64,000 bases of DNA. Origin: Erythrobacteraceae bacterium WH01K. GTDB taxonomy: Bacteria; Pseudomonadota; Alphaproteobacteria; Sphingomonadales; Sphingomonadaceae. Under the pieces are notes generated by a model. The model was given only the letters and a program-made list of their open reading frames with translations, was not told the origin of the DNA and ran no database searches. The position numbers and the translations under genes were made by a program. This document shows, in pieces, positions 1 to 64,000 of this stretch. How positions within the stretch are numbered: position 1 is the stretch's first letter; every line of letters starts with the position of its first letter. The stretch spans positions 1,426,001-1,490,000 of the forward strand of contig CP115966.1 in NCBI GenBank assembly GCA_027941995.1, given 5' to 3'.

Positions 1-1100
1 AGATTGCAGATGTTAGCGACTTCTTTGGTAACTCCGGTTTCAATCTATTTGATAGCATCGTTTCGTCAGGAGGCGTGGTTCGAGGAATCCTGGCCCCGAA
101 CGTGAAAGAGAAGAGCCGAAAATTCTTTACCGATCAGGATGCTTGGGCAAAGTCTCAAGGCTACGGCGGGCTCGGCTATGCAAATCCGCCTGCACCTGAC
201 CCGCAAATGATGAAGTATATTCGCGTCGAGAACGGACAGGTGAAGATTGCTGACGATTGTCCGGCTGGCACACAAGACGAGATCGAGCGCATCTTTGACA
301 AAAAGCCTGACGAAGGTGTTGCATTTCTCAAGGGACCGATCGCCAAGCATCTCACATTGCGTCAGCAAGCTGAAATACTTTGGCGGTGCGGAGGTAGACC
401 TGGTGACGGGCTGTTCTTCGCAGCCGGCAAGGAAAAGGACGCCGCCAAGCTGGCAGGGGCCGCGCGCACCCGCGTTGCCGAAGAGCTCGGCCTGATCGAG
501 GAAGGCTGCTTCAAGTTTTGCTGGATCGTCGATTTCCCGATGTTCGAATATGACGAGGAGCAGAAGAAGGTCGATTTCAGCCACAACCCGTTCTCCATGC
601 CGCAGGGCGAGATGGAAGCGCTGGAAACGAAGGACCCGCTCGACATCCTCGCATGGCAGTACGACATCGTCTGCAACGGCTATGAATTGTCCTCGGGCGC
701 GATCCGGAACCACAAGCCGGAAATCATGTACAAGGCGTTCGAGATCGCCGGGTATTCGCAGGAGGAAGTCGACGCGAACTTCTCCGGCATGATCGAGGCT
801 TTCAAGCTGGGCGCGCCTCCGCATGGTGGTTCTGCCCCCGGCATCGACCGTATCGTCATGCTGTTGGCGGACGAGCCCAATATCCGTGAAGTGATTGCCT
901 TCCCGCTCAACCAGAAGGCGCAGGACCTCATGATGGGCGCGCCGAGCGTAGTCGCTCCGAACCAGTTGCGCGACGTGCACATCCAGTTGGCCCCCAAGGC
1001 GCGCGAGGCGATGGAAGAGGCTTCCAAGGCCGAAAAAATCGACATGAATTCCAATGCCACCGAACGCGACCAGTCGCCGGACGGCAACAAAGAAACCTGA
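1..1100 (+). CDS. aspS: Aspartyl-tRNA synthetase, C-terminal part (cut by window start)
   Basis: The reading frame is open to base 1, so the gene continues upstream; about 366 C-terminal residues are present. It charges tRNA-Asp (and probably tRNA-Asn, as in many alphaproteobacteria) in the cytoplasm. Visible class II features include [13 protein letters not shown], the [13 protein letters not shown] block, and the motif 3 region GAPPHGG...[13 protein letters not shown] with its ATP-contacting Arg. An RGILAPN segment of the inserted GAD-type domain is near the left edge. The C-terminus is a charged tail. A strong terminator follows directly. Oddity: bases 1 to about 410 are clearly AT-richer than the rest of the gene, although the protein stays in frame and family-like. 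Confidence 0.96.
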
Positions 1101-1104
1101 TACG

Positions 1105-1135
1105 AAAAGGGCGCGGATCCTTCCGCGCCCTTTTT
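1105..1135. terminator. Bidirectional terminator between aspS and the DUF2383-type gene
   Basis: A perfect stem of GGGCGCGGA and TCCGCGCCC around a TCCT loop is flanked by AAAA and TTTTT, so it can end transcription from both sides. It lies 4 bases after the aspS stop, between two convergent genes. Confidence 0.92.
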
Positions 1136-1156
1136 ACTGTCTAGGCGATCGAGCGA

Positions 1157-1588
1157 TCAGTCGTGTTGCTTCTCGATCATGTCGCCAAACCTTTCGCCTT
1201 CGCACACCTCGTTAAAGCACTTCTGCACCACCTGGCGCTCGGCCGGTTCGAGATCGTCGCTTTCCAGCGCGCTTTCGAACTTGCCCTTGAGGTAGTCCTC
1301 GCCTTCCTCGACACGTTCCGCCGCAGCTTCGTCGCCGCTTTCGAACATATCGGTGATGCTGGCCCACATCTGGTGCGCTTCGCCGGTCATCGTGGCCTTG
1401 GTCACCAGTTCCTCGCCCTGCTGCTGCAATTGTGCATTCATGTTGGCGAGGGTCTGTTCGCGCTGCTGGCCGCGCTGTCCCAGTGCCTGTTTCAGCTGGG
1501 CGCTGTCGGCCTTCTCTGCCGCCTTGCGGTAGCCTTCGACCGAATCGAAGGTGGTGTCGACGAGGCTTTTGAAAGTCGTGCTGCTCAT
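1157..1588 (-). CDS. DUF2383 / PA2169-type four-helix-bundle protein
   Basis: 143 residues, entirely helical and rich in Glu, Gln and Ala, beginning MSSTTFKSLVDTTFDSVEGY. This matches the ferritin-like DUF2383 family, whose function is not established (a stress or metal role has been suggested). The ATG at 1588 is preferred over longer in-frame starts because AGGAG lies 7 bases upstream and the protein similarity begins there. It is divergent from acpP and convergent with aspS, so it is probably monocistronic. Confidence 0.8.
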   Translation of the reverse strand: MSSTTFKSLVDTTFDSVEGYRKAAEKADSAQLKQALGQRGQQREQTLANMNAQLQQQGEELVTKATMTGEAHQMWASITDMFESGDEAAAERVEEGEDYLKGKFESALESDDLEPAERQVVQKCFNEVCEGERFGDMIEKQHD

Positions 1589-1824
1589 TGGTAGTCTCCT
1601 GTATTCTCTCAACAATCTACCAATGCGCAGAAGGCCATCCGGGTCCCGGACGTTCACTCCGACTGGCGCAATTTGCGGACGGCCTGGCGCAGCTATCGCT
1701 CCGGCGCGGGATGCGTCGGCGATCGAGGGCAGGGGGCGGGGCGCAACGGGCACTTGCGCAGCCCTGCCGCGTTCATTAGGGCGACAGCTAACCGATTAAC
1801 TCCCCAAAGAGAGGGTCTGATTTC

Positions 1825-2061
1825 ATGAGTGATACCCCCGAACGCGTCCAGAAGATCGTTGTCGAGCACCTCGGTGTCGAAGCCGACAAGGTCACGCAGG
1901 AAGCAAGCTTCATCGACGATCTTGGCGCCGACAGCCTCGACATCGTCGAACTGGTGATGGCTTTCGAAGAAGAATTCGGCGTGGAAATCCCCGACGACGC
2001 AGCCGAGAAGATCACCACCGTGGGCGATGCCACGAAGTACATCGAAGAGCACAAGGGCTGA
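1825..2061 (+). CDS. acpP: Acyl carrier protein
   Basis: 78 residues and acidic. The phosphopantetheine attachment serine lies in [20 protein letters not shown], near residue 37. It carries growing acyl chains in type II fatty-acid synthesis. GAGAGGG upstream provides the SD. It is followed by fabF on the same strand, the usual order in proteobacteria; length and motif are typical. Confidence 0.98.
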
Positions 2062-2214
2062 TCTGGCGGCCGCCTGCCCCGGTAGACGGCCCCATATCCC
2101 TTACCCCGCGCCACGAAGCGAGGGTTGCGTCAGGCTCGACCCGGAAGCGGGCCGGGCCTGCCGTGTTTTTGAAGAGCCCGCACGTGCGACGGTTTGTTTG
2201 ACGGAGAATATGTG

Positions 2215-3474
2215 ATGCGGCGTGTCGTCGTTACCGGACTTGGCCTTGTCACCCCGCTGGGCGGGGACGTGGATACCACCTGGAAGAACCTGATCGCGGG
2301 CGAGAGCGGGGCTGGCCCCATCACCCGCTTCGATCCGGCCGACCAGAAGTGCAAGATCGCCTGCGAGGTAAAGCCGGCGGGCCATCCCTGGGGCTTCGAC
2401 CCGAACAAGCGCGTCGACCATAAGATCCAGCGGCAGGTCGATCCCTTTATCGTCTACGGCATCGATGCCGCCGGACAGGCGCTGGAAGATGCCGGCCTGA
2501 CCGACATGAGCGAGGAAGAAAAGCGCCGTACGGGCTGCTCCATCGGGTCCGGCATTGGCGGCCTGCCGGGGATCGAGAAGGAATCGATTGTCCTGCACGA
2601 ACGCGGGCCGGGACGCGTCTCGCCGCACTTCGTCCACGGGCGCCTGATCAATCTGGTCACCGGACAGGTGCAGATCCAGCACGGCTTCATGGGGCCGAAC
2701 CACGCGGTCGTGACGGCCTGCTCGACCGGCGCGCATTCCATCGGCGATGCCGCGCGCATGATCCGCGACGACGATGCCGACGTGATGCTGGCTGGCGGCG
2801 CGGAAAGCACCGTCAACCCGCTGGGCATTGCAGGCTTCGCCCAGGCACGCGCGCTCAACATGAGCATGAACGACCGCCCGGCAGAGGCCAGTCGCCCCTA
2901 TGACAAGGACCGCGACGGCTTCGTCATGGGCGAAGGCGCGGGCGTCGTCGTGCTCGAGGAATACGAGCGCGCCAAAGCTCGCGGTGCGACCATTTACGGC
3001 GAAGTCGTGGGCTATGGCCTGTCGGGCGATGCCTATCACGTCACCGCTCCGCATCCCGATGGCCTCGGCGCGCAGCTGGCGATGGAAATGGCACTGCGCA
3101 AGGCCGGCATGGACGGCAGCGAGATCGACTACGTCAACGCCCACGGCACCAGCACCATGGCCGACACGATCGAACTGGCCGCGGTAAAGCGCGTGCTGGG
3201 CGACGATTTGGGCGGTGCCAGCATGAGCAGCACCAAGTCCTCCATCGGCCACTTGCTGGGCGGTGCGGGCGCTGTGGAGGCGATCTTCTGCCTGCTCGCC
3301 ATGCGCGATGGCATTGTTCCCCCGACGCTGAACCTGCACAACCCCGACGAAGGGACGGAGGGCGTCGACCTGGTCCCGCTGAAGGCGAAGGAGCGCGAGG
3401 TTCGCGCCGTGCTGAACAACAGCTTCGGCTTCGGCGGCACCAATGCCTCGCTCGTCATGCGGAAGGCCGACTGA
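2215..3474 (+). CDS. fabF: 3-oxoacyl-ACP synthase II (KAS II)
   Basis: 419 residues. It condenses malonyl-ACP with acyl-ACP to elongate fatty acids. The thiolase-fold catalytic triad is visible: Cys in VTACSTGAHSIGDAARM (about residue 170), His in VNAHGTSTMADTIE (about 310) and His in SSIGHLLGGAGAVEAIF (about 347). The C-terminal NNSFGFGGTNASLV is the usual family end. The ATG at 2215 is chosen over the TTG at 2194 because MRRVVVTGLG is the canonical start and GGAG lies 8 bases upstream. mltG begins 4 bases after the stop. Confidence 0.97.
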   Translation: MRRVVVTGLGLVTPLGGDVDTTWKNLIAGESGAGPITRFDPADQKCKIACEVKPAGHPWGFDPNKRVDHKIQRQVDPFIVYGIDAAGQALEDAGLTDMSEEEKRRTGCSIGSGIGGLPGIEKESIVLHERGPGRVSPHFVHGRLINLVTGQVQIQHGFMGPNHAVVTACSTGAHSIGDAARMIRDDDADVMLAGGAESTVNPLGIAGFAQARALNMSMNDRPAEASRPYDKDRDGFVMGEGAGVVVLEEYERAKARGATIYGEVVGYGLSGDAYHVTAPHPDGLGAQLAMEMALRKAGMDGSEIDYVNAHGTSTMADTIELAAVKRVLGDDLGGASMSSTKSSIGHLLGGAGAVEAIFCLLAMRDGIVPPTLNLHNPDEGTEGVDLVPLKAKEREVRAVLNNSFGFGGTNASLVMRKAD

Positions 3475-3478
3475 CCCG

Positions 3479-4447
3479 ATGAAAGGCGTGAAGGGCCTGC
3501 TTGCGATTGCCGCGTTGGTCGCGCTGGCCGGCATCGCATGGCTGGGCAGCGGTTGGTGGGTCGGCAGCCAGGTCGAGGAGGAGACGAGCTTCATCGTGCC
3601 TTCCGGCGCAACGCTGACATCTGTCGCGGGCAAGCTGGAGGAAGAAGGCCTGATCGGTTCTTCCGACGGTTTCCTGCTGCGCGCCAAGATCCTCGGCAGC
3701 GGCGATCCGGTAAAGGCGGGCGAGTTCCTCGTGCCCGAAGGCGCAACCGCTTCGGCCATGCTCGATACGTTCCAGCATGGCGAGACGATCAACCGCTTCG
3801 TCACCATTCCCGAAGGCACGCCGTCCATCGTCGTGCACGAAATCCTGATGGCAGAGCCCTTGCTGACGGGCGAGATACCGGTCCCGGTCGAAGGCAGCGT
3901 CCTGCCCGACACGTACAGCTTCGAACGCGGGGAGGATCGCACCGCTGTCCTTGCCCGGATGCAGGCCGCGATGCGCAATTACCTGGCCGAAGCCTGGCCC
4001 AAGCGCACATCCGACATCGCCGTCGACACGATCGAGGAAGCGGTCACGCTTGCCAGCATCGTCGAGAAGGAGACAGGCGTCGCGCGGGAACGGCGGATGG
4101 TGGCAGGCCTCTATTCCAACCGCGTGAAGACCGGGATGCTGCTGCAGGCCGATCCCACGATCATCTATCCCATCACGAAGGGCAAGCCGCTGGGCCGCCG
4201 CATCCGCCAGTCGGAAATCGCCGCGATCAACGGATACAACACCTACACCCGCACCGGTCTGCCCGAAGGTCCGATTACCAATCCCGGGCGCGAGGCCATC
4301 GCGGCCGTGCTGGACCCGGCGGAAACGGACGCGGTATACATGGTTGCCGACGGGACGGGCGGCCACAAATTCGCCAGGACGCTGGCCGAACATAACGCCA
4401 ATGTCGAGGAATGGTATGCCCTTCGCCGCGAGCGGGGCGAGATGTGA
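3479..4447 (+). CDS. mltG: Endolytic murein transglycosylase MltG
   Basis: 322 residues with one N-terminal membrane anchor (GLLAIAALVALAGIAWLG). The YceG-like domain contains LPDTYSFERG, ASIVEKETGVARERRMVAGL (catalytic Glu) and NTYTRTGLPEGPITNPG. It cleaves nascent glycan strands in the periplasm and is thought to end their synthesis. The start is the ATG 4 bases after the fabF stop, which implies cotranscription and coupling with acpP-fabF. The next gene starts inside its stop codon. Confidence 0.95.
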   Translation: MKGVKGLLAIAALVALAGIAWLGSGWWVGSQVEEETSFIVPSGATLTSVAGKLEEEGLIGSSDGFLLRAKILGSGDPVKAGEFLVPEGATASAMLDTFQHGETINRFVTIPEGTPSIVVHEILMAEPLLTGEIPVPVEGSVLPDTYSFERGEDRTAVLARMQAAMRNYLAEAWPKRTSDIAVDTIEEAVTLASIVEKETGVARERRMVAGLYSNRVKTGMLLQADPTIIYPITKGKPLGRRIRQSEIAAINGYNTYTRTGLPEGPITNPGREAIAAVLDPAETDAVYMVADGTGGHKFARTLAEHNANVEEWYALRRERGEM

Positions 4448-4992
4448 GCGGAACGCCCGCAGGCGACGATACCACAGACTTGGCGGACACCGATCCCTTC
4501 ATCCTGACCGCCCGGCTCCCGCCCCACCTTCACAGCTGGGCCACCGCCCTGCGGACCGAGCATTTCCCGCCGGAGCGCAATTATCTCGAAGCGCATGTCA
4601 CCCTGTTCCACGCGCTGCCCCCGCAATGCGGCGACGAGATCGCAGAGGTGCTGTCACGGGTTGCAGCGCAGACCGCGCCCGTCCCTGCGCGGCTGCTCGG
4701 TATCATGTCGCTGGGCGGCGGGACCGCGCTGAAACTGGAAAGTCCGGCCATGCTGGCTCTGCGGGACGAGATCGCGGAGCGGTTCCACGGAATGCTGACG
4801 AAACAGGACCAGCACCGGCCCCGGCTGCACGTGACGATCCAGAACAAGGTAACGTCGAAAGAGGCAAAGGCGCTGCAGGCGCAGCTGGCGGGCAGGGTGG
4901 AGGAACGCGCCTTCGCCTTTCGCGGGCTGGAACTGTTCCAATATCGCGGGGGACCGTGGGAAAAGGTCCGCGATTTCGCCTTCCGCGGATAA
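4444..4992 (+). CDS. 2H phosphoesterase / 2'-5' RNA ligase-like protein
   Basis: 182 residues with the two H-x-T motifs that define the 2H superfamily: EAHVTLFHAL near residue 50 and RLHVTIQNK near 130. Such enzymes act on cyclic or 2'-phosphate RNA ends; the substrate here is unknown. The start is taken as the GTG at 4444, overlapping the mltG stop (ATGTGA), which suggests translational coupling. The ATG at 4411 lies inside mltG and adds a non-conserved leader. It closes the acpP-fabF-mltG run. Confidence 0.8.
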   Translation: MSGTPAGDDTTDLADTDPFILTARLPPHLHSWATALRTEHFPPERNYLEAHVTLFHALPPQCGDEIAEVLSRVAAQTAPVPARLLGIMSLGGGTALKLESPAMLALRDEIAERFHGMLTKQDQHRPRLHVTIQNKVTSKEAKALQAQLAGRVEERAFAFRGLELFQYRGGPWEKVRDFAFRG

Positions 4993-5029
4993 AACCGGGC
5001 CCGGGAGCGAGCGAAGGCAAAACGCGCTG

Positions 5030-5058
5030 TTGACCGGAGGAAAACGCCGCCGTAAGAG
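5030..5058 (+). promoter_or_regulatory. Promoter of the tRNA gene
   Basis: TTGACC and TAAGAG are separated by exactly 17 bases, 43 bases before the tRNA. A small hairpin (CGAGCCA and TGGCTCG, 5071-5087) lies in the leader and may guide 5' processing. Confidence 0.65.
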
Positions 5059-5100
5059 CGCCGCCTGCCGCGAGCCACATTGGCTCGCCTGGCCCTGCGG

Positions 5101-5177
5101 GGCGGAGTAGCTCAGGTGGTTAGAGCAGCGGAATCATAATCCGCGTGTCGGGGGTTCGAGTCCCTCCTCCGCTACCA
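5101..5177 (+). tRNA. tRNA-Met (CAT), probable ICE integration target
   Basis: A 77-base cloverleaf with encoded CCA. The acceptor arm pairs GGCGGAG with CTCCGCT (first pair G-U). The D arm has GCTCAGGTGGTTAGAGC, the anticodon stem is GCGGA/TCCGC with loop ATCATAA (anticodon CAT), and the T arm holds GGTTCGAGTCC. Elongator Met is the likely identity, but a CAT anticodon could also be a lysidine-modified Ile tRNA. A P4-type integrase starts 178 bases downstream, so the 3' end of this gene is the probable attachment core. The gene is intact, as expected if the element restores the 3' end. Confidence 0.93.
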
Positions 5178-5355
5178 TTCTCGAATCCGCATGGGTTCGC
5201 TTGGGGCCGCATGCATCCGCAAAATTCAATTAAAACAGAATGATGTGAGCGATTCGCGTCCGCTTGCGTGCGCTTGCATTCGCTTGAAGCCGGATTTGGT
5301 GTGGGGGTATTTTGGGGGTATTTTCCGGGGGTAGCGAAAAGGAGCGATACCCCCA
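5178..5355. repeat. Integrase arm-type repeats in the attachment region
   Basis: Between tRNA and integrase, CGCTTG occurs at 5261, 5271 and 5281, exactly one helical turn apart, with a further copy near 5198. Three direct GGGGGTA repeats follow (about 5303-5334), two within a repeated GGGGGTATTTT, and an inverted TACCCCC lies just before the integrase ATG. Such arrays fit binding sites for the arm-binding domain of a P4-type integrase and probably overlap its promoter, which would allow autoregulation. The role is inferred. Confidence 0.6.
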
Positions 5356-6609
5356 ATGGCCTTGAGTGAGATTCAGATCAAAAAAGCGAAGGCGGCAGAG
5401 CGCCCATACAAGCTTGCGGATGGGGAGGGTCTATTCCTCCTTGTTCAAAAGAACGGCTCGAAGCTCTGGCGGCTGAAATACCGTTACCACGGTAAGGAGA
5501 AGCTGCTTTCTTTCGGCGCCTATCCCGAAGTAGGAATAGCGGCAGCAAGAGAACTCAAGAAAGTTGCCAAAGGTGTGCTGGCTGAGGGCAGGGACCCGAT
5601 GGTCCACAAACCGGGTCGGGACTTCGAAGAGGCCAAGACCTTCAGGGCGATCGCCACCATGTGGCATCAGAACAGAGCAAGTAGTCTCGATCCCGCGCAT
5701 GCGAAGCGTGTCTGGTCACGCATGGACCAGGATGTGTTTCCTGACTTGGGCGAGCTCATGATGCATGAGATCACTCCACCAGAAGTGCTAAAGGTCATTC
5801 GGAAAATCGAAGAGCGCGGCGCGCTCGACATCAGTCGGCGGGCAAAGCAATGTATTGGACAGGTGTTCCAGTTCGCTATTGCCAGCGGCCTTTGTGATTC
5901 CGACCCTACTGCGCATCTTCGCGGGGCACTGAAGCCACGGCCTCGGGTCAAGCATATGGCGAAGCTACCTCTCGCGCAGCTACCCGAGCTGATGATTAAG
6001 ATCGGGCAATATCAAGAAGAGGGTGAGAGACGCTCCGAGATTACCCGGGCAGCATTGAATTTCGCTCTTCTTACATGGGTGCGGACGAAGGAGCTTCGAT
6101 TCGCCAAGAAGCACGAGTTCGAAGATATGGGTGGACCTTCACCAGTATGGCGCATTGGCGCTGACCGGATGAAAATGGGCCGCGAGCATATCGTGCCACT
6201 GTCGCGACAAGCCGCTTCTCTTGCTCAGGATTTGATCAGCAAGTCCGAAGGTAAATACGTCTTTCCAGGCCAGAAGCCCAAGATGCCGCTCTCAGAGAAT
6301 ACGATGATCTATGGCCTCTATCGGCTCGGTTACCACGGGCGGCAAACTGTTCACGGCTTCAGGGGTCTGGCGAGCACCTGGGCGAATGAGCAGCTTGTCG
6401 AGGTCGGCGATCCCCCGATGTGGATCCGTCGATATCATGAAGACTGGGTCGAACTGCAATTGGCACACAGCGAAGAAAACGAAGTTCGCGGAGCATACAA
6501 TGCTGCCGAATATCTCGCTCCTCGGCGTGCAATGTTGCAGGATTGGGCAGACTTCCTCGACTCCATCGGCGGCAAGCCGCAAAACATTGCGGTCTTGAGG
6601 GCCGCTTGA
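5356..6609 (+). CDS. P4-type tyrosine integrase of the ICE
   Basis: 417 residues. The N-terminal DUF4102 arm-binding domain is recognisable (YKLADGEGLFLLVQKNGSK, LSFGAYPEVGIAAAREL). It is followed by a SAM-like core-binding region and the C-terminal catalytic domain, with Arg in TWVRTKELRFAK, the Arg of HGFRGLASTWANE and the Tyr in VRGAYNAAEYL. It catalyses integration and excision at the tRNA. It reads away from the tRNA and starts at the ATG directly after the TACCCCC repeat. GC is somewhat below the chromosomal genes. Confidence 0.95.
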   Translation: MALSEIQIKKAKAAERPYKLADGEGLFLLVQKNGSKLWRLKYRYHGKEKLLSFGAYPEVGIAAARELKKVAKGVLAEGRDPMVHKPGRDFEEAKTFRAIATMWHQNRASSLDPAHAKRVWSRMDQDVFPDLGELMMHEITPPEVLKVIRKIEERGALDISRRAKQCIGQVFQFAIASGLCDSDPTAHLRGALKPRPRVKHMAKLPLAQLPELMIKIGQYQEEGERRSEITRAALNFALLTWVRTKELRFAKKHEFEDMGGPSPVWRIGADRMKMGREHIVPLSRQAASLAQDLISKSEGKYVFPGQKPKMPLSENTMIYGLYRLGYHGRQTVHGFRGLASTWANEQLVEVGDPPMWIRRYHEDWVELQLAHSEENEVRGAYNAAEYLAPRRAMLQDWADFLDSIGGKPQNIAVLRAA

Positions 6610-6616
6610 CCTGCTC

Positions 6617-6820
6617 CTAAGCGGACACCTGACCAAGCCATTCGACGCGAAGCCGGTCGAACCCGACGACAATACCCTCTGCGGTAACTTCAAATCCGAA
6701 GTCATCGTTTGAGGGTTCATAGTCTTCAAGAACCCAGTGATCACCGGCATCGGTTACAATTGCAGCTCCCCGAGGAAGATGCTCGAGCCGTCCGCTGATC
6801 CTTTTCCGATTCGTAGTCAT
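6617..6820 (-). CDS. Small DUF5818-like protein
   Basis: 67 residues, beginning MTTNRKRISGRLEHLPRGAA and ending GFDRLRVEWLGQVSA. This layout (short beta-rich domain with a GFDRxxVxWxG end) resembles DUF5818 proteins common in sphingomonads; function unknown. The ATG at 6820 overlaps the stop of the upstream lytic transglycosylase (ATGA), so the pair is translationally coupled. Longer in-frame starts run into that gene and are rejected. It converges on the integrase, with 7 bases between the stops. Confidence 0.65.
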   Translation of the reverse strand: MTTNRKRISGRLEHLPRGAAIVTDAGDHWVLEDYEPSNDDFGFEVTAEGIVVGFDRLRVEWLGQVSA

Positions 6821-7419
6821 ATCGAGCTGTATGCCATCCATCGGTCGATAACGCTCTTCACATATCCAGGCGTTTCCCGATTTTTCGGTATCCCGCCGGC
6901 TCGCGACACGGCGCCGGGTCCAGCGTTGTAGGCGGCCAGCGCGAGATGGATCGCACCAAAGCGCTCTAGCATCTGCTTCAGATACCGCGCGCCACCGTCG
7001 ATGTTCTGAGCCGGATCGTGGCGATTGCTGACACCGAGTTCTCTTGCCGTTCCCGGCATCAGTTGAGCGAGACCAGCGGCGCCAGCCGGACTGATCGCCA
7101 TCGGGTTGAACCGCGATTCCTGCCAAATCAGGGCCTGAAGCAGTCGAGGCGGTAATTGGTATCGCGCTTCAGCTTGCCGGATGAGTGGCTCGTACAAAGC
7201 TTCCTTGAAGCTTCTATCGATATAAGCCTTGCCGCCTTCTGGTTTGGCCAAGTCGATTGCAGTCGGGTTAAAGCCAAGACCTTTGTCGGTTGTAACCTCA
7301 ACTTTGCTGAGGTCATGGTCGAAGACTTGAAACTCCCGCGCCCGCGCAGACCCGGAAATCGCTATCGCTATCGCAATCGCTAGCGCACCGCAACCGCAGG
7401 CCACCAGATACATTCGCAT
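6817..7419 (-). CDS. Lytic transglycosylase, SLT domain
   Basis: 200 residues. A signal peptide is visible (MRMYLVACGCG, then an Ala-Ile run ending SARA), followed by an SLT domain with the catalytic Glu in ALIWQESRFNP, then AAGLAQLMPGTA and LALAAYNAGPGAVSRAGG. It cuts peptidoglycan in the periplasm. In conjugative elements such VirB1-like enzymes open the wall for the secretion channel. The ATG at 7419 has GAAAGG upstream; the longer frame would place residues before the signal peptide. The Ala-Ile run is encoded by a short GCTATC-type microsatellite (7363-7383). Confidence 0.9.
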   Translation of the reverse strand: MRMYLVACGCGALAIAIAIAISGSARAREFQVFDHDLSKVEVTTDKGLGFNPTAIDLAKPEGGKAYIDRSFKEALYEPLIRQAEARYQLPPRLLQALIWQESRFNPMAISPAGAAGLAQLMPGTARELGVSNRHDPAQNIDGGARYLKQMLERFGAIHLALAAYNAGPGAVSRAGGIPKNRETPGYVKSVIDRWMAYSSI

Positions 7420-7557
7420 CGCATAACCTTTCACCTTGCCTCGATCTGCAAGAGAACATAAATAGAACAAATAGGTGTAGGAAAACGCTTTTTTGCGTGC
7501 TTATCCGAGAGGAGAGAGGGTCGGTTGGAGGGGCAATTGTGAGGCGATGGAGCCGGT

Positions 7558-8466
7558 ATGCCCGTTTCGAATTCAACCCTGTCACGTACCTCGCTTGAGG
7601 ACACCGCCCGCAAGATCTGCGAAAGCCGGGGCGGCAAGTGGTCCGGCACCAAGGGCATGGCCTGCTGCCCTGCGCATGATGATCGCACGCCGTCACTCGG
7701 TGTGTCGCTCGGCCGACAGGCCATCCTCTTCCATTGCTTTGCGGGATGCGATCAGCAGAGCGTGTTGTCTGCATTGGCGCGTGAAGGATTCGAGGCACCG
7801 GCGCTTTTTTCAGCTTCTGCGACCACCAACGGCCCCGAACCGACCAGCACCCGCAAACCCTCGGCGGCAGCGCTGAGGATCTGGCGCGATGCACAGCCAC
7901 TGCGTGCCAGTCCGGCAAAGGAATATCTTGAGAGCCGCGGCATCCTCGCCGCATCTCCAGCGCTCCGCTTCCATCCACGAACGCCGCTTGGTCCAAAAGG
8001 ACGGACCCGCTTTTTGCCCGCCCTGATCGCGGCAGTCAGCCTCGACGAGGGGCCGGTCGCCGTCCATCGCACGTTCCTTTCGGGCAATACCAAGGCCGCT
8101 TTCGACAAGCCGAAACGCGCGCTTGGCGCGCTCGGTGAATCTGCTGTCCGCCTCTTCGCTCCGGCCTCTGGCAAGCTCGGCCTTGCTGAAGGCATTGAAA
8201 GCGCAATGTCGGCTTATGCTCTCACCGGTGTCCCCGTCTGGGCGACCCTCGGGAATGAGCGCTTCGGCCTCGTCAGTGTGCCCGAGAGCGTGACCGAGCT
8301 TCATCTCTTCGTCGATCACGACGCTGGCGGCGAGCTGGCTGCGTCGCGTGGCCTGTCCGCCTATGCTTGCGATGGACGCACGGTACATGTCCGCAAACCG
8401 TCATCACGCGACACCGATTGGAACGACGAACTCACGGCATGGCTGCGCCGCAAGGCGGCGCCGTAG
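7558..8466 (+). CDS. Toprim-domain primase-like protein with zinc-finger N-terminus
   Basis: 302 residues. The N-terminus carries a CHC2-like zinc finger (ACCPAHDDRTPSL, then FHCFAGCDQQSVLSAL). A middle region follows, then a Toprim domain with GLAEGIESAMSAYALTG (acidic Glu) and LHLFVDHDAGG (DxD). It resembles the primase-like Toprim proteins carried by plasmids and ICEs of alphaproteobacteria, and may prime synthesis on transferred single strands. GGAG lies 5 bases upstream of the ATG. The next gene starts 75 bases downstream on the same strand. Confidence 0.82.
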   Translation: MPVSNSTLSRTSLEDTARKICESRGGKWSGTKGMACCPAHDDRTPSLGVSLGRQAILFHCFAGCDQQSVLSALAREGFEAPALFSASATTNGPEPTSTRKPSAAALRIWRDAQPLRASPAKEYLESRGILAASPALRFHPRTPLGPKGRTRFLPALIAAVSLDEGPVAVHRTFLSGNTKAAFDKPKRALGALGESAVRLFAPASGKLGLAEGIESAMSAYALTGVPVWATLGNERFGLVSVPESVTELHLFVDHDAGGELAASRGLSAYACDGRTVHVRKPSSRDTDWNDELTAWLRRKAAP

Positions 8467-8541
8467 AGGAGAGAGGGCTTCTCGAATTCCTGATCCGGCA
8501 GAGGGCGTATCCCGATGCCTTCATCAGGAGGACGAATTGCC

Positions 8542-11500
8542 ATGTTTCAATCAGACCTGTTTCCCACCGGCGAGCAGTTGCCGTCAATGCCTTTGGCCTA
8601 CGCTATCGGCACCCGAGTTGCCGAACTACTCGCTTCGGGACGGCATCTTACCCGTGCCGACATTTCCGGGCTGTTCGCCGAAGAGACCGGCACCCCGGAC
8701 TGGGGAAGCGCCTGGACCATCGATGACTACAACAACGCGGTCGAGATCGGCGCACTGCTCTGGCTTAGGGAGTCCTCATGCATCGATCTGGCAACAAGCG
8801 TGCACGAAGCCGACGCGCGGCTCGACTGGCTCGAAGCAGCCTTGCCGCCGCGGCATGTGCGCAGCGAAACACAGGTCGAGCTCCAGCAGTTCTCGACCCC
8901 GCCGATGCTGGCTTGGCTGATGGCGAAGGCTGCAGCTTTATGCGCGCAAGACACACTCCTCGAACCATCCGCCGGCAATGGCGCCCTCGCTCTCTGGAGC
9001 TCCCTCCAGAATGCTTCGCTGCTCCTCAACGAGATCGATCCGGCAAGACGAGATGGTCTGGCCCACATCTTCCCTTCGGCCACGATCACTGCGCATGACG
9101 GGGAACTGATCGCCGACCTGCATCGCGGCCCCATTCCGTCGGTCGTCCTGATGAATCCGCCGTTCGCGCGTAGCCAAGAACGCGGCAAGGATGGCGAGAC
9201 GGCGCAGCGCCACCTTCGTAGTGCAATCCGGGCCGCGGCCAGTGGCGCAAGGATAGTCGCCATCATGCCCGAAGGCTTCGATGCTTCCACTTTCGCCAAG
9301 TCACAGCAAGAAGCGTCGCTGCTCCTCCATGTTCGCTTGCAGCAGATGTTTCGCCGGACAGGGACGGGGATTGCCGTTCGCCTGGTCGTCATCGACAAGA
9401 CGCCGACTGCGTCTTCGCCCGCAATCAACGGGGATACCTGCGACCTGATCGCGCTCCACGCGCTTGTCACGAAGCTTTCGCCAAGGGCGAATATATCCGC
9501 CAACCTCCATCGCCTGCCAGTCGGAAAACCATTGCGCCTCGTTGGCAAGACTTCGAACCAACGCACGCCGGTCCGGCCGTTGGCGCCTTTCGCAGCGACA
9601 TCAAAAGCCGCAGCGAATGCGATCGACCTCACCTATTCGGTCCTCGCCGAACCCGCGCCGGTGCCCGAACAGACAGGCATCTACCTACCTTACCGGCCAA
9701 GCCGAATCGCTTTCGAAGGCGCGCCGGTTCATCCCACCCCACTCGTGGAATCGGTCGCCATGGGGTCGGTTGCGGCTCCGCAGCCGAACGTTAGCCCGCG
9801 TCTCCCCGCAAATTGGCAGGCCAATGGCCTCTTGTCCGAAGCGCAATGCGAGACACTGGTCTATGCTGCCCAGGCATTCGCACGCGATCTCCCGGGGCGC
9901 TTCAAGGTCAGCCAGGAAGGCACCTCGCTCGAATTGTCGGGGAATGGGCACGCCTACCGACAGGGCTTCTTCCTCGGCGACGGAACCGGAGCGGGCAAGG
10001 GACGACAGATCGCCGCAGTCATCATGGATCGCTGGCTCGCAGGCGAGCGCCGCCATGTCTGGATCACCAAGAACGAGGCGCTGCTCGAAGATGCACGCCG
10101 CGACTGGGAAGCGCTTGGCGGGCTGCCGCTCGATCTCCAGCCGCTCTCGCGCTGGAAACTCGGCCAGCCCGTCACGATGTCCGAAGGCATTCTCTTCGTC
10201 ACCTACCCGACGCTGCGCTCGGGGCGCGCCGACGATACGCGGCTCGACCAGATCCTTGCCTGGGCGGGCGAGGATTTCGATGGCGTGATCGCTTTCGACG
10301 AAGCCCACGCCATGGCCAATGCGCTCGGGGGCTCTTCAATCCGCGGCAAGGCCAAGGGCTCCGAACAAGGGATGGCGGGCCTCAGGCTGCAGAACCATCT
10401 CCCGCGCGCCCGCGTGCTCTATGCTTCTGCCACTGGCGCTTCGGATATTGCCAACCTCGGTTACACTTCCCGCCTCGGCCTTTGGGGACCCGAGACCGCT
10501 TTTCCGACCCACGAGGCATTCATGACCGAGATCCGCGCTGGCGGCGTCGCGGCGATGGAGCTCGTCGCCCGTGATCTCAAGGCCCAGGGCCTCTATCTTG
10601 CCCGTGCGCTGTCCTTCGCCGGGGTCGAGTACGACATCCTCGAACATAGCCTGACCGAAGCACAGGTACGGATCTACGATGCCTATGCTGATGCCTGGGC
10701 GATCATCCACCGCAACCTCGAAGCGGCGCTCGAAGCAACCCGCGTGGTCGACGAGGACAGCGGCGACACGCTCAACCGCAATGCCAAGACTGCGGCGCTA
10801 TCGATCTTCGAAGGCACCAAGCAGCGCTTCTTTGCCCAGCTCCTGCTTTCGATGAAATTGCCGAGCCTGATCCCCGCGATGGAAGTAGCGCTTGGCGAAG
10901 AGCATTCGGTTGTCGTGCAGCTGGTCTCGACCGCCGAGGCCATGCTCGACCGGCGCCTTGCCGACCTTACCGTGGAAGAACGCGAAGCTCTCGATATCGA
11001 TCTGTCCCCGCGTGAATACGTCATCGACTACCTTACGAAGAGCTTCCCGATACGATTGATGCAGGTCTTCGCCGACGAGGACGGCAATCTTCGCTCCGAG
11101 GCGATGAGCGACGGAGAGGGCAATCCCGTTTTCTGCCCGCGCGCAATTGCTGCGCGCGATGCGCTGATCGAACAGCTTTGCGCACTGCCGCCCATCGCCA
11201 CTGCGCTCGATGCGATTATCGAACATTTCGGAACCGACGCCGTGGCCGAAGTCACGGGCCGGACCCGCAGGCTTGTCCTGGGCCGCGATGGTGAGCAGCG
11301 CCTCGAACGGCGTAGCCCCAGCGCCAATGTCGCCGAAGCCCAAAGCTTCATGGAAGGGACCAAGCGCATCCTGGTCTTCTCGGATGCGGGCGGTACGGGG
11401 CGTTCCTACCATGCCGACCTCGGCTGCCGGAACCAGCAACGCCGGGTCCATTTCCTGCTCGAGCCGGGCTGGCGCGCCGACAACGCTATCCAGGGTCTCG

Positions 11501-12789
11501 GTCGTACCAACCGCACCAACCAGGCCTCGGCTCCGCTGTTCCGGCCGGTAACCACCGACGTGAAGGGCGAGCGCCGGTTCATATCGACCATTGCGCGAAG
11601 GCTCGACGCATTAGGCGCGCTGACGCGCGGCCAGCGCCAGACCGGCGGACAAAACCTGTTCGACCCGGCAGACAATCTCGAAAGCGACTATGCGCGCGAC
11701 GCGCTCACCCGATGGTTCCAGCTGCTTTATGACGGCAGGCTCGAAGCCACCACATTCGGCAACTTCGTCGAGCGAACGGGCCTCCGGCTCGAAAGTCCAG
11801 ATGGTGGACTGACCGACAATCTCCCCACGATCCAACGCTGGCTCAACCGCATTCTTGCGCTGCCGATCGCGCTCCAGAACGCGATCTTCGAGGAGTATCT
11901 CGGACTTGTCGAAGCGCGGATCGAAGCTGCGCGCGAGGCCGGAACGCTCGACCAGGGACTGGAAACCGTGAGGGTCGATCATTTTACGGTCCTGGCAGAT
12001 GAACTCCTGCGCACCGATCCCGTGACCCGAGCCGAGACCCGCCTCGTCTCGCTCGAAGTGACGAGGCACCTTCGGCCTCTGCAATTGCAGCGCCTGGTGC
12101 GGATGCACGAGATCGGCAGTCGGCACGCGATCCCGATGCGCAATATGCGGTCAGGCAAGGTCGCGCTGTCGGTTCCAGCCCGTCGCCTCATCGCCGACGA
12201 CGGGGCCGTGATTGAACGCAGGCGCCTGCTGCGCCCGCTCAAGTCCGCGAACTGGACCCTTGAGGCACTCGCTGAGAGCCACTGGGAGGAAATTGGCGTC
12301 TCTGCGTTCACCAGCGCCTGGCGGGCCGAGGAAGAAGAGGCGGCCAAATCACCGGTCACTGAGCGAGTCCATTTCGCTACCGGACTTCTGCTTCCGGTCT
12401 GGAAGCGCCTCCCAGGCGATCATGTTCGGGTCACCCGGCTCGTTGCCGAAGATGGTCAGTCGATCATCGGTCGCGAAGTGCTCGATATCGATCTCGCTGC
12501 GATCGCCGATACCTTTGGTCTATCCGGGGTTACCGGACCATCGGCAGAACAGATCGGCGCGCTTGTGATTGCCAGCGGCAAACCGCTGGGCCTTGCTAGC
12601 CATGATCCACTCACCGTGAAACGCTCGCTGGTCGGCGGCGAACAGCGCCTTGAACTGATCGGCTTCTCCCCCGATCGGCTCGACTGGTACAAGAACAAGG
12701 GCTGCTTCACCGAGATCATCCGCTACCGCACGCGGCTGTTCGTCCCGGTGTCGAGAGCCTCGTCGGTCCTCCCCGCGCTTGCCGCCTGA
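8542..12789 (+). CDS. DarB-like polyvalent protein: N6 methyltransferase plus Strawberry-notch helicase
   Basis: 1415 residues. The N-terminal third has a class I SAM methyltransferase with motif I LLEPSAGNGALALW (about residue 140) and the amino-MTase motif NPPFARS. The middle is an SF2 NTPase of Strawberry-notch type: FFLGDGTGAGKGRQIAAV (Walker A, about 480), FDEAHAMAN and VLYASATGASDIANLGY. Further on, GTGRSYHADLGC and IQGLGRTNRTNQ form the characteristic C-terminal helicase part. Phage P1 DarB and related proteins with this arrangement protect incoming DNA from restriction, so an antirestriction role on transfer is likely but inferred. AGGAGG 10 bases before the ATG at 8542 sets the start. 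Confidence 0.87.
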   Translation: MFQSDLFPTGEQLPSMPLAYAIGTRVAELLASGRHLTRADISGLFAEETGTPDWGSAWTIDDYNNAVEIGALLWLRESSCIDLATSVHEADARLDWLEAALPPRHVRSETQVELQQFSTPPMLAWLMAKAAALCAQDTLLEPSAGNGALALWSSLQNASLLLNEIDPARRDGLAHIFPSATITAHDGELIADLHRGPIPSVVLMNPPFARSQERGKDGETAQRHLRSAIRAAASGARIVAIMPEGFDASTFAKSQQEASLLLHVRLQQMFRRTGTGIAVRLVVIDKTPTASSPAINGDTCDLIALHALVTKLSPRANISANLHRLPVGKPLRLVGKTSNQRTPVRPLAPFAATSKAAANAIDLTYSVLAEPAPVPEQTGIYLPYRPSRIAFEGAPVHPTPLVESVAMGSVAAPQPNVSPRLPANWQANGLLSEAQCETLVYAAQAFARDLPGRFKVSQEGTSLELSGNGHAYRQGFFLGDGTGAGKGRQIAAVIMDRWLAGERRHVWITKNEALLEDARRDWEALGGLPLDLQPLSRWKLGQPVTMSEGILFVTYPTLRSGRADDTRLDQILAWAGEDFDGVIAFDEAHAMANALGGSSIRGKAKGSEQGMAGLRLQNHLPRARVLYASATGASDIANLGYTSRLGLWGPETAFPTHEAFMTEIRAGGVAAMELVARDLKAQGLYLARALSFAGVEYDILEHSLTEAQVRIYDAYADAWAIIHRNLEAALEATRVVDEDSGDTLNRNAKTAALSIFEGTKQRFFAQLLLSMKLPSLIPAMEVALGEEHSVVVQLVSTAEAMLDRRLADLTVEEREALDIDLSPREYVIDYLTKSFPIRLMQVFADEDGNLRSEAMSDGEGNPVFCPRAIAARDALIEQLCALPPIATALDAIIEHFGTDAVAEVTGRTRRLVLGRDGEQRLERRSPSANVAEAQSFMEGTKRILVFSDAGGTGRSYHADLGCRNQQRRVHFLLEPGWRADNAIQGLGRTNRTNQASAPLFRPVTTDVKGERRFISTIARRLDALGALTRGQRQTGGQNLFDPADNLESDYARDALTRWFQLLYDGRLEATTFGNFVERTGLRLESPDGGLTDNLPTIQRWLNRILALPIALQNAIFEEYLGLVEARIEAAREAGTLDQGLETVRVDHFTVLADELLRTDPVTRAETRLVSLEVTRHLRPLQLQRLVRMHEIGSRHAIPMRNMRSGKVALSVPARRLIADDGAVIERRRLLRPLKSANWTLEALAESHWEEIGVSAFTSAWRAEEEEAAKSPVTERVHFATGLLLPVWKRLPGDHVRVTRLVAEDGQSIIGREVLDIDLAAIADTFGLSGVTGPSAEQIGALVIASGKPLGLASHDPLTVKRSLVGGEQRLELIGFSPDRLDWYKNKGCFTEIIRYRTRLFVPVSRASSVLPALAA

Positions 12790-12893
12790 TCCTTAGGGCA
12801 GACCCCAATCTCAGAATGAGAGTGGAGGGAGCCCTTTGGGCTTGTGGGCCTCGTGATCCTCACCTGCGCCTTCATTCCATCAGGAGAACACCC

Positions 12894-14867
12894 ATGATCC
12901 ATTCGATTCCCTTGAAGAAGCTCGTCCCGAGCCCGCGCAACGTTCGCAAGTCGAGCGACGTGCTGGCCGACCTCCAGCTGCGGGTAGACATTGCTGCGCG
13001 CGGCCTGCTGCAGAACCTCGTCGTGCGCAAAGGAAAGCGCGGCAAATTCGAAGTCGAGGCCGGCGGTCGCCGTCTCGCCGCGCTGCAGGCGCTGGCCGAA
13101 GAGGGCACCTTGCCTGACACGCACGAAGTCACCTGCCTCGTGATCGAAGGCGAGGAAAGCGAAGTGCGCGAAGCCAGCCTCGCCGAGAACTTCCAGCGAC
13201 TCGCGATGAACCCGGCCGACGAGGCGCAGGCCTTCGCCTCCATCATCGAAGCAGGAGCTACGACGGAAGACGTAGCGCGACGCTTCGGCCTCACCGTCCG
13301 GTTCGTCGAAGGGCGCCTGCGTTTGGCAAGTCTGGCACCCTGCGTCTTCGAAGCGCTCGCCGAAGGCACGATCACGCTCGACATGGCCAAGGCCTACGGC
13401 GCGATCTCCGACGTCGAGCGCCAGGCGCATGTCTATGCCGAGCTGCAGGATGCCTGGTACCAGATCACGCCTGACACGATCCGCCGCATGGTGCTTGATG
13501 CCACGGTGCGTGGTTCCGATCCGCGGGCCGTGCTTGTCGGACGCGATGCCTATCTCGCCGCAGGCGGCCGGATTGAGCGCAAACTGTTCGACGATGACGC
13601 CAGCGAGAGCTGGATCGATGTCGCGCTGCTCGAAGACCTCGCGCACAAGGCCATGGACGAAGCCGCAGAAAAGACCGCGCTCGAATTTGGCCTTGCCTGG
13701 GTCCGGCCGACGCTTGGCAACTACGTCAGCCACGACCTTGTTGAAGGTCTCGGTCGCTTGCCCTGCGAGCCTGCGCCAATGACCGAGCAGGAAGCGCAGG
13801 AGCTCGGTGAGCTCGAGGCCGACTACGACCGCGTCGCCGCCGTGCTCGAAGACGAAGACAGCGACGAGGACGAGGTCGCCAAGGCCGAACAGGAACTCGT
13901 CGTCATCGACCGCGCCATGCGCGCGCTCAATGACCGGCCGCCGGTCCTCGCTGACGAACTGAAATCCGAGGCTGGTGCCTTCCTAGTCCTCTCGCGCAAT
14001 GGCGAGCCGACCTTGGTCCCGCAGTTCTACACCGAGACCGAAGTCATCGCTGACGAAGGCGTGATCGAGGCCATTGAAGAGAGCGGTGCGGCGAAGCCCA
14101 AGGGCAGCTCGCTGTCCCAGCGCCTGCTCGACGAACTGGCCATGCAGCGCCGCGACATCCTTGCGATCCATCTCGCCAACGATCCGGCACTGGCGCTCGA
14201 CTTCATGGTCTTCACGCTTGCCGATGTCGATGGACATGACTGGCGCGCCAAGAAAGCGTCGACGCTGGTCGGCTCTGTCGCTTCCGGCCCGGTCACCGGG
14301 TTTGAGGCCAAGGATGCGCCGGCGAGCGCTGCCCTGGCCGAGTTTGCCGGGTCGCTCGATGAAAGCTGGCGTGCTGGTGAATGCGACGTGAAGCGGTTTG
14401 CGAGGTTCCGGGCGCTTTCCGATGAGGCGCGTTCGGCCTGGCTCGGCCATGTCGTCTCGCGCACTCTAGTTGCAAGCCTTGCGTGCGAAGGCGAACGTTC
14501 GGTGCCGCTGCACGAGGCGCTTGGCTCGTTACTTGAAATCGAGACCGCGCATTGGTGGCGTCCCACGGCGGCCAACTACTTCGACCGCGTGGCCAAGGCT
14601 CGCACGCTCGAAGCGCTCGATGGCGCCGGCGGTCCCGAACTCGTCAGTCGCTATGCCGCATCGAAGAAGGCCGAACTGGCGAGCGCTGCCGAGCGCATCT
14701 TCTCCGGCAACTTCATTGGCGAGCCCGAGGTCAAGGAACGGGCGCAGGCCTGGGTTCCACCTATAATGCGTTTCGCCGGTTCTGAAGAAGCCGAACTGGC
14801 GGACCACGGAGGCGACGAGGCGGCCAACGTGGAAGCAACTGACGAAATTGCCGAGCAGGCTGCCTGA
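12894..14867 (+). CDS. Long ParB/RepB/Spo0J-domain protein
   Basis: 657 residues. The N-terminal ParB/sulfiredoxin domain shows PSPRNVRKS, EAGGRRLAALQAL and EASLAENFQRLAMNPADEA. A KorB/ParB-type HTH follows (DVARRFGLTVRFVEGRLRLA, about residues 125-150). The long C-terminal half has no obvious domain but an acidic coiled stretch (EDEDSDEDEVAKAEQE). No ParA lies next to it, and such stand-alone ParB proteins are common in conjugative elements. The start follows ATCAGGAGAACACCC, a leader motif shared with other genes here. A strong terminator ends the transcript. Confidence 0.88.
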   Translation: MIHSIPLKKLVPSPRNVRKSSDVLADLQLRVDIAARGLLQNLVVRKGKRGKFEVEAGGRRLAALQALAEEGTLPDTHEVTCLVIEGEESEVREASLAENFQRLAMNPADEAQAFASIIEAGATTEDVARRFGLTVRFVEGRLRLASLAPCVFEALAEGTITLDMAKAYGAISDVERQAHVYAELQDAWYQITPDTIRRMVLDATVRGSDPRAVLVGRDAYLAAGGRIERKLFDDDASESWIDVALLEDLAHKAMDEAAEKTALEFGLAWVRPTLGNYVSHDLVEGLGRLPCEPAPMTEQEAQELGELEADYDRVAAVLEDEDSDEDEVAKAEQELVVIDRAMRALNDRPPVLADELKSEAGAFLVLSRNGEPTLVPQFYTETEVIADEGVIEAIEESGAAKPKGSSLSQRLLDELAMQRRDILAIHLANDPALALDFMVFTLADVDGHDWRAKKASTLVGSVASGPVTGFEAKDAPASAALAEFAGSLDESWRAGECDVKRFARFRALSDEARSAWLGHVVSRTLVASLACEGERSVPLHEALGSLLEIETAHWWRPTAANYFDRVAKARTLEALDGAGGPELVSRYAASKKAELASAAERIFSGNFIGEPEVKERAQAWVPPIMRFAGSEEAELADHGGDEAANVEATDEIAEQAA

Positions 14868-14897
14868 CCCCTCCTGACAGGTCCAGGTCACTCGGCG

Positions 14898-14931
14898 GGC
14901 GGTCCGTCCCAATCGGGACGGGCCGCCTTTT
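14898..14931 (+). terminator. Rho-independent terminator after the ParB gene
   Basis: A 13-bp stem (GGCGGTCCGTCCC with GGGACGGGCCGCC, one G-U pair) with loop AATC is followed by TTTT, 30 bases after the ParB stop. Confidence 0.93.
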
Positions 14932-15096
14932 CCATGTCAAATTTTGGGCCGGTTGCTAACAGTCCGCTCCCAGGCGACTGCGCAGCAGAAGCAGACGGCA
15001 GTCTGCTTGATCGAGACCACCCGCTCGTGTTCGCTTTGAAAAGGTTCTTGGTGGAGAGGGTCTCGTTTCTATTTCGCTGTGAACAGAAACCTGAGC

Positions 15097-15489
15097 TTAC
15101 GCCGGTCTTCGCCAATACTTCCCTGCTATCCGTTCGGCGATAAAGCTGCCAGCAACTACCCCAAACGTGACCCAGATGATGACGCTTGGACCGTGTTTCC
15201 CGAAATCAGCCAAGCCGAATGCCACCATGGCAAAAAGCGCAGCACCAATCAGAAATGTTGGCCCTGCGATCATGCAGTGAAGCCGACGGCAACGCAAAGC
15301 GTTTAACGAGCACGCCGCCCCCATCCATAGGAACAGCACCGCCGCGATTTCCACCCTCTCGTTCGGTTGCAGAAGTTCTGCGGTAAAGTTTAGGCCGATT
15401 AGCGCCGCAAACGGCACGCCCCAGATTAGGATACGGTGCAGACGGTTGGCGGCCAAGTCACGCTTGTTGGTGGCTTCCGCGTTGCTCAT
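15097..15489 (-). CDS. Four-helix membrane protein, last gene of the mer-type operon
   Basis: 130 residues with four hydrophobic segments (ILIWGVPFAALIGLNF, IAAVLFLWMGAACSLNAL, MIAGPTFLIGAALFAMVAFG and VIIWVTFGVVAGSFIA). The family is not recognised. Its ATG overlaps the stop of the oxidoreductase gene (ATGA), so it is the fourth gene of the merT operon. A supporting role at the inner membrane in metal handling is possible but unproven. Confidence 0.7.
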   Translation of the reverse strand: MSNAEATNKRDLAANRLHRILIWGVPFAALIGLNFTAELLQPNERVEIAAVLFLWMGAACSLNALRCRRLHCMIAGPTFLIGAALFAMVAFGLADFGKHGPSVIIWVTFGVVAGSFIAERIAGKYWRRPA

Positions 15490-16817
15490 CCCAACATATA
15501 CCCTGCATCGGAGGCCGCCGTCGGATAAGCGAACATGGTAGATTTGATGTCGTCCGCGTTTAGCCCATGGCGCATGGCCAAGCCGAAGATATTGACGAGC
15601 TCGTCGGCGTCAGGGCCGACCAAGTGGGCTCCAAGGATGCGTCCCGTTCCGTTCTCGACCAGCAGCTTGTGGCCGTAGATCTCTTCGTTCAGCCGCCTCG
15701 CCGAGAACCAACCAGGGTGCGAGCCAGCATGCACCGTGAAATCCAGCCCTGCCTCACGCGCCTCGCTTTCCAGCATTCCGACCCTGGCCGCCGGCGGCTC
15801 CGTGAAAAGTGCACTTGGCACCCCTCGATAGTTCGGAGTTCGACCGGTATCATCGAGTATGTTTTCTACCACGACCTTGGCATCGTTACTGGAGACTGGA
15901 GTCAGTGGCGGGCCATTTGCAGCAGCGTCACCTGCCGCGAAGACCTTGGGGTTACTTTGGCTCCGTAGCTGGGCGGTAAGTGCCAAGCGACCCGCGTCAC
16001 AGGCGACGTCTCCCGCCTCCAGATCGAGCGAGCCGATCGCAGGGATTCTTCCGGCAGCGTGCACCACCAGGCTCCCTTCGATCCTGCGGTCGCCAGCATG
16101 GACGGTCAGCACGCTGCCTTTCTTCGTTACGCGGTCCACTTCAGCGTCCACAATTTCGATGCCGAGATCATCGAAACTTGGCATGAGCCAATCGACCGTG
16201 TCAGGGTCGAAGGCTTTCAGAATGCGGCCTCGTTGGAAGATTGTGACCTTTGCACCGGCGCGCGCGGCGAGGTGGGCAAATTCTGCGGCAATGTATCCGC
16301 CGCCGACGAATACGATCCGATCTGGAAGGGTTTTGAGTTCTAGGAATGCATCGCTGTGAATCAGCAATTCCTCACCTTCGATCCCAAGCGGTCGAGGCTC
16401 TGCTCCCGTTGCGATAAGAGCGTGCGAGAAACTCAGTTCCCGGTCGCCTATCACGATCCTGTCGGGGCCAGCAAAGCGTGCCGCGCCGTGAAAAGTCGCG
16501 ACGCCCTTACGCTCGTAGCGAGCTTCCTGCTTTTCAGGGACGGGGTCGGTAAAGCTGCGCTTGAATGCCTGGAGGTCGGCCCAATCAATTGAAACCGAGC
16601 CCTTGATGCCCTTCCCCTTCATTCGCCTGTATGCCGCGAGCGCTTCCTCTCCGCTCACCATCATCTTTTTCGGGTCGCACCCTCGAAGCGCACATGTGCC
16701 ACCGTAAGGCCGATAATCGATAACCGCGCAGCGCTTCCCGGCGTTGGCCATCTGGTGGACCGCGACCTGCGCAGCAGTTCCCGATCCGATGGCGACGAAA
16801 TCGAAAGCCTCAGCCAT
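15486..16817 (-). CDS. FAD/NAD(P) disulfide oxidoreductase, MerA-like but without the C-terminal Cys pair
   Basis: 443 residues. It has an FAD-binding N-terminus (FVAIGSGTAAQVAVHQMANAG), the redox disulfide GGTCALRGCDPKK, an NAD(P) site (RIVFVGGGYIAAEFAHLAARAG) and an FAD-site VFAAGDAAA. The position in a merR/merT locus suggests mercuric ion reduction. However, the vicinal Cys pair that ends true MerA is absent (the protein ends AGYMLG), and there is no N-terminal HMA domain. It could be a MerA variant fed by another thiol protein, or a glutathione-reductase-like helper. The start codon lies inside the stop region of the upstream gene. Confidence 0.8.
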   Translation of the reverse strand: MAEAFDFVAIGSGTAAQVAVHQMANAGKRCAVIDYRPYGGTCALRGCDPKKMMVSGEEALAAYRRMKGKGIKGSVSIDWADLQAFKRSFTDPVPEKQEARYERKGVATFHGAARFAGPDRIVIGDRELSFSHALIATGAEPRPLGIEGEELLIHSDAFLELKTLPDRIVFVGGGYIAAEFAHLAARAGAKVTIFQRGRILKAFDPDTVDWLMPSFDDLGIEIVDAEVDRVTKKGSVLTVHAGDRRIEGSLVVHAAGRIPAIGSLDLEAGDVACDAGRLALTAQLRSQSNPKVFAAGDAAANGPPLTPVSSNDAKVVVENILDDTGRTPNYRGVPSALFTEPPAARVGMLESEAREAGLDFTVHAGSHPGWFSARRLNEEIYGHKLLVENGTGRILGAHLVGPDADELVNIFGLAMRHGLNADDIKSTMFAYPTAASDAGYMLG

Positions 16818-17022
16818 GGCAGCAATCCCCTTCCTGTATTGGGGGGCAGGGAACGGTGCCGTACGAGCAAAACACGCAGCAATCGCCTTGGAGCGGCTGA
16901 AGGCGAACGCCGCAACCCGCGCAGTTATGGAAGAACAGGCAAGCGTTGGTCGGCATTTCCATGTCCTCCTCATGACCGCATTCGGGACAGCGCAAGCGCG
17001 AGATCAGGATCGGATCAGCCAT
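16810..17022 (-). CDS. Small Cys-rich GDCCV-motif protein of mer loci
   Basis: 70 residues with nine or more Cys: RCPECGHEED, FHNCAGCGVRL and GDCCVFCSYGTVPCPPIQ. Proteins with the GDCC...CPPxQ pattern are found in mer operons of several proteobacteria and probably bind a soft metal ion. The start at MADPILIS overlaps the merT stop by 8 bases, and its own stop overlaps the next start by 8 bases in the same ATGGCTGA arrangement, so the three genes are tightly coupled. Confidence 0.78.
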   Translation of the reverse strand: MADPILISRLRCPECGHEEDMEMPTNACLFFHNCAGCGVRLQPLQGDCCVFCSYGTVPCPPIQEGDCCHG

Positions 17023-17362
17023 AGAGGAAGGCACCTGTCAGCAGCGCCGCACCGATGGCAATTCCTATGGCGGTCAGCGCTCGATAAGTCGATGATCCGC
17101 ATGCACTGTCCGCCGGGCATGTTCGTGCCTGCCGAAACTGCCAGAGCAAACGGAGGGTCGCAGCGAGAAGAAGAGCCGACGCCAGGGTCAGCAACGGGAC
17201 GCGATAGGGGGCCAGGACCGGCGAGATGCTGCCAAGCCACGCCGAGCCCACACCCACCGACGCGAGCATCAAGGGCAGTGCACAGCATGCAGCTGCCCCG
17301 AAGGCTGCAAAGATACCTCCGCCCGTCGCCAATCCGTTCCACCATGTGCTGATGCCGCGCAT
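17015..17362 (-). CDS. merT: Mercuric transport protein MerT
   Basis: 115 residues and three membrane helices. The vicinal Cys pair of the first helix lies in FAAFGAAACCALPLMLASVG, followed by SAWLGSISPVLAPYR, as in MerT. A second Cys-containing segment (CPADSACG) lies between helices 2 and 3. MerT takes Hg(II) across the inner membrane for reduction. The ATG at 17362 is preceded by AAAAGGA. It is the first gene of a four-gene operon under the MerR-type promoter. No merP was seen. Confidence 0.87.
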   Translation of the reverse strand: MRGISTWWNGLATGGGIFAAFGAAACCALPLMLASVGVGSAWLGSISPVLAPYRVPLLTLASALLLAATLRLLWQFRQARTCPADSACGSSTYRALTAIGIAIGAALLTGAFLYG

Positions 17363-17394
17363 CGATCGTCCTTTTGCAAACCTCGATTCGCACA

Positions 17395-17428
17395 CCTATT
17401 TACAGTCTGTAGCAACTACAGACTCAAG
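17395..17428 (-). promoter_or_regulatory. MerR operator and merT promoter
   Basis: A perfect 9-bp dyad, AGTCTGTAG and CTACAGACT separated by CAA (17404-17424), lies between divergent merR and merT. On the minus strand TTGAGT and TAAATA flank it with a 19-base spacer, the overlong spacing typical of MerR-activated promoters, which the metal-bound regulator untwists. Confidence 0.88.
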
Positions 17429-17431
17429 AGG

Positions 17432-17827
17432 TTGGCTTTGAAAATTGGCGAAGTGGCGAAGCGGACCGGGTGTAACATCGAGACAATCCGGTATTACGAA
17501 CGGATAGGCGTTATCGATGCTCCGCCGAGAAGGGGCGCCTACCGCGACTATGGTCCTCACGACACGGAGCGCCTCCGCTTCATTCGGCGCGCGCGCGAAC
17601 TCGGATTTTCCCTCGAAGAGGTGCGGGCATTGCTTGACTTAACGCCAGGTCAGGAAGTGCGTTGCGATGAGGTGCAATCGATCGCCGAACAGCACCTCGC
17701 AAACATCCGTGCGAAGCGGGCCGACCTTGAGCGTATGGAGAACGCTCTCGCTAAACTGATCGAGCAATGTGGCACCACGAGCAATGATCGGTGCCCGGTA
17801 TTGGAAAGCCTCGCGGGCGAAGGCTAG
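17432..17827 (+). CDS. merR: MerR-family metal-responsive regulator
   Basis: 131 residues. The N-terminal winged HTH reads IGEVAKRTGCNIETIRYYERIG, followed by the dimerisation helix. Three Cys match the Hg(II)-binding trio of MerR: EVRCDEV, LIEQCG and DRCPVLE, the last two separated by seven residues. It represses and, with metal bound, activates the divergent merT operon. The start is a TTG (MALKIG), an unusual initiation codon; the operator dyad lies immediately upstream, which fits autoregulation. Confidence 0.87.
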   Translation: MALKIGEVAKRTGCNIETIRYYERIGVIDAPPRRGAYRDYGPHDTERLRFIRRARELGFSLEEVRALLDLTPGQEVRCDEVQSIAEQHLANIRAKRADLERMENALAKLIEQCGTTSNDRCPVLESLAGEG

Positions 17828-18011
17828 CCCAGCGAATTCAAGCTACAGACCAACGGGTTTCCACCCAGCACTCAAAATTGGCGCAGCCTGCCGGATCAGA
17901 AAAGCAAGCGGTCCGCTTTCGGGCACCTTGCAATGTGCGGCCTACGACCAGAATTGGGGCGCATAACGGTCATCATTGAAGGAGAGAGGAGGCAGCTTTG
18001 CTCATCCTGAG
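17828..18011. other. Intergenic stretch between merR and ardC
   Basis: No gene seen. It contains TTGGGGCGCATA near 17955, a motif that also occurs (reverse strand) in the intergenic repeats near 45.2 kb, and a GGAGAGAGGAGG purine run near 17980. Confidence 0.4.
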
Positions 18012-18031
18012 CCGGGATATGTCCGTCCCGG
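18012..18031 (+). promoter_or_regulatory. Leader hairpin before ardC
   Basis: CCGGGA and TCCCGG pair around an 8-base loop. The stem ends 17 bases before the ardC ATG and is followed by ATCAGGAGAACTCCC, the leader motif shared with the ParB and DUF2493 genes. Confidence 0.55.
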
Positions 18032-18048
18032 CCATCAGGAGAACTCCC

Positions 18049-18978
18049 ATGACCAAGTATCGCCGCAGTGCTTCGACTTCGCCAGCCCAGCGCATTACCG
18101 CTGCCATCATCGAAAAGCTCGAGCAAGGCACAAAGCCCTGGGTCAAGCCGTGGCGTGGCGTACCGGTTTCGCGGCCCTTACGCTCCTGCGGGACCCCCTA
18201 TCGCGGGATGAACACCTTCTGGTTGTGGACGGTGGCCGATGGCTGTGGCTACGCCTCGCCCTACTGGATGACCTACCGCCAGCGCCAGCAGCTCGGCGGA
18301 CAGGTCCGCAAGGGCGAAAAGTCGACCATCGCAATCTTTTACAAGAGCTACACCAAGGAGGTCGAGAGCGCCGAAGGCGAAGCTGACACCGAGAACCGGC
18401 GCGTGCTCAAGGCCTATGCCGTGTTCAATGCCGACCAGTGCGACGGCCTCCCCGACTTCTACCATCCAGAGCCACTGGTTGCCGCGCTGGAGCCCTATGG
18501 ACGAGAAGATCGCCTTGATACCTTCTTTGCTCATGTCGGCGCACACCTGCGCCACCATGGCGCGCAGGCTTACTATGAGCCGTTGCGCGACCGGGTCACC
18601 ATGCCGCCAGCCGAACTCTTCGAAGCCTACGACCAATACTATGCGACGCTCGCACACGAGCTTTCGCACTGGACGGGTCACTCTTCGCGGCTCGACCGCG
18701 ATCTCAAGAACCGCTTCGGCAGCGACGCCTATGCCGCCGAGGAACTGATCGCCGAACTTTCCTCGGCCATTCTCGGGGCAGAACTGGGTCTTCCTGTTAC
18801 CCATCTCGACCATCACGCCAGCTACATCGCGTCTTGGCTCAAGATCCTCAAATCGGACGAGCGCGCGATCTTGACCGCTGCGGCCAAGGCCGAGGAAGCG
18901 GCAAGCCTGTTGCTCGAGCTTGGGGGTCACCAATCCTGCGATAGCGAGGCCGACATCGATCTCTCTGATGCAGCCTGA
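18049..18978 (+). CDS. ardC: ArdC-like antirestriction protein with zincin domain
   Basis: 309 residues. The N-terminal ssDNA-binding ArdC/DUF1738 domain shows ITAAIIEKLEQGTKPWVKPW, PYRGMNTFWLW and GGQVRKGEKSTIAIFYK. The C-terminal metallopeptidase has the HExxH motif in LAHELSHWTGH, then AAEELIAELSSAILGAELGL. ArdC proteins of conjugative plasmids bind single-stranded DNA and protect it from restriction in the recipient. The start is the ATG after the shared ATCAGGAG leader, not the upstream one. The adjacent gene starts 12 bases after the stop. Confidence 0.92.
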   Translation: MTKYRRSASTSPAQRITAAIIEKLEQGTKPWVKPWRGVPVSRPLRSCGTPYRGMNTFWLWTVADGCGYASPYWMTYRQRQQLGGQVRKGEKSTIAIFYKSYTKEVESAEGEADTENRRVLKAYAVFNADQCDGLPDFYHPEPLVAALEPYGREDRLDTFFAHVGAHLRHHGAQAYYEPLRDRVTMPPAELFEAYDQYYATLAHELSHWTGHSSRLDRDLKNRFGSDAYAAEELIAELSSAILGAELGLPVTHLDHHASYIASWLKILKSDERAILTAAAKAEEAASLLLELGGHQSCDSEADIDLSDAA

Positions 18979-18989
18979 GGAGCAGTGAG

Positions 18990-19430
18990 ATGGGACGTTC
19001 CGTCAGCTATCCAACTGGCTCCGTGGTGGCCTTTCGCCTGCTTGATGAGGGCGAAGGCGGCGATGTCGACTGGGTCTACGAGTGCCTGGTCGACGAGGTC
19101 ATCGATATCACGAAGGCGACCTTTCCTTCCTTTGAACGCTTCGATGGATGGCGCGGCCGCGAGGACCGCATCCTCCTGCGAAACGCCTTCGCCGATTGCG
19201 GCATATCGACCTATTGCGGGCTCGCCGCGATCTGGCTCGCCGAACGCGATGATGCCCGGTACTGGGAGGCGGATTTCTACATCCCAAGAACGGCAAGGGC
19301 ACGGCACTGGCTCGCCCAGGTGTCAGGAAAGTTCATCGACCTGTTTGGTGAGCTGCGCCTGGTTGGGCGGTTCTCGAATGGTGAAGCGATCTTCGAGCGC
19401 TCCCGATCCACCTGCGACAGCGGCTCCTGA
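18990..19430 (+). CDS. Conserved hypothetical protein next to ardC
   Basis: 146 residues, beginning MGRSVSYPTGSVVAFRLLDE with FDGWRGREDRILLRNAFADC and STYCGLAAIWLAERDD in the middle. It lacks signal peptide and membrane helices. Similar proteins recur beside ardC in sphingomonad plasmids and ICEs (recollection, not searched). The gene lies 12 bases after ardC and is probably cotranscribed; an antirestriction or DNA-entry role is a guess from context. Confidence 0.75.
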   Translation: MGRSVSYPTGSVVAFRLLDEGEGGDVDWVYECLVDEVIDITKATFPSFERFDGWRGREDRILLRNAFADCGISTYCGLAAIWLAERDDARYWEADFYIPRTARARHWLAQVSGKFIDLFGELRLVGRFSNGEAIFERSRSTCDSGS

Positions 19431-19486
19431 TCCTGCCTCATCCCAGTCCGCCGGGAGAGGCCCTTGGGCCGGTCGTGGCGAGCCGC

Positions 19487-19538
19487 AACCTGCGGCCCGT
19501 CGGCCCGTGTTGCCCGCGCCAGCCTAGGGCCGCAGGTT
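19487..19538. repeat. 12-bp inverted repeat in the DUF2493 leader
   Basis: AACCTGCGGCCC and GGGCCGCAGGTT pair perfectly across a 28-base loop. The element sits in the 219-base gap before the DUF2493 gene and, with the hairpin at 19592-19629, makes this gap strongly structured. Confidence 0.6.
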
Positions 19539-19591
19539 TCCCGCTGCGCGGTGCGTCTCGCCCCTTCTCCCGGCTCTGATCGGGCTCCGGC

Positions 19592-19629
19592 GGACAGGGC
19601 CGAGGCAATGGTGCCTCCTCTCCTTGTCC
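19592..19629 (+). promoter_or_regulatory. Two-tier leader hairpin before the DUF2493 gene
   Basis: Outer stem GGACAGGG with CCTTGTCC (one G-U) encloses a perfect inner hairpin GAGGCA, ATGG loop, TGCCTC. It ends 20 bases before the ATG and is followed by ATCAGGAGACACCCC, the recurrent leader motif. Confidence 0.6.
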
Positions 19630-19649
19630 CCGCGATCAGGAGACACCCC

Positions 19650-20585
19650 ATGTACGACAGCTTCATCGACCAGTTGAGCGGCCTTGACCTTTCAAGCCTC
19701 AGCATCAGGCCCGCCCCATTCAATGCAACCGACTTTCCCTGCGAGGACGCGATCGACCAGACACTTGGCGCCGTATGGTCCGACCTTTTCGCGATGTTTT
19801 CCGACACTGCTTTGGAGGCTGATGCCGAGGATATTGCCTGGGGCATGGTCAATCTCTTTCACCGCGCAGCCAGCCGTAAGTCGGCTCAATTGGATCGGGC
19901 CAGCGACGAGATCCGGACTCTGCTGGCATCCGCTGATGGATCCGAAGTGCATTCGAGCAATCTGGAAGAGCAGGTCGAGCGCGCGCAGGCTGCCGAAGCC
20001 AGCATGCTGGCCTTCGAGCAAATGCGCGAGGCGACGGCAGCACTTTATCGCGACGAGACCGGTTCCTCGTGGAAGCCCGTTTCCGGCTCGCGCACGAACC
20101 ATTCGCGAAATCTCACATCGGCCGTGATCGATGCCCGCGATTTCCTCCGCGCACGCGCGGAGAACCGGCGTCATGCCCTGATTCCGGAGGGCACTCCGGT
20201 AGTCTTTGCCGGTGGTCGCCAAAGCTTCGAGAGCGCCGAGGATGCGAAGCGTTATGCCGAAAATGTTTGGGCGACGCTGGACAAGGTTCGCGATGTGGTT
20301 CCTGATCTCTTCCTGGTTCATGGTGGCGACGGCAAGGGTGCCGATCGCCTGGCCGCGAGCTGGGCCGAGCGCCGCGAAGTACAGCAACTGACCTACTCAC
20401 TTGATCGTCGGCTTGGTGCCCGCGCCGGATTCAAGCGCAACGAGCAGATGCTCTCGCTCAATCCGCGCTACGTTGTCGCCTTTCCGGGCAATGGCGTGAC
20501 CGAACGGCTCGTCATCGATGCCAAGGCGCGCCGGATCACCGTGGTCGATCGTCGTGGCCACTTGGGCACCTCTCCCGGGTCCTGA
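19650..20585 (+). CDS. DUF2493 (SLOG-like nucleotide-binding) protein
   Basis: 311 residues. The first half is helical (LEEQVERAQAAEASMLAFEQ). The C-terminal third is a DUF2493/YspA-type Rossmann domain with VVFAGGRQSFES, PDLFLVHGGDGKGADRLAASWA and NPRYVVAFPGNGVTERLV. Related SLOG domains bind nucleotides or their derivatives; DUF2493 proteins are frequent on conjugative elements and their role is not defined. The ATG follows the shared ATCAGGAGACACCCC leader; longer in-frame starts cross the structured leader and are rejected. Confidence 0.85.
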   Translation: MYDSFIDQLSGLDLSSLSIRPAPFNATDFPCEDAIDQTLGAVWSDLFAMFSDTALEADAEDIAWGMVNLFHRAASRKSAQLDRASDEIRTLLASADGSEVHSSNLEEQVERAQAAEASMLAFEQMREATAALYRDETGSSWKPVSGSRTNHSRNLTSAVIDARDFLRARAENRRHALIPEGTPVVFAGGRQSFESAEDAKRYAENVWATLDKVRDVVPDLFLVHGGDGKGADRLAASWAERREVQQLTYSLDRRLGARAGFKRNEQMLSLNPRYVVAFPGNGVTERLVIDAKARRITVVDRRGHLGTSPGS

Positions 20586-20644
20586 GGGGCCCTTCATCAT
20601 CTGCATGAGAATTGCCTGGATGTGCATTCGGCGCCGACCCGACT

Positions 20645-20926
20645 ATGCATGAGGTCATGCAACTTGACGATCTGCTGCAGCGCTACTTTGCTACCACCGA
20701 CCTCTCCGCGGTTGCTCCCGACACATTTGCAGCCGGCATCGAGCATTGCCGGGTCGATTTCGGCCTTGAGGAGGACCGGGGCAAGCGCTTTGCACTGTGG
20801 TCGTTCCTGCACATGTTCGGGTCCGCCCCCGACCTCGATGTGGCGTTCGAGAACGAGGAAGACCGGGAAGCTGCGCGCAACTTTATGGATCTCCTAGCGG
20901 CATCGGAAGACGATGGGGCAAGCTGA
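20645..20926 (+). CDS. Conserved hypothetical protein, first gene of ssb module A
   Basis: 93 residues and acidic: LDDLLQRYFATTDLSAVAP, then DRGKRFALWSFLHMFGSAPD and AFENEEDREAARNFMDLLAA. No known domain. The C-terminal half recurs almost identically at 35235-35384, where the 5' half is missing. Start choice is uncertain: ATG at 20645 or 20657 (a GAGG lies only a few bases before the second). It precedes ssb by 270 bases. Confidence 0.7.
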   Translation: MHEVMQLDDLLQRYFATTDLSAVAPDTFAAGIEHCRVDFGLEEDRGKRFALWSFLHMFGSAPDLDVAFENEEDREAARNFMDLLAASEDDGAS

Positions 20927-21046
20927 TTGCATCGGGAACACGCGAGCCTTCAGACCCGCACCCGATACCCATCCGGCTTTTGTCGCGAACAGTCCTGAAC
21001 CAGGCCAGCTGAGGACAGCAACCCGTTCCTTTGACGGCCGTGTTGT

Positions 21047-21171
21047 CGCGCTTCGCGCGCCTGCCCGCACCACCCGTCATGAACAGGTTTCCCTTGGAGC
21101 TTCGCTCCTGCGGTGCAGTCCTCCCATGCCCTGCTTCTTCTGGATGTTCGCAAGCCGGAGATGGTCTCCGG
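21047..21171 (+). promoter_or_regulatory. Structured ssb leader, copy A
   Basis: Three hairpins in order: CGCGC-TTC-GCGCG (21047-21059), GGAGC-TTC-GCTCC (21096-21108) and CCGGAGATGGTCTCCGG (21155-21171), 25 bases before the ssb ATG. Copy B at 35506-35631 keeps all three. The middle stem there is entirely different in sequence but still pairs, and the third differs only in the loop, which points to selection on RNA or single-stranded DNA structure. Confidence 0.65.
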
Positions 21172-21196
21172 TTTGAGGAACTGAAGGACTTACACC

Positions 21197-21595
21197 ATGA
21201 CCAATATCGCAATCCTCACCGGTCGCATCGCCCGCGAGCCCGACACCCGCGAGACCAAGGGCGGCACCAACGTCACCGGGATCACCGTCGTCACCGATCG
21301 CCCAGCACGGGACAAGGACGGCAAGACATACAAGGACGAGAACGGCTACACCGCCAAGGAAAGCGAGTTCCACCGAGTGACCTGCTTCAACGGCCTTGCC
21401 AAGACCGTCGGCCAGTACTGCTCCAAGGGCCAGCTGGTCAGCGTCCAGGGCCGCATCCACTACACCCAGTGGGAGGACAAGGACGGGGTCACCCGCTACG
21501 GCACCGAAATCCTCGCCGACAAGGTCGACTTCCTCTCCCGCGGCAACGGCTCCGGCGAGAACGACGACAACAAAGATGCTCCCGAGATCGACTGA
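21197..21595 (+). CDS. ssb: Single-stranded DNA-binding protein, copy A
   Basis: 132 residues forming one OB fold: MTNIAILTGRIAREPDTRET, then ESEFHRVTCFNGLAKTVGQY and SVQGRIHYTQWEDKDGVTRY. The tail is short and ends in an acidic DAPEID rather than the usual DDDIPF tip, as in many element-borne SSBs. It coats the incoming strand during transfer. A second, nearly identical gene lies at 35658. GAAGGA precedes the ATG by about 9 bases. Confidence 0.96.
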   Translation: MTNIAILTGRIAREPDTRETKGGTNVTGITVVTDRPARDKDGKTYKDENGYTAKESEFHRVTCFNGLAKTVGQYCSKGQLVSVQGRIHYTQWEDKDGVTRYGTEILADKVDFLSRGNGSGENDDNKDAPEID

Positions 21596-21619
21596 ACTCT
21601 CCCGTCGATCTCCCTCCCG

Positions 21620-21651
21620 AAGGGGTCCTGTCCAACCGGACAGGGCCCCTT
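21620..21651. terminator. Terminator after ssb copy A
   Basis: AAGGGGTCCTGTCC and GGACAGGGCCCCTT form a 14-base-arm hairpin with loop AACC. It lies between ssb and the convergent small gene. The B copy carries paired substitutions in the same stem. Confidence 0.88.
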
Positions 21652-21661
21652 CTTGCTGTTC

Positions 21662-21928
21662 CTACTCTCCGGATGGCTGTTCGGTGCGAGGAGACGAGCG
21701 AGCCGGTGGAAGCAGCTTCTGCAGAGACGCCTCTTCACCGAGCTTTCCGAGCTCTCCGGCAACTCTTGCGAGCGCCTTCTTCGAGAAGGTCTCAAGCCCC
21801 GTTCCCAGGATGATGCGTCCCAGTTCTAGGGCGGCTTGAGCTTCAAGTAGCTTCTGGCGCTCGGCAAGTGCCAGCCGGTCGGCCTCGAGTTTCCGGAGTG
21901 CTGCGACAGCGCTTCGTTTGGTTGGCAT
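21662..21928 (-). CDS. Small coiled-coil protein, mobilisation-accessory type (DUF6437-like)
   Basis: 88 residues: an N-terminal helix rich in Ala, Leu and Glu (AALRKLEADRLALAERQKLL), then AALELGRIILGTGLETFSKKAL. The layout resembles the TraC/TraD-type or DUF6437 small proteins of sphingomonad mobile elements; the assignment is from memory and tentative. AGGAA precedes the ATG. It is present only in module A, not in the duplicated module B, so it was inserted or lost after the duplication. Confidence 0.6.
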   Translation of the reverse strand: MPTKRSAVAALRKLEADRLALAERQKLLEAQAALELGRIILGTGLETFSKKALARVAGELGKLGEEASLQKLLPPARSSPRTEQPSGE

Positions 21929-22041
21929 CGGGGTTCCTTTCCTGCACCCCTCGGTGGTTCCTCCCTTCGATCAACATGCACCCGGGCACAGCCTGTAGGA
22001 AAGTCCAATCGCGCTGGTCGTCCCTTGCACTACGTAACGGA

Positions 22042-22216
22042 GCGGGGGAGGGGGCTGGCTCACCGAATTCCAAGGGTGATGGGCATGGGGCCGGCGCGTC
22101 AAGGACGGCGGGGCCCCACCATTTTGCCTCCCCTGCGCTTTGCTCCGGTCCGACAAAATCGTTGCCCCCACCGCCGCTTCGCGGTCGCCCTCGGGGCGAT
22201 CCCTGACCCGCCGGCC
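22042..22216. ncRNA. Conserved noncoding element, copy A
   Basis: About 175 bases without a convincing gene, highly similar to 36138-36314. Shared blocks include GGCGCGTCAAGGACGGC, CCACCATTTTGCCTCCCC, GGTCCGACAAAATCGTT and CCCTGACCCGCCGGCC. It contains the hairpin ACCGC...GCGGT. It lies upstream of the 73-residue gene in both modules. It could be a structured RNA, a single-strand promoter or a protein-binding site; the type ncRNA is provisional. Confidence 0.45.
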
Positions 22217-22236
22217 CCATGCCCCTCCGCCTGTTT

Positions 22237-22256
22237 CCTGTCGTCTCAGCGACAGG
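22237..22256 (+). promoter_or_regulatory. Leader hairpin before the 73-residue gene, copy A
   Basis: CCTGTCG and CGACAGG pair around TCTCAG, ending 15 bases before the ATG and followed by TTTCAGGAGGATATC. The B copy has a different stem sequence at the same place. Confidence 0.6.
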
Positions 22257-22271
22257 TTTCAGGAGGATATC

Positions 22272-22493
22272 ATGACTACACTCAGCACCTTGGACATGAA
22301 CGCGCACAGCTATTTCGAAGCGCTTGCAGTTGCCGAAAGGCGCGCCCAGCACAGTTTCTTCGACCAGCACGTGGTGGAAGATGAAGACCTGGGCTACTTC
22401 GCCCTGGACGAGGGTGACTACAACGCACTGCCTGCGCATCTCGCCAGCCGCGTGGTGCACACGGTCCATGGAGCCATGCTGGACGAATACTGA
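22272..22493 (+). CDS. Conserved 73-residue hypothetical protein, copy A
   Basis: Residues include HSYFEALAVAERRAQHSFFD, DLGYFALDEGDYNALPAHLA and RVVHTVHGAMLDEY. No known domain. The B copy (36368-36589) differs mostly at the N-terminus and keeps the core. AGGAGG lies 6 bases upstream of the ATG. A terminator follows, so it is transcribed alone. Its fixed place behind ssb suggests a role in DNA entry, not demonstrated. Confidence 0.75.
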   Translation: MTTLSTLDMNAHSYFEALAVAERRAQHSFFDQHVVEDEDLGYFALDEGDYNALPAHLASRVVHTVHGAMLDEY

Positions 22494-22504
22494 CGACCAT
22501 ACGA

Positions 22505-22537
22505 GGGCAGGAGCCGGTGACGGTTCCTGCCTTTTTT
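22505..22537 (+). terminator. Terminator after the 73-residue gene, copy A
   Basis: GGCAGGAGCC and GGTTCCTGCC pair around a short GTGAC-type loop and are followed by TTTTTT. Confidence 0.9.
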
Positions 22538-22892
22538 CGTGTTCGCTGGCACTGGAGCGGGACGAAAAGCGGAATGGGGCTGGGGTCGCGCTCGGTCCCG
22601 CCCCGCCTTCGGCGGTGCTCCTGCGGGCGCGGCCTTCTTGTTCTGGGCCCCGCACGCACTCCCGAACGACAGCGGGTCGGACCGGCGCGGTGCTGCGGGA
22701 ACCGACAGGCCCCGGTCCCGGGCACCGCACGCGCTCCTTTGCCGCAGCCTTTGCGGGGGTGCGGTCCTTGTGCGTGGTATTCGTTCAGTTGCAGATCAAG
22801 CAGGATTACGACCGCGAACTGGATGCTCGCGCCGCCGAGGGCTCCGTTGGAAAATGCCTTCGAGAACGGAACGACCAGGGTCACCGGATTTC
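22538..22892. other. GC-rich intergenic stretch before the island
   Basis: No gene supported. It is full of short GC palindromes (CCGCCTTCGGCGG near 22605, GGGCCCCGC, CCGGTCCCGGG) and has no counterpart in module B. The open frames here have no recognisable content. Confidence 0.4.
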
Positions 22893-22932
22893 GCCGCGCA
22901 ATGGGGAACAGAATTGGCACACCGTACGCAGC
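22893..22932. repeat. Left direct repeat of the cargo island (candidate att site)
   Basis: 40 bases matching 37041-37080 at 34 positions with no gap: GCCGCGCAAT, G/T, GGGAAC, a variable 6-base block, then an identical 17 bases GGCACACCGTACGCAGC. It lies 13 bases before the first of two tandem tyrosine recombinases, where an attachment site would be expected. Confidence 0.55.
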
Positions 22933-22945
22933 CTAAGCTGCATTT

Positions 22946-24190
22946 ATGGACGAAACACGCTATAAAACAGGTATTTATCCTCTTTCGGCGCGAGAGCAAT
23001 CAGGTGGTAGCCAAGGCTCAGTCATAGCCCTTCGCAGACCATCGTTCAGGCTAAAACTGACTGGTCATATCGCTCGTCGTAAGTCGCTTCCCATCGGAAT
23101 TACGTGGGACACCGAACTTCCCGGCTTCGGACTTCGCAAACGGAAGTCGGGACATCTTACATGGATAGTCAAGCATAGCCCGCGAGGCGTGCAGCGCATG
23201 GTGACGCTTGGTTGCGCGGGTATGGCGGCAGGTGCGCTCAGCGCGCCCGCCGCGCGCGCTGCCGCGCGCAGTTTGCTCATCAAGGCAACGCTTGCCGACC
23301 TCCCGACCGCGCCCGAGAAAAAGCGAGTGCCACTGTTCGCTGATTATGCCGAAGAGTTCTGGCAGGATTATTCGCCGCATTGGAAGCCAGCGACACAGCG
23401 ATCGTCGCGTTCGCGCATCGATCAACTGCTTGTGCCAAGGTTCGGTGACCTGCCGGTCGATATGATCGAACGCGGAGACATCAACCGCTGGCGAGACAGC
23501 ATGGCTGAACGGGGAGGGACCTTCAACCGCGCCATCCCCATTATGTCGGTGATGATGCAATATGCCGAGAAGCTGGGTTACCGGGCTAAGAACACCAACC
23601 CGTGTCGCGGTGTCTCGCGTTTCAAGCGCGACCTTCCCGAGCGCTACCTTTCCGCCGATGAATACCGCAGACTGGGGCGCGTTTTGGCCGAACACGATGG
23701 GGTCAATCCATTTGTCATTCCGGCGCTGCTCATGCTCATCTACACGGGCGCTCGGGTCTCCGAAATCGCGACCTTGCGCTGGCGTTATGTCCAGCCACCA
23801 CGTCTGAAATTGCCAGACAGCAAGACCGGCCCAAAGACGATCTATCTCAATCCGCAAGCTATCGCAGTGCTTGAGGGACTGGAACGTCGCGGCGACGAGT
23901 TGCTGGTCTTTCCTGCCATGCGTCGCGAGGCTCCGATCAATCTAGGTCAGTACTGGGATCGCATCAGGCGCAAGGCTGCGCTACCCGACGTGCGGCTTCA
24001 TGATCTGCGTCACAGCTTCGCCTCGGTTGCCATTGCACAGCACATTCCACTGGCGACAATCGGCAAGCTTCTCGGCCACGCGCTTCCTGAGACAACAGCG
24101 CGGTACGCGCACCTGGCCGATGAGGTGATCGCGGAAAGCGCCGATCGCATCTGCTCCAATCTCGCCAGTGCAATGGGGATCACTGCATGA
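22946..24190 (+). CDS. Tyrosine recombinase, first of a coupled pair
   Basis: 414 residues. An N-terminal DUF4102-like beta domain (GFGLRKRKSGHLTWIVKH) precedes a SAM-like core-binding region (FADYAEEFWQDY) and the catalytic domain: Arg in YTGARVSEIATLRW, LHDLRHSFASVA, LGHALPETTARYAHL with the Tyr nucleophile. All catalytic residues are present, so it should be active. Its stop overlaps the ATG of the second recombinase. The start is uncertain; the frame begins 13 bases after the left direct repeat. Confidence 0.92.
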   Translation: MDETRYKTGIYPLSAREQSGGSQGSVIALRRPSFRLKLTGHIARRKSLPIGITWDTELPGFGLRKRKSGHLTWIVKHSPRGVQRMVTLGCAGMAAGALSAPAARAAARSLLIKATLADLPTAPEKKRVPLFADYAEEFWQDYSPHWKPATQRSSRSRIDQLLVPRFGDLPVDMIERGDINRWRDSMAERGGTFNRAIPIMSVMMQYAEKLGYRAKNTNPCRGVSRFKRDLPERYLSADEYRRLGRVLAEHDGVNPFVIPALLMLIYTGARVSEIATLRWRYVQPPRLKLPDSKTGPKTIYLNPQAIAVLEGLERRGDELLVFPAMRREAPINLGQYWDRIRRKAALPDVRLHDLRHSFASVAIAQHIPLATIGKLLGHALPETTARYAHLADEVIAESADRICSNLASAMGITA

Positions 24191-25350
24191 CCCAGTACGA
24201 CCTCCGGCAGATCATTGCAGAGGAGCTTGCGCGCGTCATACCAGGCGAGGCTGGCAAGCGTCGCTCGAGATTTGACTATGTGCTCCCCGGCTTTGGTGAG
24301 CGCATCCATCCATCGGGCCGCAAGAGCTATGTCCTGCAGCGCACGATGGACGGCAAACAACGGCTCATCACCATTGGCGATGCAGCCATCCTGCCAGAGC
24401 GAATTGCCAAGGATGTCGCCCGGCGCCTTATCCTGCGCATCGAGCTTGGCGAGAACCCTGCCGAGAAGAAGCAGCGCGCGCGCAAGACGCCGACCTATAC
24501 GGCATTTCTCCAATCATACTGGGATGTCGCCGCACCAACCTGGAAGCCATCCACCCGCGAAATCCAGAACATCTACCGGCGGACCCACCTGGATCATGCT
24601 TTTCTGGGCAAGTTCATTGACGAAATTAACCACGCTGATGCGGTGCGCTGGCATGCATCGTTGACGCGCTCGGCGGGCCCAGGCGCTGCTAACCGCGCCA
24701 TGGAAATCCTCAAAGCCATGTTCGGCAAGGCCGAGGCTTGGGGCTACCTGCCGGAGCATTCAAATCCATTTCGTGGTGTGAAGCGCAACAGGGGACGCAA
24801 AATCGAGCGATTCCTGAGCACCGGCGAGATGGCTCGGCTCGGGTGTGTGCTGGCCGCCCATCGAGATGAGAACCCGGTTGAGGTCGCGGTGATCTCGCTC
24901 CTCGCGCTCACAGGTTGTCGGCGAGGCGAGATCCTCCACCTCACTTGGGGCGAGGTCCAAGGGCGAAAGCTGAAACTCACAGATTCGAAGACTGGCCCGC
25001 GCGTTGTCTGGCTTGGTAAGGAGGCGAGGGCGGTGCTCGACGAATTCCCGCGCGGAAAGAAAGACCAACGCGTTTTCACGTTCGACGTTCTGCCAAGATC
25101 GGCTTTGGATTGGTTTTGGCGGAGATTGCGGTGCGAAGCCGGACTGGACGATGTCCGGTTGCACGACCTAAGGCACAACTACGCCAGCCTAGCTGCGCGC
25201 TCTTCCGAAACACTGCCGATGATCGGCAATCTCTTGGGGCACCGGCACGTCACGACTACTGCTCGCTATGCTCACTTGGACGACGGCGTTTTGCTCGAGG
25301 CTGCAGCTTTGATTGGCGAGAGCATTTCGCCTCACCCGCGAAGTAGCTGA
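24187..25350 (+). CDS. Tyrosine recombinase, second of a coupled pair
   Basis: 387 residues. Same architecture as the gene before it but diverged in sequence: SYVLQRTMDGKQRLITIGDA in the N-domain, then LTGCRRGEILHLTW, LHDLRHNYASLA and LGHRHVTTTARYAHL with the Tyr. Translation is coupled through an ATGA overlap. Tandem coupled recombinases are known from other integrating elements, where both may be needed or each may act on one end; which applies here is unknown. Confidence 0.92.
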   Translation: MTQYDLRQIIAEELARVIPGEAGKRRSRFDYVLPGFGERIHPSGRKSYVLQRTMDGKQRLITIGDAAILPERIAKDVARRLILRIELGENPAEKKQRARKTPTYTAFLQSYWDVAAPTWKPSTREIQNIYRRTHLDHAFLGKFIDEINHADAVRWHASLTRSAGPGAANRAMEILKAMFGKAEAWGYLPEHSNPFRGVKRNRGRKIERFLSTGEMARLGCVLAAHRDENPVEVAVISLLALTGCRRGEILHLTWGEVQGRKLKLTDSKTGPRVVWLGKEARAVLDEFPRGKKDQRVFTFDVLPRSALDWFWRRLRCEAGLDDVRLHDLRHNYASLAARSSETLPMIGNLLGHRHVTTTARYAHLDDGVLLEAAALIGESISPHPRSS

Positions 25351-25693
25351 CAAGACAAGTCGGGCCTTCCGGAAGGACAGATTCGGCTAGCTCTTCCTCG
25401 ATCGCGCCGTCGGGTCTTATGGCTGCTAGGTGCCCTTTGTCGGACGTTAAGCAACTCAGCGTTTATTCGCAAAAGCTGCTATTGCGCGTGCCGCATCATT
25501 CGACCGATTTTGCGTCAGTCGCCGTGCGCGTTGTCAAAAAGCCTTTCGAGAAAGAGATACTGCGACAAAAAGATTGAAATTTTCACTTGTCGCGCAGTTG
25601 CCTGAGCAGAATAACGAAGACTAGGTCCGTAAGGGATTGATTGGAGGGTGAGGTCCACCGACCTCAAGTGACGACGGGGGATAAGGGGACAGG
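25351..25693. other. Intergenic stretch upstream of the SbcD-like gene
   Basis: 343 bases without a supported gene, AT-richer than its surroundings. It contains GCCTTCCGGAAGGAC just after the recombinase stop (possible terminator without a T-run) and the probable promoter of the SbcD/SbcC-like pair, which cannot be placed with certainty. Confidence 0.4.
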
Positions 25694-26806
25694 GTGTTTC
25701 GTTTTATACACACCGCCGACTGGCAATTAGGAAAGCCCTTTGCCTGGGCTGAAGCCGAAGTGCGCAGCGCCCTCACGGAAGCGCGCTTTGATGCGATTGA
25801 CACGATCGGGCAGATGGCAAGAGAGCATTCAGTTCCGCATATCCTGGTAGCCGGTGACGTCTTTGACACCGAAGGTCCAGACACGCGAACAATCGTCCAA
25901 GCTCTCTCCCGAATGGAACGGCATCAATGCAGTTGGTGGCTGCTACCCGGAAATCACGATTTCGTCAGAGCCGGAGGTTTGTGGGACCGGATCGAAGGGC
26001 GTCTACCAGACAACGTGAACTTGATACCGGAGGCTCGACCAAGCGAACTCGATGACGGCGTTTGGTTGCTACCAGCACCGCTCGTTCATCGCCATCAGAA
26101 TGACGACCCGACAGAGTCTTTCGACACAATGGAAACCCCCGGGGCAATTCTACGCATAGGACTGGCACACGGGTCGATCGTAGATTTCAGTGCTCAAGGC
26201 GAGACAAAGAACCAGATCGCTCCTGATCGCGCGGCGCGCTCCGCGCTCGACTATCTTGCTCTTGGTGACTGGCACGGCCTCCTGCAGGTGAATTCGCGCA
26301 CTTGGTATTCCGGAACGCCAGAGGTTGACCGGTTTCAGCGCGATGAACCTGGCAAAGCGCTGCTTGTGGAACTCGAACAGAATAGAGAACCGATCGTCAC
26401 CGAACTCCGAACGGGAAAGTACCAATGGCTGAGGCGCGACTGGCGTGTGGACGATGCCGCAGGGTTCGAAGCTTACAGTACACAACTTCTCGACGAGTGC
26501 GATCCTACTTCAACGCTAGTTCGGTTGACGCTAAGCGGCATTACGACACTGACCGACCGCGTCGCCATACTGAGTTCGATAGAGCACGATCTTGCGCATA
26601 GGTTCCGCTACTACTCGTTCTCGGCAACTGACCTTGTAGCGAAACCCAGCGACGACGATCTTGCTGCGTTTGCCGCCGAAGGGATCTTGGGTACAGCAGC
26701 TTCGACGCTCAATGCTCGTATCCAGGAGGATGGGCCAGAAAGCCTGATCGCGCGAAAAGCACTCGAACGGCTATTTGTTGAACACGCCAAGGTTGTCGGC
26801 TCATGA
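25694..26806 (+). CDS. SbcD/YhaO-like metallophosphoesterase nuclease subunit
   Basis: 370 residues. Calcineurin-type metal motifs are visible in order: FIHTADWQLGKPF (first motif, with Gln where DxH is usual), LVAGDVFD, LLPGNHDF, GLAHGSIVDF, LALGDWHG. A capping domain follows. With its partner it should form an Mre11/Rad50-like nuclease that processes DNA ends or structures. The Gln in place of a metal-ligand His is notable. It overlaps the ATPase gene by 4 bases (ATGA), as in sbcDC and yhaON operons. The start is a GTG-type codon; GGGGACAGG precedes it. Confidence 0.88.
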   Translation: MFRFIHTADWQLGKPFAWAEAEVRSALTEARFDAIDTIGQMAREHSVPHILVAGDVFDTEGPDTRTIVQALSRMERHQCSWWLLPGNHDFVRAGGLWDRIEGRLPDNVNLIPEARPSELDDGVWLLPAPLVHRHQNDDPTESFDTMETPGAILRIGLAHGSIVDFSAQGETKNQIAPDRAARSALDYLALGDWHGLLQVNSRTWYSGTPEVDRFQRDEPGKALLVELEQNREPIVTELRTGKYQWLRRDWRVDDAAGFEAYSTQLLDECDPTSTLVRLTLSGITTLTDRVAILSSIEHDLAHRFRYYSFSATDLVAKPSDDDLAAFAAEGILGTAASTLNARIQEDGPESLIARKALERLFVEHAKVVGS

Positions 26807-29430
26807 GCTTGCAGCTCGAACGCATTGTCGCGACCAATTTCCGGAAGTTCCGCGATCCCATGGTGATTGAAGGCCTCGGTAGCGGCCTCAACATTGTCAT
26901 CGAGCCAAACGAAACCGGCAAATCCACGCTTCTCGAAGCCCTTCGCGCCGGCCTCTTCGTCCGGCACGGTACGAAAAACCAGCTTGCGCAATCCTTCATG
27001 CCCTTCGGCGAAAACGTAGCGCCCGAGGTTGAAATTGAGTTTCAGATCGACGGAGAGCGTTGGCACGTCGCCAAGAAATTCCTCAAATCGCCAGCACTCG
27101 AAGTACGCGGGCCGAAAGGACGCTTTTCAGGCGATGCGGCGGAAGAACAATTACAGGCGTTGCTTGGGTTCGAGCGCAGCACGAGCCGTGATGCCGATCT
27201 GGACTCCTACGGTGCCTTAGGCTTGCTCTGGGTCGGACAAGGTGATGCGCTTTCCGTAAAGGCACCGGGTGAAATCGTGCGGAACAGCGTACGTTCGACC
27301 TTGGAAGCGGAAGTTGGCTCGATCATGGGTGGGGCGACGCACGATGCCGTACGTGCCTCCGTCGACAAGCAATTCGCCGATTACTGGACTCCGGGCGGCT
27401 CGATTGGGGGTCGACAAAAATCGGCACGTGATGCTGCACAAACGTCGCGAGATGCAGCGGATCAGGCCGCCTCCGATCTCGCCGCGTTGGAACGTTCTTT
27501 CTCGGAGCTTGCCGAAAAACAAGCGCGTATCAAGGTTCTGAAACGTGAATTGGCGGACGAACACGATGTACGAGCGCGTGCAGATCTCGTGAAGTCTCTC
27601 GAAACAGCCCGGGCAGCCGCCTTGATGCTCGGCCAGCGCAAAGCCGAACGCTCGGCGGCACAGGCAGATGCCGACGCGCTTGGCGAGTTCGCGGAACGCC
27701 ATAAAATTGCTGTATCAGCGAAGTCAGAAGCCACTGATGCATTAGCCGATGCAAATGCAAAACGGGCGCAAGTCGAGACAGAAGTCGCGGACGCGAAGAA
27801 GAAAGAAGAGAGCGCGAAGCAAGCGCTGTCAGCGGCCCGCGATGCCCGCGCAGCCGCGCGATCCGCGTTAGTAGACGCCCGGCTGCTCGCCACCGCCGCT
27901 TCTCAACATTCGGCAATCGCTGACGCGAAAAGTCGACATGAAAAGCTCGTCGAGCTGGAGGCAAAGTCTGCTGAAGCAAAAAAGATCGAAGCGTCTGGCG
28001 TCGATCCCCAAACGATGAAGTCGCTGGAATCCCTCCAACGGGACATCGCGACCGCGTCTGCTGAGCTATCTGCTGGCTCAACCACCATCGAACTGGTCGG
28101 CGAAGCATCCCACATTACTGTCGATGGGCATGAATTTGGCCACGGTACGCGAACGATCATTGAGGAAACCAGGATTGGTCTAGGCGGTGGCGCCGAACTG
28201 ATCGTCAAACCGCCGCGCGGGACAGCGAGTGCGCAAGCGCAGCTGGACAATCTAAACGCACGGCTCAAGACGGAGCTGTCTCAGCTTGGTGTCGCGAGTT
28301 TTTCGGAAGCGCGCAATCGTGTTGACGCCGCTCGTGATGCGAAAGCAAGTATCGCCGCGCTCGATGCGCGTATCGAAGCAATCACCCCCGCCGTGCCGGC
28401 AGTAAAACTTGGTGCCGGGGCTGATGCGTTGAGGAGATTTGTCGCGGCAATCGCCGACAGCGACACGGTGGCACCTGCTACAATTCCCGACCTAGCTGAA
28501 TTGGAGAAGTGTTTCGAAGATGCTGAGGATGGTCTCGCGACCGCCGATGGCACTCACCAGGCTGCACTTGAAGCCTTGCGAAAGGCTGAAGAGAAGGACC
28601 GCCCACTCGCCACAGCAGAAACTTCAGCACGCTCCACTCTCGCTAGCGCCGAGCAACAGATTGCGACAATCGAAGCAGACCCGCGCTTCGCAAACTTGGA
28701 AGCGGAACTGCTCGCCGCGCGCAAGAAAGCAGCCAATGCGGATGTCGCATGGCAAAAGGCTCAGGAGAACGCTGGTTCTCTCGATCCCGACACCATAGAA
28801 CGACAAATAGAGAAGATCGACAAGCGCGCGGAGTCAGCCCGAACGCAAGCCACCGAACTTCAGCTGGAGATCGCGAGACTTGAAGCCACAATTGAAACCG
28901 AGGGCGGAAAGGGCCTCGCCGAAGCAGCAGCAAAGGCCGAGGAAGAGGCGGAGGCTGCGCAAAGATTATTCGATCGCGTGAGCGAAGAAGCTACAACAGT
29001 GAAACTGTTGCGCGACACGCTCGAAGATGCGCGTTTGGAGACCTCCCGTACTTATGTTGGACCCATCGCTCGCAGGGCAAAACGCCACATTGAGCGGCTT
29101 CTGCCCGGATGTGACCTGTCGTTCACAGAAGATCTCCAGCTGCATTCGATCACTCGGGCAGGAACTGAGGAAGGATGTTCCAACCTATCCCGCGGAACGC
29201 AGGAGCAACTCGCAGTCCTAACGCGGTTGGCCTTCGCCGACATGCTCCTCGAAAAGGGACGACCGGTATCCTTGATCCTCGATGACCCGCTAGCCTATTC
29301 CGACGATGCTAGACTGGATCTGATAAGTGATATTCTGACTGAAGCTGCTGAGCGGATGCAGGTAATTCTTCTCACGTGTCGGGAGCGAGCTTTTCGACAC
29401 CTTGGCGGCACGCACATCGCAATAGGTTGA
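26803..29430 (+). CDS. SbcC/YhaN-like SMC-type ATPase subunit
   Basis: 875 residues. N-terminal P-loop EPNETGKSTLLEAL (about residue 38) and LGLLWVGQGDALSV. Long Ala/Glu-rich coiled coils span about 200-420 and 500-740. C-terminal ABC signature NLSRGTQEQLAVLTRLAFAD, Walker B VSLILDDPLAYSDD and VILLTCRERAF. No CxxC zinc hook is present; between the coils sits a beta-rich stretch (SHITVDGHEFGHGTRTIIEE). This is closer to YhaN than to SbcC. ATP-driven gating of the SbcD-like nuclease is the expected role. In the island a defence or DNA-protection function is plausible but unproven. Confidence 0.88.
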   Translation: MSLQLERIVATNFRKFRDPMVIEGLGSGLNIVIEPNETGKSTLLEALRAGLFVRHGTKNQLAQSFMPFGENVAPEVEIEFQIDGERWHVAKKFLKSPALEVRGPKGRFSGDAAEEQLQALLGFERSTSRDADLDSYGALGLLWVGQGDALSVKAPGEIVRNSVRSTLEAEVGSIMGGATHDAVRASVDKQFADYWTPGGSIGGRQKSARDAAQTSRDAADQAASDLAALERSFSELAEKQARIKVLKRELADEHDVRARADLVKSLETARAAALMLGQRKAERSAAQADADALGEFAERHKIAVSAKSEATDALADANAKRAQVETEVADAKKKEESAKQALSAARDARAAARSALVDARLLATAASQHSAIADAKSRHEKLVELEAKSAEAKKIEASGVDPQTMKSLESLQRDIATASAELSAGSTTIELVGEASHITVDGHEFGHGTRTIIEETRIGLGGGAELIVKPPRGTASAQAQLDNLNARLKTELSQLGVASFSEARNRVDAARDAKASIAALDARIEAITPAVPAVKLGAGADALRRFVAAIADSDTVAPATIPDLAELEKCFEDAEDGLATADGTHQAALEALRKAEEKDRPLATAETSARSTLASAEQQIATIEADPRFANLEAELLAARKKAANADVAWQKAQENAGSLDPDTIERQIEKIDKRAESARTQATELQLEIARLEATIETEGGKGLAEAAAKAEEEAEAAQRLFDRVSEEATTVKLLRDTLEDARLETSRTYVGPIARRAKRHIERLLPGCDLSFTEDLQLHSITRAGTEEGCSNLSRGTQEQLAVLTRLAFADMLLEKGRPVSLILDDPLAYSDDARLDLISDILTEAAERMQVILLTCRERAFRHLGGTHIAIG

Positions 29431-29522
29431 AGGAGGCGTTGACCACAAACACGACCGTGACACTCAGCACTTTGACTTGGCAGATTTGTTTCTGAAGCGG
29501 AATCTCACTTTAGCCGCTGAGA

Positions 29523-31490
29523 CTAGAGATTTTGACCTGTGAGGTGCGTCCAGGCCCGTTGAACAATGGAATTGAGAATAGCCGACTCTTTTCCGTTTTC
29601 TCTAGCAAGCGAAAGAGTTTGGAACATCACTTCGGGGATCTTTTGAGTTTCTCCGTTAGCTGGCAGTTCAAGTGGCGCACAAGCTGCTTGGAGATACTGC
29701 TGAAGCTCTGCCTCGCCGATTTCGCTCTTCAAAGTGCGCTCCAGAGAGTCTTGGAAGTGTGCGTAACTCGCTTCGACAGTGGTCTCTGTGGGAGCTTCCT
29801 CGATGTCTCCTGTCGGATCGCAAAGCCGCGCAAGCGCTAGGTTCGTAGCTGGGTGAGCGTTGTTTGCGTTCTTGTGCCCATCGCAATCCCAGATCGTGTA
29901 GACCGGCACACCGAGCTCGGTAAAAATCACATAAGGTCGGTCCAGATTTTCCTTACCTTCGGCTGACAAGATAGCGATGCCCGCCGAAGCGAAATTTACA
30001 TCAAGCATTCGGGCAGCCGCTTCCAGAGCTGCCTTGTCGCTCCTACCTTCGACGAGGATCACGCCTTGGGCGAAATAGCCTTCACTCAACTCAGCACCGA
30101 GAATATGCAGACGGGGCATGAGGGTTGCTCCGGTAAAGGTGCCCGGATCCTTCTGCCAAGCCGCCTCCAAACGTGTCGCTGCAGCATCTAGGGAAAGCGA
30201 TTGCAGATCGCAGATTTTGAACTCACACTCTTCGATCGCAATCTTTCGAGCTAAGCGTATCTCGTCGGCATGACCGAGTGAGACGAAGAACGGTGAGTGT
30301 GTTGCAAAAAGAATTTGGGTCCGCGCGTCAGCACCCGGCAACGTGCCGTTGCTCAACCCTCGCAAAACGTCCGCTAAATGACGTTGCTTTGTGGGATGCT
30401 GATAGAGTTCAGGTTCTTCAATCGCCAAGATGAGTTGCGGAACTGGCGTCTGTTCGCCTTCGGGCTCCTCCTCTTCCACCTCGTTGCCGGCCAGAACCGT
30501 CGAGCGAGCCAAATGCTGCAGGATCGTGAAAATGAAAGCGCGTTGCAGACCATGGCCCTGACGATCGACTGGGGCCCCGAAGCCATCATCAGATAGCTCC
30601 ACATCTGCCATCGGGAGAGGAACCGGAAATTCCTCGACCGCTCGCCAATCCATACCTACCGCTGCGTCCTCGTAAAGATTGCGCAAATCTCGGGTGAGGT
30701 TGTCTGCGAGAACACCAAGTTCTGGCATATTCTCCGGCGATACCAATTCCTGATAGCGCTCTGTCATCTCCTGCTTGAAAGCCTGGATCTCCTGACGTTG
30801 CTGGATTGCGCTTCTGACGAGTAACTCAAGAAGCTGTCCTACCGCCGAGCTCTTCCCGTCGGTCGCGTCAACGGAAGCATCCCGAACTGCGGACACAAAG
30901 ACGAATGTCGTATGGCGCTGCAATGCTCCTCTACTCGCATTCTGGAATCCGAAGAATTGACCATCATCTAAGTGAAGCTCCAAGGCTTCGGGATTCGCCT
31001 CCTCCCACGCTGACATGGCGTCATCGGCTTGCGTTGCGCTGGTTACGGCAGGCAGGCCTGCATATGCTGGGTTGTTGTTTCGCAGATCCCTATAAGCGTC
31101 ACGGCGAGGACCTGCTTGTATGAGTCCTCGGATCGGAACGAAGTCGGGATTTTGAAGAACCGAACCATGGTATCGCCCTGTCGACGTAGTTTGATCGAAG
31201 ATGCGTGTGACGACCAGCTCGCCATTGCGCACTCTGCTCGCAAAGCTTTCAGCCTCAAGAGGCGTAAGCTGATTGTAAGTCAGCTCGATACTTACCTCTA
31301 GATCTTCATCGCGACCGTAGAAATCGTCGGAAGGCAGCTTCTTCGATGTCGAATAGAAGGCCTGTAATGCTTTTAGCACACTGGATTTACCAGCCCCGTT
31401 CCCACCAATCAGTGCAGTATGGGCACCGACCTCAATCGTCACGTTTTTCAATGATCGGAAGTTCTGGACCCGGATCTGTTTTAGCTGCAA
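29523..31490 (-). CDS. OLD-family ATP-dependent nuclease (ABC ATPase plus Toprim)
   Basis: 655 residues. ABC-type ATPase with P-loop LIGGNGAGKSSVLKAL (residues 28-43), signature-like GHGLQRAFIFTIL, Walker B LILAIEEPELYQHP and switch LFATHSPFFVSL. The Toprim domain at about 470-570 has GVILVEGRSDKAALEAA and YTIWDCDGHKN (DxD). OLD nucleases include phage P2 Old and the GajA subunit of Gabija. No UvrD-like gajB lies next to it, so it is called a stand-alone OLD nuclease. It converges on the YhaN-like gene and is divergent from the WYL gene. Confidence 0.9.
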   Translation of the reverse strand: MQLKQIRVQNFRSLKNVTIEVGAHTALIGGNGAGKSSVLKALQAFYSTSKKLPSDDFYGRDEDLEVSIELTYNQLTPLEAESFASRVRNGELVVTRIFDQTTSTGRYHGSVLQNPDFVPIRGLIQAGPRRDAYRDLRNNNPAYAGLPAVTSATQADDAMSAWEEANPEALELHLDDGQFFGFQNASRGALQRHTTFVFVSAVRDASVDATDGKSSAVGQLLELLVRSAIQQRQEIQAFKQEMTERYQELVSPENMPELGVLADNLTRDLRNLYEDAAVGMDWRAVEEFPVPLPMADVELSDDGFGAPVDRQGHGLQRAFIFTILQHLARSTVLAGNEVEEEEPEGEQTPVPQLILAIEEPELYQHPTKQRHLADVLRGLSNGTLPGADARTQILFATHSPFFVSLGHADEIRLARKIAIEECEFKICDLQSLSLDAAATRLEAAWQKDPGTFTGATLMPRLHILGAELSEGYFAQGVILVEGRSDKAALEAAARMLDVNFASAGIAILSAEGKENLDRPYVIFTELGVPVYTIWDCDGHKNANNAHPATNLALARLCDPTGDIEEAPTETTVEASYAHFQDSLERTLKSEIGEAELQQYLQAACAPLELPANGETQKIPEVMFQTLSLARENGKESAILNSIVQRAWTHLTGQNL

Positions 31491-31521
31491 AGCTGTTCTC
31501 CAACTGGAAGTAGGGAGACTT

Positions 31522-31803
31522 ATGAATCAGACGATTATCAATGCGATACAAGAACGACTACTCCTGACCTTCAATTATAAGGGCAAAACGCGAGTGGTTG
31601 AGCCCCACACTTACGGCGTTCAGCACAATGGGAATGAGAGCTTGAGCGCGTGGCAGCTTTCTGGTGGGAGCGGGGAGGATTTTCGCCTTTACATCCTTTC
31701 CGAGATGACTGCGATCGTGCCGCAAGACGAACCGTTCGAAGACGAACGACCCGCCTACCAAAAAGGTGACCGACGATATTCTAGGATCTTCGCCGAGTTG
31801 TAG
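31522..31803 (+). CDS. Small WYL-domain-like protein
   Basis: 93 residues: AIQERLLLTFNYKGKTRVVE, HTYGVQHNGNESLSAWQLSG, FRLYILSEMTAI. This is the Sm-like WYL fold without an attached HTH. WYL domains often sense nucleic-acid or nucleotide ligands and regulate defence genes. It starts 31 bases from the OLD start on the opposite strand, so the two may share regulation. A ligand or target is not visible. Confidence 0.72.
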   Translation: MNQTIINAIQERLLLTFNYKGKTRVVEPHTYGVQHNGNESLSAWQLSGGSGEDFRLYILSEMTAIVPQDEPFEDERPAYQKGDRRYSRIFAEL

Positions 31804-32099
31804 CTGAAGAACCCGCCGAGGAATACCGAAGGTCGAATGACAGCGCTTTGCTGGCTAATCTCTTGAAGCAGACGGTCGGCAGGCGGCCCAATTGCGGGCG
31901 GGCATGTTGCGATCGACGAAAGACCGAATGTGGGCCGAAACTGGTCGGTCCGGTTTCGGCAGAGTTCATCGAAATGCGGTCATTCTGCTAATCAGTCGAA
32001 GTGGTTCAGTTGTCTGTCGCGATAGGTCACTCCGAACCGGACATATGAGCCAATCAGTGTGGAACCAGCGGCGGGCAAATTTTCGAGCCAATGGCTCGA
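31804..32099. other. Intergenic stretch between WYL and restriction genes
   Basis: No gene supported. It contains partial symmetry (GGGCCGAAACTGGTCGG with CCGGTTTCGG near 31935-31965), AATGCGGTCATT and GCGGGCGGGCA. Related sphingomonad intergenic repeat sequence seems likely but was not verified. Confidence 0.35.
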
Positions 32100-32960
32100 T
32101 CAAGCTCGGCGGATGGCCGTCGCCTTTGATTCCTTACGCACAGAGCCATCTCGTTCGATCGTTGTGGTACGAACTACATCTACTCCATCCATCCCAGCTT
32201 CGAAGGTCACGGAGTTCAACTCGGTATCGAACCCGCCGAAGCAGCTTTGCATTGCCTTAAGAAAGCCAACCTCCGCTAAAGGCCGTGGCGGTGGTTTCGG
32301 GTTGTTGCGAGGACTCGGGATAGTGGCTGGAAAAAGATAAATACAAGGTGGCGGTAGACGATAGGGGCCGACCTCGTTTACTCGTTCTGGCGCGTCGTCA
32401 ATCTTTGGGCAGGTTCTAGCGGCCGTTCCGCAAAGCCAATCCCAAACGATTAATCCGTCAACCTGCTTCTTCTCCGAGATCACATCGGCCGAGAAGCGCA
32501 CATGAATACCAGACCAAACATTGTGGCGTGGATCAGCTCCTTTGTTTTGGCATACGCTCCATACAATGAACTCATTAGCATGTGGCGGGCGAGCTGAGAT
32601 ATTCGTGTTATTACCGTCTAGGCAGCCCTTGAGCTCGATAGCTGCGATCTTGTCGTCGTTGAGTGTGACGGAATAGTCGTGGCGATTGGCATTGCCAGCC
32701 TCAATCCAATTCTTGATGTAGCCTGCATCCTCCATGTGATTGAGGATGTGAGCAACGAACGCTTTCTTCTCTGCCATTGAGGCGGAAATTTGACCTCTGA
32801 CGCGCTGAATAGAGCCTTCGAAGATGCCACTTTCGTAAAAGTCCTTCTCGCTTAAGCCGAATGTATTCAGCTCATGCGACCTCGTTTTGAGGGTTTCTGA
32901 AAACTCTTCGATTTGACGCTTCAGATCGGGATCTTTTCGGCACGGAATTGGGTCATTCAT
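32100..32960 (-). CDS. Restriction endonuclease partner of the cytosine methyltransferase
   Basis: 286 residues. A candidate PD-(D/E)xK active site is visible as HDYSVTLNDDKIAAIELKGC (Asp, then Glu-x-Lys) near residue 95-115, followed by a long C-terminal region of unknown fold. Its ATG overlaps the methyltransferase stop (ATGA), the modification gene being promoter-proximal, as in many type II systems. No controller gene was seen. Recognition sequence unknown. Function rests mainly on the gene pair and the motif. Confidence 0.72.
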   Translation of the reverse strand: MNDPIPCRKDPDLKRQIEEFSETLKTRSHELNTFGLSEKDFYESGIFEGSIQRVRGQISASMAEKKAFVAHILNHMEDAGYIKNWIEAGNANRHDYSVTLNDDKIAAIELKGCLDGNNTNISARPPHANEFIVWSVCQNKGADPRHNVWSGIHVRFSADVISEKKQVDGLIVWDWLCGTAARTCPKIDDAPERVNEVGPYRLPPPCIYLFPATIPSPRNNPKPPPRPLAEVGFLKAMQSCFGGFDTELNSVTFEAGMDGVDVVRTTTIERDGSVRKESKATAIRRA

Positions 32961-34114
32961 GCGGCGCTGACGTCCTCTTTGGCCATTGCATGAGCGATTA
33001 TCGGCTCAAATAGATGTTTCGCCAAGTATCTAACCACAGGAACTGCCACTCCATCCCCTGTCAGATGATATGCTTCATTGTATCCGTCGGGCAGCTTGTA
33101 GCTGTCCGGGAGACCCATAAGTCGGGCTGTCTCCCTCGAAGAGATCAGGCGAGACCTTATTTTCTCGCCCTCCACGACTAAGATCAATTGACGCGACGAA
33201 CCACCCGCAGGCGTTCGCAAGCAACCGGCGATATTGTCGAACCGAACCTCCGCGCGTTGAACCTTAATTCCGTGGTGGAAGCGGGTGCGCTTGTAGACGC
33301 CGCCAACCATGCGCACACCAGCCAGCTTTGCCGTCTCAACCTTGGCCAAGTTCACATCGCTCATCATTGATAAAAGATCGCGCGTTTCGCGGGCCGTGTG
33401 CCATTTGACGCTCTTGGGATTCTCCTCGATCAAATCCCGGAAATCTTGCTTTCGCTCCGGCGGATTCGGCATGCTCCACCAAAGCCAGCTTTCCTTAAGA
33501 ACCTGAGGCAATAAATCATACGCGCGCTTGATAGCGGGAGTATGCCATGGGCTTTGAGGCTCGCTCTCCGTGTTGGTCGCAGCCAAATCGTGGCGTACGC
33601 CGATGACGAACAGACGCGGACGGGATTGGGGCACGAAAAGCGACGCATCGACCACAACGGCACCGAACCGATATCCCAGACCGTGTAACGCATCGCAGAT
33701 GGCTACGAAGTCTTTGCCTTTGTGAGACGTCAGCGTACCGACGACATTTTCGAGCGCTATGATTTTTGGTGCGCGTCCATCGCGGGCAAGCTCATCGATG
33801 ATTGCGATGAACGGCCAAAATGTTCCGGACCGGTCGCCTTTAAGACCTGCTCCTCCGCCCGCTAGTGACAGATCTTGGCATGGAAACGAGCCCCACACCA
33901 TGTCTGGCTCTTCCGGCAACGTCAGCGGATCGACGTTCCGAATATCATCGACGACAATATCGCCCCCGCCCCAGTTCCGGGCATATGTCGCTCCCTTCTT
34001 CTTATCGAAGTCATTTGCGAACAAGCACGTCCAATTGGCACCAAGCCCAGCGCGCGCCATGCCGCCGCCCGCGAAGAACTCATAGAAGCTGAAATCAGAT
34101 GATTGCTTTGCCAT
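32957..34114 (-). CDS. DNA (cytosine-5-)-methyltransferase
   Basis: 385 residues from the ATG at 34114. Motif I FYEFFAGGGMARAGLG, motif IV with the catalytic Cys in VWGSFPCQDLSLAGG, motif VI IALENVVG, motif VIII VPQSRPRLFVIG, and motifs IX-X near the C-terminus (RLISSRETARLMGLPDSY, LTGDGVAVPV). It methylates C5 of cytosine to protect against the linked endonuclease. The frame continues upstream to a TTG at 34153, but the extra residues (FCPCSLCSVPSD) are not family-like. No clear SD was found. Confidence 0.93.
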   Translation of the reverse strand: MAKQSSDFSFYEFFAGGGMARAGLGANWTCLFANDFDKKKGATYARNWGGGDIVVDDIRNVDPLTLPEEPDMVWGSFPCQDLSLAGGGAGLKGDRSGTFWPFIAIIDELARDGRAPKIIALENVVGTLTSHKGKDFVAICDALHGLGYRFGAVVVDASLFVPQSRPRLFVIGVRHDLAATNTESEPQSPWHTPAIKRAYDLLPQVLKESWLWWSMPNPPERKQDFRDLIEENPKSVKWHTARETRDLLSMMSDVNLAKVETAKLAGVRMVGGVYKRTRFHHGIKVQRAEVRFDNIAGCLRTPAGGSSRQLILVVEGEKIRSRLISSRETARLMGLPDSYKLPDGYNEAYHLTGDGVAVPVVRYLAKHLFEPIIAHAMAKEDVSAA

Positions 34115-34213
34115 GTCACTGGGGACGCTACATAGAGAACAAGGGCAGAACAAGGGGGGATCGCAATCAGCGCTATCCTATGCCCATCAAATTGGACAAC
34201 CTAAGGGCATTTT

Positions 34214-35152
34214 ATGAGACCAAGTTTCAGAAACCGAGTGCAATTCCTTAAGCAGAACATTTTTGAAGCGGATGATCCTGCGCTCGCCAAACCGCCTCAG
34301 ATCCAAAACATAATCTATCGGACAGACGATGAGGAAAAAAAGTGGATTGAGAAGTCCACTGAGATGATAGGCGATTTCAGATCGGTCTTTCGAAGCGTCT
34401 ATATGCGCTGGGCGATTACCATAAATTCGCTCTTCGTCGCGCGCGACCGCTATCAATCACATCCAAACCTCGGTCTTCGCGTTGATACGGTGAGAGCGAG
34501 CGCCGATGGTCCTGAACGCGTCGAACTGGCACTTTGGCATGGCCAGGAAGCGTCAAGGAATTACGATGTCTGCATACCTCTCATGGGCGGCTATGGCATT
34601 CAGGATATGTATGGTGCGCTGGAAGAGGTCGTATTCGAATTGTACGAAATCTATCTCGACGCCCATCCTCAGGAGTTGATGAAGGGGGATGATTTCAAGC
34701 CCCTTCGCAAACTCTATCGCGACCGAGAAACGAGCCCCGAAGCAGCGACAAAGCATAAAGAGGCATGGAGCGAGCGCTTAGACAGCTGGCGCAGGAAACG
34801 CGCTTACGACGGTCTTCACAAAGTGTTCGCTGCATATTTCAAGAAAGCCGGTTTGAAGCGGCCCAGTTGGTACACCCAGAGTGACATCGGATCGTGGGCG
34901 AAAGCTATAGAAACCGTCGGTCTTATTCGCCATCACGTTACCCATGGAGAAGACCTTGTCTCTGAGGAATTAGGTCGGCTTTGTGCAGAACAGCCTCAGC
35001 TTGGGCTTGATCTGAAGGCCGGTGAGCAGCTCGTAATCTATACCGAGCACCTAATGCTTGTAGAGGCGTTCTTCGACCAACTCCTTACAGCGATAAATAT
35101 CAGCCTACTGGAGAAAGGTCATGGCAAACCATTGCCGAAGCCGGAGCCTTAG
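34214..35152 (+). CDS. Candidate HEPN-motif protein next to the restriction-modification pair
   Basis: 312 residues, mostly helical, not assigned to a named family. Near residue 240 the sequence LIRHHVTHGEDLVSEEL contains RHHVTH, fitting the R-x4-H signature of HEPN ribonucleases, placed before helices as expected. No transmembrane segment or signal peptide. It is divergent from the methyltransferase (100-base gap). HEPN RNases often act as effectors in defence systems and some accompany restriction-modification loci; here this is inference from one motif and context. Confidence 0.5.
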   Translation: MRPSFRNRVQFLKQNIFEADDPALAKPPQIQNIIYRTDDEEKKWIEKSTEMIGDFRSVFRSVYMRWAITINSLFVARDRYQSHPNLGLRVDTVRASADGPERVELALWHGQEASRNYDVCIPLMGGYGIQDMYGALEEVVFELYEIYLDAHPQELMKGDDFKPLRKLYRDRETSPEAATKHKEAWSERLDSWRRKRAYDGLHKVFAAYFKKAGLKRPSWYTQSDIGSWAKAIETVGLIRHHVTHGEDLVSEELGRLCAEQPQLGLDLKAGEQLVIYTEHLMLVEAFFDQLLTAINISLLEKGHGKPLPKPEP

Positions 35153-35234
35153 AGTGAAGGGCGAGATGTCGCGCCATCCGCGTTTGCGCTTTTGGGGGCG
35201 CGTAGCTGACCTTCCGCAATGCTCGAAAACGACC

Positions 35235-35384
35235 CGGGGCAAGCGGTTCGCGCTGTGGTCGTTCCTGCACATGTTCGGGTCCGCCCCCGACCTCGACGTG
35301 GCGTTCGAGAACGAGGAAGACCGGGAAGCAGCCCGCAACTTCATGGATCTCCTGGCAGCATCGGAAAGCGACGGCGAAAGCTGA
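35235..35384 (+). pseudogene. 5'-truncated copy of the 93-residue module gene
   Basis: From 35235 the frame RGKRFALWSFLHMFGSAPD to the stop matches residues 44-93 of the gene at 20645 with few changes. The first 43 codons are absent, replaced by sequence behind the HEPN-motif gene. Homology to module A begins sharply at about 35235. It marks the left border of the duplicated module B. Confidence 0.8.
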
Positions 35385-35505
35385 TTGCAGCGGGATCATG
35401 CGACCCTTCAGACCCGTACCCGATACCCATCCGGCTTTCTTCGCGAACAGTCCTGAACCAGGTCAGCTGAGGAGCCGCAACCCGTTCCTTTGACGGCCGT
35501 GTTGT

Positions 35506-35631
35506 CGCGCTTCGCGCGCCTGCCCGCACCACCCGTCATGAACAGGTTCCCCTTCGGCCCTTCAGGCCTGCGGTGCAGCCCTCCCATGCCCTGCTTCTTC
35601 TGGATGTTCGCAAGCCGGAGATGATCTCCGG
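35506..35631 (+). promoter_or_regulatory. Structured ssb leader, copy B
   Basis: Hairpins at 35506-35518 (CGCGC-TTC-GCGCG), 35556-35568 (GGCC-CTTCA-GGCC, replacing GGAGC/GCTCC of copy A) and 35615-35631 (CCGGAGATGATCTCCGG). The middle stem is maintained by compensating changes on both arms. Confidence 0.65.
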
Positions 35632-35657
35632 TTTGAGGAACTGAAGGAACTTTCATC

Positions 35658-36056
35658 ATGACCAACATTGCAATCCTCACCGGCCGCATCGCCCGTGAAC
35701 CCGACACCCGCGAGACCAAGGGCGGCACCAACGTTACCGGGATCACAGTCGTCACCGATCGTCCCGCACGCGACAAGGACGGCAAGACCTACAAGGACGA
35801 GAACGGCTACACCGCCAAGGAAAGCGAGTTCCACCGGGTGACCTGCTTCAACGGCCTCGCCAAGACCGTCGGGCAGTACTGCACCAAAGGCCAGCTGGTT
35901 TCGGTCCAGGGCCGCATCCACTATACCCAGTGGGAAGACAAGGACGGGGTCACGCGCTACGGCACCGAGATCCTCGCCGACAAGGTCGACTTCCTCTCTC
36001 GCGGTAGTGGTTCGAGCGACGACAACGACAACACCGACGCTCCCGAGATCGACTGA
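35658..36056 (+). CDS. ssb: Single-stranded DNA-binding protein, copy B
   Basis: 132 residues, nearly identical to copy A through the OB fold (differences include a Thr for Ser near YCTKGQLVSVQG). The tail differs (GSGSSDDNDNTDAPEID against GNGSGENDDNKDAPEID). Synonymous differences are scattered, so the duplication is not very recent. Same leader structure and SD (CTGAAGGAAC). Confidence 0.96.
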   Translation: MTNIAILTGRIAREPDTRETKGGTNVTGITVVTDRPARDKDGKTYKDENGYTAKESEFHRVTCFNGLAKTVGQYCTKGQLVSVQGRIHYTQWEDKDGVTRYGTEILADKVDFLSRGSGSSDDNDNTDAPEID

Positions 36057-36082
36057 TCCTTCCCATCGTCGATTCCGCTCGA

Positions 36083-36115
36083 AAGGGGTGCTGTCCAGAC
36101 CGGACGGCACCCCTT
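36083..36115. terminator. Terminator after ssb copy B
   Basis: AAGGGGTGCTGTCC pairs with GGACGGCACCCCTT. Relative to copy A, stem positions have changed on both arms and still pair. Confidence 0.88.
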
Positions 36116-36137
36116 CTTGCATTGTACAACCTCTCTG

Positions 36138-36314
36138 GCGGGGGAGGGGGCCTGGCTCACGGTTCTCCCATTCTGATGGCCGTACAACCGGCGCGTCAAG
36201 GACGGCAGGGTCCCACCATTTTGCCTCCCCTTCGCTGCGCTACGGTCCGACAAAATCGTTACCCCTACCGCCGCTGCGCGGTCGCCCTTCGGGACGATCC
36301 CTGACCCGCCGGCC
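36138..36314. ncRNA. Conserved noncoding element, copy B
   Basis: Counterpart of 22042-22216, in the same position between ssb and the 73-residue gene. The shared blocks are collinear, with point differences (for example GCGCTTTGCTC against GCGCTACGGTC-type positions). No convincing reading frame is common to both. Provisional type. Confidence 0.45.
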
Positions 36315-36335
36315 GCACACCCATCCGTCCTGCTC

Positions 36336-36351
36336 CTGCCGTCAACGGCAG
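36336..36351 (+). promoter_or_regulatory. Leader hairpin before the 73-residue gene, copy B
   Basis: CTGCCG-TCAA-CGGCAG, ending 16 bases before the ATG and followed by ACATCAGGAGGATACA. Copy A has an unrelated stem at the same place. Confidence 0.6.
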
Positions 36352-36367
36352 ACATCAGGAGGATACA

Positions 36368-36589
36368 ATGGCTTCAATTGCTCAGCACAATTCGAACTCG
36401 GAACGCTACTTTGCCGCGCTGGCTGTGGCAGAGCTTCGGGCGCTGCACAGCTTCTTCGATCAGCATATCGTTGAGGATAAGCGCTTGGGATATTTTGCCC
36501 TGGACGAGGGCGACTACAATGCACTTCCGGCGCACCTTGCAGCGCGCGTGGTGCATACGGTGCATGGGGCAATGTCAGACGAGTTCTGA
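36368..36589 (+). CDS. Conserved 73-residue hypothetical protein, copy B
   Basis: Same length as copy A. The core YFALDEGDYNALPAHLA and RVVHTVHGAM is kept, while the first 15 residues differ (MASIAQHNSNSERYF). AGGAGG precedes the ATG. Divergence concentrated at the N-terminus with a kept core supports a real protein. Confidence 0.75.
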   Translation: MASIAQHNSNSERYFAALAVAELRALHSFFDQHIVEDKRLGYFALDEGDYNALPAHLAARVVHTVHGAMSDEF

Positions 36590-36600
36590 CCGCACGAACA

Positions 36601-36634
36601 GGGCAGGGGCCGGTAACGGTTCCTGCCCTTTTTT
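36601..36634 (+). terminator. Terminator after the 73-residue gene, copy B
   Basis: GGGCAGGGGCC and GGTTCCTGCCC pair around a short loop, followed by TTTTTT. Confidence 0.88.
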
Positions 36635-37320
36635 CTTGTTCGCAGTGGCGCATAACAAGAGCAATATGCCCCTCGGTGAGGGGGACGATTAGAAACGCAC
36701 ATGGCATCCGACATTGCCGCGTTTCGCGAATGCTATCTGGTCCCGATCACAAAGCCGAAAACGTGATCGGACGTAGCTTGATAGGTTTAGGGGTTGGCTC
36801 CTGACAGCCGGTGCCACGCCACCGATCCGGGGTGCCTTGTGATTAGTTTCGATAGGGTTGTAGAGATCGACCTACCGAATTCAGCCGACCACGATTTCCG
36901 CCAATGGAAGGCCAGTTTGTAGCCCAGAGCAATTTTGGGCTAAAATCTCACGCTGTCCCAGCAATGCCCGTTTGCTCTCGCTCCGAAAATAAGAACGTAA
37001 AATCAATACATTGAACGGGTCTTGGGAGCTCCTGGCAACGGCCGCGCAATTGGGAACTTGACAGGCACACCGTACGCAGCGGGTGCTGCAATGGAAGGCA
37101 TTAAAATGCTTCGCGAATTCACGAAATCTCGCCGATGTCATCTTCTGTGCCGGATGCGGTCCAGTTGCTCGCTCGTCCGTGCCGAGTCGGCACAGATCCA
37201 TCTAGCCTCCTGCAATTGTTTGTGAATTTTCCGTTTTCCTACACCCCGTGCTGCGGCCTAGAGTGGCACTTGCCTTTCGAAGGGTGAGCCAGGTTCTTTG
37301 AACACAAGGAACTTGGAAAA
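36635..37320. other. 686-base intergenic region, candidate oriT area
   Basis: No gene supported. It holds several inverted repeats: GATCAC...GTGATC (about 36746-36769), AGCCCA...TGGGCT (36919-36939), GTGCCGA-G-TCGGCAC (about 37179-37193) and CCAGGTTC...GAACTTGG just before the next gene. It lies directly upstream of the accessory gene, traD and the MobF relaxase, where an origin of transfer is commonly found. No nic site can be named. Confidence 0.4.
37041..37080. repeat. Right direct repeat of the cargo island (candidate att site)
   Basis: Matches 22893-22932 at 34 of 40 positions without gaps; the last 17 bases GGCACACCGTACGCAGC are identical. The distance between copies is 14,148 bases. 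Confidence 0.55.
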
Positions 37321-37650
37321 ATGCAAAGACACCACCGGTTTGTGACCTATGTCACGCCCCTGATCGCCGAATGGATCAGGAAACAAGCAGACGAGCGCAG
37401 GGTCAGCGCGAGTATCGTTGTTTGCGATTGCATCTTCGATGCCTGGCAGCGCGCGACCGAAGCTGACCTGAGGACTCCGGCGACCGATCCGGTCCGCCAG
37501 AACATCTTCATCACGGTCGCATTGGATGCGCTGCTTACGCATCATCCCGACACTACCTTGCGTGATAAAACCGTCGCTGCCTACCAGCGCCGGCTGGAGC
37601 GCCTCGGTATCGTTGCACCCCGACCCATGGGAGGCGACGATGAAGCATAA
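37321..37650 (+). CDS. Small accessory protein upstream of traD
   Basis: 109 residues: RFVTYVTPLIAEWIRKQADE, then VCDCIFDAWQRATEADLRTP and TVAAYQRRLERLGI. The short N-terminal strand and following helices suggest a ribbon-helix-helix-like DNA-binding domain; no firm family match. The end overlaps the traD start by 11 bases. Position suggests a relaxosome accessory protein or regulator of the transfer genes. Confidence 0.65.
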   Translation: MQRHHRFVTYVTPLIAEWIRKQADERRVSASIVVCDCIFDAWQRATEADLRTPATDPVRQNIFITVALDALLTHHPDTTLRDKTVAAYQRRLERLGIVAPRPMGGDDEA

Positions 37651-39979
37651 TCTCGTCAACTTCACCCGCGGCAGCCAGCTCCTCGGGCATTTCGGCTTCA
37701 TGTTTGCCGCGGGCCTCAAGGGACCCCTGATCGTGACACTCCTGGTCGTTCTCGGGCTGGTCTATTGGGACGTAAGCAGCGCGCTAGATGACTATCAGGT
37801 CTACCTCCTGTGGATGCATGCCTATGCCTCTGGCTATGCCTTCATGGAGTTCGATCCAGACAAGCTTGTGAACCTCAAGCTGGCCGATGGGAGCCTCGTC
37901 GCATTTCCCATTTCCGTGGTGACCGATTACCCGCCGATGCGCGAAGCGGTCGCGCTTTTCCAGAGCGCGGTCATCAGCGCTTTGTGGCTTGCAGGGTTCA
38001 TTCTTGCGCCGCTCTGCGCGCTTTTCTGGTGGGTTGCCGAACGCTTCGGCGAGAAGTCGAAACAAAAGAAGCATGTGCGCGGAGCCGAGCTCGCTACCTT
38101 GCGCGACCTTAGCCGCGAGATCGCTGCGCACAACCGCGATGCCCGTTCCCGCGAATATGGCGATGCTTTGGGCTGGCGCTGGCGTCTGGCCGGGTCGGCT
38201 TCGCTGCGGAATGCGGGCTTCTATTCACCCGCGCATCTCGCTGGTGTCAGCTGGCCATGGCGGCTTGAGCAGAGCCACGCGATGCTTGTTGGCACAACCG
38301 GGACAGGCAAGACCGTCGTCCTAACCGAGCTTACCAGGGAGATCCGTGAACGGGGCGAACGTGCGGTCATTTTCGATCTTACCGGGGCCTTTGTCGAAAC
38401 CTTCTACGATCCCAAACGCGACATCATTCTCAACCCGCTCGACGCGCGTTGCCCCGCATGGAGCGTGTTCAACGATTGCTCCACGCGTGCCGAATTTCAT
38501 GCCGCAGCGGAGTCGCTCGTCCCGCATGATGGGGGCGGTGCCGAACAGTTCTGGGTGCTCGCCGCGCGCACGCTGTTCGTCGAGACCTGTCTCAAGCTCG
38601 CCGAAGCAGGGCGGGGCACCAACGCCGCGCTTGCCCATGAACTGATGAACGCCGATCTCTCCGATCTGCACCGCCTGGTCGAAGATACCATGGCCGGTCC
38701 CATCAGCACGCCGAGCGCGGCGCGCATGGCGGAATCGGTCCGGGCAGTGTTCAATGTCAATGCCAAGGCGCTCCAGATGCTGCCCGAAGACGGGAAGCCC
38801 TTTTCGGTCCGCGCGTGGATCAACGGGGCAGGTGATCCGGGCTCGATCCTGTTCCTGTCTGCCCGCTACATCGACATGAGCGTGCTCTCGCAATTGCTCA
38901 CGCTGTGGCTCGACACCGCGATCAATACGCTGATGGCGGGCCAGCGCTCGCGGGACATCAGGCTCTGGTTCCTGATCGACGAACTGGGCGCCCTGCATCG
39001 TCTCCCTTCACTCGAAAAGGGCCTCCAGACCGCGCGCAATTTCGGGGGCGCGATCGTCACCGGGATTCATGCCTTTGCCAAGCTCAAGGATGTCTACGGT
39101 GAGAACATGGCGATGACCCTGTCCTCACTTGCCCGCACCAAGCTTATCCTTGGTACCGCAGATCGCGAGACCGCCACCTGGTGTTCCGATATCATCGGCC
39201 ACCGCGAGGTTCGCGAGATGGAGGAAGGATACAGCTATGGCTACAACAATGCGCGTGATGCGGTCAGCCTGACGCCCCGCCGCCAGGTCGTCCCGCTGCT
39301 GCTTCCCGACGAGCTGATGAAGCTCAAGAACCTTCATGGCTTCATCAAGTTTCCCGAAGGATTTCCGGCGGCACCCGTGGTTCTCGAACCGCGCAACTGG
39401 CCTCGGGTAGCCGAAGGCTTCATTCCCCGCGATATGCCGAAGCCACCGCCGCAGACCCGGCACGCTGATGATAAAGATGGAGCAGGGGGCGGTGCCGGAG
39501 CAGCCTCTGAAACAGGCGACAATGATGGCGATCCTCGCCGGATGAGGGACGCGCACGATCGCTCCGACAGCGCTGAAAAGAAAGCCGACAAGGAAGACAA
39601 AAAGGAACTGCGCCGGACCCGTCGCAGCAACAAGGGCGATCAGGCTCGACCGGACCAGACAAGGAAGCGTCGCGATCCGAATGCGCGAGGGAAAAGGGCG
39701 ACATCGGACCCTCAGCGGCCGGCTCAATCCGAACTTCCTCTGGCTTCGAAAGCTGAGGAGCACCGCGGCATGGAGCAACGGGCTGTGCCTTCCGCCAGGT
39801 CCGATATTCCCGATCCCGCAGCGCATCAGCGAGCACAGGTCGCGCGCGGCAAGGCCGACCAGAGGCTCCAGGAAGAGCAGCAGAAGTCGCTTCTTGGCGG
39901 TGCAGCGAAGCAGGGCCGCGATGCCGATCAGGGGCAGGACCATGGTCACGATTACGGGGACTTCGATCCGGATATGTGA
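37640..39979 (+). CDS. traD: Type IV coupling protein TraD
   Basis: 779 residues. Two N-terminal membrane helices (LIVTLLVVLGLVYWDV; AVISALWLAGFILAPLCALF) flank a periplasmic loop. The cytoplasmic ATPase has Walker A MLVGTTGTGKTVVL (about residue 220) and Walker B LWFLIDELGALHRLPSLEKG. The C-terminal 180 residues are a highly charged low-complexity tail, typical for docking the relaxosome. It delivers TraI-bound DNA to the T4SS. The ATG at 37640 has GGGAGG upstream. Confidence 0.95.
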   Translation: MKHNLVNFTRGSQLLGHFGFMFAAGLKGPLIVTLLVVLGLVYWDVSSALDDYQVYLLWMHAYASGYAFMEFDPDKLVNLKLADGSLVAFPISVVTDYPPMREAVALFQSAVISALWLAGFILAPLCALFWWVAERFGEKSKQKKHVRGAELATLRDLSREIAAHNRDARSREYGDALGWRWRLAGSASLRNAGFYSPAHLAGVSWPWRLEQSHAMLVGTTGTGKTVVLTELTREIRERGERAVIFDLTGAFVETFYDPKRDIILNPLDARCPAWSVFNDCSTRAEFHAAAESLVPHDGGGAEQFWVLAARTLFVETCLKLAEAGRGTNAALAHELMNADLSDLHRLVEDTMAGPISTPSAARMAESVRAVFNVNAKALQMLPEDGKPFSVRAWINGAGDPGSILFLSARYIDMSVLSQLLTLWLDTAINTLMAGQRSRDIRLWFLIDELGALHRLPSLEKGLQTARNFGGAIVTGIHAFAKLKDVYGENMAMTLSSLARTKLILGTADRETATWCSDIIGHREVREMEEGYSYGYNNARDAVSLTPRRQVVPLLLPDELMKLKNLHGFIKFPEGFPAAPVVLEPRNWPRVAEGFIPRDMPKPPPQTRHADDKDGAGGGAGAASETGDNDGDPRRMRDAHDRSDSAEKKADKEDKKELRRTRRSNKGDQARPDQTRKRRDPNARGKRATSDPQRPAQSELPLASKAEEHRGMEQRAVPSARSDIPDPAAHQRAQVARGKADQRLQEEQQKSLLGGAAKQGRDADQGQDHGHDYGDFDPDM

Positions 39980-40027
39980 CGCTCAACCGGGGAGGGGACG
40001 AGGGCCAAGAGAAAGTGATCCCAGCCC

Positions 40028-42940
40028 ATGCTTTCCGTCGCCAATGTCCGCTCGCCATCGGCGGCGGCAAGCTACTTCGCTTCGGACAATTACTACGCGA
40101 GCGCCGATGCCGACCGCTCGGGCCGGTGGGTCGGCGAGGGTGCAAGGCGCCTTGGTCTCGACGGCAAGGTCGAGACCGCAGTGTTCGACGCGCTGCTGCG
40201 CGGAGAGCTGCCCGACGGCAGCAGTGTCGGCAATCCCGGGCAGGCACACCGCCCAGGTACAGACCTCACCTTCTCCGTTCCCAAGAGCTGGTCGCTGCTG
40301 GCGCTCGTCGGGAAGGACGAGCGGATCATCCCTGCCTATCGCGAAGCCGTCCTCGAAGCGCTGCACTGGGCTGAGAAGAATGCGGCCGAGACCCGGATGG
40401 TGGAGAAAGGCAAGATCGTAACGCAGGCCACCGGAAACCTTGCGATCGGCCTGTTCCAGCACGACACCAACCGCAACCAGGAGCCGAACCTCCATTTCCA
40501 TGCGGTGATCGCCAATGTCACGCAAGGCAAGGACGGGAAGTGGCGTACGCTCAAGAACGACCGGCTCTGGCAGCTCAACACCACGCTCAATTCTATCGCG
40601 ATGGCGCGCTTTCGCGTCGCGGTCGAGAAGCTTGGCTATGAGCCGGGACCGACCCTCAAGCATGGCAATTTCGAGGCGCGCGGTATCACCCGCGAACAGG
40701 TCATGGCGTTCTCGAGCCGCCGCCAGGAAGTACTCGATGCACGGCGCGGTTCTGGTCTTGAAGCGGGCCGCATTGCCGCGCTCGATACGCGCGCGAGCAA
40801 GGACGGGATCGAGGACCGCGAGGCCCTCGGCATGCAATGGAGCGAAACCGCGAAATCGATCGGGTTGGACCTCGCGCCCTTGGTCGAGCGGGCGCAGACC
40901 CGCACACTGAAACAGTCGATCGAAACTGGCAGGTTCGGTTCGCTTGCCGAGCGCGGGCGCGCATGGCTGGGACGTTTCGCCGCGCATGTCAGGGGCGATC
41001 CGGCCGATCCGTTCGTGCCCAAATCGGTCCTCAGGCAGGGCCGTGAGACGATCGCAGCTGCGCAGGCCGTCGCTTCGGCGGTGCGTCATCTTTCGCAGCG
41101 CGAGGCTGCCTTCGAGCGCACCGCGCTCTACAAGGCTGCGCTCGATTTCGGGTTGCCAGCGACGATTGCCGATATTGAAAGACGGACCCGCGCCTTGGTG
41201 CGCTCCGGCGACCTGATAGCGGGCAAGGGAGACCACAGGGGCTGGCTCGCCTCGCGTGACGCGGTGCTGACCGAGCAAAGGATCATGTCCGAGGTTGCCG
41301 CCGGCAAGGGTGCGAGCTCATCTGCAGTTGAGCCGGGAAGCGCTACTGATCGTGTCCAGACCGCTGCAATGGCAGGGCAGGGGTTCTGCCTCAACGAGGG
41401 CCAGCTCGGAGCGGCGAAGCTGATCCTGACGTCAGAGGATCGAACGATCGCGGTCCAGGGAATTGCCGGTGCCGGCAAGAGCAGCGTTCTGAAGCCAGTC
41501 GCCGAGGTGCTGCGCGACGAGGGCCACCCGGTCATTGGCCTCGCGATCCAGAACACGCTCGTCCAGATGCTCGAACGCGACACCGGCATCGGCTCGCAGA
41601 CGCTGGCACGCTTTCTTGGTGGCTGGAACAAGCTGCTCGACGATCCCGGCAACGCGGCGCTGCGTTTGGAGGCCAAGGCGGCGCTGAAGGACCATGTGCT
41701 CGTGCTCGACGAGGCTTCGATGGTCTCGAACGAGGACAAGGAAAAGCTCGTCCGCCTTGCCAATCTTGCTGGCGTTCACCGCCTGGTCCTGATGGGGGAC
41801 CGCAAGCAGCTCGGCGCAGTCGATGCGGGCAAACCCTTCGCGCTGCTGCAGCGGACGGGCATGGCGAGCGCTGAAATGGCGACCAACCTGCGCGCCCGCG
41901 ATCCAGTCATCCGCGAGGCGCAGGCGGCAGCACAGGCGGGTGATGTACGCACGGCGCTGCGTCACCTGCAGCCGCACACGGTCGAGGCCAAGGGCGATGG
42001 CGCGCTGGTCGCTGCTGATACCTGGTTGGCGCTCGACAAGGACGACCGCGCGCGGACATCGATCTACGCCTCGGGCCGCGCCATCCGCTCTGCGGTCAAT
42101 GCTGCCGTCCAGCAGGGACTTCTCGCCAATGGCGAGATCGGACCGGGCAAGGCCGAGCTTGGAGTGCTCGATCGCGTCAACACGACCCGCGAAGAACTGC
42201 GACATCTGTCAGCCTACCAGCCTGGTCGGGTGCTCGAGGTCTCGAGAAAGCAACAGGCCCTGGGACTGTCAGCGGGCGAGTATCGTGTCCTGGGACAGGA
42301 CCGGAAGGGCAGGCAGGTCGAAGTCGCGGACAAGCGCGGCAAGCGGTTCGCGTTCGATCCTGCGCGGATCAGGGCAGGGAAGGGCGACCAGAATCTCGTC
42401 TTGCATGAGCCGAGGAAGCTCGAAATCCATGAAGGCGACCGGATCCGCTGGACCCGCAACGATCACCGGCGCGGCCTGTTCAATGCCGACCAGGCCAGGG
42501 TGGTTGCCATTGCCGGCGGAAAGGTCACTTTCGAAACTTCAAGGGGAGACCAGGTCGAGCTCAAAAAGGACGATCCGATGCTGAAGCGGATCGATCTTGC
42601 CTATGCGCTGAACGCCCATATGGCGCAGGGTCTGACATCCGATCGCGGCATAGCCGTCATGGACAGCCGCGAGCGCAACCTGTCGAACCAGAAGACCTTC
42701 CTGGTGACGATCACGAGGCTTCGCGATCACCTGACGCTGGTTGTCGATAGTTCGGACAGGCTCGGAGCAGCCGTCGCACGCAACAAGGGCGAGAAGGCCT
42801 CGGCCCTCGAGGTCACCGCACAGTTGACCCCGCCAGAAAAGAAAAACGGCGAACTTGATCAGCTGAAACCGGAAGAGGTCAACAAGGCCGAAAAGGAACT
42901 CGCCCGAAGCAAGAGCAAGACACTGGACTTCGGGATTTGA
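40028..42940 (+). CDS. traI: MobF-type conjugative relaxase-helicase TraI
   Basis: 970 residues. The TrwC relaxase domain (1-300) has Tyr residues in YFASDNYYASADADRSGRW and the metal-binding His cluster in NLHFHAVIANVT. An RecD-like SF1B helicase follows: VQGIAGAGKSSVLKPVAEVL (about 480), LVLDEASMVSNEDKEKLV, LMGDRKQLGAVDAGKPFAL and, near the end, ALNAHMAQGLTSDRG and VTITRLRDHLTLVVD. It nicks oriT, stays covalently bound and unwinds the strand. Shorter than F TraI, as for TrwC. It starts 48 bases after traD and converges on hipA. Confidence 0.95.
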   Translation: MLSVANVRSPSAAASYFASDNYYASADADRSGRWVGEGARRLGLDGKVETAVFDALLRGELPDGSSVGNPGQAHRPGTDLTFSVPKSWSLLALVGKDERIIPAYREAVLEALHWAEKNAAETRMVEKGKIVTQATGNLAIGLFQHDTNRNQEPNLHFHAVIANVTQGKDGKWRTLKNDRLWQLNTTLNSIAMARFRVAVEKLGYEPGPTLKHGNFEARGITREQVMAFSSRRQEVLDARRGSGLEAGRIAALDTRASKDGIEDREALGMQWSETAKSIGLDLAPLVERAQTRTLKQSIETGRFGSLAERGRAWLGRFAAHVRGDPADPFVPKSVLRQGRETIAAAQAVASAVRHLSQREAAFERTALYKAALDFGLPATIADIERRTRALVRSGDLIAGKGDHRGWLASRDAVLTEQRIMSEVAAGKGASSSAVEPGSATDRVQTAAMAGQGFCLNEGQLGAAKLILTSEDRTIAVQGIAGAGKSSVLKPVAEVLRDEGHPVIGLAIQNTLVQMLERDTGIGSQTLARFLGGWNKLLDDPGNAALRLEAKAALKDHVLVLDEASMVSNEDKEKLVRLANLAGVHRLVLMGDRKQLGAVDAGKPFALLQRTGMASAEMATNLRARDPVIREAQAAAQAGDVRTALRHLQPHTVEAKGDGALVAADTWLALDKDDRARTSIYASGRAIRSAVNAAVQQGLLANGEIGPGKAELGVLDRVNTTREELRHLSAYQPGRVLEVSRKQQALGLSAGEYRVLGQDRKGRQVEVADKRGKRFAFDPARIRAGKGDQNLVLHEPRKLEIHEGDRIRWTRNDHRRGLFNADQARVVAIAGGKVTFETSRGDQVELKKDDPMLKRIDLAYALNAHMAQGLTSDRGIAVMDSRERNLSNQKTFLVTITRLRDHLTLVVDSSDRLGAAVARNKGEKASALEVTAQLTPPEKKNGELDQLKPEEVNKAEKELARSKSKTLDFGI

Positions 42941-43033
42941 AGGGCCGCTATGTGCCAGATTTTCTGACGAATTGGGCCAGGCAGTTGGTCCAGGTGGTGC
43001 TTACACGCGAACGGCCGGATTTCGGAACCGCTC

Positions 43034-44248
43034 TCAGATCGCAAGAGTCTTGCGATGCCTCTCAATCGCGCTTCGCACGTCATCGGGGAAGGGCAGGTGT
43101 CCGCTTTCGTTGCTCCAGGCGTCGTCGAACTGTGCAACGACATCCTTCGCTGTCGCGGTGATCAGCTTGGCAGGCAGCCTTGCCTTGTCGGCGATCGCCT
43201 CGAGTTCATCATAGGTATAGGACGCCCACTCGCGCGAGCTATGAAACTTGAGTGCAGCATCGTCGCCTGGGATATAGGCGAGCGTCGAAAGCAGGTCATA
43301 GGCAGGTGCCAGCAGCGCGTTTCGCCTATCCGGATAGATCAACGACCAGTTCTTGAGGTGCATGTCGCCATTCCCGATCAGCACCGAGTAGGTGAGCCGG
43401 CGGACCAATTCGACCACGCTTTGCTCGTCGGTCTCGATCGCCAGCACGCTGAGGATCTGGCGGTAGCTCGCATTCTCGTATTTATCGTCTGCAAAGACAC
43501 CGAACACCTGGGCGAAGTCTTCGGTGTGTACGGGTCCCTCTTCTCCCCGGTCGAAGCGCCGGATGGCAAAAGCGGACTCTCCGTAACGGGTGATACCTTC
43601 GGGTATGCCATCAATCTGATCGAGCGGAACAAGGTCGATTTCAGGAACGTCGATCCCGATCTTTGCCGCCAGTTTCATCGCTGCGAATTCTGCCTCGGGC
43701 ACGTCCGGATGTCTGGCAGACGGGAGCTTGACGATCCAGTCGCCGCCGCTGCCCGTGACCGGGATCGTCAGCCCGCCATTCTTGCCCTGGGCTTTGATTG
43801 CCGAGAATTTGAGTTGCACGCCGGCAAGCGAGAAGCGCAGCGCGCGCTCTGCCTGCTTCCCCGCCGCTTCTTCATCTAGCTCGTCGGCCTCCGTTTCCTC
43901 GGCATCGACGGCGACGGCGCGCACTGCGCCGGGAAGATCGTGCCCGAGCTGTGCGAGAAGGTGGTACTCGCGCATGGCTTTCACGCCCGCGCGGCGGGCC
44001 AGGTAGTCGCGAAGCGTGCCTTCAGGAAGGAGGTTGGAGAAGAACGGCTCAATCTTCGTTCGATAGCTGCGTGTCTCGGCAATGATTTCGCCGTTCGCGT
44101 CCTTGTAGGCCAGCGACAGCGTTGGCCGATCCTGGTCGGCAAGGTAGACTTCGTCGAATGTGAAGATGCTCGCATCTCCATCGAGGCGCGCAATGGTTCC
44201 AACGCGCGTCTTACCCAGAAAGATATCGAGAGCAGCTGCGTCGATCAT
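43034..44248 (-). CDS. hipA: HipA-family serine/threonine kinase toxin
   Basis: 404 residues. N-terminal HipA domain (LDIFLGKTRVGTIARL, FFSNLLPEGTLRDYLARRAG), then the kinase core with GVQLKFSA, DWIVKLPS (ATP-binding Lys), the catalytic loop VLIGNGDMHLKNWSLI and the metal-binding PAYDLLST. E. coli HipA phosphorylates glutamyl-tRNA synthetase and induces dormancy; the target here is unknown. The ATG overlaps the hipB stop. It likely stabilises the ICE. The terminal 20 codons contain a hairpin (ATCGCAAGAGTCTTGCGAT). Confidence 0.92.
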   Translation of the reverse strand: MIDAAALDIFLGKTRVGTIARLDGDASIFTFDEVYLADQDRPTLSLAYKDANGEIIAETRSYRTKIEPFFSNLLPEGTLRDYLARRAGVKAMREYHLLAQLGHDLPGAVRAVAVDAEETEADELDEEAAGKQAERALRFSLAGVQLKFSAIKAQGKNGGLTIPVTGSGGDWIVKLPSARHPDVPEAEFAAMKLAAKIGIDVPEIDLVPLDQIDGIPEGITRYGESAFAIRRFDRGEEGPVHTEDFAQVFGVFADDKYENASYRQILSVLAIETDEQSVVELVRRLTYSVLIGNGDMHLKNWSLIYPDRRNALLAPAYDLLSTLAYIPGDDAALKFHSSREWASYTYDELEAIADKARLPAKLITATAKDVVAQFDDAWSNESGHLPFPDDVRSAIERHRKTLAI

Positions 44249-44868
44249 GTGGCGTCGTCCCCAAGGCGGTAAGCAGGCCGTCTTGAGGCACTGTCTTGAC
44301 CGATTGCTTGAACCTGCGAGTTTCTGACGTGTTGGAGGGCACGCGTGGATGCTGCGATCTGTTGGGTGAGTTTCTTCCTTCCCTCTTGCTGCTCAAGCGC
44401 CCAGCCGAGATCCTGGAGATGCTTTTTCAGATGAGCGACGGGCTGCAAGGCCTGCTCGATGGCTTTGAGCGTTTCGGGAGTGAAATTAACGGCCTGGATA
44501 TCCTTAAGTGCGCTTTGAAGCTCGGTCACTTCGGTGACGCTCGGATAGCTCTCCCGTACTCGCTCGGCGAACCGGTTGGTTTCGGCAATCGTTGCGAGCA
44601 CTCGACTTGCCTCGCTTCTTTCGCGCTGTGAGCGAACTACGCCTTCGATCGCCGGTACGGTCCTTCGAGGCACTAGCTTCAGTTCGAGGTCGAGCGCGCG
44701 CGCTATTTCGACGAGGCTGGAAATCTGTAGGTCTACACTCCCGCCTTCGATTTTGGAGATATGGCTTTGAGGCAAGCCTACCCGTTCACCCAGCTGTTTC
44801 TGGGTAAAGCCTTTTGCTATCCGTGCCGCTTTGATGCTTGCGGCGATGTCCTCGATTGTCGTGCTCAT
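44245..44868 (-). CDS. hipB: HipB-like antitoxin with extended C-terminus
   Basis: 207 residues, against about 90 for classic HipB. The N-terminal XRE HTH (IKAARIAKGFTQKQLGERVG, LPQSHISKIEGG) matches HipB; the C-terminal 120 residues are helical with Gln-rich segments (HLKKHLQDLGWALEQQEG) and have no clear family. Two dyads overlap its promoter. It should neutralise HipA and repress the operon. The added C-terminal domain is unusual. Confidence 0.85.
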   Translation of the reverse strand: MSTTIEDIAASIKAARIAKGFTQKQLGERVGLPQSHISKIEGGSVDLQISSLVEIARALDLELKLVPRRTVPAIEGVVRSQRERSEASRVLATIAETNRFAERVRESYPSVTEVTELQSALKDIQAVNFTPETLKAIEQALQPVAHLKKHLQDLGWALEQQEGRKKLTQQIAASTRALQHVRNSQVQAIGQDSASRRPAYRLGDDAT

Positions 44869-44870
44869 AA

Positions 44871-44916
44871 ATATGTTTCTACATATGCTGGCCTACGTCT
44901 ATATGTTTTAGCATAT
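44871..44916 (-). promoter_or_regulatory. Paired hipBA operators
   Basis: Two near-identical dyads, ATATG-TTTCTA-CATAT (44871-44886) and ATATG-TTTTAG-CATAT (44901-44916), lie 30 bases centre to centre (about three turns) right before the hipB start. This fits cooperative binding by the HipB HTH. Confidence 0.75.
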
Positions 44917-44944
44917 ACCATGATCGTTGAGAAAGGCAATAGAG

Positions 44945-45002
44945 ATATGCAATGGCATATATACACTACCCATGATAGGCCATTGCATATCATGGGTAGT
45001 GT
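44945..45002. repeat. Two interlocked perfect inverted repeats
   Basis: Repeat 1: ATATGCAATGGC (44945-44956) with GCCATTGCATAT (44979-44990), 12 bp. Repeat 2: ACACTACCCATGAT (44963-44976) with ATCATGGGTAGTGT (44989-45002), 14 bp. The arms alternate (1, 2, 1', 2'), so both cannot form simple nested hairpins; a pseudoknot or alternate structures are possible. Function unknown. Confidence 0.7.
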
Positions 45003-45415
45003 TTGCCGCGCATAAAGCGTGAGCCGTCGTCACTTCAAAGAGCCTTTTCCCGCTCTTTCGATGACAGAGCTTTCGCCCAGAGATCTGCCATTCAGTCAGG
45101 AAGGCCAACGGCGGCAATGCGCCCTAATCCCGGTCATTCGAGTAGTCACGATTTTCGCCCAAAAGCTGCCGTTGGTTCAGACTAGCGTCGATGGCAGCTA
45201 TGCGCCCCAATAGCGGCCATAAAGTCAGGCCAGGACACGCTTGAAAGCTGCCGTTCCAAAGTTTCGTCTGATTGAGGGAAAATAAGCCTTCAATCGCAAT
45301 AGGTCGAAAAATTTTCTTCGCGATGCGTCTTGGTCGCTGAAGTGAGGCGCATGAAATCCTCGTTAAGTTCGGCTTTGCCGTATCGTGACCGTGCACGAAT
45401 TAAGTTGCTCCTTCA
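45003..45415. repeat. Intergenic region with imperfect tandem repeats
   Basis: No gene supported (a 90-codon frame on the minus strand has no family character). Two related units share GGC-AATGCGCCC-AAT-CCGGTCAT / GGC-TATGCGCCCCAAT-GCGGCCAT blocks followed by AAAGCTGCCGTT (about 45112-45175 and 45190-45260). The same TTGGGGCGCATA core occurs near 17955. This looks like a dispersed intergenic repeat. Confidence 0.5.
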
Positions 45416-47002
45416 TTATGACTTTCGGATGAGCACCACCCCAGCAATCACAAGCGCGCCGCCAGCCAGAAGCCAGGATTGATCGACAAGCAACGCGCTA
45501 GCTATGATCAATGCGGCAGCTAGAGGGCCTTTCAAGGACTGACGCTCATTGCGAAGTCCAGCGAGCTGCTCGATACTGAGCGGATCGAGCTGAACCGGCA
45601 CATATCCTGATTTTGCGATCGAGTTCGCAGTGGCAAGTATGTCGGGCAAGGACGCCGACAAACCCAGCAGCTGACCGCGAAGTCTCTTCAAACCCGACCG
45701 AGCGCTGCCGAGCGAGAACCGCTCGGCGAGAAGCTCCGTGATGATCGGCCGGGTCTCTTCGGCGATGTTGTAGTCCGGTGCCAGCGATCGGACGAAGCCC
45801 TCTGCAGTCAACAAGGTACGCAGAAGAATGGCCAGATCAGGTGGCAGAACCAGTCGATAATCCCGCAACAGGTCGAAAGCGCGGGAAAAAATCTGCGAGA
45901 ACTCGATGCCAGATAGCACGGTCCCCCTGAACTCTCCGATCAACTGATCCAGATCCACCGCGAGCGCATCGCGATCCACCTTCGGCTCCCCCGCCCATGC
46001 GAGCAGGACATTCGCGACATCGCTGGTTTCCTCACCAGCGATCGCAAGGACGAGGCGGACGATCTCGTCGCGCCTGGCCTTGGTGAGCGTCCCGACCGAT
46101 CCAAAGTCGATGAAGCCGACATCCTGCTCGCCGATCATGAAGACGTTACCGGGATGGGGGTCGCCGTGAAATTCGCCGTTCAGGATGATCATCCGCAGGA
46201 CAGCGTTGGCATAGCTTTTAGCGAAAGCCGCCACCCGCGGGTCGCCCGATGGGCTGCCCAGCGAAGACGCGGGCCTGCCGTACAGGCGTTCCTGAACGTT
46301 CACCCGCAGCCCGGTCAGTTCCCAATGGATGGCCGGGGACCTGACGCCGATGGTATCGAGATATGCGCCGATCCGCTCGCAGGCTCGGGATTCCGCAGCG
46401 AGGTCCATCTCCCAGGCAAGATTGCGGCCGAAGGTCCGCAGAAACTCGACTGGCCGGTAACGCGCGATGTCAGGAGAGCGTGCTTCTGCGATCTCGGCAA
46501 GACGCACAAGCAGACGCACATCGGCTTCCATCCGCGCGGCGGTGCCCGGGCGTCGAACCTTCACGATGACCTTGCTACCGTCCCTTAGCTCGGCGGAATA
46601 GGTCTGTGCAATCGAGGCGGACGCCAAAGGCTTTTCGTCGAACTGCGCAAAGTCGTTCCGCCAGTCCTCACCCCAGCTTGAAGCAAGTACGGGCTCGATA
46701 TCTGCGAAGCGCACTGGCGACACCTGATCGTGCAGGGTTGAGAATGCCGTGATCCAGTGTTCGGTGAACAGATCGCTTCGGGTGGCGAGGAGCTGCCCCA
46801 GTTTTATGCCGACTGGCCCGATGTCACGGAGGAACGCGACAACTGCGGCCGGGCGAAATTCGCGAGGGTCGATGACATTGTTCGAAGAGGGAATAAACCC
46901 GAGGGCTCCGGCGAGATTCTTCGCTCCGTGCCTCATTAGGATTCGGCCAATCTCCGCGGCGCGAGCGATGCTGCCGATAGGCTTTTCCGGGGGCGATGCC
47001 AT
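45416..47002 (-). CDS. UbiB/ABC1-family atypical kinase
   Basis: 528 residues. The family KxGQ motif is in GIKLGQLLATRSDLF (about residue 85), then ASIAQTYSAELRDGSKVIVKV with the ATP-binding Lys, EFHGDPHPGNVFMI catalytic loop and VGFIDFGSVG metal motif. Two C-terminal membrane helices (LAAALIIASALLVDQ; LLAGGALVIAGVVLI) anchor it. UbiB proteins assist ubiquinone biosynthesis, but this copy sits in ICE cargo 4 bases behind a marR gene, so it is probably an accessory paralogue with a stress or efflux-linked role. ATG at 47002 preferred over a longer frame overlapping marR. Confidence 0.87.
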   Translation of the reverse strand: MASPPEKPIGSIARAAEIGRILMRHGAKNLAGALGFIPSSNNVIDPREFRPAAVVAFLRDIGPVGIKLGQLLATRSDLFTEHWITAFSTLHDQVSPVRFADIEPVLASSWGEDWRNDFAQFDEKPLASASIAQTYSAELRDGSKVIVKVRRPGTAARMEADVRLLVRLAEIAEARSPDIARYRPVEFLRTFGRNLAWEMDLAAESRACERIGAYLDTIGVRSPAIHWELTGLRVNVQERLYGRPASSLGSPSGDPRVAAFAKSYANAVLRMIILNGEFHGDPHPGNVFMIGEQDVGFIDFGSVGTLTKARRDEIVRLVLAIAGEETSDVANVLLAWAGEPKVDRDALAVDLDQLIGEFRGTVLSGIEFSQIFSRAFDLLRDYRLVLPPDLAILLRTLLTAEGFVRSLAPDYNIAEETRPIITELLAERFSLGSARSGLKRLRGQLLGLSASLPDILATANSIAKSGYVPVQLDPLSIEQLAGLRNERQSLKGPLAAALIIASALLVDQSWLLAGGALVIAGVVLIRKS

Positions 47003-47006
47003 GATT

Positions 47007-47498
47007 TTATTCAGCCTCGGCACGGTGTTGGTCCAGATTTTCCGATACCCTTTCAAGAATCTGCTGCAGCGTTCGCTTCTCGTCGGCGGCAATGTCGCGC
47101 CAAAGCAGATCATGAAGCCTATCCGCGGAGCCTCTCAGTTCGGGCAGCAGATCGTCAAGCTGCTCCGTGAGGATGAGCTGCCACGCTCGCCGATCCGTCT
47201 CAGCTCGAAGCCTTTTCATCAGCCCGCGTGCGCAAAGACCTGCAACCGCCTGGCCGATGGTCGCCGATTCCAGTTCCAGTTTCTTGGCGATTTCAGCCTG
47301 CGTAAGGGCAGGATCGCGAAGAAGTTGTCCGATGATCCTCCACTGTGTCTGATTGAGACCGATCCTGGCGACCCTCGCATCGTACACTCTGCGCGCGCCG
47401 CGACTGATCTCGTCCATAAGATAGAGAATGCGGTCATTATCGGTGATGACCTTCTGCCGACGCTGAGACCGTGACATGGTATCTGGTTTTTCATCCAT
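47007..47498 (-). CDS. MarR-family transcriptional regulator
   Basis: 163 residues. The winged-HTH core is visible: LNQTQWRIIGQLLRDPALTQ, EIAKKLELESATIGQAVAGL and wing KRLRAETDRRAWQLILTEQ. MarR proteins repress efflux genes until they bind a phenolic or similar ligand. It is divergent from emrA, and the shared gap holds a sequence repeated in front of the hydrolase operon. It is followed 4 bases later by the ubiB-like gene. Confidence 0.88.
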   Translation of the reverse strand: MDEKPDTMSRSQRRQKVITDNDRILYLMDEISRGARRVYDARVARIGLNQTQWRIIGQLLRDPALTQAEIAKKLELESATIGQAVAGLCARGLMKRLRAETDRRAWQLILTEQLDDLLPELRGSADRLHDLLWRDIAADEKRTLQQILERVSENLDQHRAEAE

Positions 47499-47542
47499 AG
47501 CGCTGTGTAGTCGGATAGCCTCGGATGCCCAAATGCAAACTG

Positions 47543-47561
47543 CTAAATGCCTTTACTATTT
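47543..47561. promoter_or_regulatory. Candidate MarR operator between marR and emrA
   Basis: The 19 bases here are, on the minus strand, AAATAGTAAAGGCATTTAG. The same sequence with three adjacent differences occurs at 53142-53160 upstream of the hydrolase gene. It contains a TACTAT that could serve as a -10 element for emrA. Confidence 0.6.
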
Positions 47562-47623
47562 GACTCACGGCTCATAGGGCGCGAGACGCGTTCACCTTTT
47601 ACTGAGGCTGCCGAAAGAGTCAG

Positions 47624-48751
47624 ATGACCGATAACTCCAACCAACCGGAGCAGGAGGGCACAACCCCAACGAAACCGCAATCGCGTCGTGGCTTGCGCAT
47701 CGTGCTAATCATCGTTGGTCTTGCCGTGCTGCTTGGCGGGATCTGGTGGTACTACCGGCACGTAACCTACGGACAGTACATGCAGTCGACCGATAACGCC
47801 TATGTCGCTGCCGACAGCGTCGTTATCTCTTCCAAGGTAGCGGGATACGTCGAAGAGGTCTTCGTGGGGGAGAACGAGCAGGTTGCTCGCGGCGGAGCCC
47901 TCGTACAACTGGATTTGCGGGATTATCAGGCGCAAGCGCAACAGGCGCGCGCGCAGATCGCTGCGACCCTGGCCGGTGCCGACACAATCCGTTCTCAGGT
48001 AGCCGAACAGGATGCAGCCATTCGCCAGGCGCGGGCCCAACTCGCCGCCGCGCGCGCAGCACTGGACCTCGCGAACGACCAGGTGGCGCGATATCGGCCC
48101 CTTGCCGCGACAGGAGCCGAACCGCGGGAAAAGCTAGACCAGTATGAGGCGCAGGCGCGGCAGGCGCGGGCCGAACTCGCCGCTGCGCAGGCGGCGGTGG
48201 CTGCCGCGACCGCTCGCCGGGGGACCCTGTTCGAGCAGATCAGCCAGACCCAGGCGCAGGCGGACGCTGCCCGCGCTCAGCTGGAAACAGCCGACCTTAC
48301 GGTTGAATCGACCTTGCTGCGCGCCAGCAAGGCCGGCCGCGTCGGCGATCTCTCGGTGAGGGTGGGCCAGTTCGTGCAACCGGGTCAACGTTTGATGACG
48401 GTGGTTCCGGTGAACGCGATCTACGTGACCGCGAACTTCAAAGAAACGCAGGTCGGCCTCATCCGGGCCGGCCAGAGCGTCAGGCTCGAAGTTGACGCCC
48501 TGCCAGGCCTTGAGATCGCGGGACGAGTGGTCAGCATATCGCCGGGAACGGGCGCGGAATTTTCCATCCTCCCCCCCGAAAATGCCACCGGCAACTTTAC
48601 CAAGATCGTTCAACGGATACCCGTCCGCATCGCTATCGATGCTCCCCCTGAAGTGCGGCGTCTGCTCGTTCCCGGCATGTCGGTAGTGGCTACGGTCGAC
48701 ACCCGGAATGCTGCCGGCGAATTGGAAGAGATCTCGAGTCGGACTCAATGA
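47624..48751 (+). CDS. emrA: Periplasmic adaptor subunit, EmrA/HlyD family
   Basis: 375 residues. One N-terminal membrane helix (IVLIIVGLAVLLGGIWWYY), DNAYVAADSVVISSKVAGYV biotinyl-lipoyl segment, a long Ala/Gln-rich helical hairpin (about 95-230), then RVGQFVQPGQRLMTVVP and the beta-barrel FKETQVGLIRAGQSV. It bridges the inner-membrane transporter and the outer-membrane channel. The ATGA overlap with the next gene shows coupling. Confidence 0.92.
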   Translation: MTDNSNQPEQEGTTPTKPQSRRGLRIVLIIVGLAVLLGGIWWYYRHVTYGQYMQSTDNAYVAADSVVISSKVAGYVEEVFVGENEQVARGGALVQLDLRDYQAQAQQARAQIAATLAGADTIRSQVAEQDAAIRQARAQLAAARAALDLANDQVARYRPLAATGAEPREKLDQYEAQARQARAELAAAQAAVAAATARRGTLFEQISQTQAQADAARAQLETADLTVESTLLRASKAGRVGDLSVRVGQFVQPGQRLMTVVPVNAIYVTANFKETQVGLIRAGQSVRLEVDALPGLEIAGRVVSISPGTGAEFSILPPENATGNFTKIVQRIPVRIAIDAPPEVRRLLVPGMSVVATVDTRNAAGELEEISSRTQ

Positions 48752-50319
48752 CCGAGATACTGGCAGCGCAGGACACTTCGATCGGGCCGGCCGGGAGCCG
48801 AAAGAACGCAGACGTGACTGCCTGGGTCGCTGTGGCCGCGGGCGCGCTCGGCGCCATGCTCGCGACGCTGGACATATCAATCGTCAATTCCGCACTCCCC
48901 GTCATTCAGGGCGAGATCGGTGCCACAGGCGCCGAAGGCACCTGGATTGCTACGTCATTTCTCGTTGCTGAAATCGTCGTCATTCCGCTGAGCGCTTGGC
49001 TGGAACGGCTGTTCGGTCTGCGAACCCTCCTCATCATCGCGGTCAGCGCGTTCACCGCATTTTCGGTGCTATGCGGTGTAGCCACCGACCTTACGACCAT
49101 GATCATTGGCCGAACGGGCCAGGGCTTCATGGGCGGAGTCCTCATTCCGACCGCAATGACTATTGTGGCTAAACGATTGCCGCCGCACCAACAGCCAATC
49201 GGAATGGCCCTGTTCGGCATGACTGTGGTTCTTGGCCCCGTGATGGGGCCATTGATCGGCGGCTGGCTGACCGAGAACCTGAGCTGGCACTATGCCTTTT
49301 TCGTCAATGTGCCAGTCTGCGCAATCCTGCTGCTCTTGCTGTTTATCGGGCTGCCTCACGAGAAGCCCAAGTGGGAATATCTCACGGACGCCGATTGGGC
49401 GGGCATTGTCGGGCTTATCTTGGGGCTGGGCGGACTTACGGTCGTCCTTGAGGAGGGCCACCGCGAGGAATGGTTTGAATCCTCTCTCATTCGCTTGCTA
49501 ACGATGGTGACCATTATCGGCTTTGCCTGTTTGATTTACGGACAAGTGAAAGCACGCAAGCCGGTCTTGAAACTTCGGCTCCTGTTCAATCGACAGTTCG
49601 CCAGCGTCGCGATCATGGCGCTCGCCCTGGGCATGGTGATGTATGGTTCGACCTACGTTATCCCCCAGTTCCTCGCGATCATCTCTGACTATAATGCTTT
49701 TCAGACGGGACTGGTCATCTTCTGGATGGGTGTCCCGGCCTTTCTCCTGATGCCGGTTCTGCCCCTGATGATCCGCAAGGTGGACATCCGCATTGCCGTC
49801 GGCACCGGAATGCTGCTGATGGCGATCAGCTGCTTTGTCAGCACGAGTCTGACCGCCGAATCCGGCGGCGCTGTCTTCACTGAAAGTCAGCTTATCCGCG
49901 GGGCCGGAATGATACTTGCGATGATGTTCCTGAATCAGGCAACGGTTGCGTCGGTGGCCAAGGAAGACGCGGGCGATGCCTCGGGCATTTTCAACGCGGC
50001 CCGCAATCTCGGTGGCTCTTTCGCTCTTTCGGCACTGGCATCGTTCCAGGACCAGCGGATCTGGCATCATAGCCGGCGGATGGAAGAGACCCTGAATGCG
50101 AACAGCGTTTCGCTACAGGACTATCTCGACGGGCTGGCGCGAAACTTCGGCGGCATGGAGGGGGCGATGGCCGTCCTGAGCCGCACCCTCCAACGCGAGG
50201 CGTTCATAATGACCTACAATGATGTGTTCCTGGTTATGGGGATTCTGACCCTCGCGACGGTTCCGCTGGTCCTCTTCCTGAGGCCGCTTCCAAAAAATGT
50301 CTCCCTTTCGATGCACTGA
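48748..50319 (+). CDS. emrB: DHA2-family MFS drug transporter, EmrB type
   Basis: 523 residues with about 14 membrane helices. The family opening is MLATLDISIVNSALPVIQGE, followed by WIATSFLVAEIVVIPLSAWL and motif C-like GMTVVLGPVMGPLIGGWLTE. It exports hydrophobic compounds with proton antiport together with EmrA and the outer-membrane protein. Middle gene of emrA-emrB-nodT. Confidence 0.93.
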   Translation: MTEILAAQDTSIGPAGSRKNADVTAWVAVAAGALGAMLATLDISIVNSALPVIQGEIGATGAEGTWIATSFLVAEIVVIPLSAWLERLFGLRTLLIIAVSAFTAFSVLCGVATDLTTMIIGRTGQGFMGGVLIPTAMTIVAKRLPPHQQPIGMALFGMTVVLGPVMGPLIGGWLTENLSWHYAFFVNVPVCAILLLLLFIGLPHEKPKWEYLTDADWAGIVGLILGLGGLTVVLEEGHREEWFESSLIRLLTMVTIIGFACLIYGQVKARKPVLKLRLLFNRQFASVAIMALALGMVMYGSTYVIPQFLAIISDYNAFQTGLVIFWMGVPAFLLMPVLPLMIRKVDIRIAVGTGMLLMAISCFVSTSLTAESGGAVFTESQLIRGAGMILAMMFLNQATVASVAKEDAGDASGIFNAARNLGGSFALSALASFQDQRIWHHSRRMEETLNANSVSLQDYLDGLARNFGGMEGAMAVLSRTLQREAFIMTYNDVFLVMGILTLATVPLVLFLRPLPKNVSLSMH

Positions 50320-50329
50320 GCCCTACACG

Positions 50330-51790
50330 ATGCGCCACTTGCTACCTCCGATTATCACTATCGCCTTGCTAGCTGGATGCACGGCAGGGCCCGATTATGC
50401 AGGCCCCCCGGAAGTTGTGTCAGCAGACACGGGCACTCGCTTTGTGCGCGCTGGCAGTGATGTGAGCGCATCTGATCCGGTTGTCGCTCAATGGTGGCTG
50501 CTGCTCGGCGATCCCGAGTTGGCGCGGCTGGTGGAGGCTGCGCTGTCCGGCAACCCTTCGCTCGCCGCAGCGCAGGCGCGCATTGCCCAGGCACGGGCAT
50601 CCATCAGGCAAGACCGTGCGGGTCGAATGCCATCGCTTGGGGCACAGGCCACCACCGTGCAGGGCCGGCTTCCTGGTCTCGACATTCAAGGCGGGGCGCC
50701 CCCCCCGTCAGAGCAAACCAATTCCGACGCAGAAACCGATGACTCGCTCAGCTTTTTCAATGTGGGCCTTAACGCCAACTGGGAGCTGGAGTTCGCCGGT
50801 GGCTCGCGCAGGCGCATTGAAGCCAGCAATGCCCAAGCTGCTGCAACGGTGGCCAATGCAGAGGACGCAAAGGTCCAGTTGACTGCCCAAGTGGCCAGCA
50901 CCTACGTCAATTTGCGGGAGGCCCAATTCCGCGCAGAACAATTTGAGGCGCAGATTTCGTTGCAGGAAGAGATCCTGGCGCTGACATACCAACGCTATCA
51001 GCGCGGTGCATTGCCGCTTTTCCCGGTAGGCACCGCGAATGCCGAACTGCAGATGCTCAAGTCACAACTTGCCGAAGCTGAAGCGGATATCGCAGTCCTG
51101 TCTGATGCACTCGCTATACTGACCGGACAGGTGCCGGGATCAGTTGATGCAGCGCTCACGACTGCGCATTCCATTCCCATGCCGCCAGAGCAGGTCGCGA
51201 TCGGCGATCCGGCAAGCCTGGTGGCGCGTCGGCCTGACATAAGGGCGGCCGAACGGTCTCTTGCCGCGTCGACGGCGCGGATCGGGGTGGCCGAGGCGGC
51301 GCGGTTCCCGAAATTGTCCTTCACAGGGATCCTGGGCCTCGGCGGATCCTCGTTGGACGACGTTGTCGATGTCGGCGATTTCTCCGCACTCGCGATTCCG
51401 CGCCTCCAGTGGAATTTTCTGGATTTCGGCAGGGTAGACGCTGCGATCGACCAAGCCGGGGCAGCGCGCAACGAAGCAGTCGCCAATTACCAGCAGACGG
51501 TGCTTCTGGCACTGCAAGACGCCGAACGTGCCTTGGCTCGCTTCGGCCAGCAGCGTGTTGCGCTCGCTGCCAGTATGCAAATCAAGAAGCAGGCTGACGT
51601 CGCGGCAGACCTGAACCGCCAACGTTTTGCCGCAGGAGCGATCTCGAAGGCTGACCTCAACCGGGCCCTGCGAGAACAGCAGCAGGCCTCAGGAGACCTC
51701 GTCCGGGCAAGAGGCGCCCTTACGCTGTCGTGGATTGCGCTGCAGAAGTCGCTGGGCCTTGGGTGGCAAGAGCCTGTTCGAGATCAATAG
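50330..51790 (+). CDS. NodT-type outer-membrane efflux lipoprotein
   Basis: 486 residues. The lipoprotein signal has the lipobox LLAGC (ITIALLAGCTAGPDYAGP); the TolC/NodT repeats are QWWLLLGDPELARLVEAAL near the start and ALQDAERALARFGQ in the second half. It forms the outer-membrane channel of the tripartite pump. The ATG at 50330 is 10 bases after emrB; no strong SD, so translation may rely on reinitiation. Its last 71 bases overlap the convergent thioesterase gene. Confidence 0.92.
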   Translation: MRHLLPPIITIALLAGCTAGPDYAGPPEVVSADTGTRFVRAGSDVSASDPVVAQWWLLLGDPELARLVEAALSGNPSLAAAQARIAQARASIRQDRAGRMPSLGAQATTVQGRLPGLDIQGGAPPPSEQTNSDAETDDSLSFFNVGLNANWELEFAGGSRRRIEASNAQAAATVANAEDAKVQLTAQVASTYVNLREAQFRAEQFEAQISLQEEILALTYQRYQRGALPLFPVGTANAELQMLKSQLAEAEADIAVLSDALAILTGQVPGSVDAALTTAHSIPMPPEQVAIGDPASLVARRPDIRAAERSLAASTARIGVAEAARFPKLSFTGILGLGGSSLDDVVDVGDFSALAIPRLQWNFLDFGRVDAAIDQAGAARNEAVANYQQTVLLALQDAERALARFGQQRVALAASMQIKKQADVAADLNRQRFAAGAISKADLNRALREQQQASGDLVRARGALTLSWIALQKSLGLGWQEPVRDQ

Positions 51791-52214
51791 TCCCGCGGCG
51801 CTGATCAATTGATCCGGTTGACGAGAAGTAAGCGCCCCTGCCGCTGGCGACCAACTTGCCGTCGGGCTCGAGAACCCGGGTTTCCGCCACCGAAATCTGT
51901 CGCCCGATCTTCACGATCTGTCCGTGAGCAGTGAGAGGTCCTGAGGTTGCAGGACGGTGGTAATCGACATGCAGATCGGCCGTCGCTCTCGCCGCGACGC
52001 CCCCGGCAAGCAGAGTATAAAGCCCGGTGAGGTCGACCAGTGAAGCCAGGACCCCTCCATGCGCCGACCCAATCATAGGGTTCGACACGATCTCTTCGCG
52101 CCATGGCATGGTGATCGAGATTGACTGGTCGGAGCATGTTGCAATCTCCAGCCCAAGCCATCGGTGAAACGGCGCGATATTCAGCATTTCCTGCAAGCGC
52201 TCTCGATCGATCAT
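51720..52214 (-). CDS. PaaI-type hotdog thioesterase
   Basis: 164 residues. Hotdog fold with NPMIGSAHGGVLASLVDLTG (family HGG...D motif) and ATADLHVDYHRPATSGPLTA. It should hydrolyse an aromatic or short acyl-CoA thioester. Its ATG overlaps the stop of the hydrolase gene (ATGA), so the two are coupled. The 3' end runs 71 bases into nodT on the other strand; the Ala/Thr-rich tail after the fold may be dispensable. Confidence 0.87.
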   Translation of the reverse strand: MIDRERLQEMLNIAPFHRWLGLEIATCSDQSISITMPWREEIVSNPMIGSAHGGVLASLVDLTGLYTLLAGGVAARATADLHVDYHRPATSGPLTAHGQIVKIGRQISVAETRVLEPDGKLVASGRGAYFSSTGSIDQRRGTIDLEQALATQGPATSAAQSTTA

Positions 52215-53116
52215 AGCTCCCTCGTCCCCTGTGGCTGAGCCGTATCGGATGAGTGATAGCGCCCTAGGAAATCGACGATAGCGGCGGAAAAGGCATCGTT
52301 CGCATCGCCCACGACCATGTGCGTGGCATCGGCAATATCGGTGTATTCTGCATGGGGGGCGAGTTGTCGCAGATGCAAAACGGCCTCTTCGGAAACAAGA
52401 TCGCTAGAGCCGCCTCGGATGAGGTGAAGCGGAAGCGTGAGATTCGCCGCAGCTTGGCTCAGCATTGCCGATTGACGTTCTTGGCTGTCTGGGTCGCCTT
52501 GTCTGGCTGACATTATATTACGGATAAACACCGGGTCCCAGTGCCAATAGAAGCGCCCATCCGACTTCTGCCGCAGATAGTTTTTCAGACCATCGCTCGC
52601 GCCCCGCTTGGGACGATGCGGTATGTAGCGAGCGATCACGTCGGCCGCCTCCTCTGGTGAGGCGAAGCCGCTATCGACATGCTCTTCCATGAAACCAACC
52701 ACGCGCATCACACCGCTGGGCTCCATGCGCGGGGCAATGTCGACCAATGTGAGTGAAGCAAAGCTACCTGGAGCAAGCTCCCCTGCGGCAATCAGTCCAG
52801 CGAGCCCGCCCAGTGAAGCGCCAACCAGCGCTGGCTTCTGGTCCAGGCGCGACGCTGCAGCGACCAGATCCGCCGCGAAGTCGCGCATTTCATAAGCTCC
52901 GCATGGCGACCAATCGCTGTCTCCGTGACCGCGCATGTCGAAGGCGATTGCGCGAAAGCCGGCTTGAGCCAGCTCGCTGACCACCCTTCTCCACGCGCGC
53001 CGTGTCTGCCCGCCGCCGTGCGCAAGAAGGACGGGTTTAGCGTAGGCATCCCCCTCAGCCTCGGCTGTAAGAGAAATCGCGCCTGCGCCCTCAATCGTAA
53101 AGGTTTCTCTCGCCAT
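52211..53116 (-). CDS. Alpha/beta hydrolase
   Basis: 301 residues. LLAHGGGQTRRAWRRVVSEL oxyanion-side loop, FDMRGHGDSDWSP, nucleophile elbow LVGASLGGLAGL (Ser near 110), and the catalytic His in IADATHMVVGD. Substrate unknown; a xenobiotic ester or ring-cleavage product is plausible given the linked thioesterase and efflux genes. The ATG at 53116 is preferred because the longer TTG start at 53155 would lie inside the candidate operator. Confidence 0.87.
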   Translation of the reverse strand: MARETFTIEGAGAISLTAEAEGDAYAKPVLLAHGGGQTRRAWRRVVSELAQAGFRAIAFDMRGHGDSDWSPCGAYEMRDFAADLVAAASRLDQKPALVGASLGGLAGLIAAGELAPGSFASLTLVDIAPRMEPSGVMRVVGFMEEHVDSGFASPEEAADVIARYIPHRPKRGASDGLKNYLRQKSDGRFYWHWDPVFIRNIMSARQGDPDSQERQSAMLSQAAANLTLPLHLIRGGSSDLVSEEAVLHLRQLAPHAEYTDIADATHMVVGDANDAFSAAIVDFLGRYHSSDTAQPQGTREL

Positions 53117-53139
53117 CTCCGGATGGTAGGAAAGGCGCG

Positions 53140-53160
53140 CTAAATAGTAAACCAATTTAG
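53140..53160 (-). promoter_or_regulatory. Candidate MarR operator upstream of the hydrolase gene
   Basis: A 21-base dyad with arms CTAAAT and ATTTAG around a 9-base centre. Its 19-base core AAATAGTAAACCAATTTAG repeats the site at 47543-47561 apart from three adjacent bases, and has the same orientation relative to its downstream gene. Confidence 0.6.
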
Positions 53161-53350
53161 TTTGTGGCTCTCGGCTCCGTGTTGGCTGTCCTGCAGGGGC
53201 GTTTCAACGACGGCAAAAGTCTATGCCAAGAGGGGTTTCTCCAGACCATTCTCTAATGCACCGGCTTGCGATTCGGTCAGTAGTCGCTGTCCGCTTAATC
53301 CGCTCAAAGATATAAAAGCTGCCTTTCCGCTTCCGGCCCAAGTCCTGCCG

Positions 53351-53986
53351 TTACAAGGCTCGGCCAAACCAGATGACCCGACCGACGACGTGCACCTCAG
53401 ATCGGTCCATGTCGTGCCAAGTTGGATAAGCTGGGTTGTCGCTGGCGATTGTGATTTGTCGGCCACCAGGCTTGATAGCAATACGCTTAACGACCAGAGC
53501 ATCATCAGCGCGCAAAACGTAGATTCCATCGCGCAATCGTGAGCCATGGTCTGACGCGTCGACCAGGACCTCGTCACCATCGCTGAGCGTGGGCTCCATC
53601 GAGTCACCCTTTACGCCGACGATCGACAGGCTGGCGCTCTTGGCCGACGTCAGGTGCCGCAGCCACCGCTCATCGAACCCGAACCGGGTGTGTGCAGTCT
53701 CACTGGCAGCTACCGCGCCGAATCCAGCAGATGCTTCCACATCGAGAACGGGGATCTCGACCATACCATCATTGACTGGATTGGCGGGACCGCCGAGCAC
53801 TTGCTCATCGACGCCGAAGAAGCAGGCAAGTGTCTTTCGGTCTTCGTCATCGAGCTTTCGCGGTGAACCGCGCTTGATGAATTGCTGCACATAGGCAGGG
53901 TTGCGGCCAAGCAGCCGCGATATCGAGGCGTAGCCATATCCGCCCTTGAGGATCAGCCGGTCGAGCTCTTCCCTGACATGTTCCAT
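53351..53986 (-). CDS. S24-family (LexA/CI-like) repressor
   Basis: 211 residues. N-terminal HTH-like domain (ASISRLLGRNPAYVQQFIKR), a hinge with Ala-Gly in EASAGFGAVAA as possible self-cleavage site, then the S24 peptidase domain with catalytic Ser in VKGDSMEPTLSDGDEVLVD and Lys in DALVVKRIAI. Such repressors keep ICEs silent until RecA-dependent cleavage after DNA damage. A perfect dyad lies in its promoter region. Likely master regulator of the element (inference). Confidence 0.88.
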   Translation of the reverse strand: MEHVREELDRLILKGGYGYASISRLLGRNPAYVQQFIKRGSPRKLDDEDRKTLACFFGVDEQVLGGPANPVNDGMVEIPVLDVEASAGFGAVAASETAHTRFGFDERWLRHLTSAKSASLSIVGVKGDSMEPTLSDGDEVLVDASDHGSRLRDGIYVLRADDALVVKRIAIKPGGRQITIASDNPAYPTWHDMDRSEVHVVGRVIWFGRAL

Positions 53987-54011
53987 CTGTCTGTCCTTCG
54001 AATCTCAATTG

Positions 54012-54025
54012 TAGGAATTTTCCTA
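54012..54025. promoter_or_regulatory. Candidate operator of the S24 repressor
   Basis: TAGGAA-TT-TTCCTA is a perfect dyad between the divergent repressor and HTH genes; a further TCCTA half-site lies at about 54041-54045. Confidence 0.6.
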
Positions 54026-54096
54026 GACTCGCGGATGTGATCCTACTAAGAACATAACAAGAACACAAGGGATTTGCGAGTCGGAGCGAAAGGGTT

Positions 54097-54405
54097 ATGA
54101 CCTTGCTGGAACGGATCGAAAAGCATCTGAAAGATCACCATATTTCGGCAACGCGCTTCGGCCGGCGCGCAGTTGGCGATCCTCGATTCGTACTCGATCT
54201 CAGGCAAGGGCGAAGGCCGCGTCGACGAACGCTTGAACGGCTGGAAGCCTATCTGCAGTCAGTCGACGCTAGAGATCCTCAAGGTTCTATCAGGAATAGG
54301 TCCTGCGCTCGACAAGTTGCTCATAGCGACGGGCAACATTCTGCCAAAGTCTTGCCCCGTCCTGCTCGCCGGCCTGGTATAGCTGATCGATCTTCGACGC
54401 AATGA
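54097..54405 (+). CDS. Small HTH-like protein divergent from the repressor
   Basis: 102 residues. The first 60 resemble short XRE-like proteins of sphingomonads: MTLLERIEKHLKDHHISATR, FGRRAVGDPRFVLDLRQGRR, LERLEAYLQSV. The C-terminal 40 residues are Arg- and Ser-rich, unlike the family, and overlap the convergent DUF6961 gene, so a frameshift or read-through past the original end is possible. Its place opposite the S24 repressor suggests a Cro- or activator-like role. AAAGGG precedes the ATG. Confidence 0.65.
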   Translation: MTLLERIEKHLKDHHISATRFGRRAVGDPRFVLDLRQGRRPRRRTLERLEAYLQSVDARDPQGSIRNRSCARQVAHSDGQHSAKVLPRPARRPGIADRSSTQ

Positions 54406-54481
54406 ATTCACCTCCGGCGTCGCCATGGTGCTTATCCACCCACAGCGCCATGCCCCAAAGCTCCTGATCACGGGTGAGCAT
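54290..54481 (-). CDS. DUF6961-like small protein
   Basis: 63 residues: MLTRDQELWGMALWVDKHHG, then ASKIDQLYQAGEQDGARLWQ. This pattern matches the small DUF6961 family found with sphingomonad mobile genes (from memory). The ATG overlaps the stop of the preceding small membrane gene in a TGATG arrangement. Function unknown. Confidence 0.65.
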   Translation of the reverse strand: MLTRDQELWGMALWVDKHHGDAGGEFIASKIDQLYQAGEQDGARLWQNVARRYEQLVERRTYS

Positions 54482-54621
54482 CAGAAGAGTGACCCGATGC
54501 CTGCGATGAGCATAAGGACAATCGGAATACCCAGCAGCCATGCTTCGAGCTTCAATTTCCATTCCCGCTCGTTGCCCGGCAAGGGATCGTCACTGTCCGG
54601 CCAGATGCGCATCAGCACCAT
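54481..54621 (-). CDS. 46-residue membrane protein nested between nuclease and DUF6961 genes
   Basis: Frame MVLMRIWPDSDDPLPG, then WKLKLEAWLLGIPIVLMLIA, ending GIGSLF: one helix near the C-terminus. Its ATG lies inside the end of the nuclease gene (10-base overlap), and its stop overlaps the start of the next gene by one base, so three genes form a continuous coupled string. The overlaps are the main evidence that it is translated. Confidence 0.55.
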   Translation of the reverse strand: MVLMRIWPDSDDPLPGNEREWKLKLEAWLLGIPIVLMLIAGIGSLF

Positions 54622-55136
54622 GGCTCCCTGCGTCCGGACCAGGTTCGTGCTAGTCCTTCCGCGACCAATTGGTCGCCGATCGAGCGGCCATCGCGCATCA
54701 GGACACGGAGCTTACGACCGTACTGGTCTTCGTCTCGATTACCGATTGGAACGGCGGAGAACTCTCCCTGATTGAGCAGAACCACCAACCTGTCGCGTGC
54801 CCTTATGCCGAGATCGTATTCGATATCGCATCTTGGCTGCGAAATTTCAGGCGTGTCGATATCCGCGATCCTGATCTTCACGCCTTCGAGCCAGATCGTG
54901 TCGCCATCGACAACGCAGGTGCGCCTGACCATGCCGCAAACGGCAAAGCTGTGCTTGGTTCGTGCCTCAGCGATCGCCGAACCAAAAGGCCAGTAGATGC
55001 CAAGAATGCCGCCCAGAATGCCAACGAGTAAGCCTCCGGCAACAAGCAGCGCAAGGCCGCGCCGTTTGCCTTGCTTCTGTCGGAGAACTCCTGCGTGAAA
55101 ATCGAAGACATTATTCTGAGGTGATCTTCCTGCCAT
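54612..55136 (-). CDS. Membrane-anchored thermonuclease (SNase-like)
   Basis: 174 residues. N-terminal helix LALLVAGGLLVGILGGILGI, then the SNase OB fold with CVVDGDTIWLEGVKIRIADI, DTPEISQPRC and GRSIGDQLVAEGLARTW. It would cut nucleic acid at the cell envelope. Such nucleases are common near T4SS genes of alphaproteobacterial elements. The ATG at 55136 is chosen because AAAGGAG lies 6 bases upstream. First gene of a three-gene string. Confidence 0.87.
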   Translation of the reverse strand: MAGRSPQNNVFDFHAGVLRQKQGKRRGLALLVAGGLLVGILGGILGIYWPFGSAIAEARTKHSFAVCGMVRRTCVVDGDTIWLEGVKIRIADIDTPEISQPRCDIEYDLGIRARDRLVVLLNQGEFSAVPIGNRDEDQYGRKLRVLMRDGRSIGDQLVAEGLARTWSGRREPWC

Positions 55137-55274
55137 GCCAACTCCTTTCATTTTCGGGCCTGCAAGCCAAGATACCGTGCTCGCTTTTCCGATGATTTTC
55201 GGCTATTTTCTCAGCAACAAGATGGGGCTGAGAAGAGGAGAGGGCGGCTCCCTTCTTGTGAAGGAGAATGAGCG

Positions 55275-55484
55275 ATGAACGATCCAGACGACACACCCCC
55301 GGGCGGCAAGGAGGGCTGGGAGGGCTTCCGCGAAGTAGATCGGGCCATCGCCGAGAACCGTCTCACTTCCTACACCTGGAAAAAGACCTGGGCTGACCCG
55401 TGGGGCAAGCTTGGATTGATCCTGTTCGGGGTCCTGTTCCTCGCCTTTTTGATCTATGTGATCATCTACGACGGGCTGATCTGA
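55275..55484 (+). CDS. Small membrane protein opposite traG
   Basis: 69 residues: acidic soluble N-terminus (MNDPDDTPPGGKEGWEGFRE), TWADPWGKLG and one C-terminal helix LILFGVLFLAFLIYVIIYDG. GAAGGAGAATGAGCG gives a good SD. It ends 1 base before the convergent traG stop. Family not recognised; a T4SS-linked role is possible. Confidence 0.7.
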   Translation: MNDPDDTPPGGKEGWEGFREVDRAIAENRLTSYTWKKTWADPWGKLGLILFGVLFLAFLIYVIIYDGLI

Positions 55485-55485
55485 G

Positions 55486-58188
55486 CTACCATTCCTTCAC
55501 ATCGTCGGCCGCCTCAGCCGAGGCTCCCTTGGCATCGCGAGTCTTGCCATCGAGGTATCCTTTGACGGTCCCGATCCGCCGGTCCCCTTGTTGTTGGACC
55601 CGACCTACATTCCGGGCGATGTCTTCACGCTCGCTTGAGGGGGCGCCAAGGCTCCCTGGTACCCCGCCAAGCCGTACCGATCCCCGCACGCCATCTGCGC
55701 TGCTCACAGCGGGTCGAGCGACGGACGCAAAGGGCGGCAGAGCCAGGTCATCTGAGATCTCGGCATTGAGCTGGTTCGCATAGCTTTCGACGAACCGCGC
55801 CTGGAGTTTCTGGCCCCGCGCACTCATCTGGAAATCGATGTCGTCGAAGCGCACCGGCCCATAGTAGTCGCGGTTACCATCGATCTCCGCCATGCCCCAT
55901 TCGCGATAGGCCTGGCTGAGGTTGAGCGTGCCTGCGGCATTGGCACTTTCGTACCAGCTTGCCTGGTTCTCGAGGCGGCTGGCGATCTCCTCGGCTCGGC
56001 GCGCTTCGCGGGTGTAGCTCTGCGCTTCGGTGATCGACGTGGTGATCCCGGCCGAGCTGCTTGACACCAGCGCCTCCGAACTCGAACTCGTTTCACGCAG
56101 GAAGCCTTCGCGCGTGCTCGACCAGCTGCGACTGTCCGAGATCTGGCTCAGCGCGCCCATGATGCGCGAGCGATCCTCGGAGGCGATCCCGATATCACTG
56201 TCAGTCCAGGTCTGGTTCCGACCACCCTTTAACCCGAGGGTGCCCTTGATCGAGCCTCGTTCTCCTTTGACCCCGAGACCGGCATCCCCGTTCAGGAACC
56301 AGGACACAGTAATGTCGTCGGCCGCGCGGCGCGACAGCCCGAACTGCTGCTGGAGTGTTTTCGAGGCGTTGTCGACTTCGCTGAAGGCGCTGCCGATGCT
56401 GTCGCTCGTTGACGTGCCACTGACGCTCTCGTTCGAGCGCGAGCGGGTGTAGGCATCGCGCAACTCGCTGAAGCGGGTGACAGCCGAGCTCGTCGATTGC
56501 TGGGCAAGGTTCGAGAATGTCTCGCTCTGGCCGCGGCTCTGGCTCGCCATGGTCGCAAGCCGGCTCGAGAAGTCCTGCCCTAGCGTTGGTGTGAACGGAT
56601 AGCTCGAGGTCGGCACAGTCGCGAACTCGGCCTGCGGGAAGCCGGTGGTTTGGGTGCCGTTTTCGCCCGTCGTTCGCGTCTGCGCGGCGCCGTAGCCAAT
56701 GTTGGGAGCAAGGCTGGCTTGCGCAAACTGGCGCGAAAACACGTTCGAGTTCTCAAGGCTGGAATTGCCGAGCGAAATATTGCCGGTGCTCGCTTCGCGC
56801 GCCGCCTCTTCTGCCGCGTTCTGGCTCGGATTGAGGTAGCTGGTTGCCTGGCCCGATATTGCGAGCGCGCCCCTGGCGACGCCGCCTGCAAGGAACGGTA
56901 TCGATGCGACGAGGTAGCCGGCCAGGATCCCGATATCGTTGTTGACGTCGGTCATGCCGGAGAAGGTCGCGAGGCTGAGACCGGTTGCGCCGCCCGCTGC
57001 CGCCACATCGCTCGCGCCCTTGAGCATCAGGATCATGTGCAGGATGACGAACAGCGGCCCCCAGGCTGCCAGATAGAAGAAGCCCGTGACGTATCCTCTG
57101 AGTGCGATCGGTCCGGTCTTGGGCATCAGGAACAGCGGGAAGAGCACCGGAAAGAGCGCGTAGAATACGACCGTCAGGACGACATTGAGGATCGGGACCC
57201 ACTTCATCGCGTTATGCGCGATCGAGGAATAGGTCCGTTCGGTCTGGATATCGGCGCGGGTCTGCGCGAACACATCGACGCTCGATGCGCCGCTTGCTCC
57301 GGCGAAGCCATGCATCGCCTGGTTCATGGCGTTGATGGTCAGAACCTGGCGGAAGATGCTGCTTGCATCCTTCGAGACGCCGGTGAGGTATTGATAGGCA
57401 ATCGGCAGGTCGGCAATGAGCTTGGCCGTCGCGAGCGCCTCGGTCTGCCGGGGGTAGAGCTGGCGCCCGGCGACCCGTGTCATCTCATCAATAAGCCCGG
57501 CCCACTGGTTGGAGAGCGCAGTGTATGCTTCGCGGCAGGTGATGATCGTGGCCGTGACGCTATCATCCGCCTGCCGGGTTACGAAGCGCTGTGCACGCGC
57601 GGCACTGCCGGGCGCAATCGTCGCCCAGATATCGTTGCTTTCGGACAGTTCCTTCATCGAGTAGCGGCCGAGGAGCAGGTCGTAGAACACGCATTGCCGC
57701 ACATGCTCGTCGAAATTGGCGGCAAACTCGGGATCGGCAATGCGCAGGGACCGTGTCGCTTCGAGCAGGCGCGCGCCATAAATCATGCCGTTCTTCGAGT
57801 AGTTGAGATCGTCGGGGAGGCCGAAGACGAGCTCGGCGGAGCGGGTAAGGTAGTCGCCTGCCTGACTGGTGAAGCTTGCCATGAGCGCGAGCCCGAGCGG
57901 GACATTGGCGACTGTCGCCGGAGCGAGGCTCGGATTGACACGGTCGGTGACCTGCACATCCATGCGCGGCACCATCAGGCACATGTAGATGAGTGTCGCG
58001 CCGAGGAACCAGTTGAGCCAGGCGCGCCAGTCCTGGTTGAACGCGACGACAATGACCGCAAGCGCCATGCCCATGACCAGCGCCACCTGGATCAGGCTCT
58101 TGTAGCCACCGGCCCCGGTCCACGCGGCGACGGCGTTCAAGACATTGACGATGTATTCGCCGCCGCCGGTTGTGAAGATCTCGACCAT
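55486..58188 (-). CDS. traG: F-type T4SS protein TraG
   Basis: 900 residues. The N-terminal half has about five membrane helices (SLIQVALVMGMALAVIVVAF; FLGATLIYMCLMVPR; WVPILNVVLTVVFYALFPVL; GYVTGFFYLAAWGPLFVIL) as in TraG. The C-terminal half is periplasmic, Ser/Thr/Gln-rich and coiled. F TraG is needed for pilus assembly and mating-pair stabilisation. The ATG at 58188 (MVEIFTTGGG) is used because the 30 residues before it are Arg-rich and overlap traH. Last gene of the operon. Confidence 0.92.
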   Translation of the reverse strand: MVEIFTTGGGEYIVNVLNAVAAWTGAGGYKSLIQVALVMGMALAVIVVAFNQDWRAWLNWFLGATLIYMCLMVPRMDVQVTDRVNPSLAPATVANVPLGLALMASFTSQAGDYLTRSAELVFGLPDDLNYSKNGMIYGARLLEATRSLRIADPEFAANFDEHVRQCVFYDLLLGRYSMKELSESNDIWATIAPGSAARAQRFVTRQADDSVTATIITCREAYTALSNQWAGLIDEMTRVAGRQLYPRQTEALATAKLIADLPIAYQYLTGVSKDASSIFRQVLTINAMNQAMHGFAGASGASSVDVFAQTRADIQTERTYSSIAHNAMKWVPILNVVLTVVFYALFPVLFPLFLMPKTGPIALRGYVTGFFYLAAWGPLFVILHMILMLKGASDVAAAGGATGLSLATFSGMTDVNNDIGILAGYLVASIPFLAGGVARGALAISGQATSYLNPSQNAAEEAAREASTGNISLGNSSLENSNVFSRQFAQASLAPNIGYGAAQTRTTGENGTQTTGFPQAEFATVPTSSYPFTPTLGQDFSSRLATMASQSRGQSETFSNLAQQSTSSAVTRFSELRDAYTRSRSNESVSGTSTSDSIGSAFSEVDNASKTLQQQFGLSRRAADDITVSWFLNGDAGLGVKGERGSIKGTLGLKGGRNQTWTDSDIGIASEDRSRIMGALSQISDSRSWSSTREGFLRETSSSSEALVSSSSAGITTSITEAQSYTREARRAEEIASRLENQASWYESANAAGTLNLSQAYREWGMAEIDGNRDYYGPVRFDDIDFQMSARGQKLQARFVESYANQLNAEISDDLALPPFASVARPAVSSADGVRGSVRLGGVPGSLGAPSSEREDIARNVGRVQQQGDRRIGTVKGYLDGKTRDAKGASAEAADDVKEW

Positions 58189-58198
58189 GGTGCCCGCC

Positions 58199-59635
58199 TC
58201 AGGGGATAATCGAGCGCGACTGGAGCCCGCGCGACCAGTCGAGCGCTGCCGACATCGAGGGCGACATCGAGGCGGCAAGGGCGTTCTCGATCATCGCCGT
58301 TTTCTCGATGATCTGCATGATAGCGGAGACCTTGGCCTGTCCGGTGGCCTGTCGCTGGACGAGCCCCGAACGCACCTCAGCAACCTGGCCGCGCCAGATC
58401 GCGAGCTTGGCTTCGTCGGCGGCGATGAAGCTCGCCATCGAGCGCCCGGCTTCCGACACGATCCGGTCGAGGATGGCATAGAGCAGGTCGATGCTGGCGA
58501 TCTCGGCGAGCGTGTCGCGGTCGTCAGTCGGCATTCCGCGCCCATAGGCGGCCTGGACGGTAAGGATCTTGTACAAGGGGACCGAGGCGACCTGCAGCAA
58601 TTCCTTTTCGGCATTGCCGATCGCGGTGTCGGCCCGGATCGCATCGACCATGTTCCCGATCAGGAGCGTGACCCGCGGGCGGATGGCCTTTGCATTCGAT
58701 AGGCTCATCTGCTCGAAGGTGGGATTGAGGCAAAGATCGGTCTCGTCGCAGCGGAAAACGCGAACAGTCTGGCCCTGCGTCCCGTCGAGCAGTGCGCTCA
58801 CCAGGGTGGATGAAGCATCGCCTGCGAAAGGCACGAACTTGCCTGCCTCGTCGTCCTTGGGCGGCACATAGATCACCGTGCCGATCAGCGTCATGGCGTA
58901 TTCGGCAAGCTCGCGGTCGAAAGTGCCGCCGGGATTGAAGAAGGCGCTCTTTTTCAGGACGTGCCAGGTGTAGTTGCGCGCGACGCCGGGATTGACGTCA
59001 GCATAGTCGGTGCCGGCGCTGTCGTTGGTTGAAGCGCGTTGTCCGCGTGTGCCGCAGCCATGCTTGGCTGCGGCGTAATCCGTGAAGATCCCTTCCGAAT
59101 TGCCGATCGCCTCGCAGATTGCCTTGTCGGCCAGATCGCCCTTGGGCCAGATGCCGCCGACCAGCCCCTGCGCCATTTCGCAGGAGTTGATCGAGAGATT
59201 GTTCATGAGTTGAGCCTTCTGCGAAAACTCCTGCATGATCTTGTTGCACTCGGGACAGACGGTGTCGATCGCGAGGCTGAAAGCAAAGCCGACCGCGTTG
59301 TTGGCGACGGCTTTCAGGAGCGCGACCATCTCGCTCGCATTGATGAAGGAAAAAGACCCGGCAAAGATATCGATGCCTCCGCAGCCCGCCCTTACGCGCG
59401 GCAGCTGGAGATTGGCGATGTTGGTCGTCTTCTGAGGGAAGCGTGTCCAGACATTGCCGAGGCTGTAATATCCCGCCGACTGGCCTTCGAAGGCGGTTGG
59501 GCCCGTGACATTCGCCGCCGCCCCCATGTCATCCATGAAGCGGTCCATGCTGTCGCCAACATTCGCGGCGACCGGTGAGGCAACCATGCTGGCGGCGGCG
59601 AGGGTCAATGCCGCATTGCGGATGCTAGTAATCAT
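58199..59635 (-). CDS. traH: F-type T4SS protein TraH
   Basis: 478 residues. A signal peptide (LTLAAASMVASPVAA) precedes the mature part, with Cys pairs (VRAGCGGIDIFAGSFSFINA, TVCPECNKIMQEF) and KAIRPRVTLLIGN in the TraH pattern. It is a periplasmic pilus-assembly protein. The start overlaps the traF end by 11 bases, and traG begins 10 bases after the stop. Confidence 0.93.
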   Translation of the reverse strand: MITSIRNAALTLAAASMVASPVAANVGDSMDRFMDDMGAAANVTGPTAFEGQSAGYYSLGNVWTRFPQKTTNIANLQLPRVRAGCGGIDIFAGSFSFINASEMVALLKAVANNAVGFAFSLAIDTVCPECNKIMQEFSQKAQLMNNLSINSCEMAQGLVGGIWPKGDLADKAICEAIGNSEGIFTDYAAAKHGCGTRGQRASTNDSAGTDYADVNPGVARNYTWHVLKKSAFFNPGGTFDRELAEYAMTLIGTVIYVPPKDDEAGKFVPFAGDASSTLVSALLDGTQGQTVRVFRCDETDLCLNPTFEQMSLSNAKAIRPRVTLLIGNMVDAIRADTAIGNAEKELLQVASVPLYKILTVQAAYGRGMPTDDRDTLAEIASIDLLYAILDRIVSEAGRSMASFIAADEAKLAIWRGQVAEVRSGLVQRQATGQAKVSAIMQIIEKTAMIENALAASMSPSMSAALDWSRGLQSRSIIP

Positions 59636-60437
59636 GTCCGGCTTCCTTGGAGGTGAGAAGGTAGATGCGGTCCTGCAGCTCGTCGGCCGAGAGCACGCCG
59701 TAGCCGATCGGAATCGGGCGTTTGGTCACGCTGTCCCACAGCACCAGGGCGGGGGTGGCTTTGCCTTCGAGACCAAGCTTGCCGCGCTGGTTCGTCTCGA
59801 CCCGATAGTCGGGAAAGTGTCTCGAGGGTCCGCCATCGGTCGAGATCGCGCGTACGGTAATCCGCCATCGGTCGGCGACGCCTTTGACGATCGGGCCCAT
59901 CACTTCGCACGGGCCGCAGGTCGAACTGAAGAAATAGAACAGGCCGTAGCGCTGCGAGAGCGTTGCCATGACGTGATCGCGCTCCGCGCTGCGGGCATCC
60001 TGCCACTGCTTCTTGGCGACCGCTCCGACGGGGCGCTCAAGCGTGTAGTCGAGGTCCGGGTCCCGCCAGATCGCCCGCTGCCAGACATCGGAGAACAGCG
60101 AGGCGCGGTCGAGCTGCGCGCGCTGAAAGCGGATATAGGCCGCGACATTGGCTTCGGTCGGATAGAGAATCGCGCGCGCTTTGAGTTCGCGCAGCTCGGA
60201 GGTGATCGCGTCGAGTTCTTGGCTGGCCGCGACCGGCTCGGCTTCAGGCTGTTGTGGCTCTTCAATGGGAGCGGGCTTCACGCAGTAGAACCAGTAGCCG
60301 AGCCTACGCTCTTGGCAGTAGAGCGCGTCGGCAGCGGTGGTCGATCTTGTGTCCTGCCGCTCCTGCGCCTGGGCCAGAGTGGCGGGCAGGGCAGCTATGC
60401 CGAGCGCGAGCGCCGTGAGGTGATGCAGATGGGTCAT
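59625..60437 (-). CDS. traF: F-type T4SS thioredoxin-like protein TraF
   Basis: 270 residues with signal peptide (LTALALGIAALPATLAQA). The thioredoxin fold has an intact CxxC motif in FFSSTCGPCEVMGPIVKGVA, whereas F-plasmid TraF lacks it. It likely helps disulfide formation in the Cys-rich TraN, TraU and TraH. ATGA overlap with traN. Confidence 0.92.
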   Translation of the reverse strand: MTHLHHLTALALGIAALPATLAQAQERQDTRSTTAADALYCQERRLGYWFYCVKPAPIEEPQQPEAEPVAASQELDAITSELRELKARAILYPTEANVAAYIRFQRAQLDRASLFSDVWQRAIWRDPDLDYTLERPVGAVAKKQWQDARSAERDHVMATLSQRYGLFYFFSSTCGPCEVMGPIVKGVADRWRITVRAISTDGGPSRHFPDYRVETNQRGKLGLEGKATPALVLWDSVTKRPIPIGYGVLSADELQDRIYLLTSKEAGHDY

Positions 60438-62155
60438 TGGCCGCCCCTTGCGTAATAATCTTCGATCCTCTGCTGGATGAGGATGCTGGTCTCGAGTTCG
60501 TCGGGCAGCCGCGCGGCCTCGGTGAACTCGGCATAGACCTCGCTGAAATCCATCCGGCTCAAATCAAGCCGGGCAAACTCGTCGAGAGTGAACCCCTCAC
60601 ATTGTTCTTCTTTGGGCTTGTCCCATGGCTTGGGGAGCTGCTTGCGGCCCTGTTCCTGCAGGATCCGCGAGAGCTTGCTCTCGAAACAGCAATAGACCTT
60701 CTTCTTCGTCAGGCAGACGCCAAGGAACTTGTCCGAACAATAGGTCCCGACATAGGCGCACAGCCCCTGCGCATCGCGTTCGTGGAGCAGCACTTCCTCG
60801 CGGTTGCAGCCGAGCGCGACCAGCAGGCTAATACCTGGAATGAGCGGGAAGCCCTTGCCCTTGCAACAATTGAGGACGCCGAAGACCTTGGACGAGCATG
60901 TGTTGCGCGTGCCGCGAAACAGCGTCAGCGTGTTCGGATCGAACTGGCCGCGCGCCTCGTCCATGGCGTGCAATGCGACCGCCGCATCTTTGAACTCGTC
61001 ATTGGCGGTGCGCTCGATCGTCTCGCAGCTACCGTCAATGCAATAGACATCGCCGTCGCAGACATATTGCGTGGCGCTATTGGCCTCAGGCAGCGGGCAC
61101 TCGTAGATGCGCTCCCAGGTCTCGCAAGGCGTCTCGTCGGTGAGGCATTCCTCGCGGATGAAGCGGCAAGTGCCCTGGCTTTCGATGTCCGAACAGTCGC
61201 TCGCCGCCTCGCGCGATGTGCAGGTGTAGCTGCGCTGCCATTCCCAGCAGGGCCGCGTAACCGAGACGCCGTCGACCACGCGGGTTTGGGGATCGGCATC
61301 GGTGCAGATCTCTGCGTCGAGCGCGCAATCGCCATTATCGGCAAATCCGGTGCACTGGCTCTCGTCGGAAAAGGTATCGACCGTGCTGTCCGTGGTCACC
61401 GCATAGGGCGTGTAGCGTGCATCCGGAGTGTCGCATGTGATTTCGGCGATGGGGTCGCCAGGTTCGGTGCAGTATCTGTAGAACTGGTCCTGCCGCCACT
61501 GGAGGCAGGGTCCGGGCCGATACCCGGTGATCCGGCACGAGCCACCATCGAATGCCGAGCACCAGGGATATCCATAGACTGTGCTCGTCTCATTGCAGAG
61601 ATAGTGCCATTGCTGGCGCCGGGTCACGTTGGCGACGAGCGGCACCGCGCATTGGCCCGCCGACTGGTCGATCCGCGTGCCGGTGTTGCAGGTCGCGGTA
61701 TAGGTTCCCGCCGTGCCCGAGCCGGGCGGCAGGGGGACACAATTGCCCTGGCCGCCCGAGATATCCATGCCGCTGGTGTAGTCGAGCGGGGTCTCGTTGA
61801 TGGCGAGGCTGCGCGCGATGACGTCCTCGATCTCGTTCGGATCGAAGCGCGCGCGATTGGCTACGCTGTCGCGCATTGCCCGATAGCCCTGGTGTCCGGT
61901 GACAGCGGAGGCCGCATTGCTCTCGATCCGGTCGGGATCGTCGGCGAGCGTTTCCAGGTTTCGCACGGCGTTGCGGTCGTAGTTGGGCAGGTTTGCTGCA
62001 TTGGGCTGCGATCTGGCAGCTTCTTGCGCTTCGCCGCGCAGGCTTTCGCCAAAGGCCTTGCCATCGGCCCGCGCGTCCTGCTGCTGCGCGGAAAGGGGCG
62101 CGGCGACGGCGAGAAGACCGAGCAGTCCTATGCGAAGCGATTGTATGAGCCTCAT
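60434..62155 (-). CDS. traN: F-type T4SS mating-pair stabilisation protein TraN
   Basis: 573 residues. Signal peptide (IGLLGLLAVAAPLSA), then a very Cys-rich body, for example SYTCTSREAASDCSDIESQG, CRFIREECLTDETPCETWER and GVLNCCKGKGFPLIPG. TraN is the outer-membrane protein that contacts the recipient. Overlaps both neighbours by ATGA. Confidence 0.92.
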   Translation of the reverse strand: MRLIQSLRIGLLGLLAVAAPLSAQQQDARADGKAFGESLRGEAQEAARSQPNAANLPNYDRNAVRNLETLADDPDRIESNAASAVTGHQGYRAMRDSVANRARFDPNEIEDVIARSLAINETPLDYTSGMDISGGQGNCVPLPPGSGTAGTYTATCNTGTRIDQSAGQCAVPLVANVTRRQQWHYLCNETSTVYGYPWCSAFDGGSCRITGYRPGPCLQWRQDQFYRYCTEPGDPIAEITCDTPDARYTPYAVTTDSTVDTFSDESQCTGFADNGDCALDAEICTDADPQTRVVDGVSVTRPCWEWQRSYTCTSREAASDCSDIESQGTCRFIREECLTDETPCETWERIYECPLPEANSATQYVCDGDVYCIDGSCETIERTANDEFKDAAVALHAMDEARGQFDPNTLTLFRGTRNTCSSKVFGVLNCCKGKGFPLIPGISLLVALGCNREEVLLHERDAQGLCAYVGTYCSDKFLGVCLTKKKVYCCFESKLSRILQEQGRKQLPKPWDKPKEEQCEGFTLDEFARLDLSRMDFSEVYAEFTEAARLPDELETSILIQQRIEDYYARGGQ

Positions 62156-62907
62156 GGCCGTTCTCCTTCGAGCCTGCGGGAATGGAGGCGCGCGAGCTGC
62201 GCTCCCGGACCGCCTCCCGAAGCGAAGGTGTCGAGCACTTCGGCCACGCTGATATTGCCGGCAATGCGGTCGTGCGGCGGCAAGACGTCTTTGCAGTCGA
62301 ACCCGTCGCAGGGGCTGAAATCGCTCGCGATCATCACGAAGCTCGGGGCAACCTTGATATCGAAGGCGCGGAACAGGCGCGGGTCGATCCCGAGCGCGCC
62401 GGCATCATCGCGATCGCTCCAGATAGCGGCGATGCGCTTCTTGAAGCGCGCGCTGTCGCCTTGCGGAAATCCGCGCAATACGGTGACGCCGCCGGCCCTC
62501 GAGACATCGCGAACCAGCGCCTTCAATGAGGGTTCGGGCATTGCCAAGGAGGCAAACGCGATGAACCGGGGCGTTTCGCCCATCGCTGCCACTTCCGCAT
62601 CGGCCTGGGCGCGGATCATGCCATCGAGATCGAGCGGCCCGGCATTCGCGGTCGCCTGCGCAGTCTCGGCATAGACTGCGCGATTGTCGAAAGCCGTTTG
62701 CTGAGCGGCGCGCGCGTCGTCTGCGAGGGCATCCGCTTTTGTCCTGACCGATGTGGCGAGCGCCTCGGCGTCGGCGGCATGTTCGGCCGCGCGCGCGCGG
62801 ATCTCAGCGAGGTCAAGGTCGGGCCCGGCATCCTGCGCAGAAGCTGCGGCAAATCCGGCAGCGATCACGAGGCTCAGGCCAACGAGTATGGGGAAAGCGT
62901 TTCTCAT
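62152..62907 (-). CDS. trbC: F-type T4SS protein TrbC
   Basis: 251 residues. Signal peptide (LVGLSLVIAAGFAAASA), Ala-rich helical stretch, then the TrbC domain with FIAFASLAMPEPSLKALVRD and GGVTVLRGFPQGDSARFKK. The start at 62907 overlaps the traU stop (ATGA); the longer frame through traU is a shadow. Periplasmic, required for pilus assembly. Confidence 0.9.
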   Translation of the reverse strand: MRNAFPILVGLSLVIAAGFAAASAQDAGPDLDLAEIRARAAEHAADAEALATSVRTKADALADDARAAQQTAFDNRAVYAETAQATANAGPLDLDGMIRAQADAEVAAMGETPRFIAFASLAMPEPSLKALVRDVSRAGGVTVLRGFPQGDSARFKKRIAAIWSDRDDAGALGIDPRLFRAFDIKVAPSFVMIASDFSPCDGFDCKDVLPPHDRIAGNISVAEVLDTFASGGGPGAQLARLHSRRLEGERP

Positions 62908-63917
62908 AGCGCGCAGCAATTCCTCTTGCGCCAGACGAGGTATCCCATGTCTTCGCCCATGGCGGGGATGACCTGTCCGGGGGACTGGAAGGTGGTTGAG
63001 GCGCCGATGGGCGGGCAGGCGTAGCGGCCCTTGGTCGCCGGGTTGGGGTTGGTGGTCTGGAAGCGGTATTGCTGCTTGCGCATCACCGGCATGAGGTACT
63101 TGCCGCACAGACCCTTCGAACCCATCGTCCCCCACGAGACCAGCTCGCGGTGGAGTTTGTAGGCGAAGCGTGAGAGCACGAGCCGCGAGGCCTGCACATG
63201 TCCGATCGAGGCCGAGACATTGCCGTTCATCGGGTACATCGACCCTTGGCAGCCCGCGCACCAGAACATCTCGTCGAGCGGCAAATTGGCGGTCGATGCA
63301 GCGCAATCGGCCGCACAGGCGGCGAGCGCCAGCGGGTTGGCAAACAGCACCGCTTCGGGATTGATTATCGCGGTGAGTTCGCTGTCCTGCCACAGCGGAT
63401 CGATCTCTGAGATATAGAGGATATCGATCGAACCTGGCTCAAGGCACAGAAAGTCGGCGACGATTTCCATCCAGTAGATGAGCGGATAGGCATACCAATG
63501 GACGTGCCAGCTCGAATAATACTGGCTGGCGCCGCCCACCGCCGAAGGACCCGAGATTGAGCGGAACCCGATATCGAAGCCGGGATCGAGTTTCATCCCG
63601 CCGAGGTTGACGAAGCACCACGGCTTCATACTGACATCGGCGAGCCGAACCGGCTCCCAGAACCCCATCGCGATGCCGGGCCGAAGCCCGCACAGGCAGA
63701 CTGGCAGGTCGGGATTGTCGGGATCGGGGCGATTGCTGGGCCAGATTTCGAGCCCGCCGACCGATATCGGGAACAGGCACGACCAGCAGATGTCGGTGAT
63801 CGGGTTTACGAACTGCCCGGTGCATTTGCCCGGGCCGGCATCGGCCGAAGCGGGTGATGAGAAGACCAGCGATAGCATCGCCGTGAAGAGTACGAGGAAG
63901 GCGCGGATTCCGGTCAT
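62904..63917 (-). CDS. traU: F-type T4SS protein TraU
   Basis: 337 residues. Signal peptide (LVLFTAMLSLVFSSPASA), then the family Cys pattern: NPITDICWSCLFPISVGG, LPVCLCGLRPG, WCAGCQGSMYPMNG and the final CC. It takes part in DNA transfer and mating-pair stabilisation. ATGA overlaps on both sides. Confidence 0.94.
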   Translation of the reverse strand: MTGIRAFLVLFTAMLSLVFSSPASADAGPGKCTGQFVNPITDICWSCLFPISVGGLEIWPSNRPDPDNPDLPVCLCGLRPGIAMGFWEPVRLADVSMKPWCFVNLGGMKLDPGFDIGFRSISGPSAVGGASQYYSSWHVHWYAYPLIYWMEIVADFLCLEPGSIDILYISEIDPLWQDSELTAIINPEAVLFANPLALAACAADCAASTANLPLDEMFWCAGCQGSMYPMNGNVSASIGHVQASRLVLSRFAYKLHRELVSWGTMGSKGLCGKYLMPVMRKQQYRFQTTNPNPATKGRYACPPIGASTTFQSPGQVIPAMGEDMGYLVWRKRNCCAL

Positions 63918-64000
63918 GGCTGTGCCTTCCGGCGCGGCAGCGCAATCTCGCTGACTTCGAGGAAGCGCCCGTTCTGGCGCACCCGCGCGGGAACAGCCTT
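63914..64000 (-). CDS. traW: F-type T4SS protein TraW, C-terminal end (cut by window end)
   Basis: 28 codons plus stop: VPARVRQNGRFLEVSEIALP followed by RRKAQP. The VPA(R)V...G..L.V.E ending and the position directly before traU fit TraW. The stop overlaps the traU ATG. The rest lies outside the window. Confidence 0.8.
   Translation of the reverse strand, partial: KAVPARVRQNGRFLEVSEIALPRRKAQP

Follow-up and report, generated by a model that had tools for sequence, protein, structure and literature searches.

Interlocked inverted repeats upstream of an alphaproteobacterial hipBA locus probably form part of a four-site HipB operator array

Introduction

Why should two perfect inverted repeats interlock their arms just upstream of a hipBA toxin-antitoxin locus? 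We take up this question for a 64-kb stretch of DNA from Erythrobacteraceae bacterium WH01K (hereafter the window, meaning the whole stretch that was analysed), where such a pair of repeats lies 76-134 bases upstream of the hipB start codon. The original prediction, made from the letters of the DNA, held that no gene explains these repeats, a claim at odds with their place in the hipB promoter region, and offered an RNA pseudoknot, a switch between two hairpins, or a multi-site operator as possible explanations. The HipB protein of E. coli binds cooperatively to four operators, and HipA acts as a co-repressor (PMC3920265, PMC3376134). We put at roughly 0.92 the probability that the repeats in the window make up the upstream half of an array of four sites at which HipB, either by itself or together with HipA, represses transcription from its own hipBA promoter, and that the longer of the two repeats is the dyad of the fourth site, extended in this lineage.

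Results

The two repeats, neither of which is assigned a strand, have interleaved arms with four bases in common (44988-44991). One, which we call IR2, is a 13-bp perfect inverted repeat with a 22-nt gap (arms GATATGCAATGGC at 44944-44956 and GCCATTGCATATC at 44979-44991), and the other, IR1, is a 15-bp perfect inverted repeat with a 10-nt gap (arms ACACTACCCATGATA at 44963-44977 and TATCATGGGTAGTGT at 44988-45002). They had been described as perfect repeats of 12 and 14 bp sharing two bases; both are indeed present and interleaved, but each arm had been taken one base short. When gaps of up to 60 nt are allowed, IR1 is the longest perfect inverted repeat of the 64-kb window, and IR2 is joint second in length with one other 13-bp repeat. 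Dinucleotide shuffles of 44861-45060 produced an arm of at least 13 bp in 5 of 20,000 cases and an arm of at least 15 bp in 0 of 20,000. The repeats are therefore not a product of chance, just as the original prediction had judged.

The genes that follow form a predicted type II toxin-antitoxin module. The kinase-toxin gene hipA (43034..44248, minus strand) encodes a 404-aa protein whose HipA domains score above their curated cut-offs (Pfam HipA_C, 2.1e-48, 165.2 bits against 30.5; N-terminal Couple_hipA, 1.7e-23, 83.4 bits against 22.5), and PDB matches show similarity to solved HipT and HipA kinases. Upstream of hipA, and overlapping its start by 4 nt, lies the antitoxin/repressor gene hipB (44245..44868, minus strand), which encodes a 207-aa protein with an XRE-type HTH at about residues 6-64 (Pfam HTH_3, 2e-13, 50.6 bits) that weakly matches E. 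coli HipB structures. Against the NCBI curated HipB models, this protein falls below the cut-offs (TIGR03070, 41.5 of 71.65 bits; NF007271, 26.4 of 79 bits). By its gene context and its HipA partner, the protein is HipB-like without being a member of the TIGR03070 or NF007271 subfamilies, and the pairing of this HipB with the putative operators is therefore drawn from position and conservation. Some 140 residues extend past the HTH, compared to a whole length of 88 aa for HipB in E. coli; the extension has no Pfam match and is retained in plasmid relatives, where matches cover residues 1-205.

Four 16-bp dyads of the form ATATG-N6-CATAT lie upstream of hipB on the minus strand, with start-to-start spacing of 30, 44, and 30 bp. 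Box 1 (44871..44886, ATATGTAGAAACATAT in hipB orientation) fits the motif exactly and stops 2 nt short of the hipB start codon, while box 2 (44901..44916, ATATGCTAAAACATAT), also exact, holds the likely -10 element. Box 3 (44945..44960, ATATGCCATTGCATAT) is a third exact site whose core points the opposite way from those of boxes 1, 2, and 4, and box 4 (44975..44990, ATATGCAATGGCCTAT) has one mismatch to the motif. In a pattern search of the 2.92-Mb genome, exact ATATGN6CATAT occurs at 3 sites, all of them here and within 90 bp, and the reversed control pattern occurs 0 times; box 4 is one of 29 sites in the genome with a single mismatch. The first arm of IR2 lies in box 3 and the second in box 4, such that IR2 amounts to these two boxes facing each other. 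The box cores are slightly asymmetric, being C-A-rich on one strand, and boxes 3 and 4 almost automatically form a long inverted repeat because their shared core is oppositely oriented; in the window haplotype, the cores of these two boxes happen to be identical. The centre of IR1, at 44982.5, is the exact dyad centre of box 4.

The array is conserved among relatives of this locus. We compared 18 relatives whose HipB is full-length and 85-100% identical; they come from named genomes, most of them Erythrobacteraceae, and their promoters together with that of the window represent nine haplotypes. All four boxes are in place in 9/9 haplotypes, at about -18, -48, -92, and -122 of hipB; no box has more than one altered half-site base, and box 2 is almost invariant. 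Invariant columns make up 34 of the 40 half-site positions versus 20 of the 80 spacer positions (Fisher p about 3e-10). Box 4 reads ATATGCRATGACATAT in the 8 other haplotypes versus ATATGCAATGGCCTAT in the window haplotype. In 11 further genomes of the family with this locus, we counted 2-5 exact copies of the motif each, of which at least 2 lie in the hipBA promoter and the rest are scattered singly.

More distant relatives were sought by protein, since a DNA similarity search of plasmids returned no matches. HipBA systems on Novosphingobium, Sphingomonas, and Sphingobium plasmids (HipB 47-48% identical) keep the array at a spacing of 30/43-44/30 with little else recognisable, and in the hipBA promoters of two Novosphingobium plasmids, box 2 has the very sequence that box 3 of the window gives when read in reverse (ATATGCAATGGCATAT). 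In a Mesorhizobium relative (39%), the array is spaced at about 30/45/31 and one of its boxes is degenerate. Used as a DNA probe on 385 genomes of the class, the exact box pair matched the window's own genome only, and two matches in viral contigs are unrelated to hipBA.

The arrangement of the promoter bears on whether the repeats would act as DNA or as RNA. By eye, we recognise a likely hipBA promoter (44910..44939, minus strand) with a -35 element TTGCCT (44939-44934), an 18-nt spacer, and a -10 element TATGCT (44915-44910), of which the columns TTG and TATATGCT are conserved among haplotypes; a sigma-70 consensus scan of the region scored no promoter, this candidate included. Transcription of hipBA would likely start near 44903, downstream of both repeats, and repeats lying upstream of the start would act as DNA sites. 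This placement argues against the repeats being transcribed and controlling hipBA as an RNA pseudoknot or two-hairpin switch, as had been proposed. The RNA reading draws on the stability of the IR1 hairpin, which is very high (61-nt fold, -31.5 kcal/mol, z -6.6), and on the full IR1 and IR2 stems being mutually exclusive because of their shared bases. However, free-energy folding, with a program that does not model pseudoknots, yields two separate side-by-side hairpins. The full interlocked form is sterically implausible, as giving the shared bases to IR1 leaves 0 nt to span a 9-bp stem, and there is no Rfam match.

Comparison with other genomes, the check that the original prediction had suggested, gives no sign that either repeat covaries as a structured RNA would. 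Positions of IR2 match at 8-11 of 13 in the other haplotypes and do so without covariation. For IR1, the covariation test is positive when the window haplotype is included, but the signal is lost without it and pairing in relatives is then near chance, so that the signal is an artefact of the perfect haplotype itself. With no IR2 covariation, an IR1 stem that is missing in relatives, a promoter predicted downstream, and the steric problem, the pseudoknot and switch options find no support, and we consider RNA-level control highly improbable.

The putative operators account for IR2. The outer arms of IR1 are specific to the window haplotype. Homologous loci that fail to preserve one repeat had been named in advance as a sign that the repeat is accidental, and this is what we see for IR1: the 15-bp repeat is absent from the 8 other haplotypes, where 5-9 of the 15 pairs can form, the three innermost, operator-fixed pairs being kept and the remainder near chance. 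Over 160 bp, the window and six named genomes share the IR1 haplotype without a single difference; the six are Erythrobacter ani, Pseudopontixanthobacter vadosimaris, two Qipengyuania, Parerythrobacter lutipelagi, and Croceicoccus gelatinilyticus. The copies are 99.8-100% identical over the hipB region (44000-45000 bins), whereas the adjoining transfer gene is mostly 92-97% identical. The block of hipB and its promoter (window 43000-45140) is thus near-identical in seven genomes of several genera and mosaic with respect to the transfer gene, which speaks to recent spread of the block by recombination. Given this recent spread, presence in seven genomes is no proof of selection on the palindrome.

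Haplotype comparison also gives hints of how the palindrome was made. Set against the majority of the other haplotypes, the window carries different bases in 8 of the 14 columns that separate box 4 from box 3 and in 5 of the 12 columns of the outer flank, with arms that are now perfectly complementary. A stretch of the outer flank, CCATGATA, is common to several relatives, and its reverse complement is new on the other side of box 4. The same change altered a conserved half-site of box 4 from CATAT to CCTAT. We think it somewhat probable that IR1 arose at an imperfect operator palindrome when a template switch copied one of its flanks onto the opposite side, and we prefer one such event because it is simpler than many independent substitutions. 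Two points count against a template switch: no intermediate haplotype was found, and both flanks of box 4 differ from those of relatives. The mechanism has been documented at imperfect palindromes in E. coli (PMC7202029), and template switching creates perfect stems elsewhere (PMC8794818). In these published quasipalindrome mutations, one event likewise makes imperfect arms perfectly complementary, whereas the window case is read from haplotype comparison alone.

Alternatively, the 15-bp palindrome could be a functional gain kept by selection, as a stronger or cruciform-forming fourth operator or as a site for a second regulator. Perfect 15-bp arms are beyond what any of the 20,000 shuffles produced, and the haplotype is found in several genera, both of which would fit such a gain. 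However, the near identity of the copies makes their persistence a matter of recent spread and not of selection on the palindrome, box 4 lost a conserved half-site base in the change that built the palindrome, and the 8 other haplotypes, like the distant relatives, do without the palindrome. We therefore hold a selected gain to be unlikely. Less likely still is that the 15-bp extension alters hipBA control, be it through a second regulator site or through an extruded cruciform that would interfere with the outer operator pair and increase expression of the toxin-antitoxin genes, and that this aided the spread across genera.

It is also conceivable that IR1 came from outside the operator array, as a terminator, a transposon end, a REP or MITE sequence, or an oriT-type repeat of a nearby MobF relaxase gene. 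The region does carry a TrwC/MobF relaxase gene, which lies beyond hipA, and a segment junction is found about 130 bp away. Nonetheless, IR1 has no second copy in the genome and none in IMG/VR, it lacks a T tract, it involves no length change compared to relatives, and it is centred precisely on box 4. A foreign origin is thus very improbable. Within this group of readings, the terminator was dropped when none was detected, as was the repeated or mobile element for a sequence that is single-copy in the genome and absent from IMG/VR.

Discussion

The reading of the repeats as operators gains from comparison with a known system. The measured E. coli hipBA boxes, TATCCN8GGATA, lie at -134, -106, -67, and -39 with a spacing of 28/39/28, and the window shares this plan of four dyads in two evenly spaced pairs upstream of hipB and hipA. 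Regularly spaced, matching dyads of the kind that marks a HipB-type multi-site operator are found here, as four conserved boxes. The multi-site operator, one of the options originally offered, is strongly supported by a genome-unique motif, by four boxes at 30/44/30, by conservation, and by this likeness to E. coli. The two systems differ in their half-sites, which are ATATG/CATAT in 16-bp dyads in the window and TATCC/GGATA in 18-bp dyads in E. coli. Since the boxes in the window do not follow the E. coli consensus, the array would work like that of E. coli with a different specificity. Further differences from E. coli are that box 1 lies directly against the start codon and that the window haplotype has an extended outermost dyad.

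Among alphaproteobacteria, the hipBA1 and hipBA2 promoters of Caulobacter crescentus are described as holding a series of inverted repeats whose spacing is compatible with complexes of HipA and HipB on the promoter (PMC7029023). The likeness to the window, that of alphaproteobacterial hipBA genes with serial inverted repeats, concerns these described intervals. By gene content, the array in the window belongs with hipBA operator arrays, from which it differs in its half-sites and in its longer HipB. Nothing that we found requires a new mechanism.

In the mechanism that we propose, HipB or a HipB-HipA complex would occupy the putative four-box array and thereby bring about hipBA autorepression. 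Within each of the two pairs, boxes sit 30 bp apart, which is about three helical turns, and HipB and HipA may pair cooperatively across each 30-bp box pair. The candidate promoter would fall in the 28-bp gap between the pairs, with its -10 element inside box 2. As for IR1, the dyad of box 4 would have been lengthened outwards on both sides to 15 bp and then carried into other genomes by recombination.

These observations provide a candidate operator motif, ATATGN6CATAT at a spacing of 30/44/30, for an alphaproteobacterial hipBA group, and one that is directly testable. They also illustrate how an operator palindrome can become a striking but probably non-functional hairpin. More generally, perfect interlocked repeats in a single sequence can be operators plus recent mutation, and not RNA structure, which should serve as a warning.

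The surroundings of the locus have a mosaic character of their own. At window 45124-45142, homology between relatives of the hipBA region ends abruptly in 14 of the 18 loci, and we therefore place a modular junction there, about 130 bp upstream of the repeats. Past it, a segment that carries UbiB-like, MarR, and efflux genes and runs to at least 49868 is common to four loci only. Imperfect direct repeats with units around AAAGCTGCCGTT, TTTCGCCCA, and ATGCGCCC lie near the junction (window 45074-45260), and one further 59-bp stretch with 80% identity is found elsewhere in the genome. Lastly, 3,020 bp of the window (14945-17964) match an Erythrobacter MAG contig with one mismatch; this stretch lies directly upstream of hipB in that contig and about 27 kb away from it in the window, and it is probably a recently moved element.
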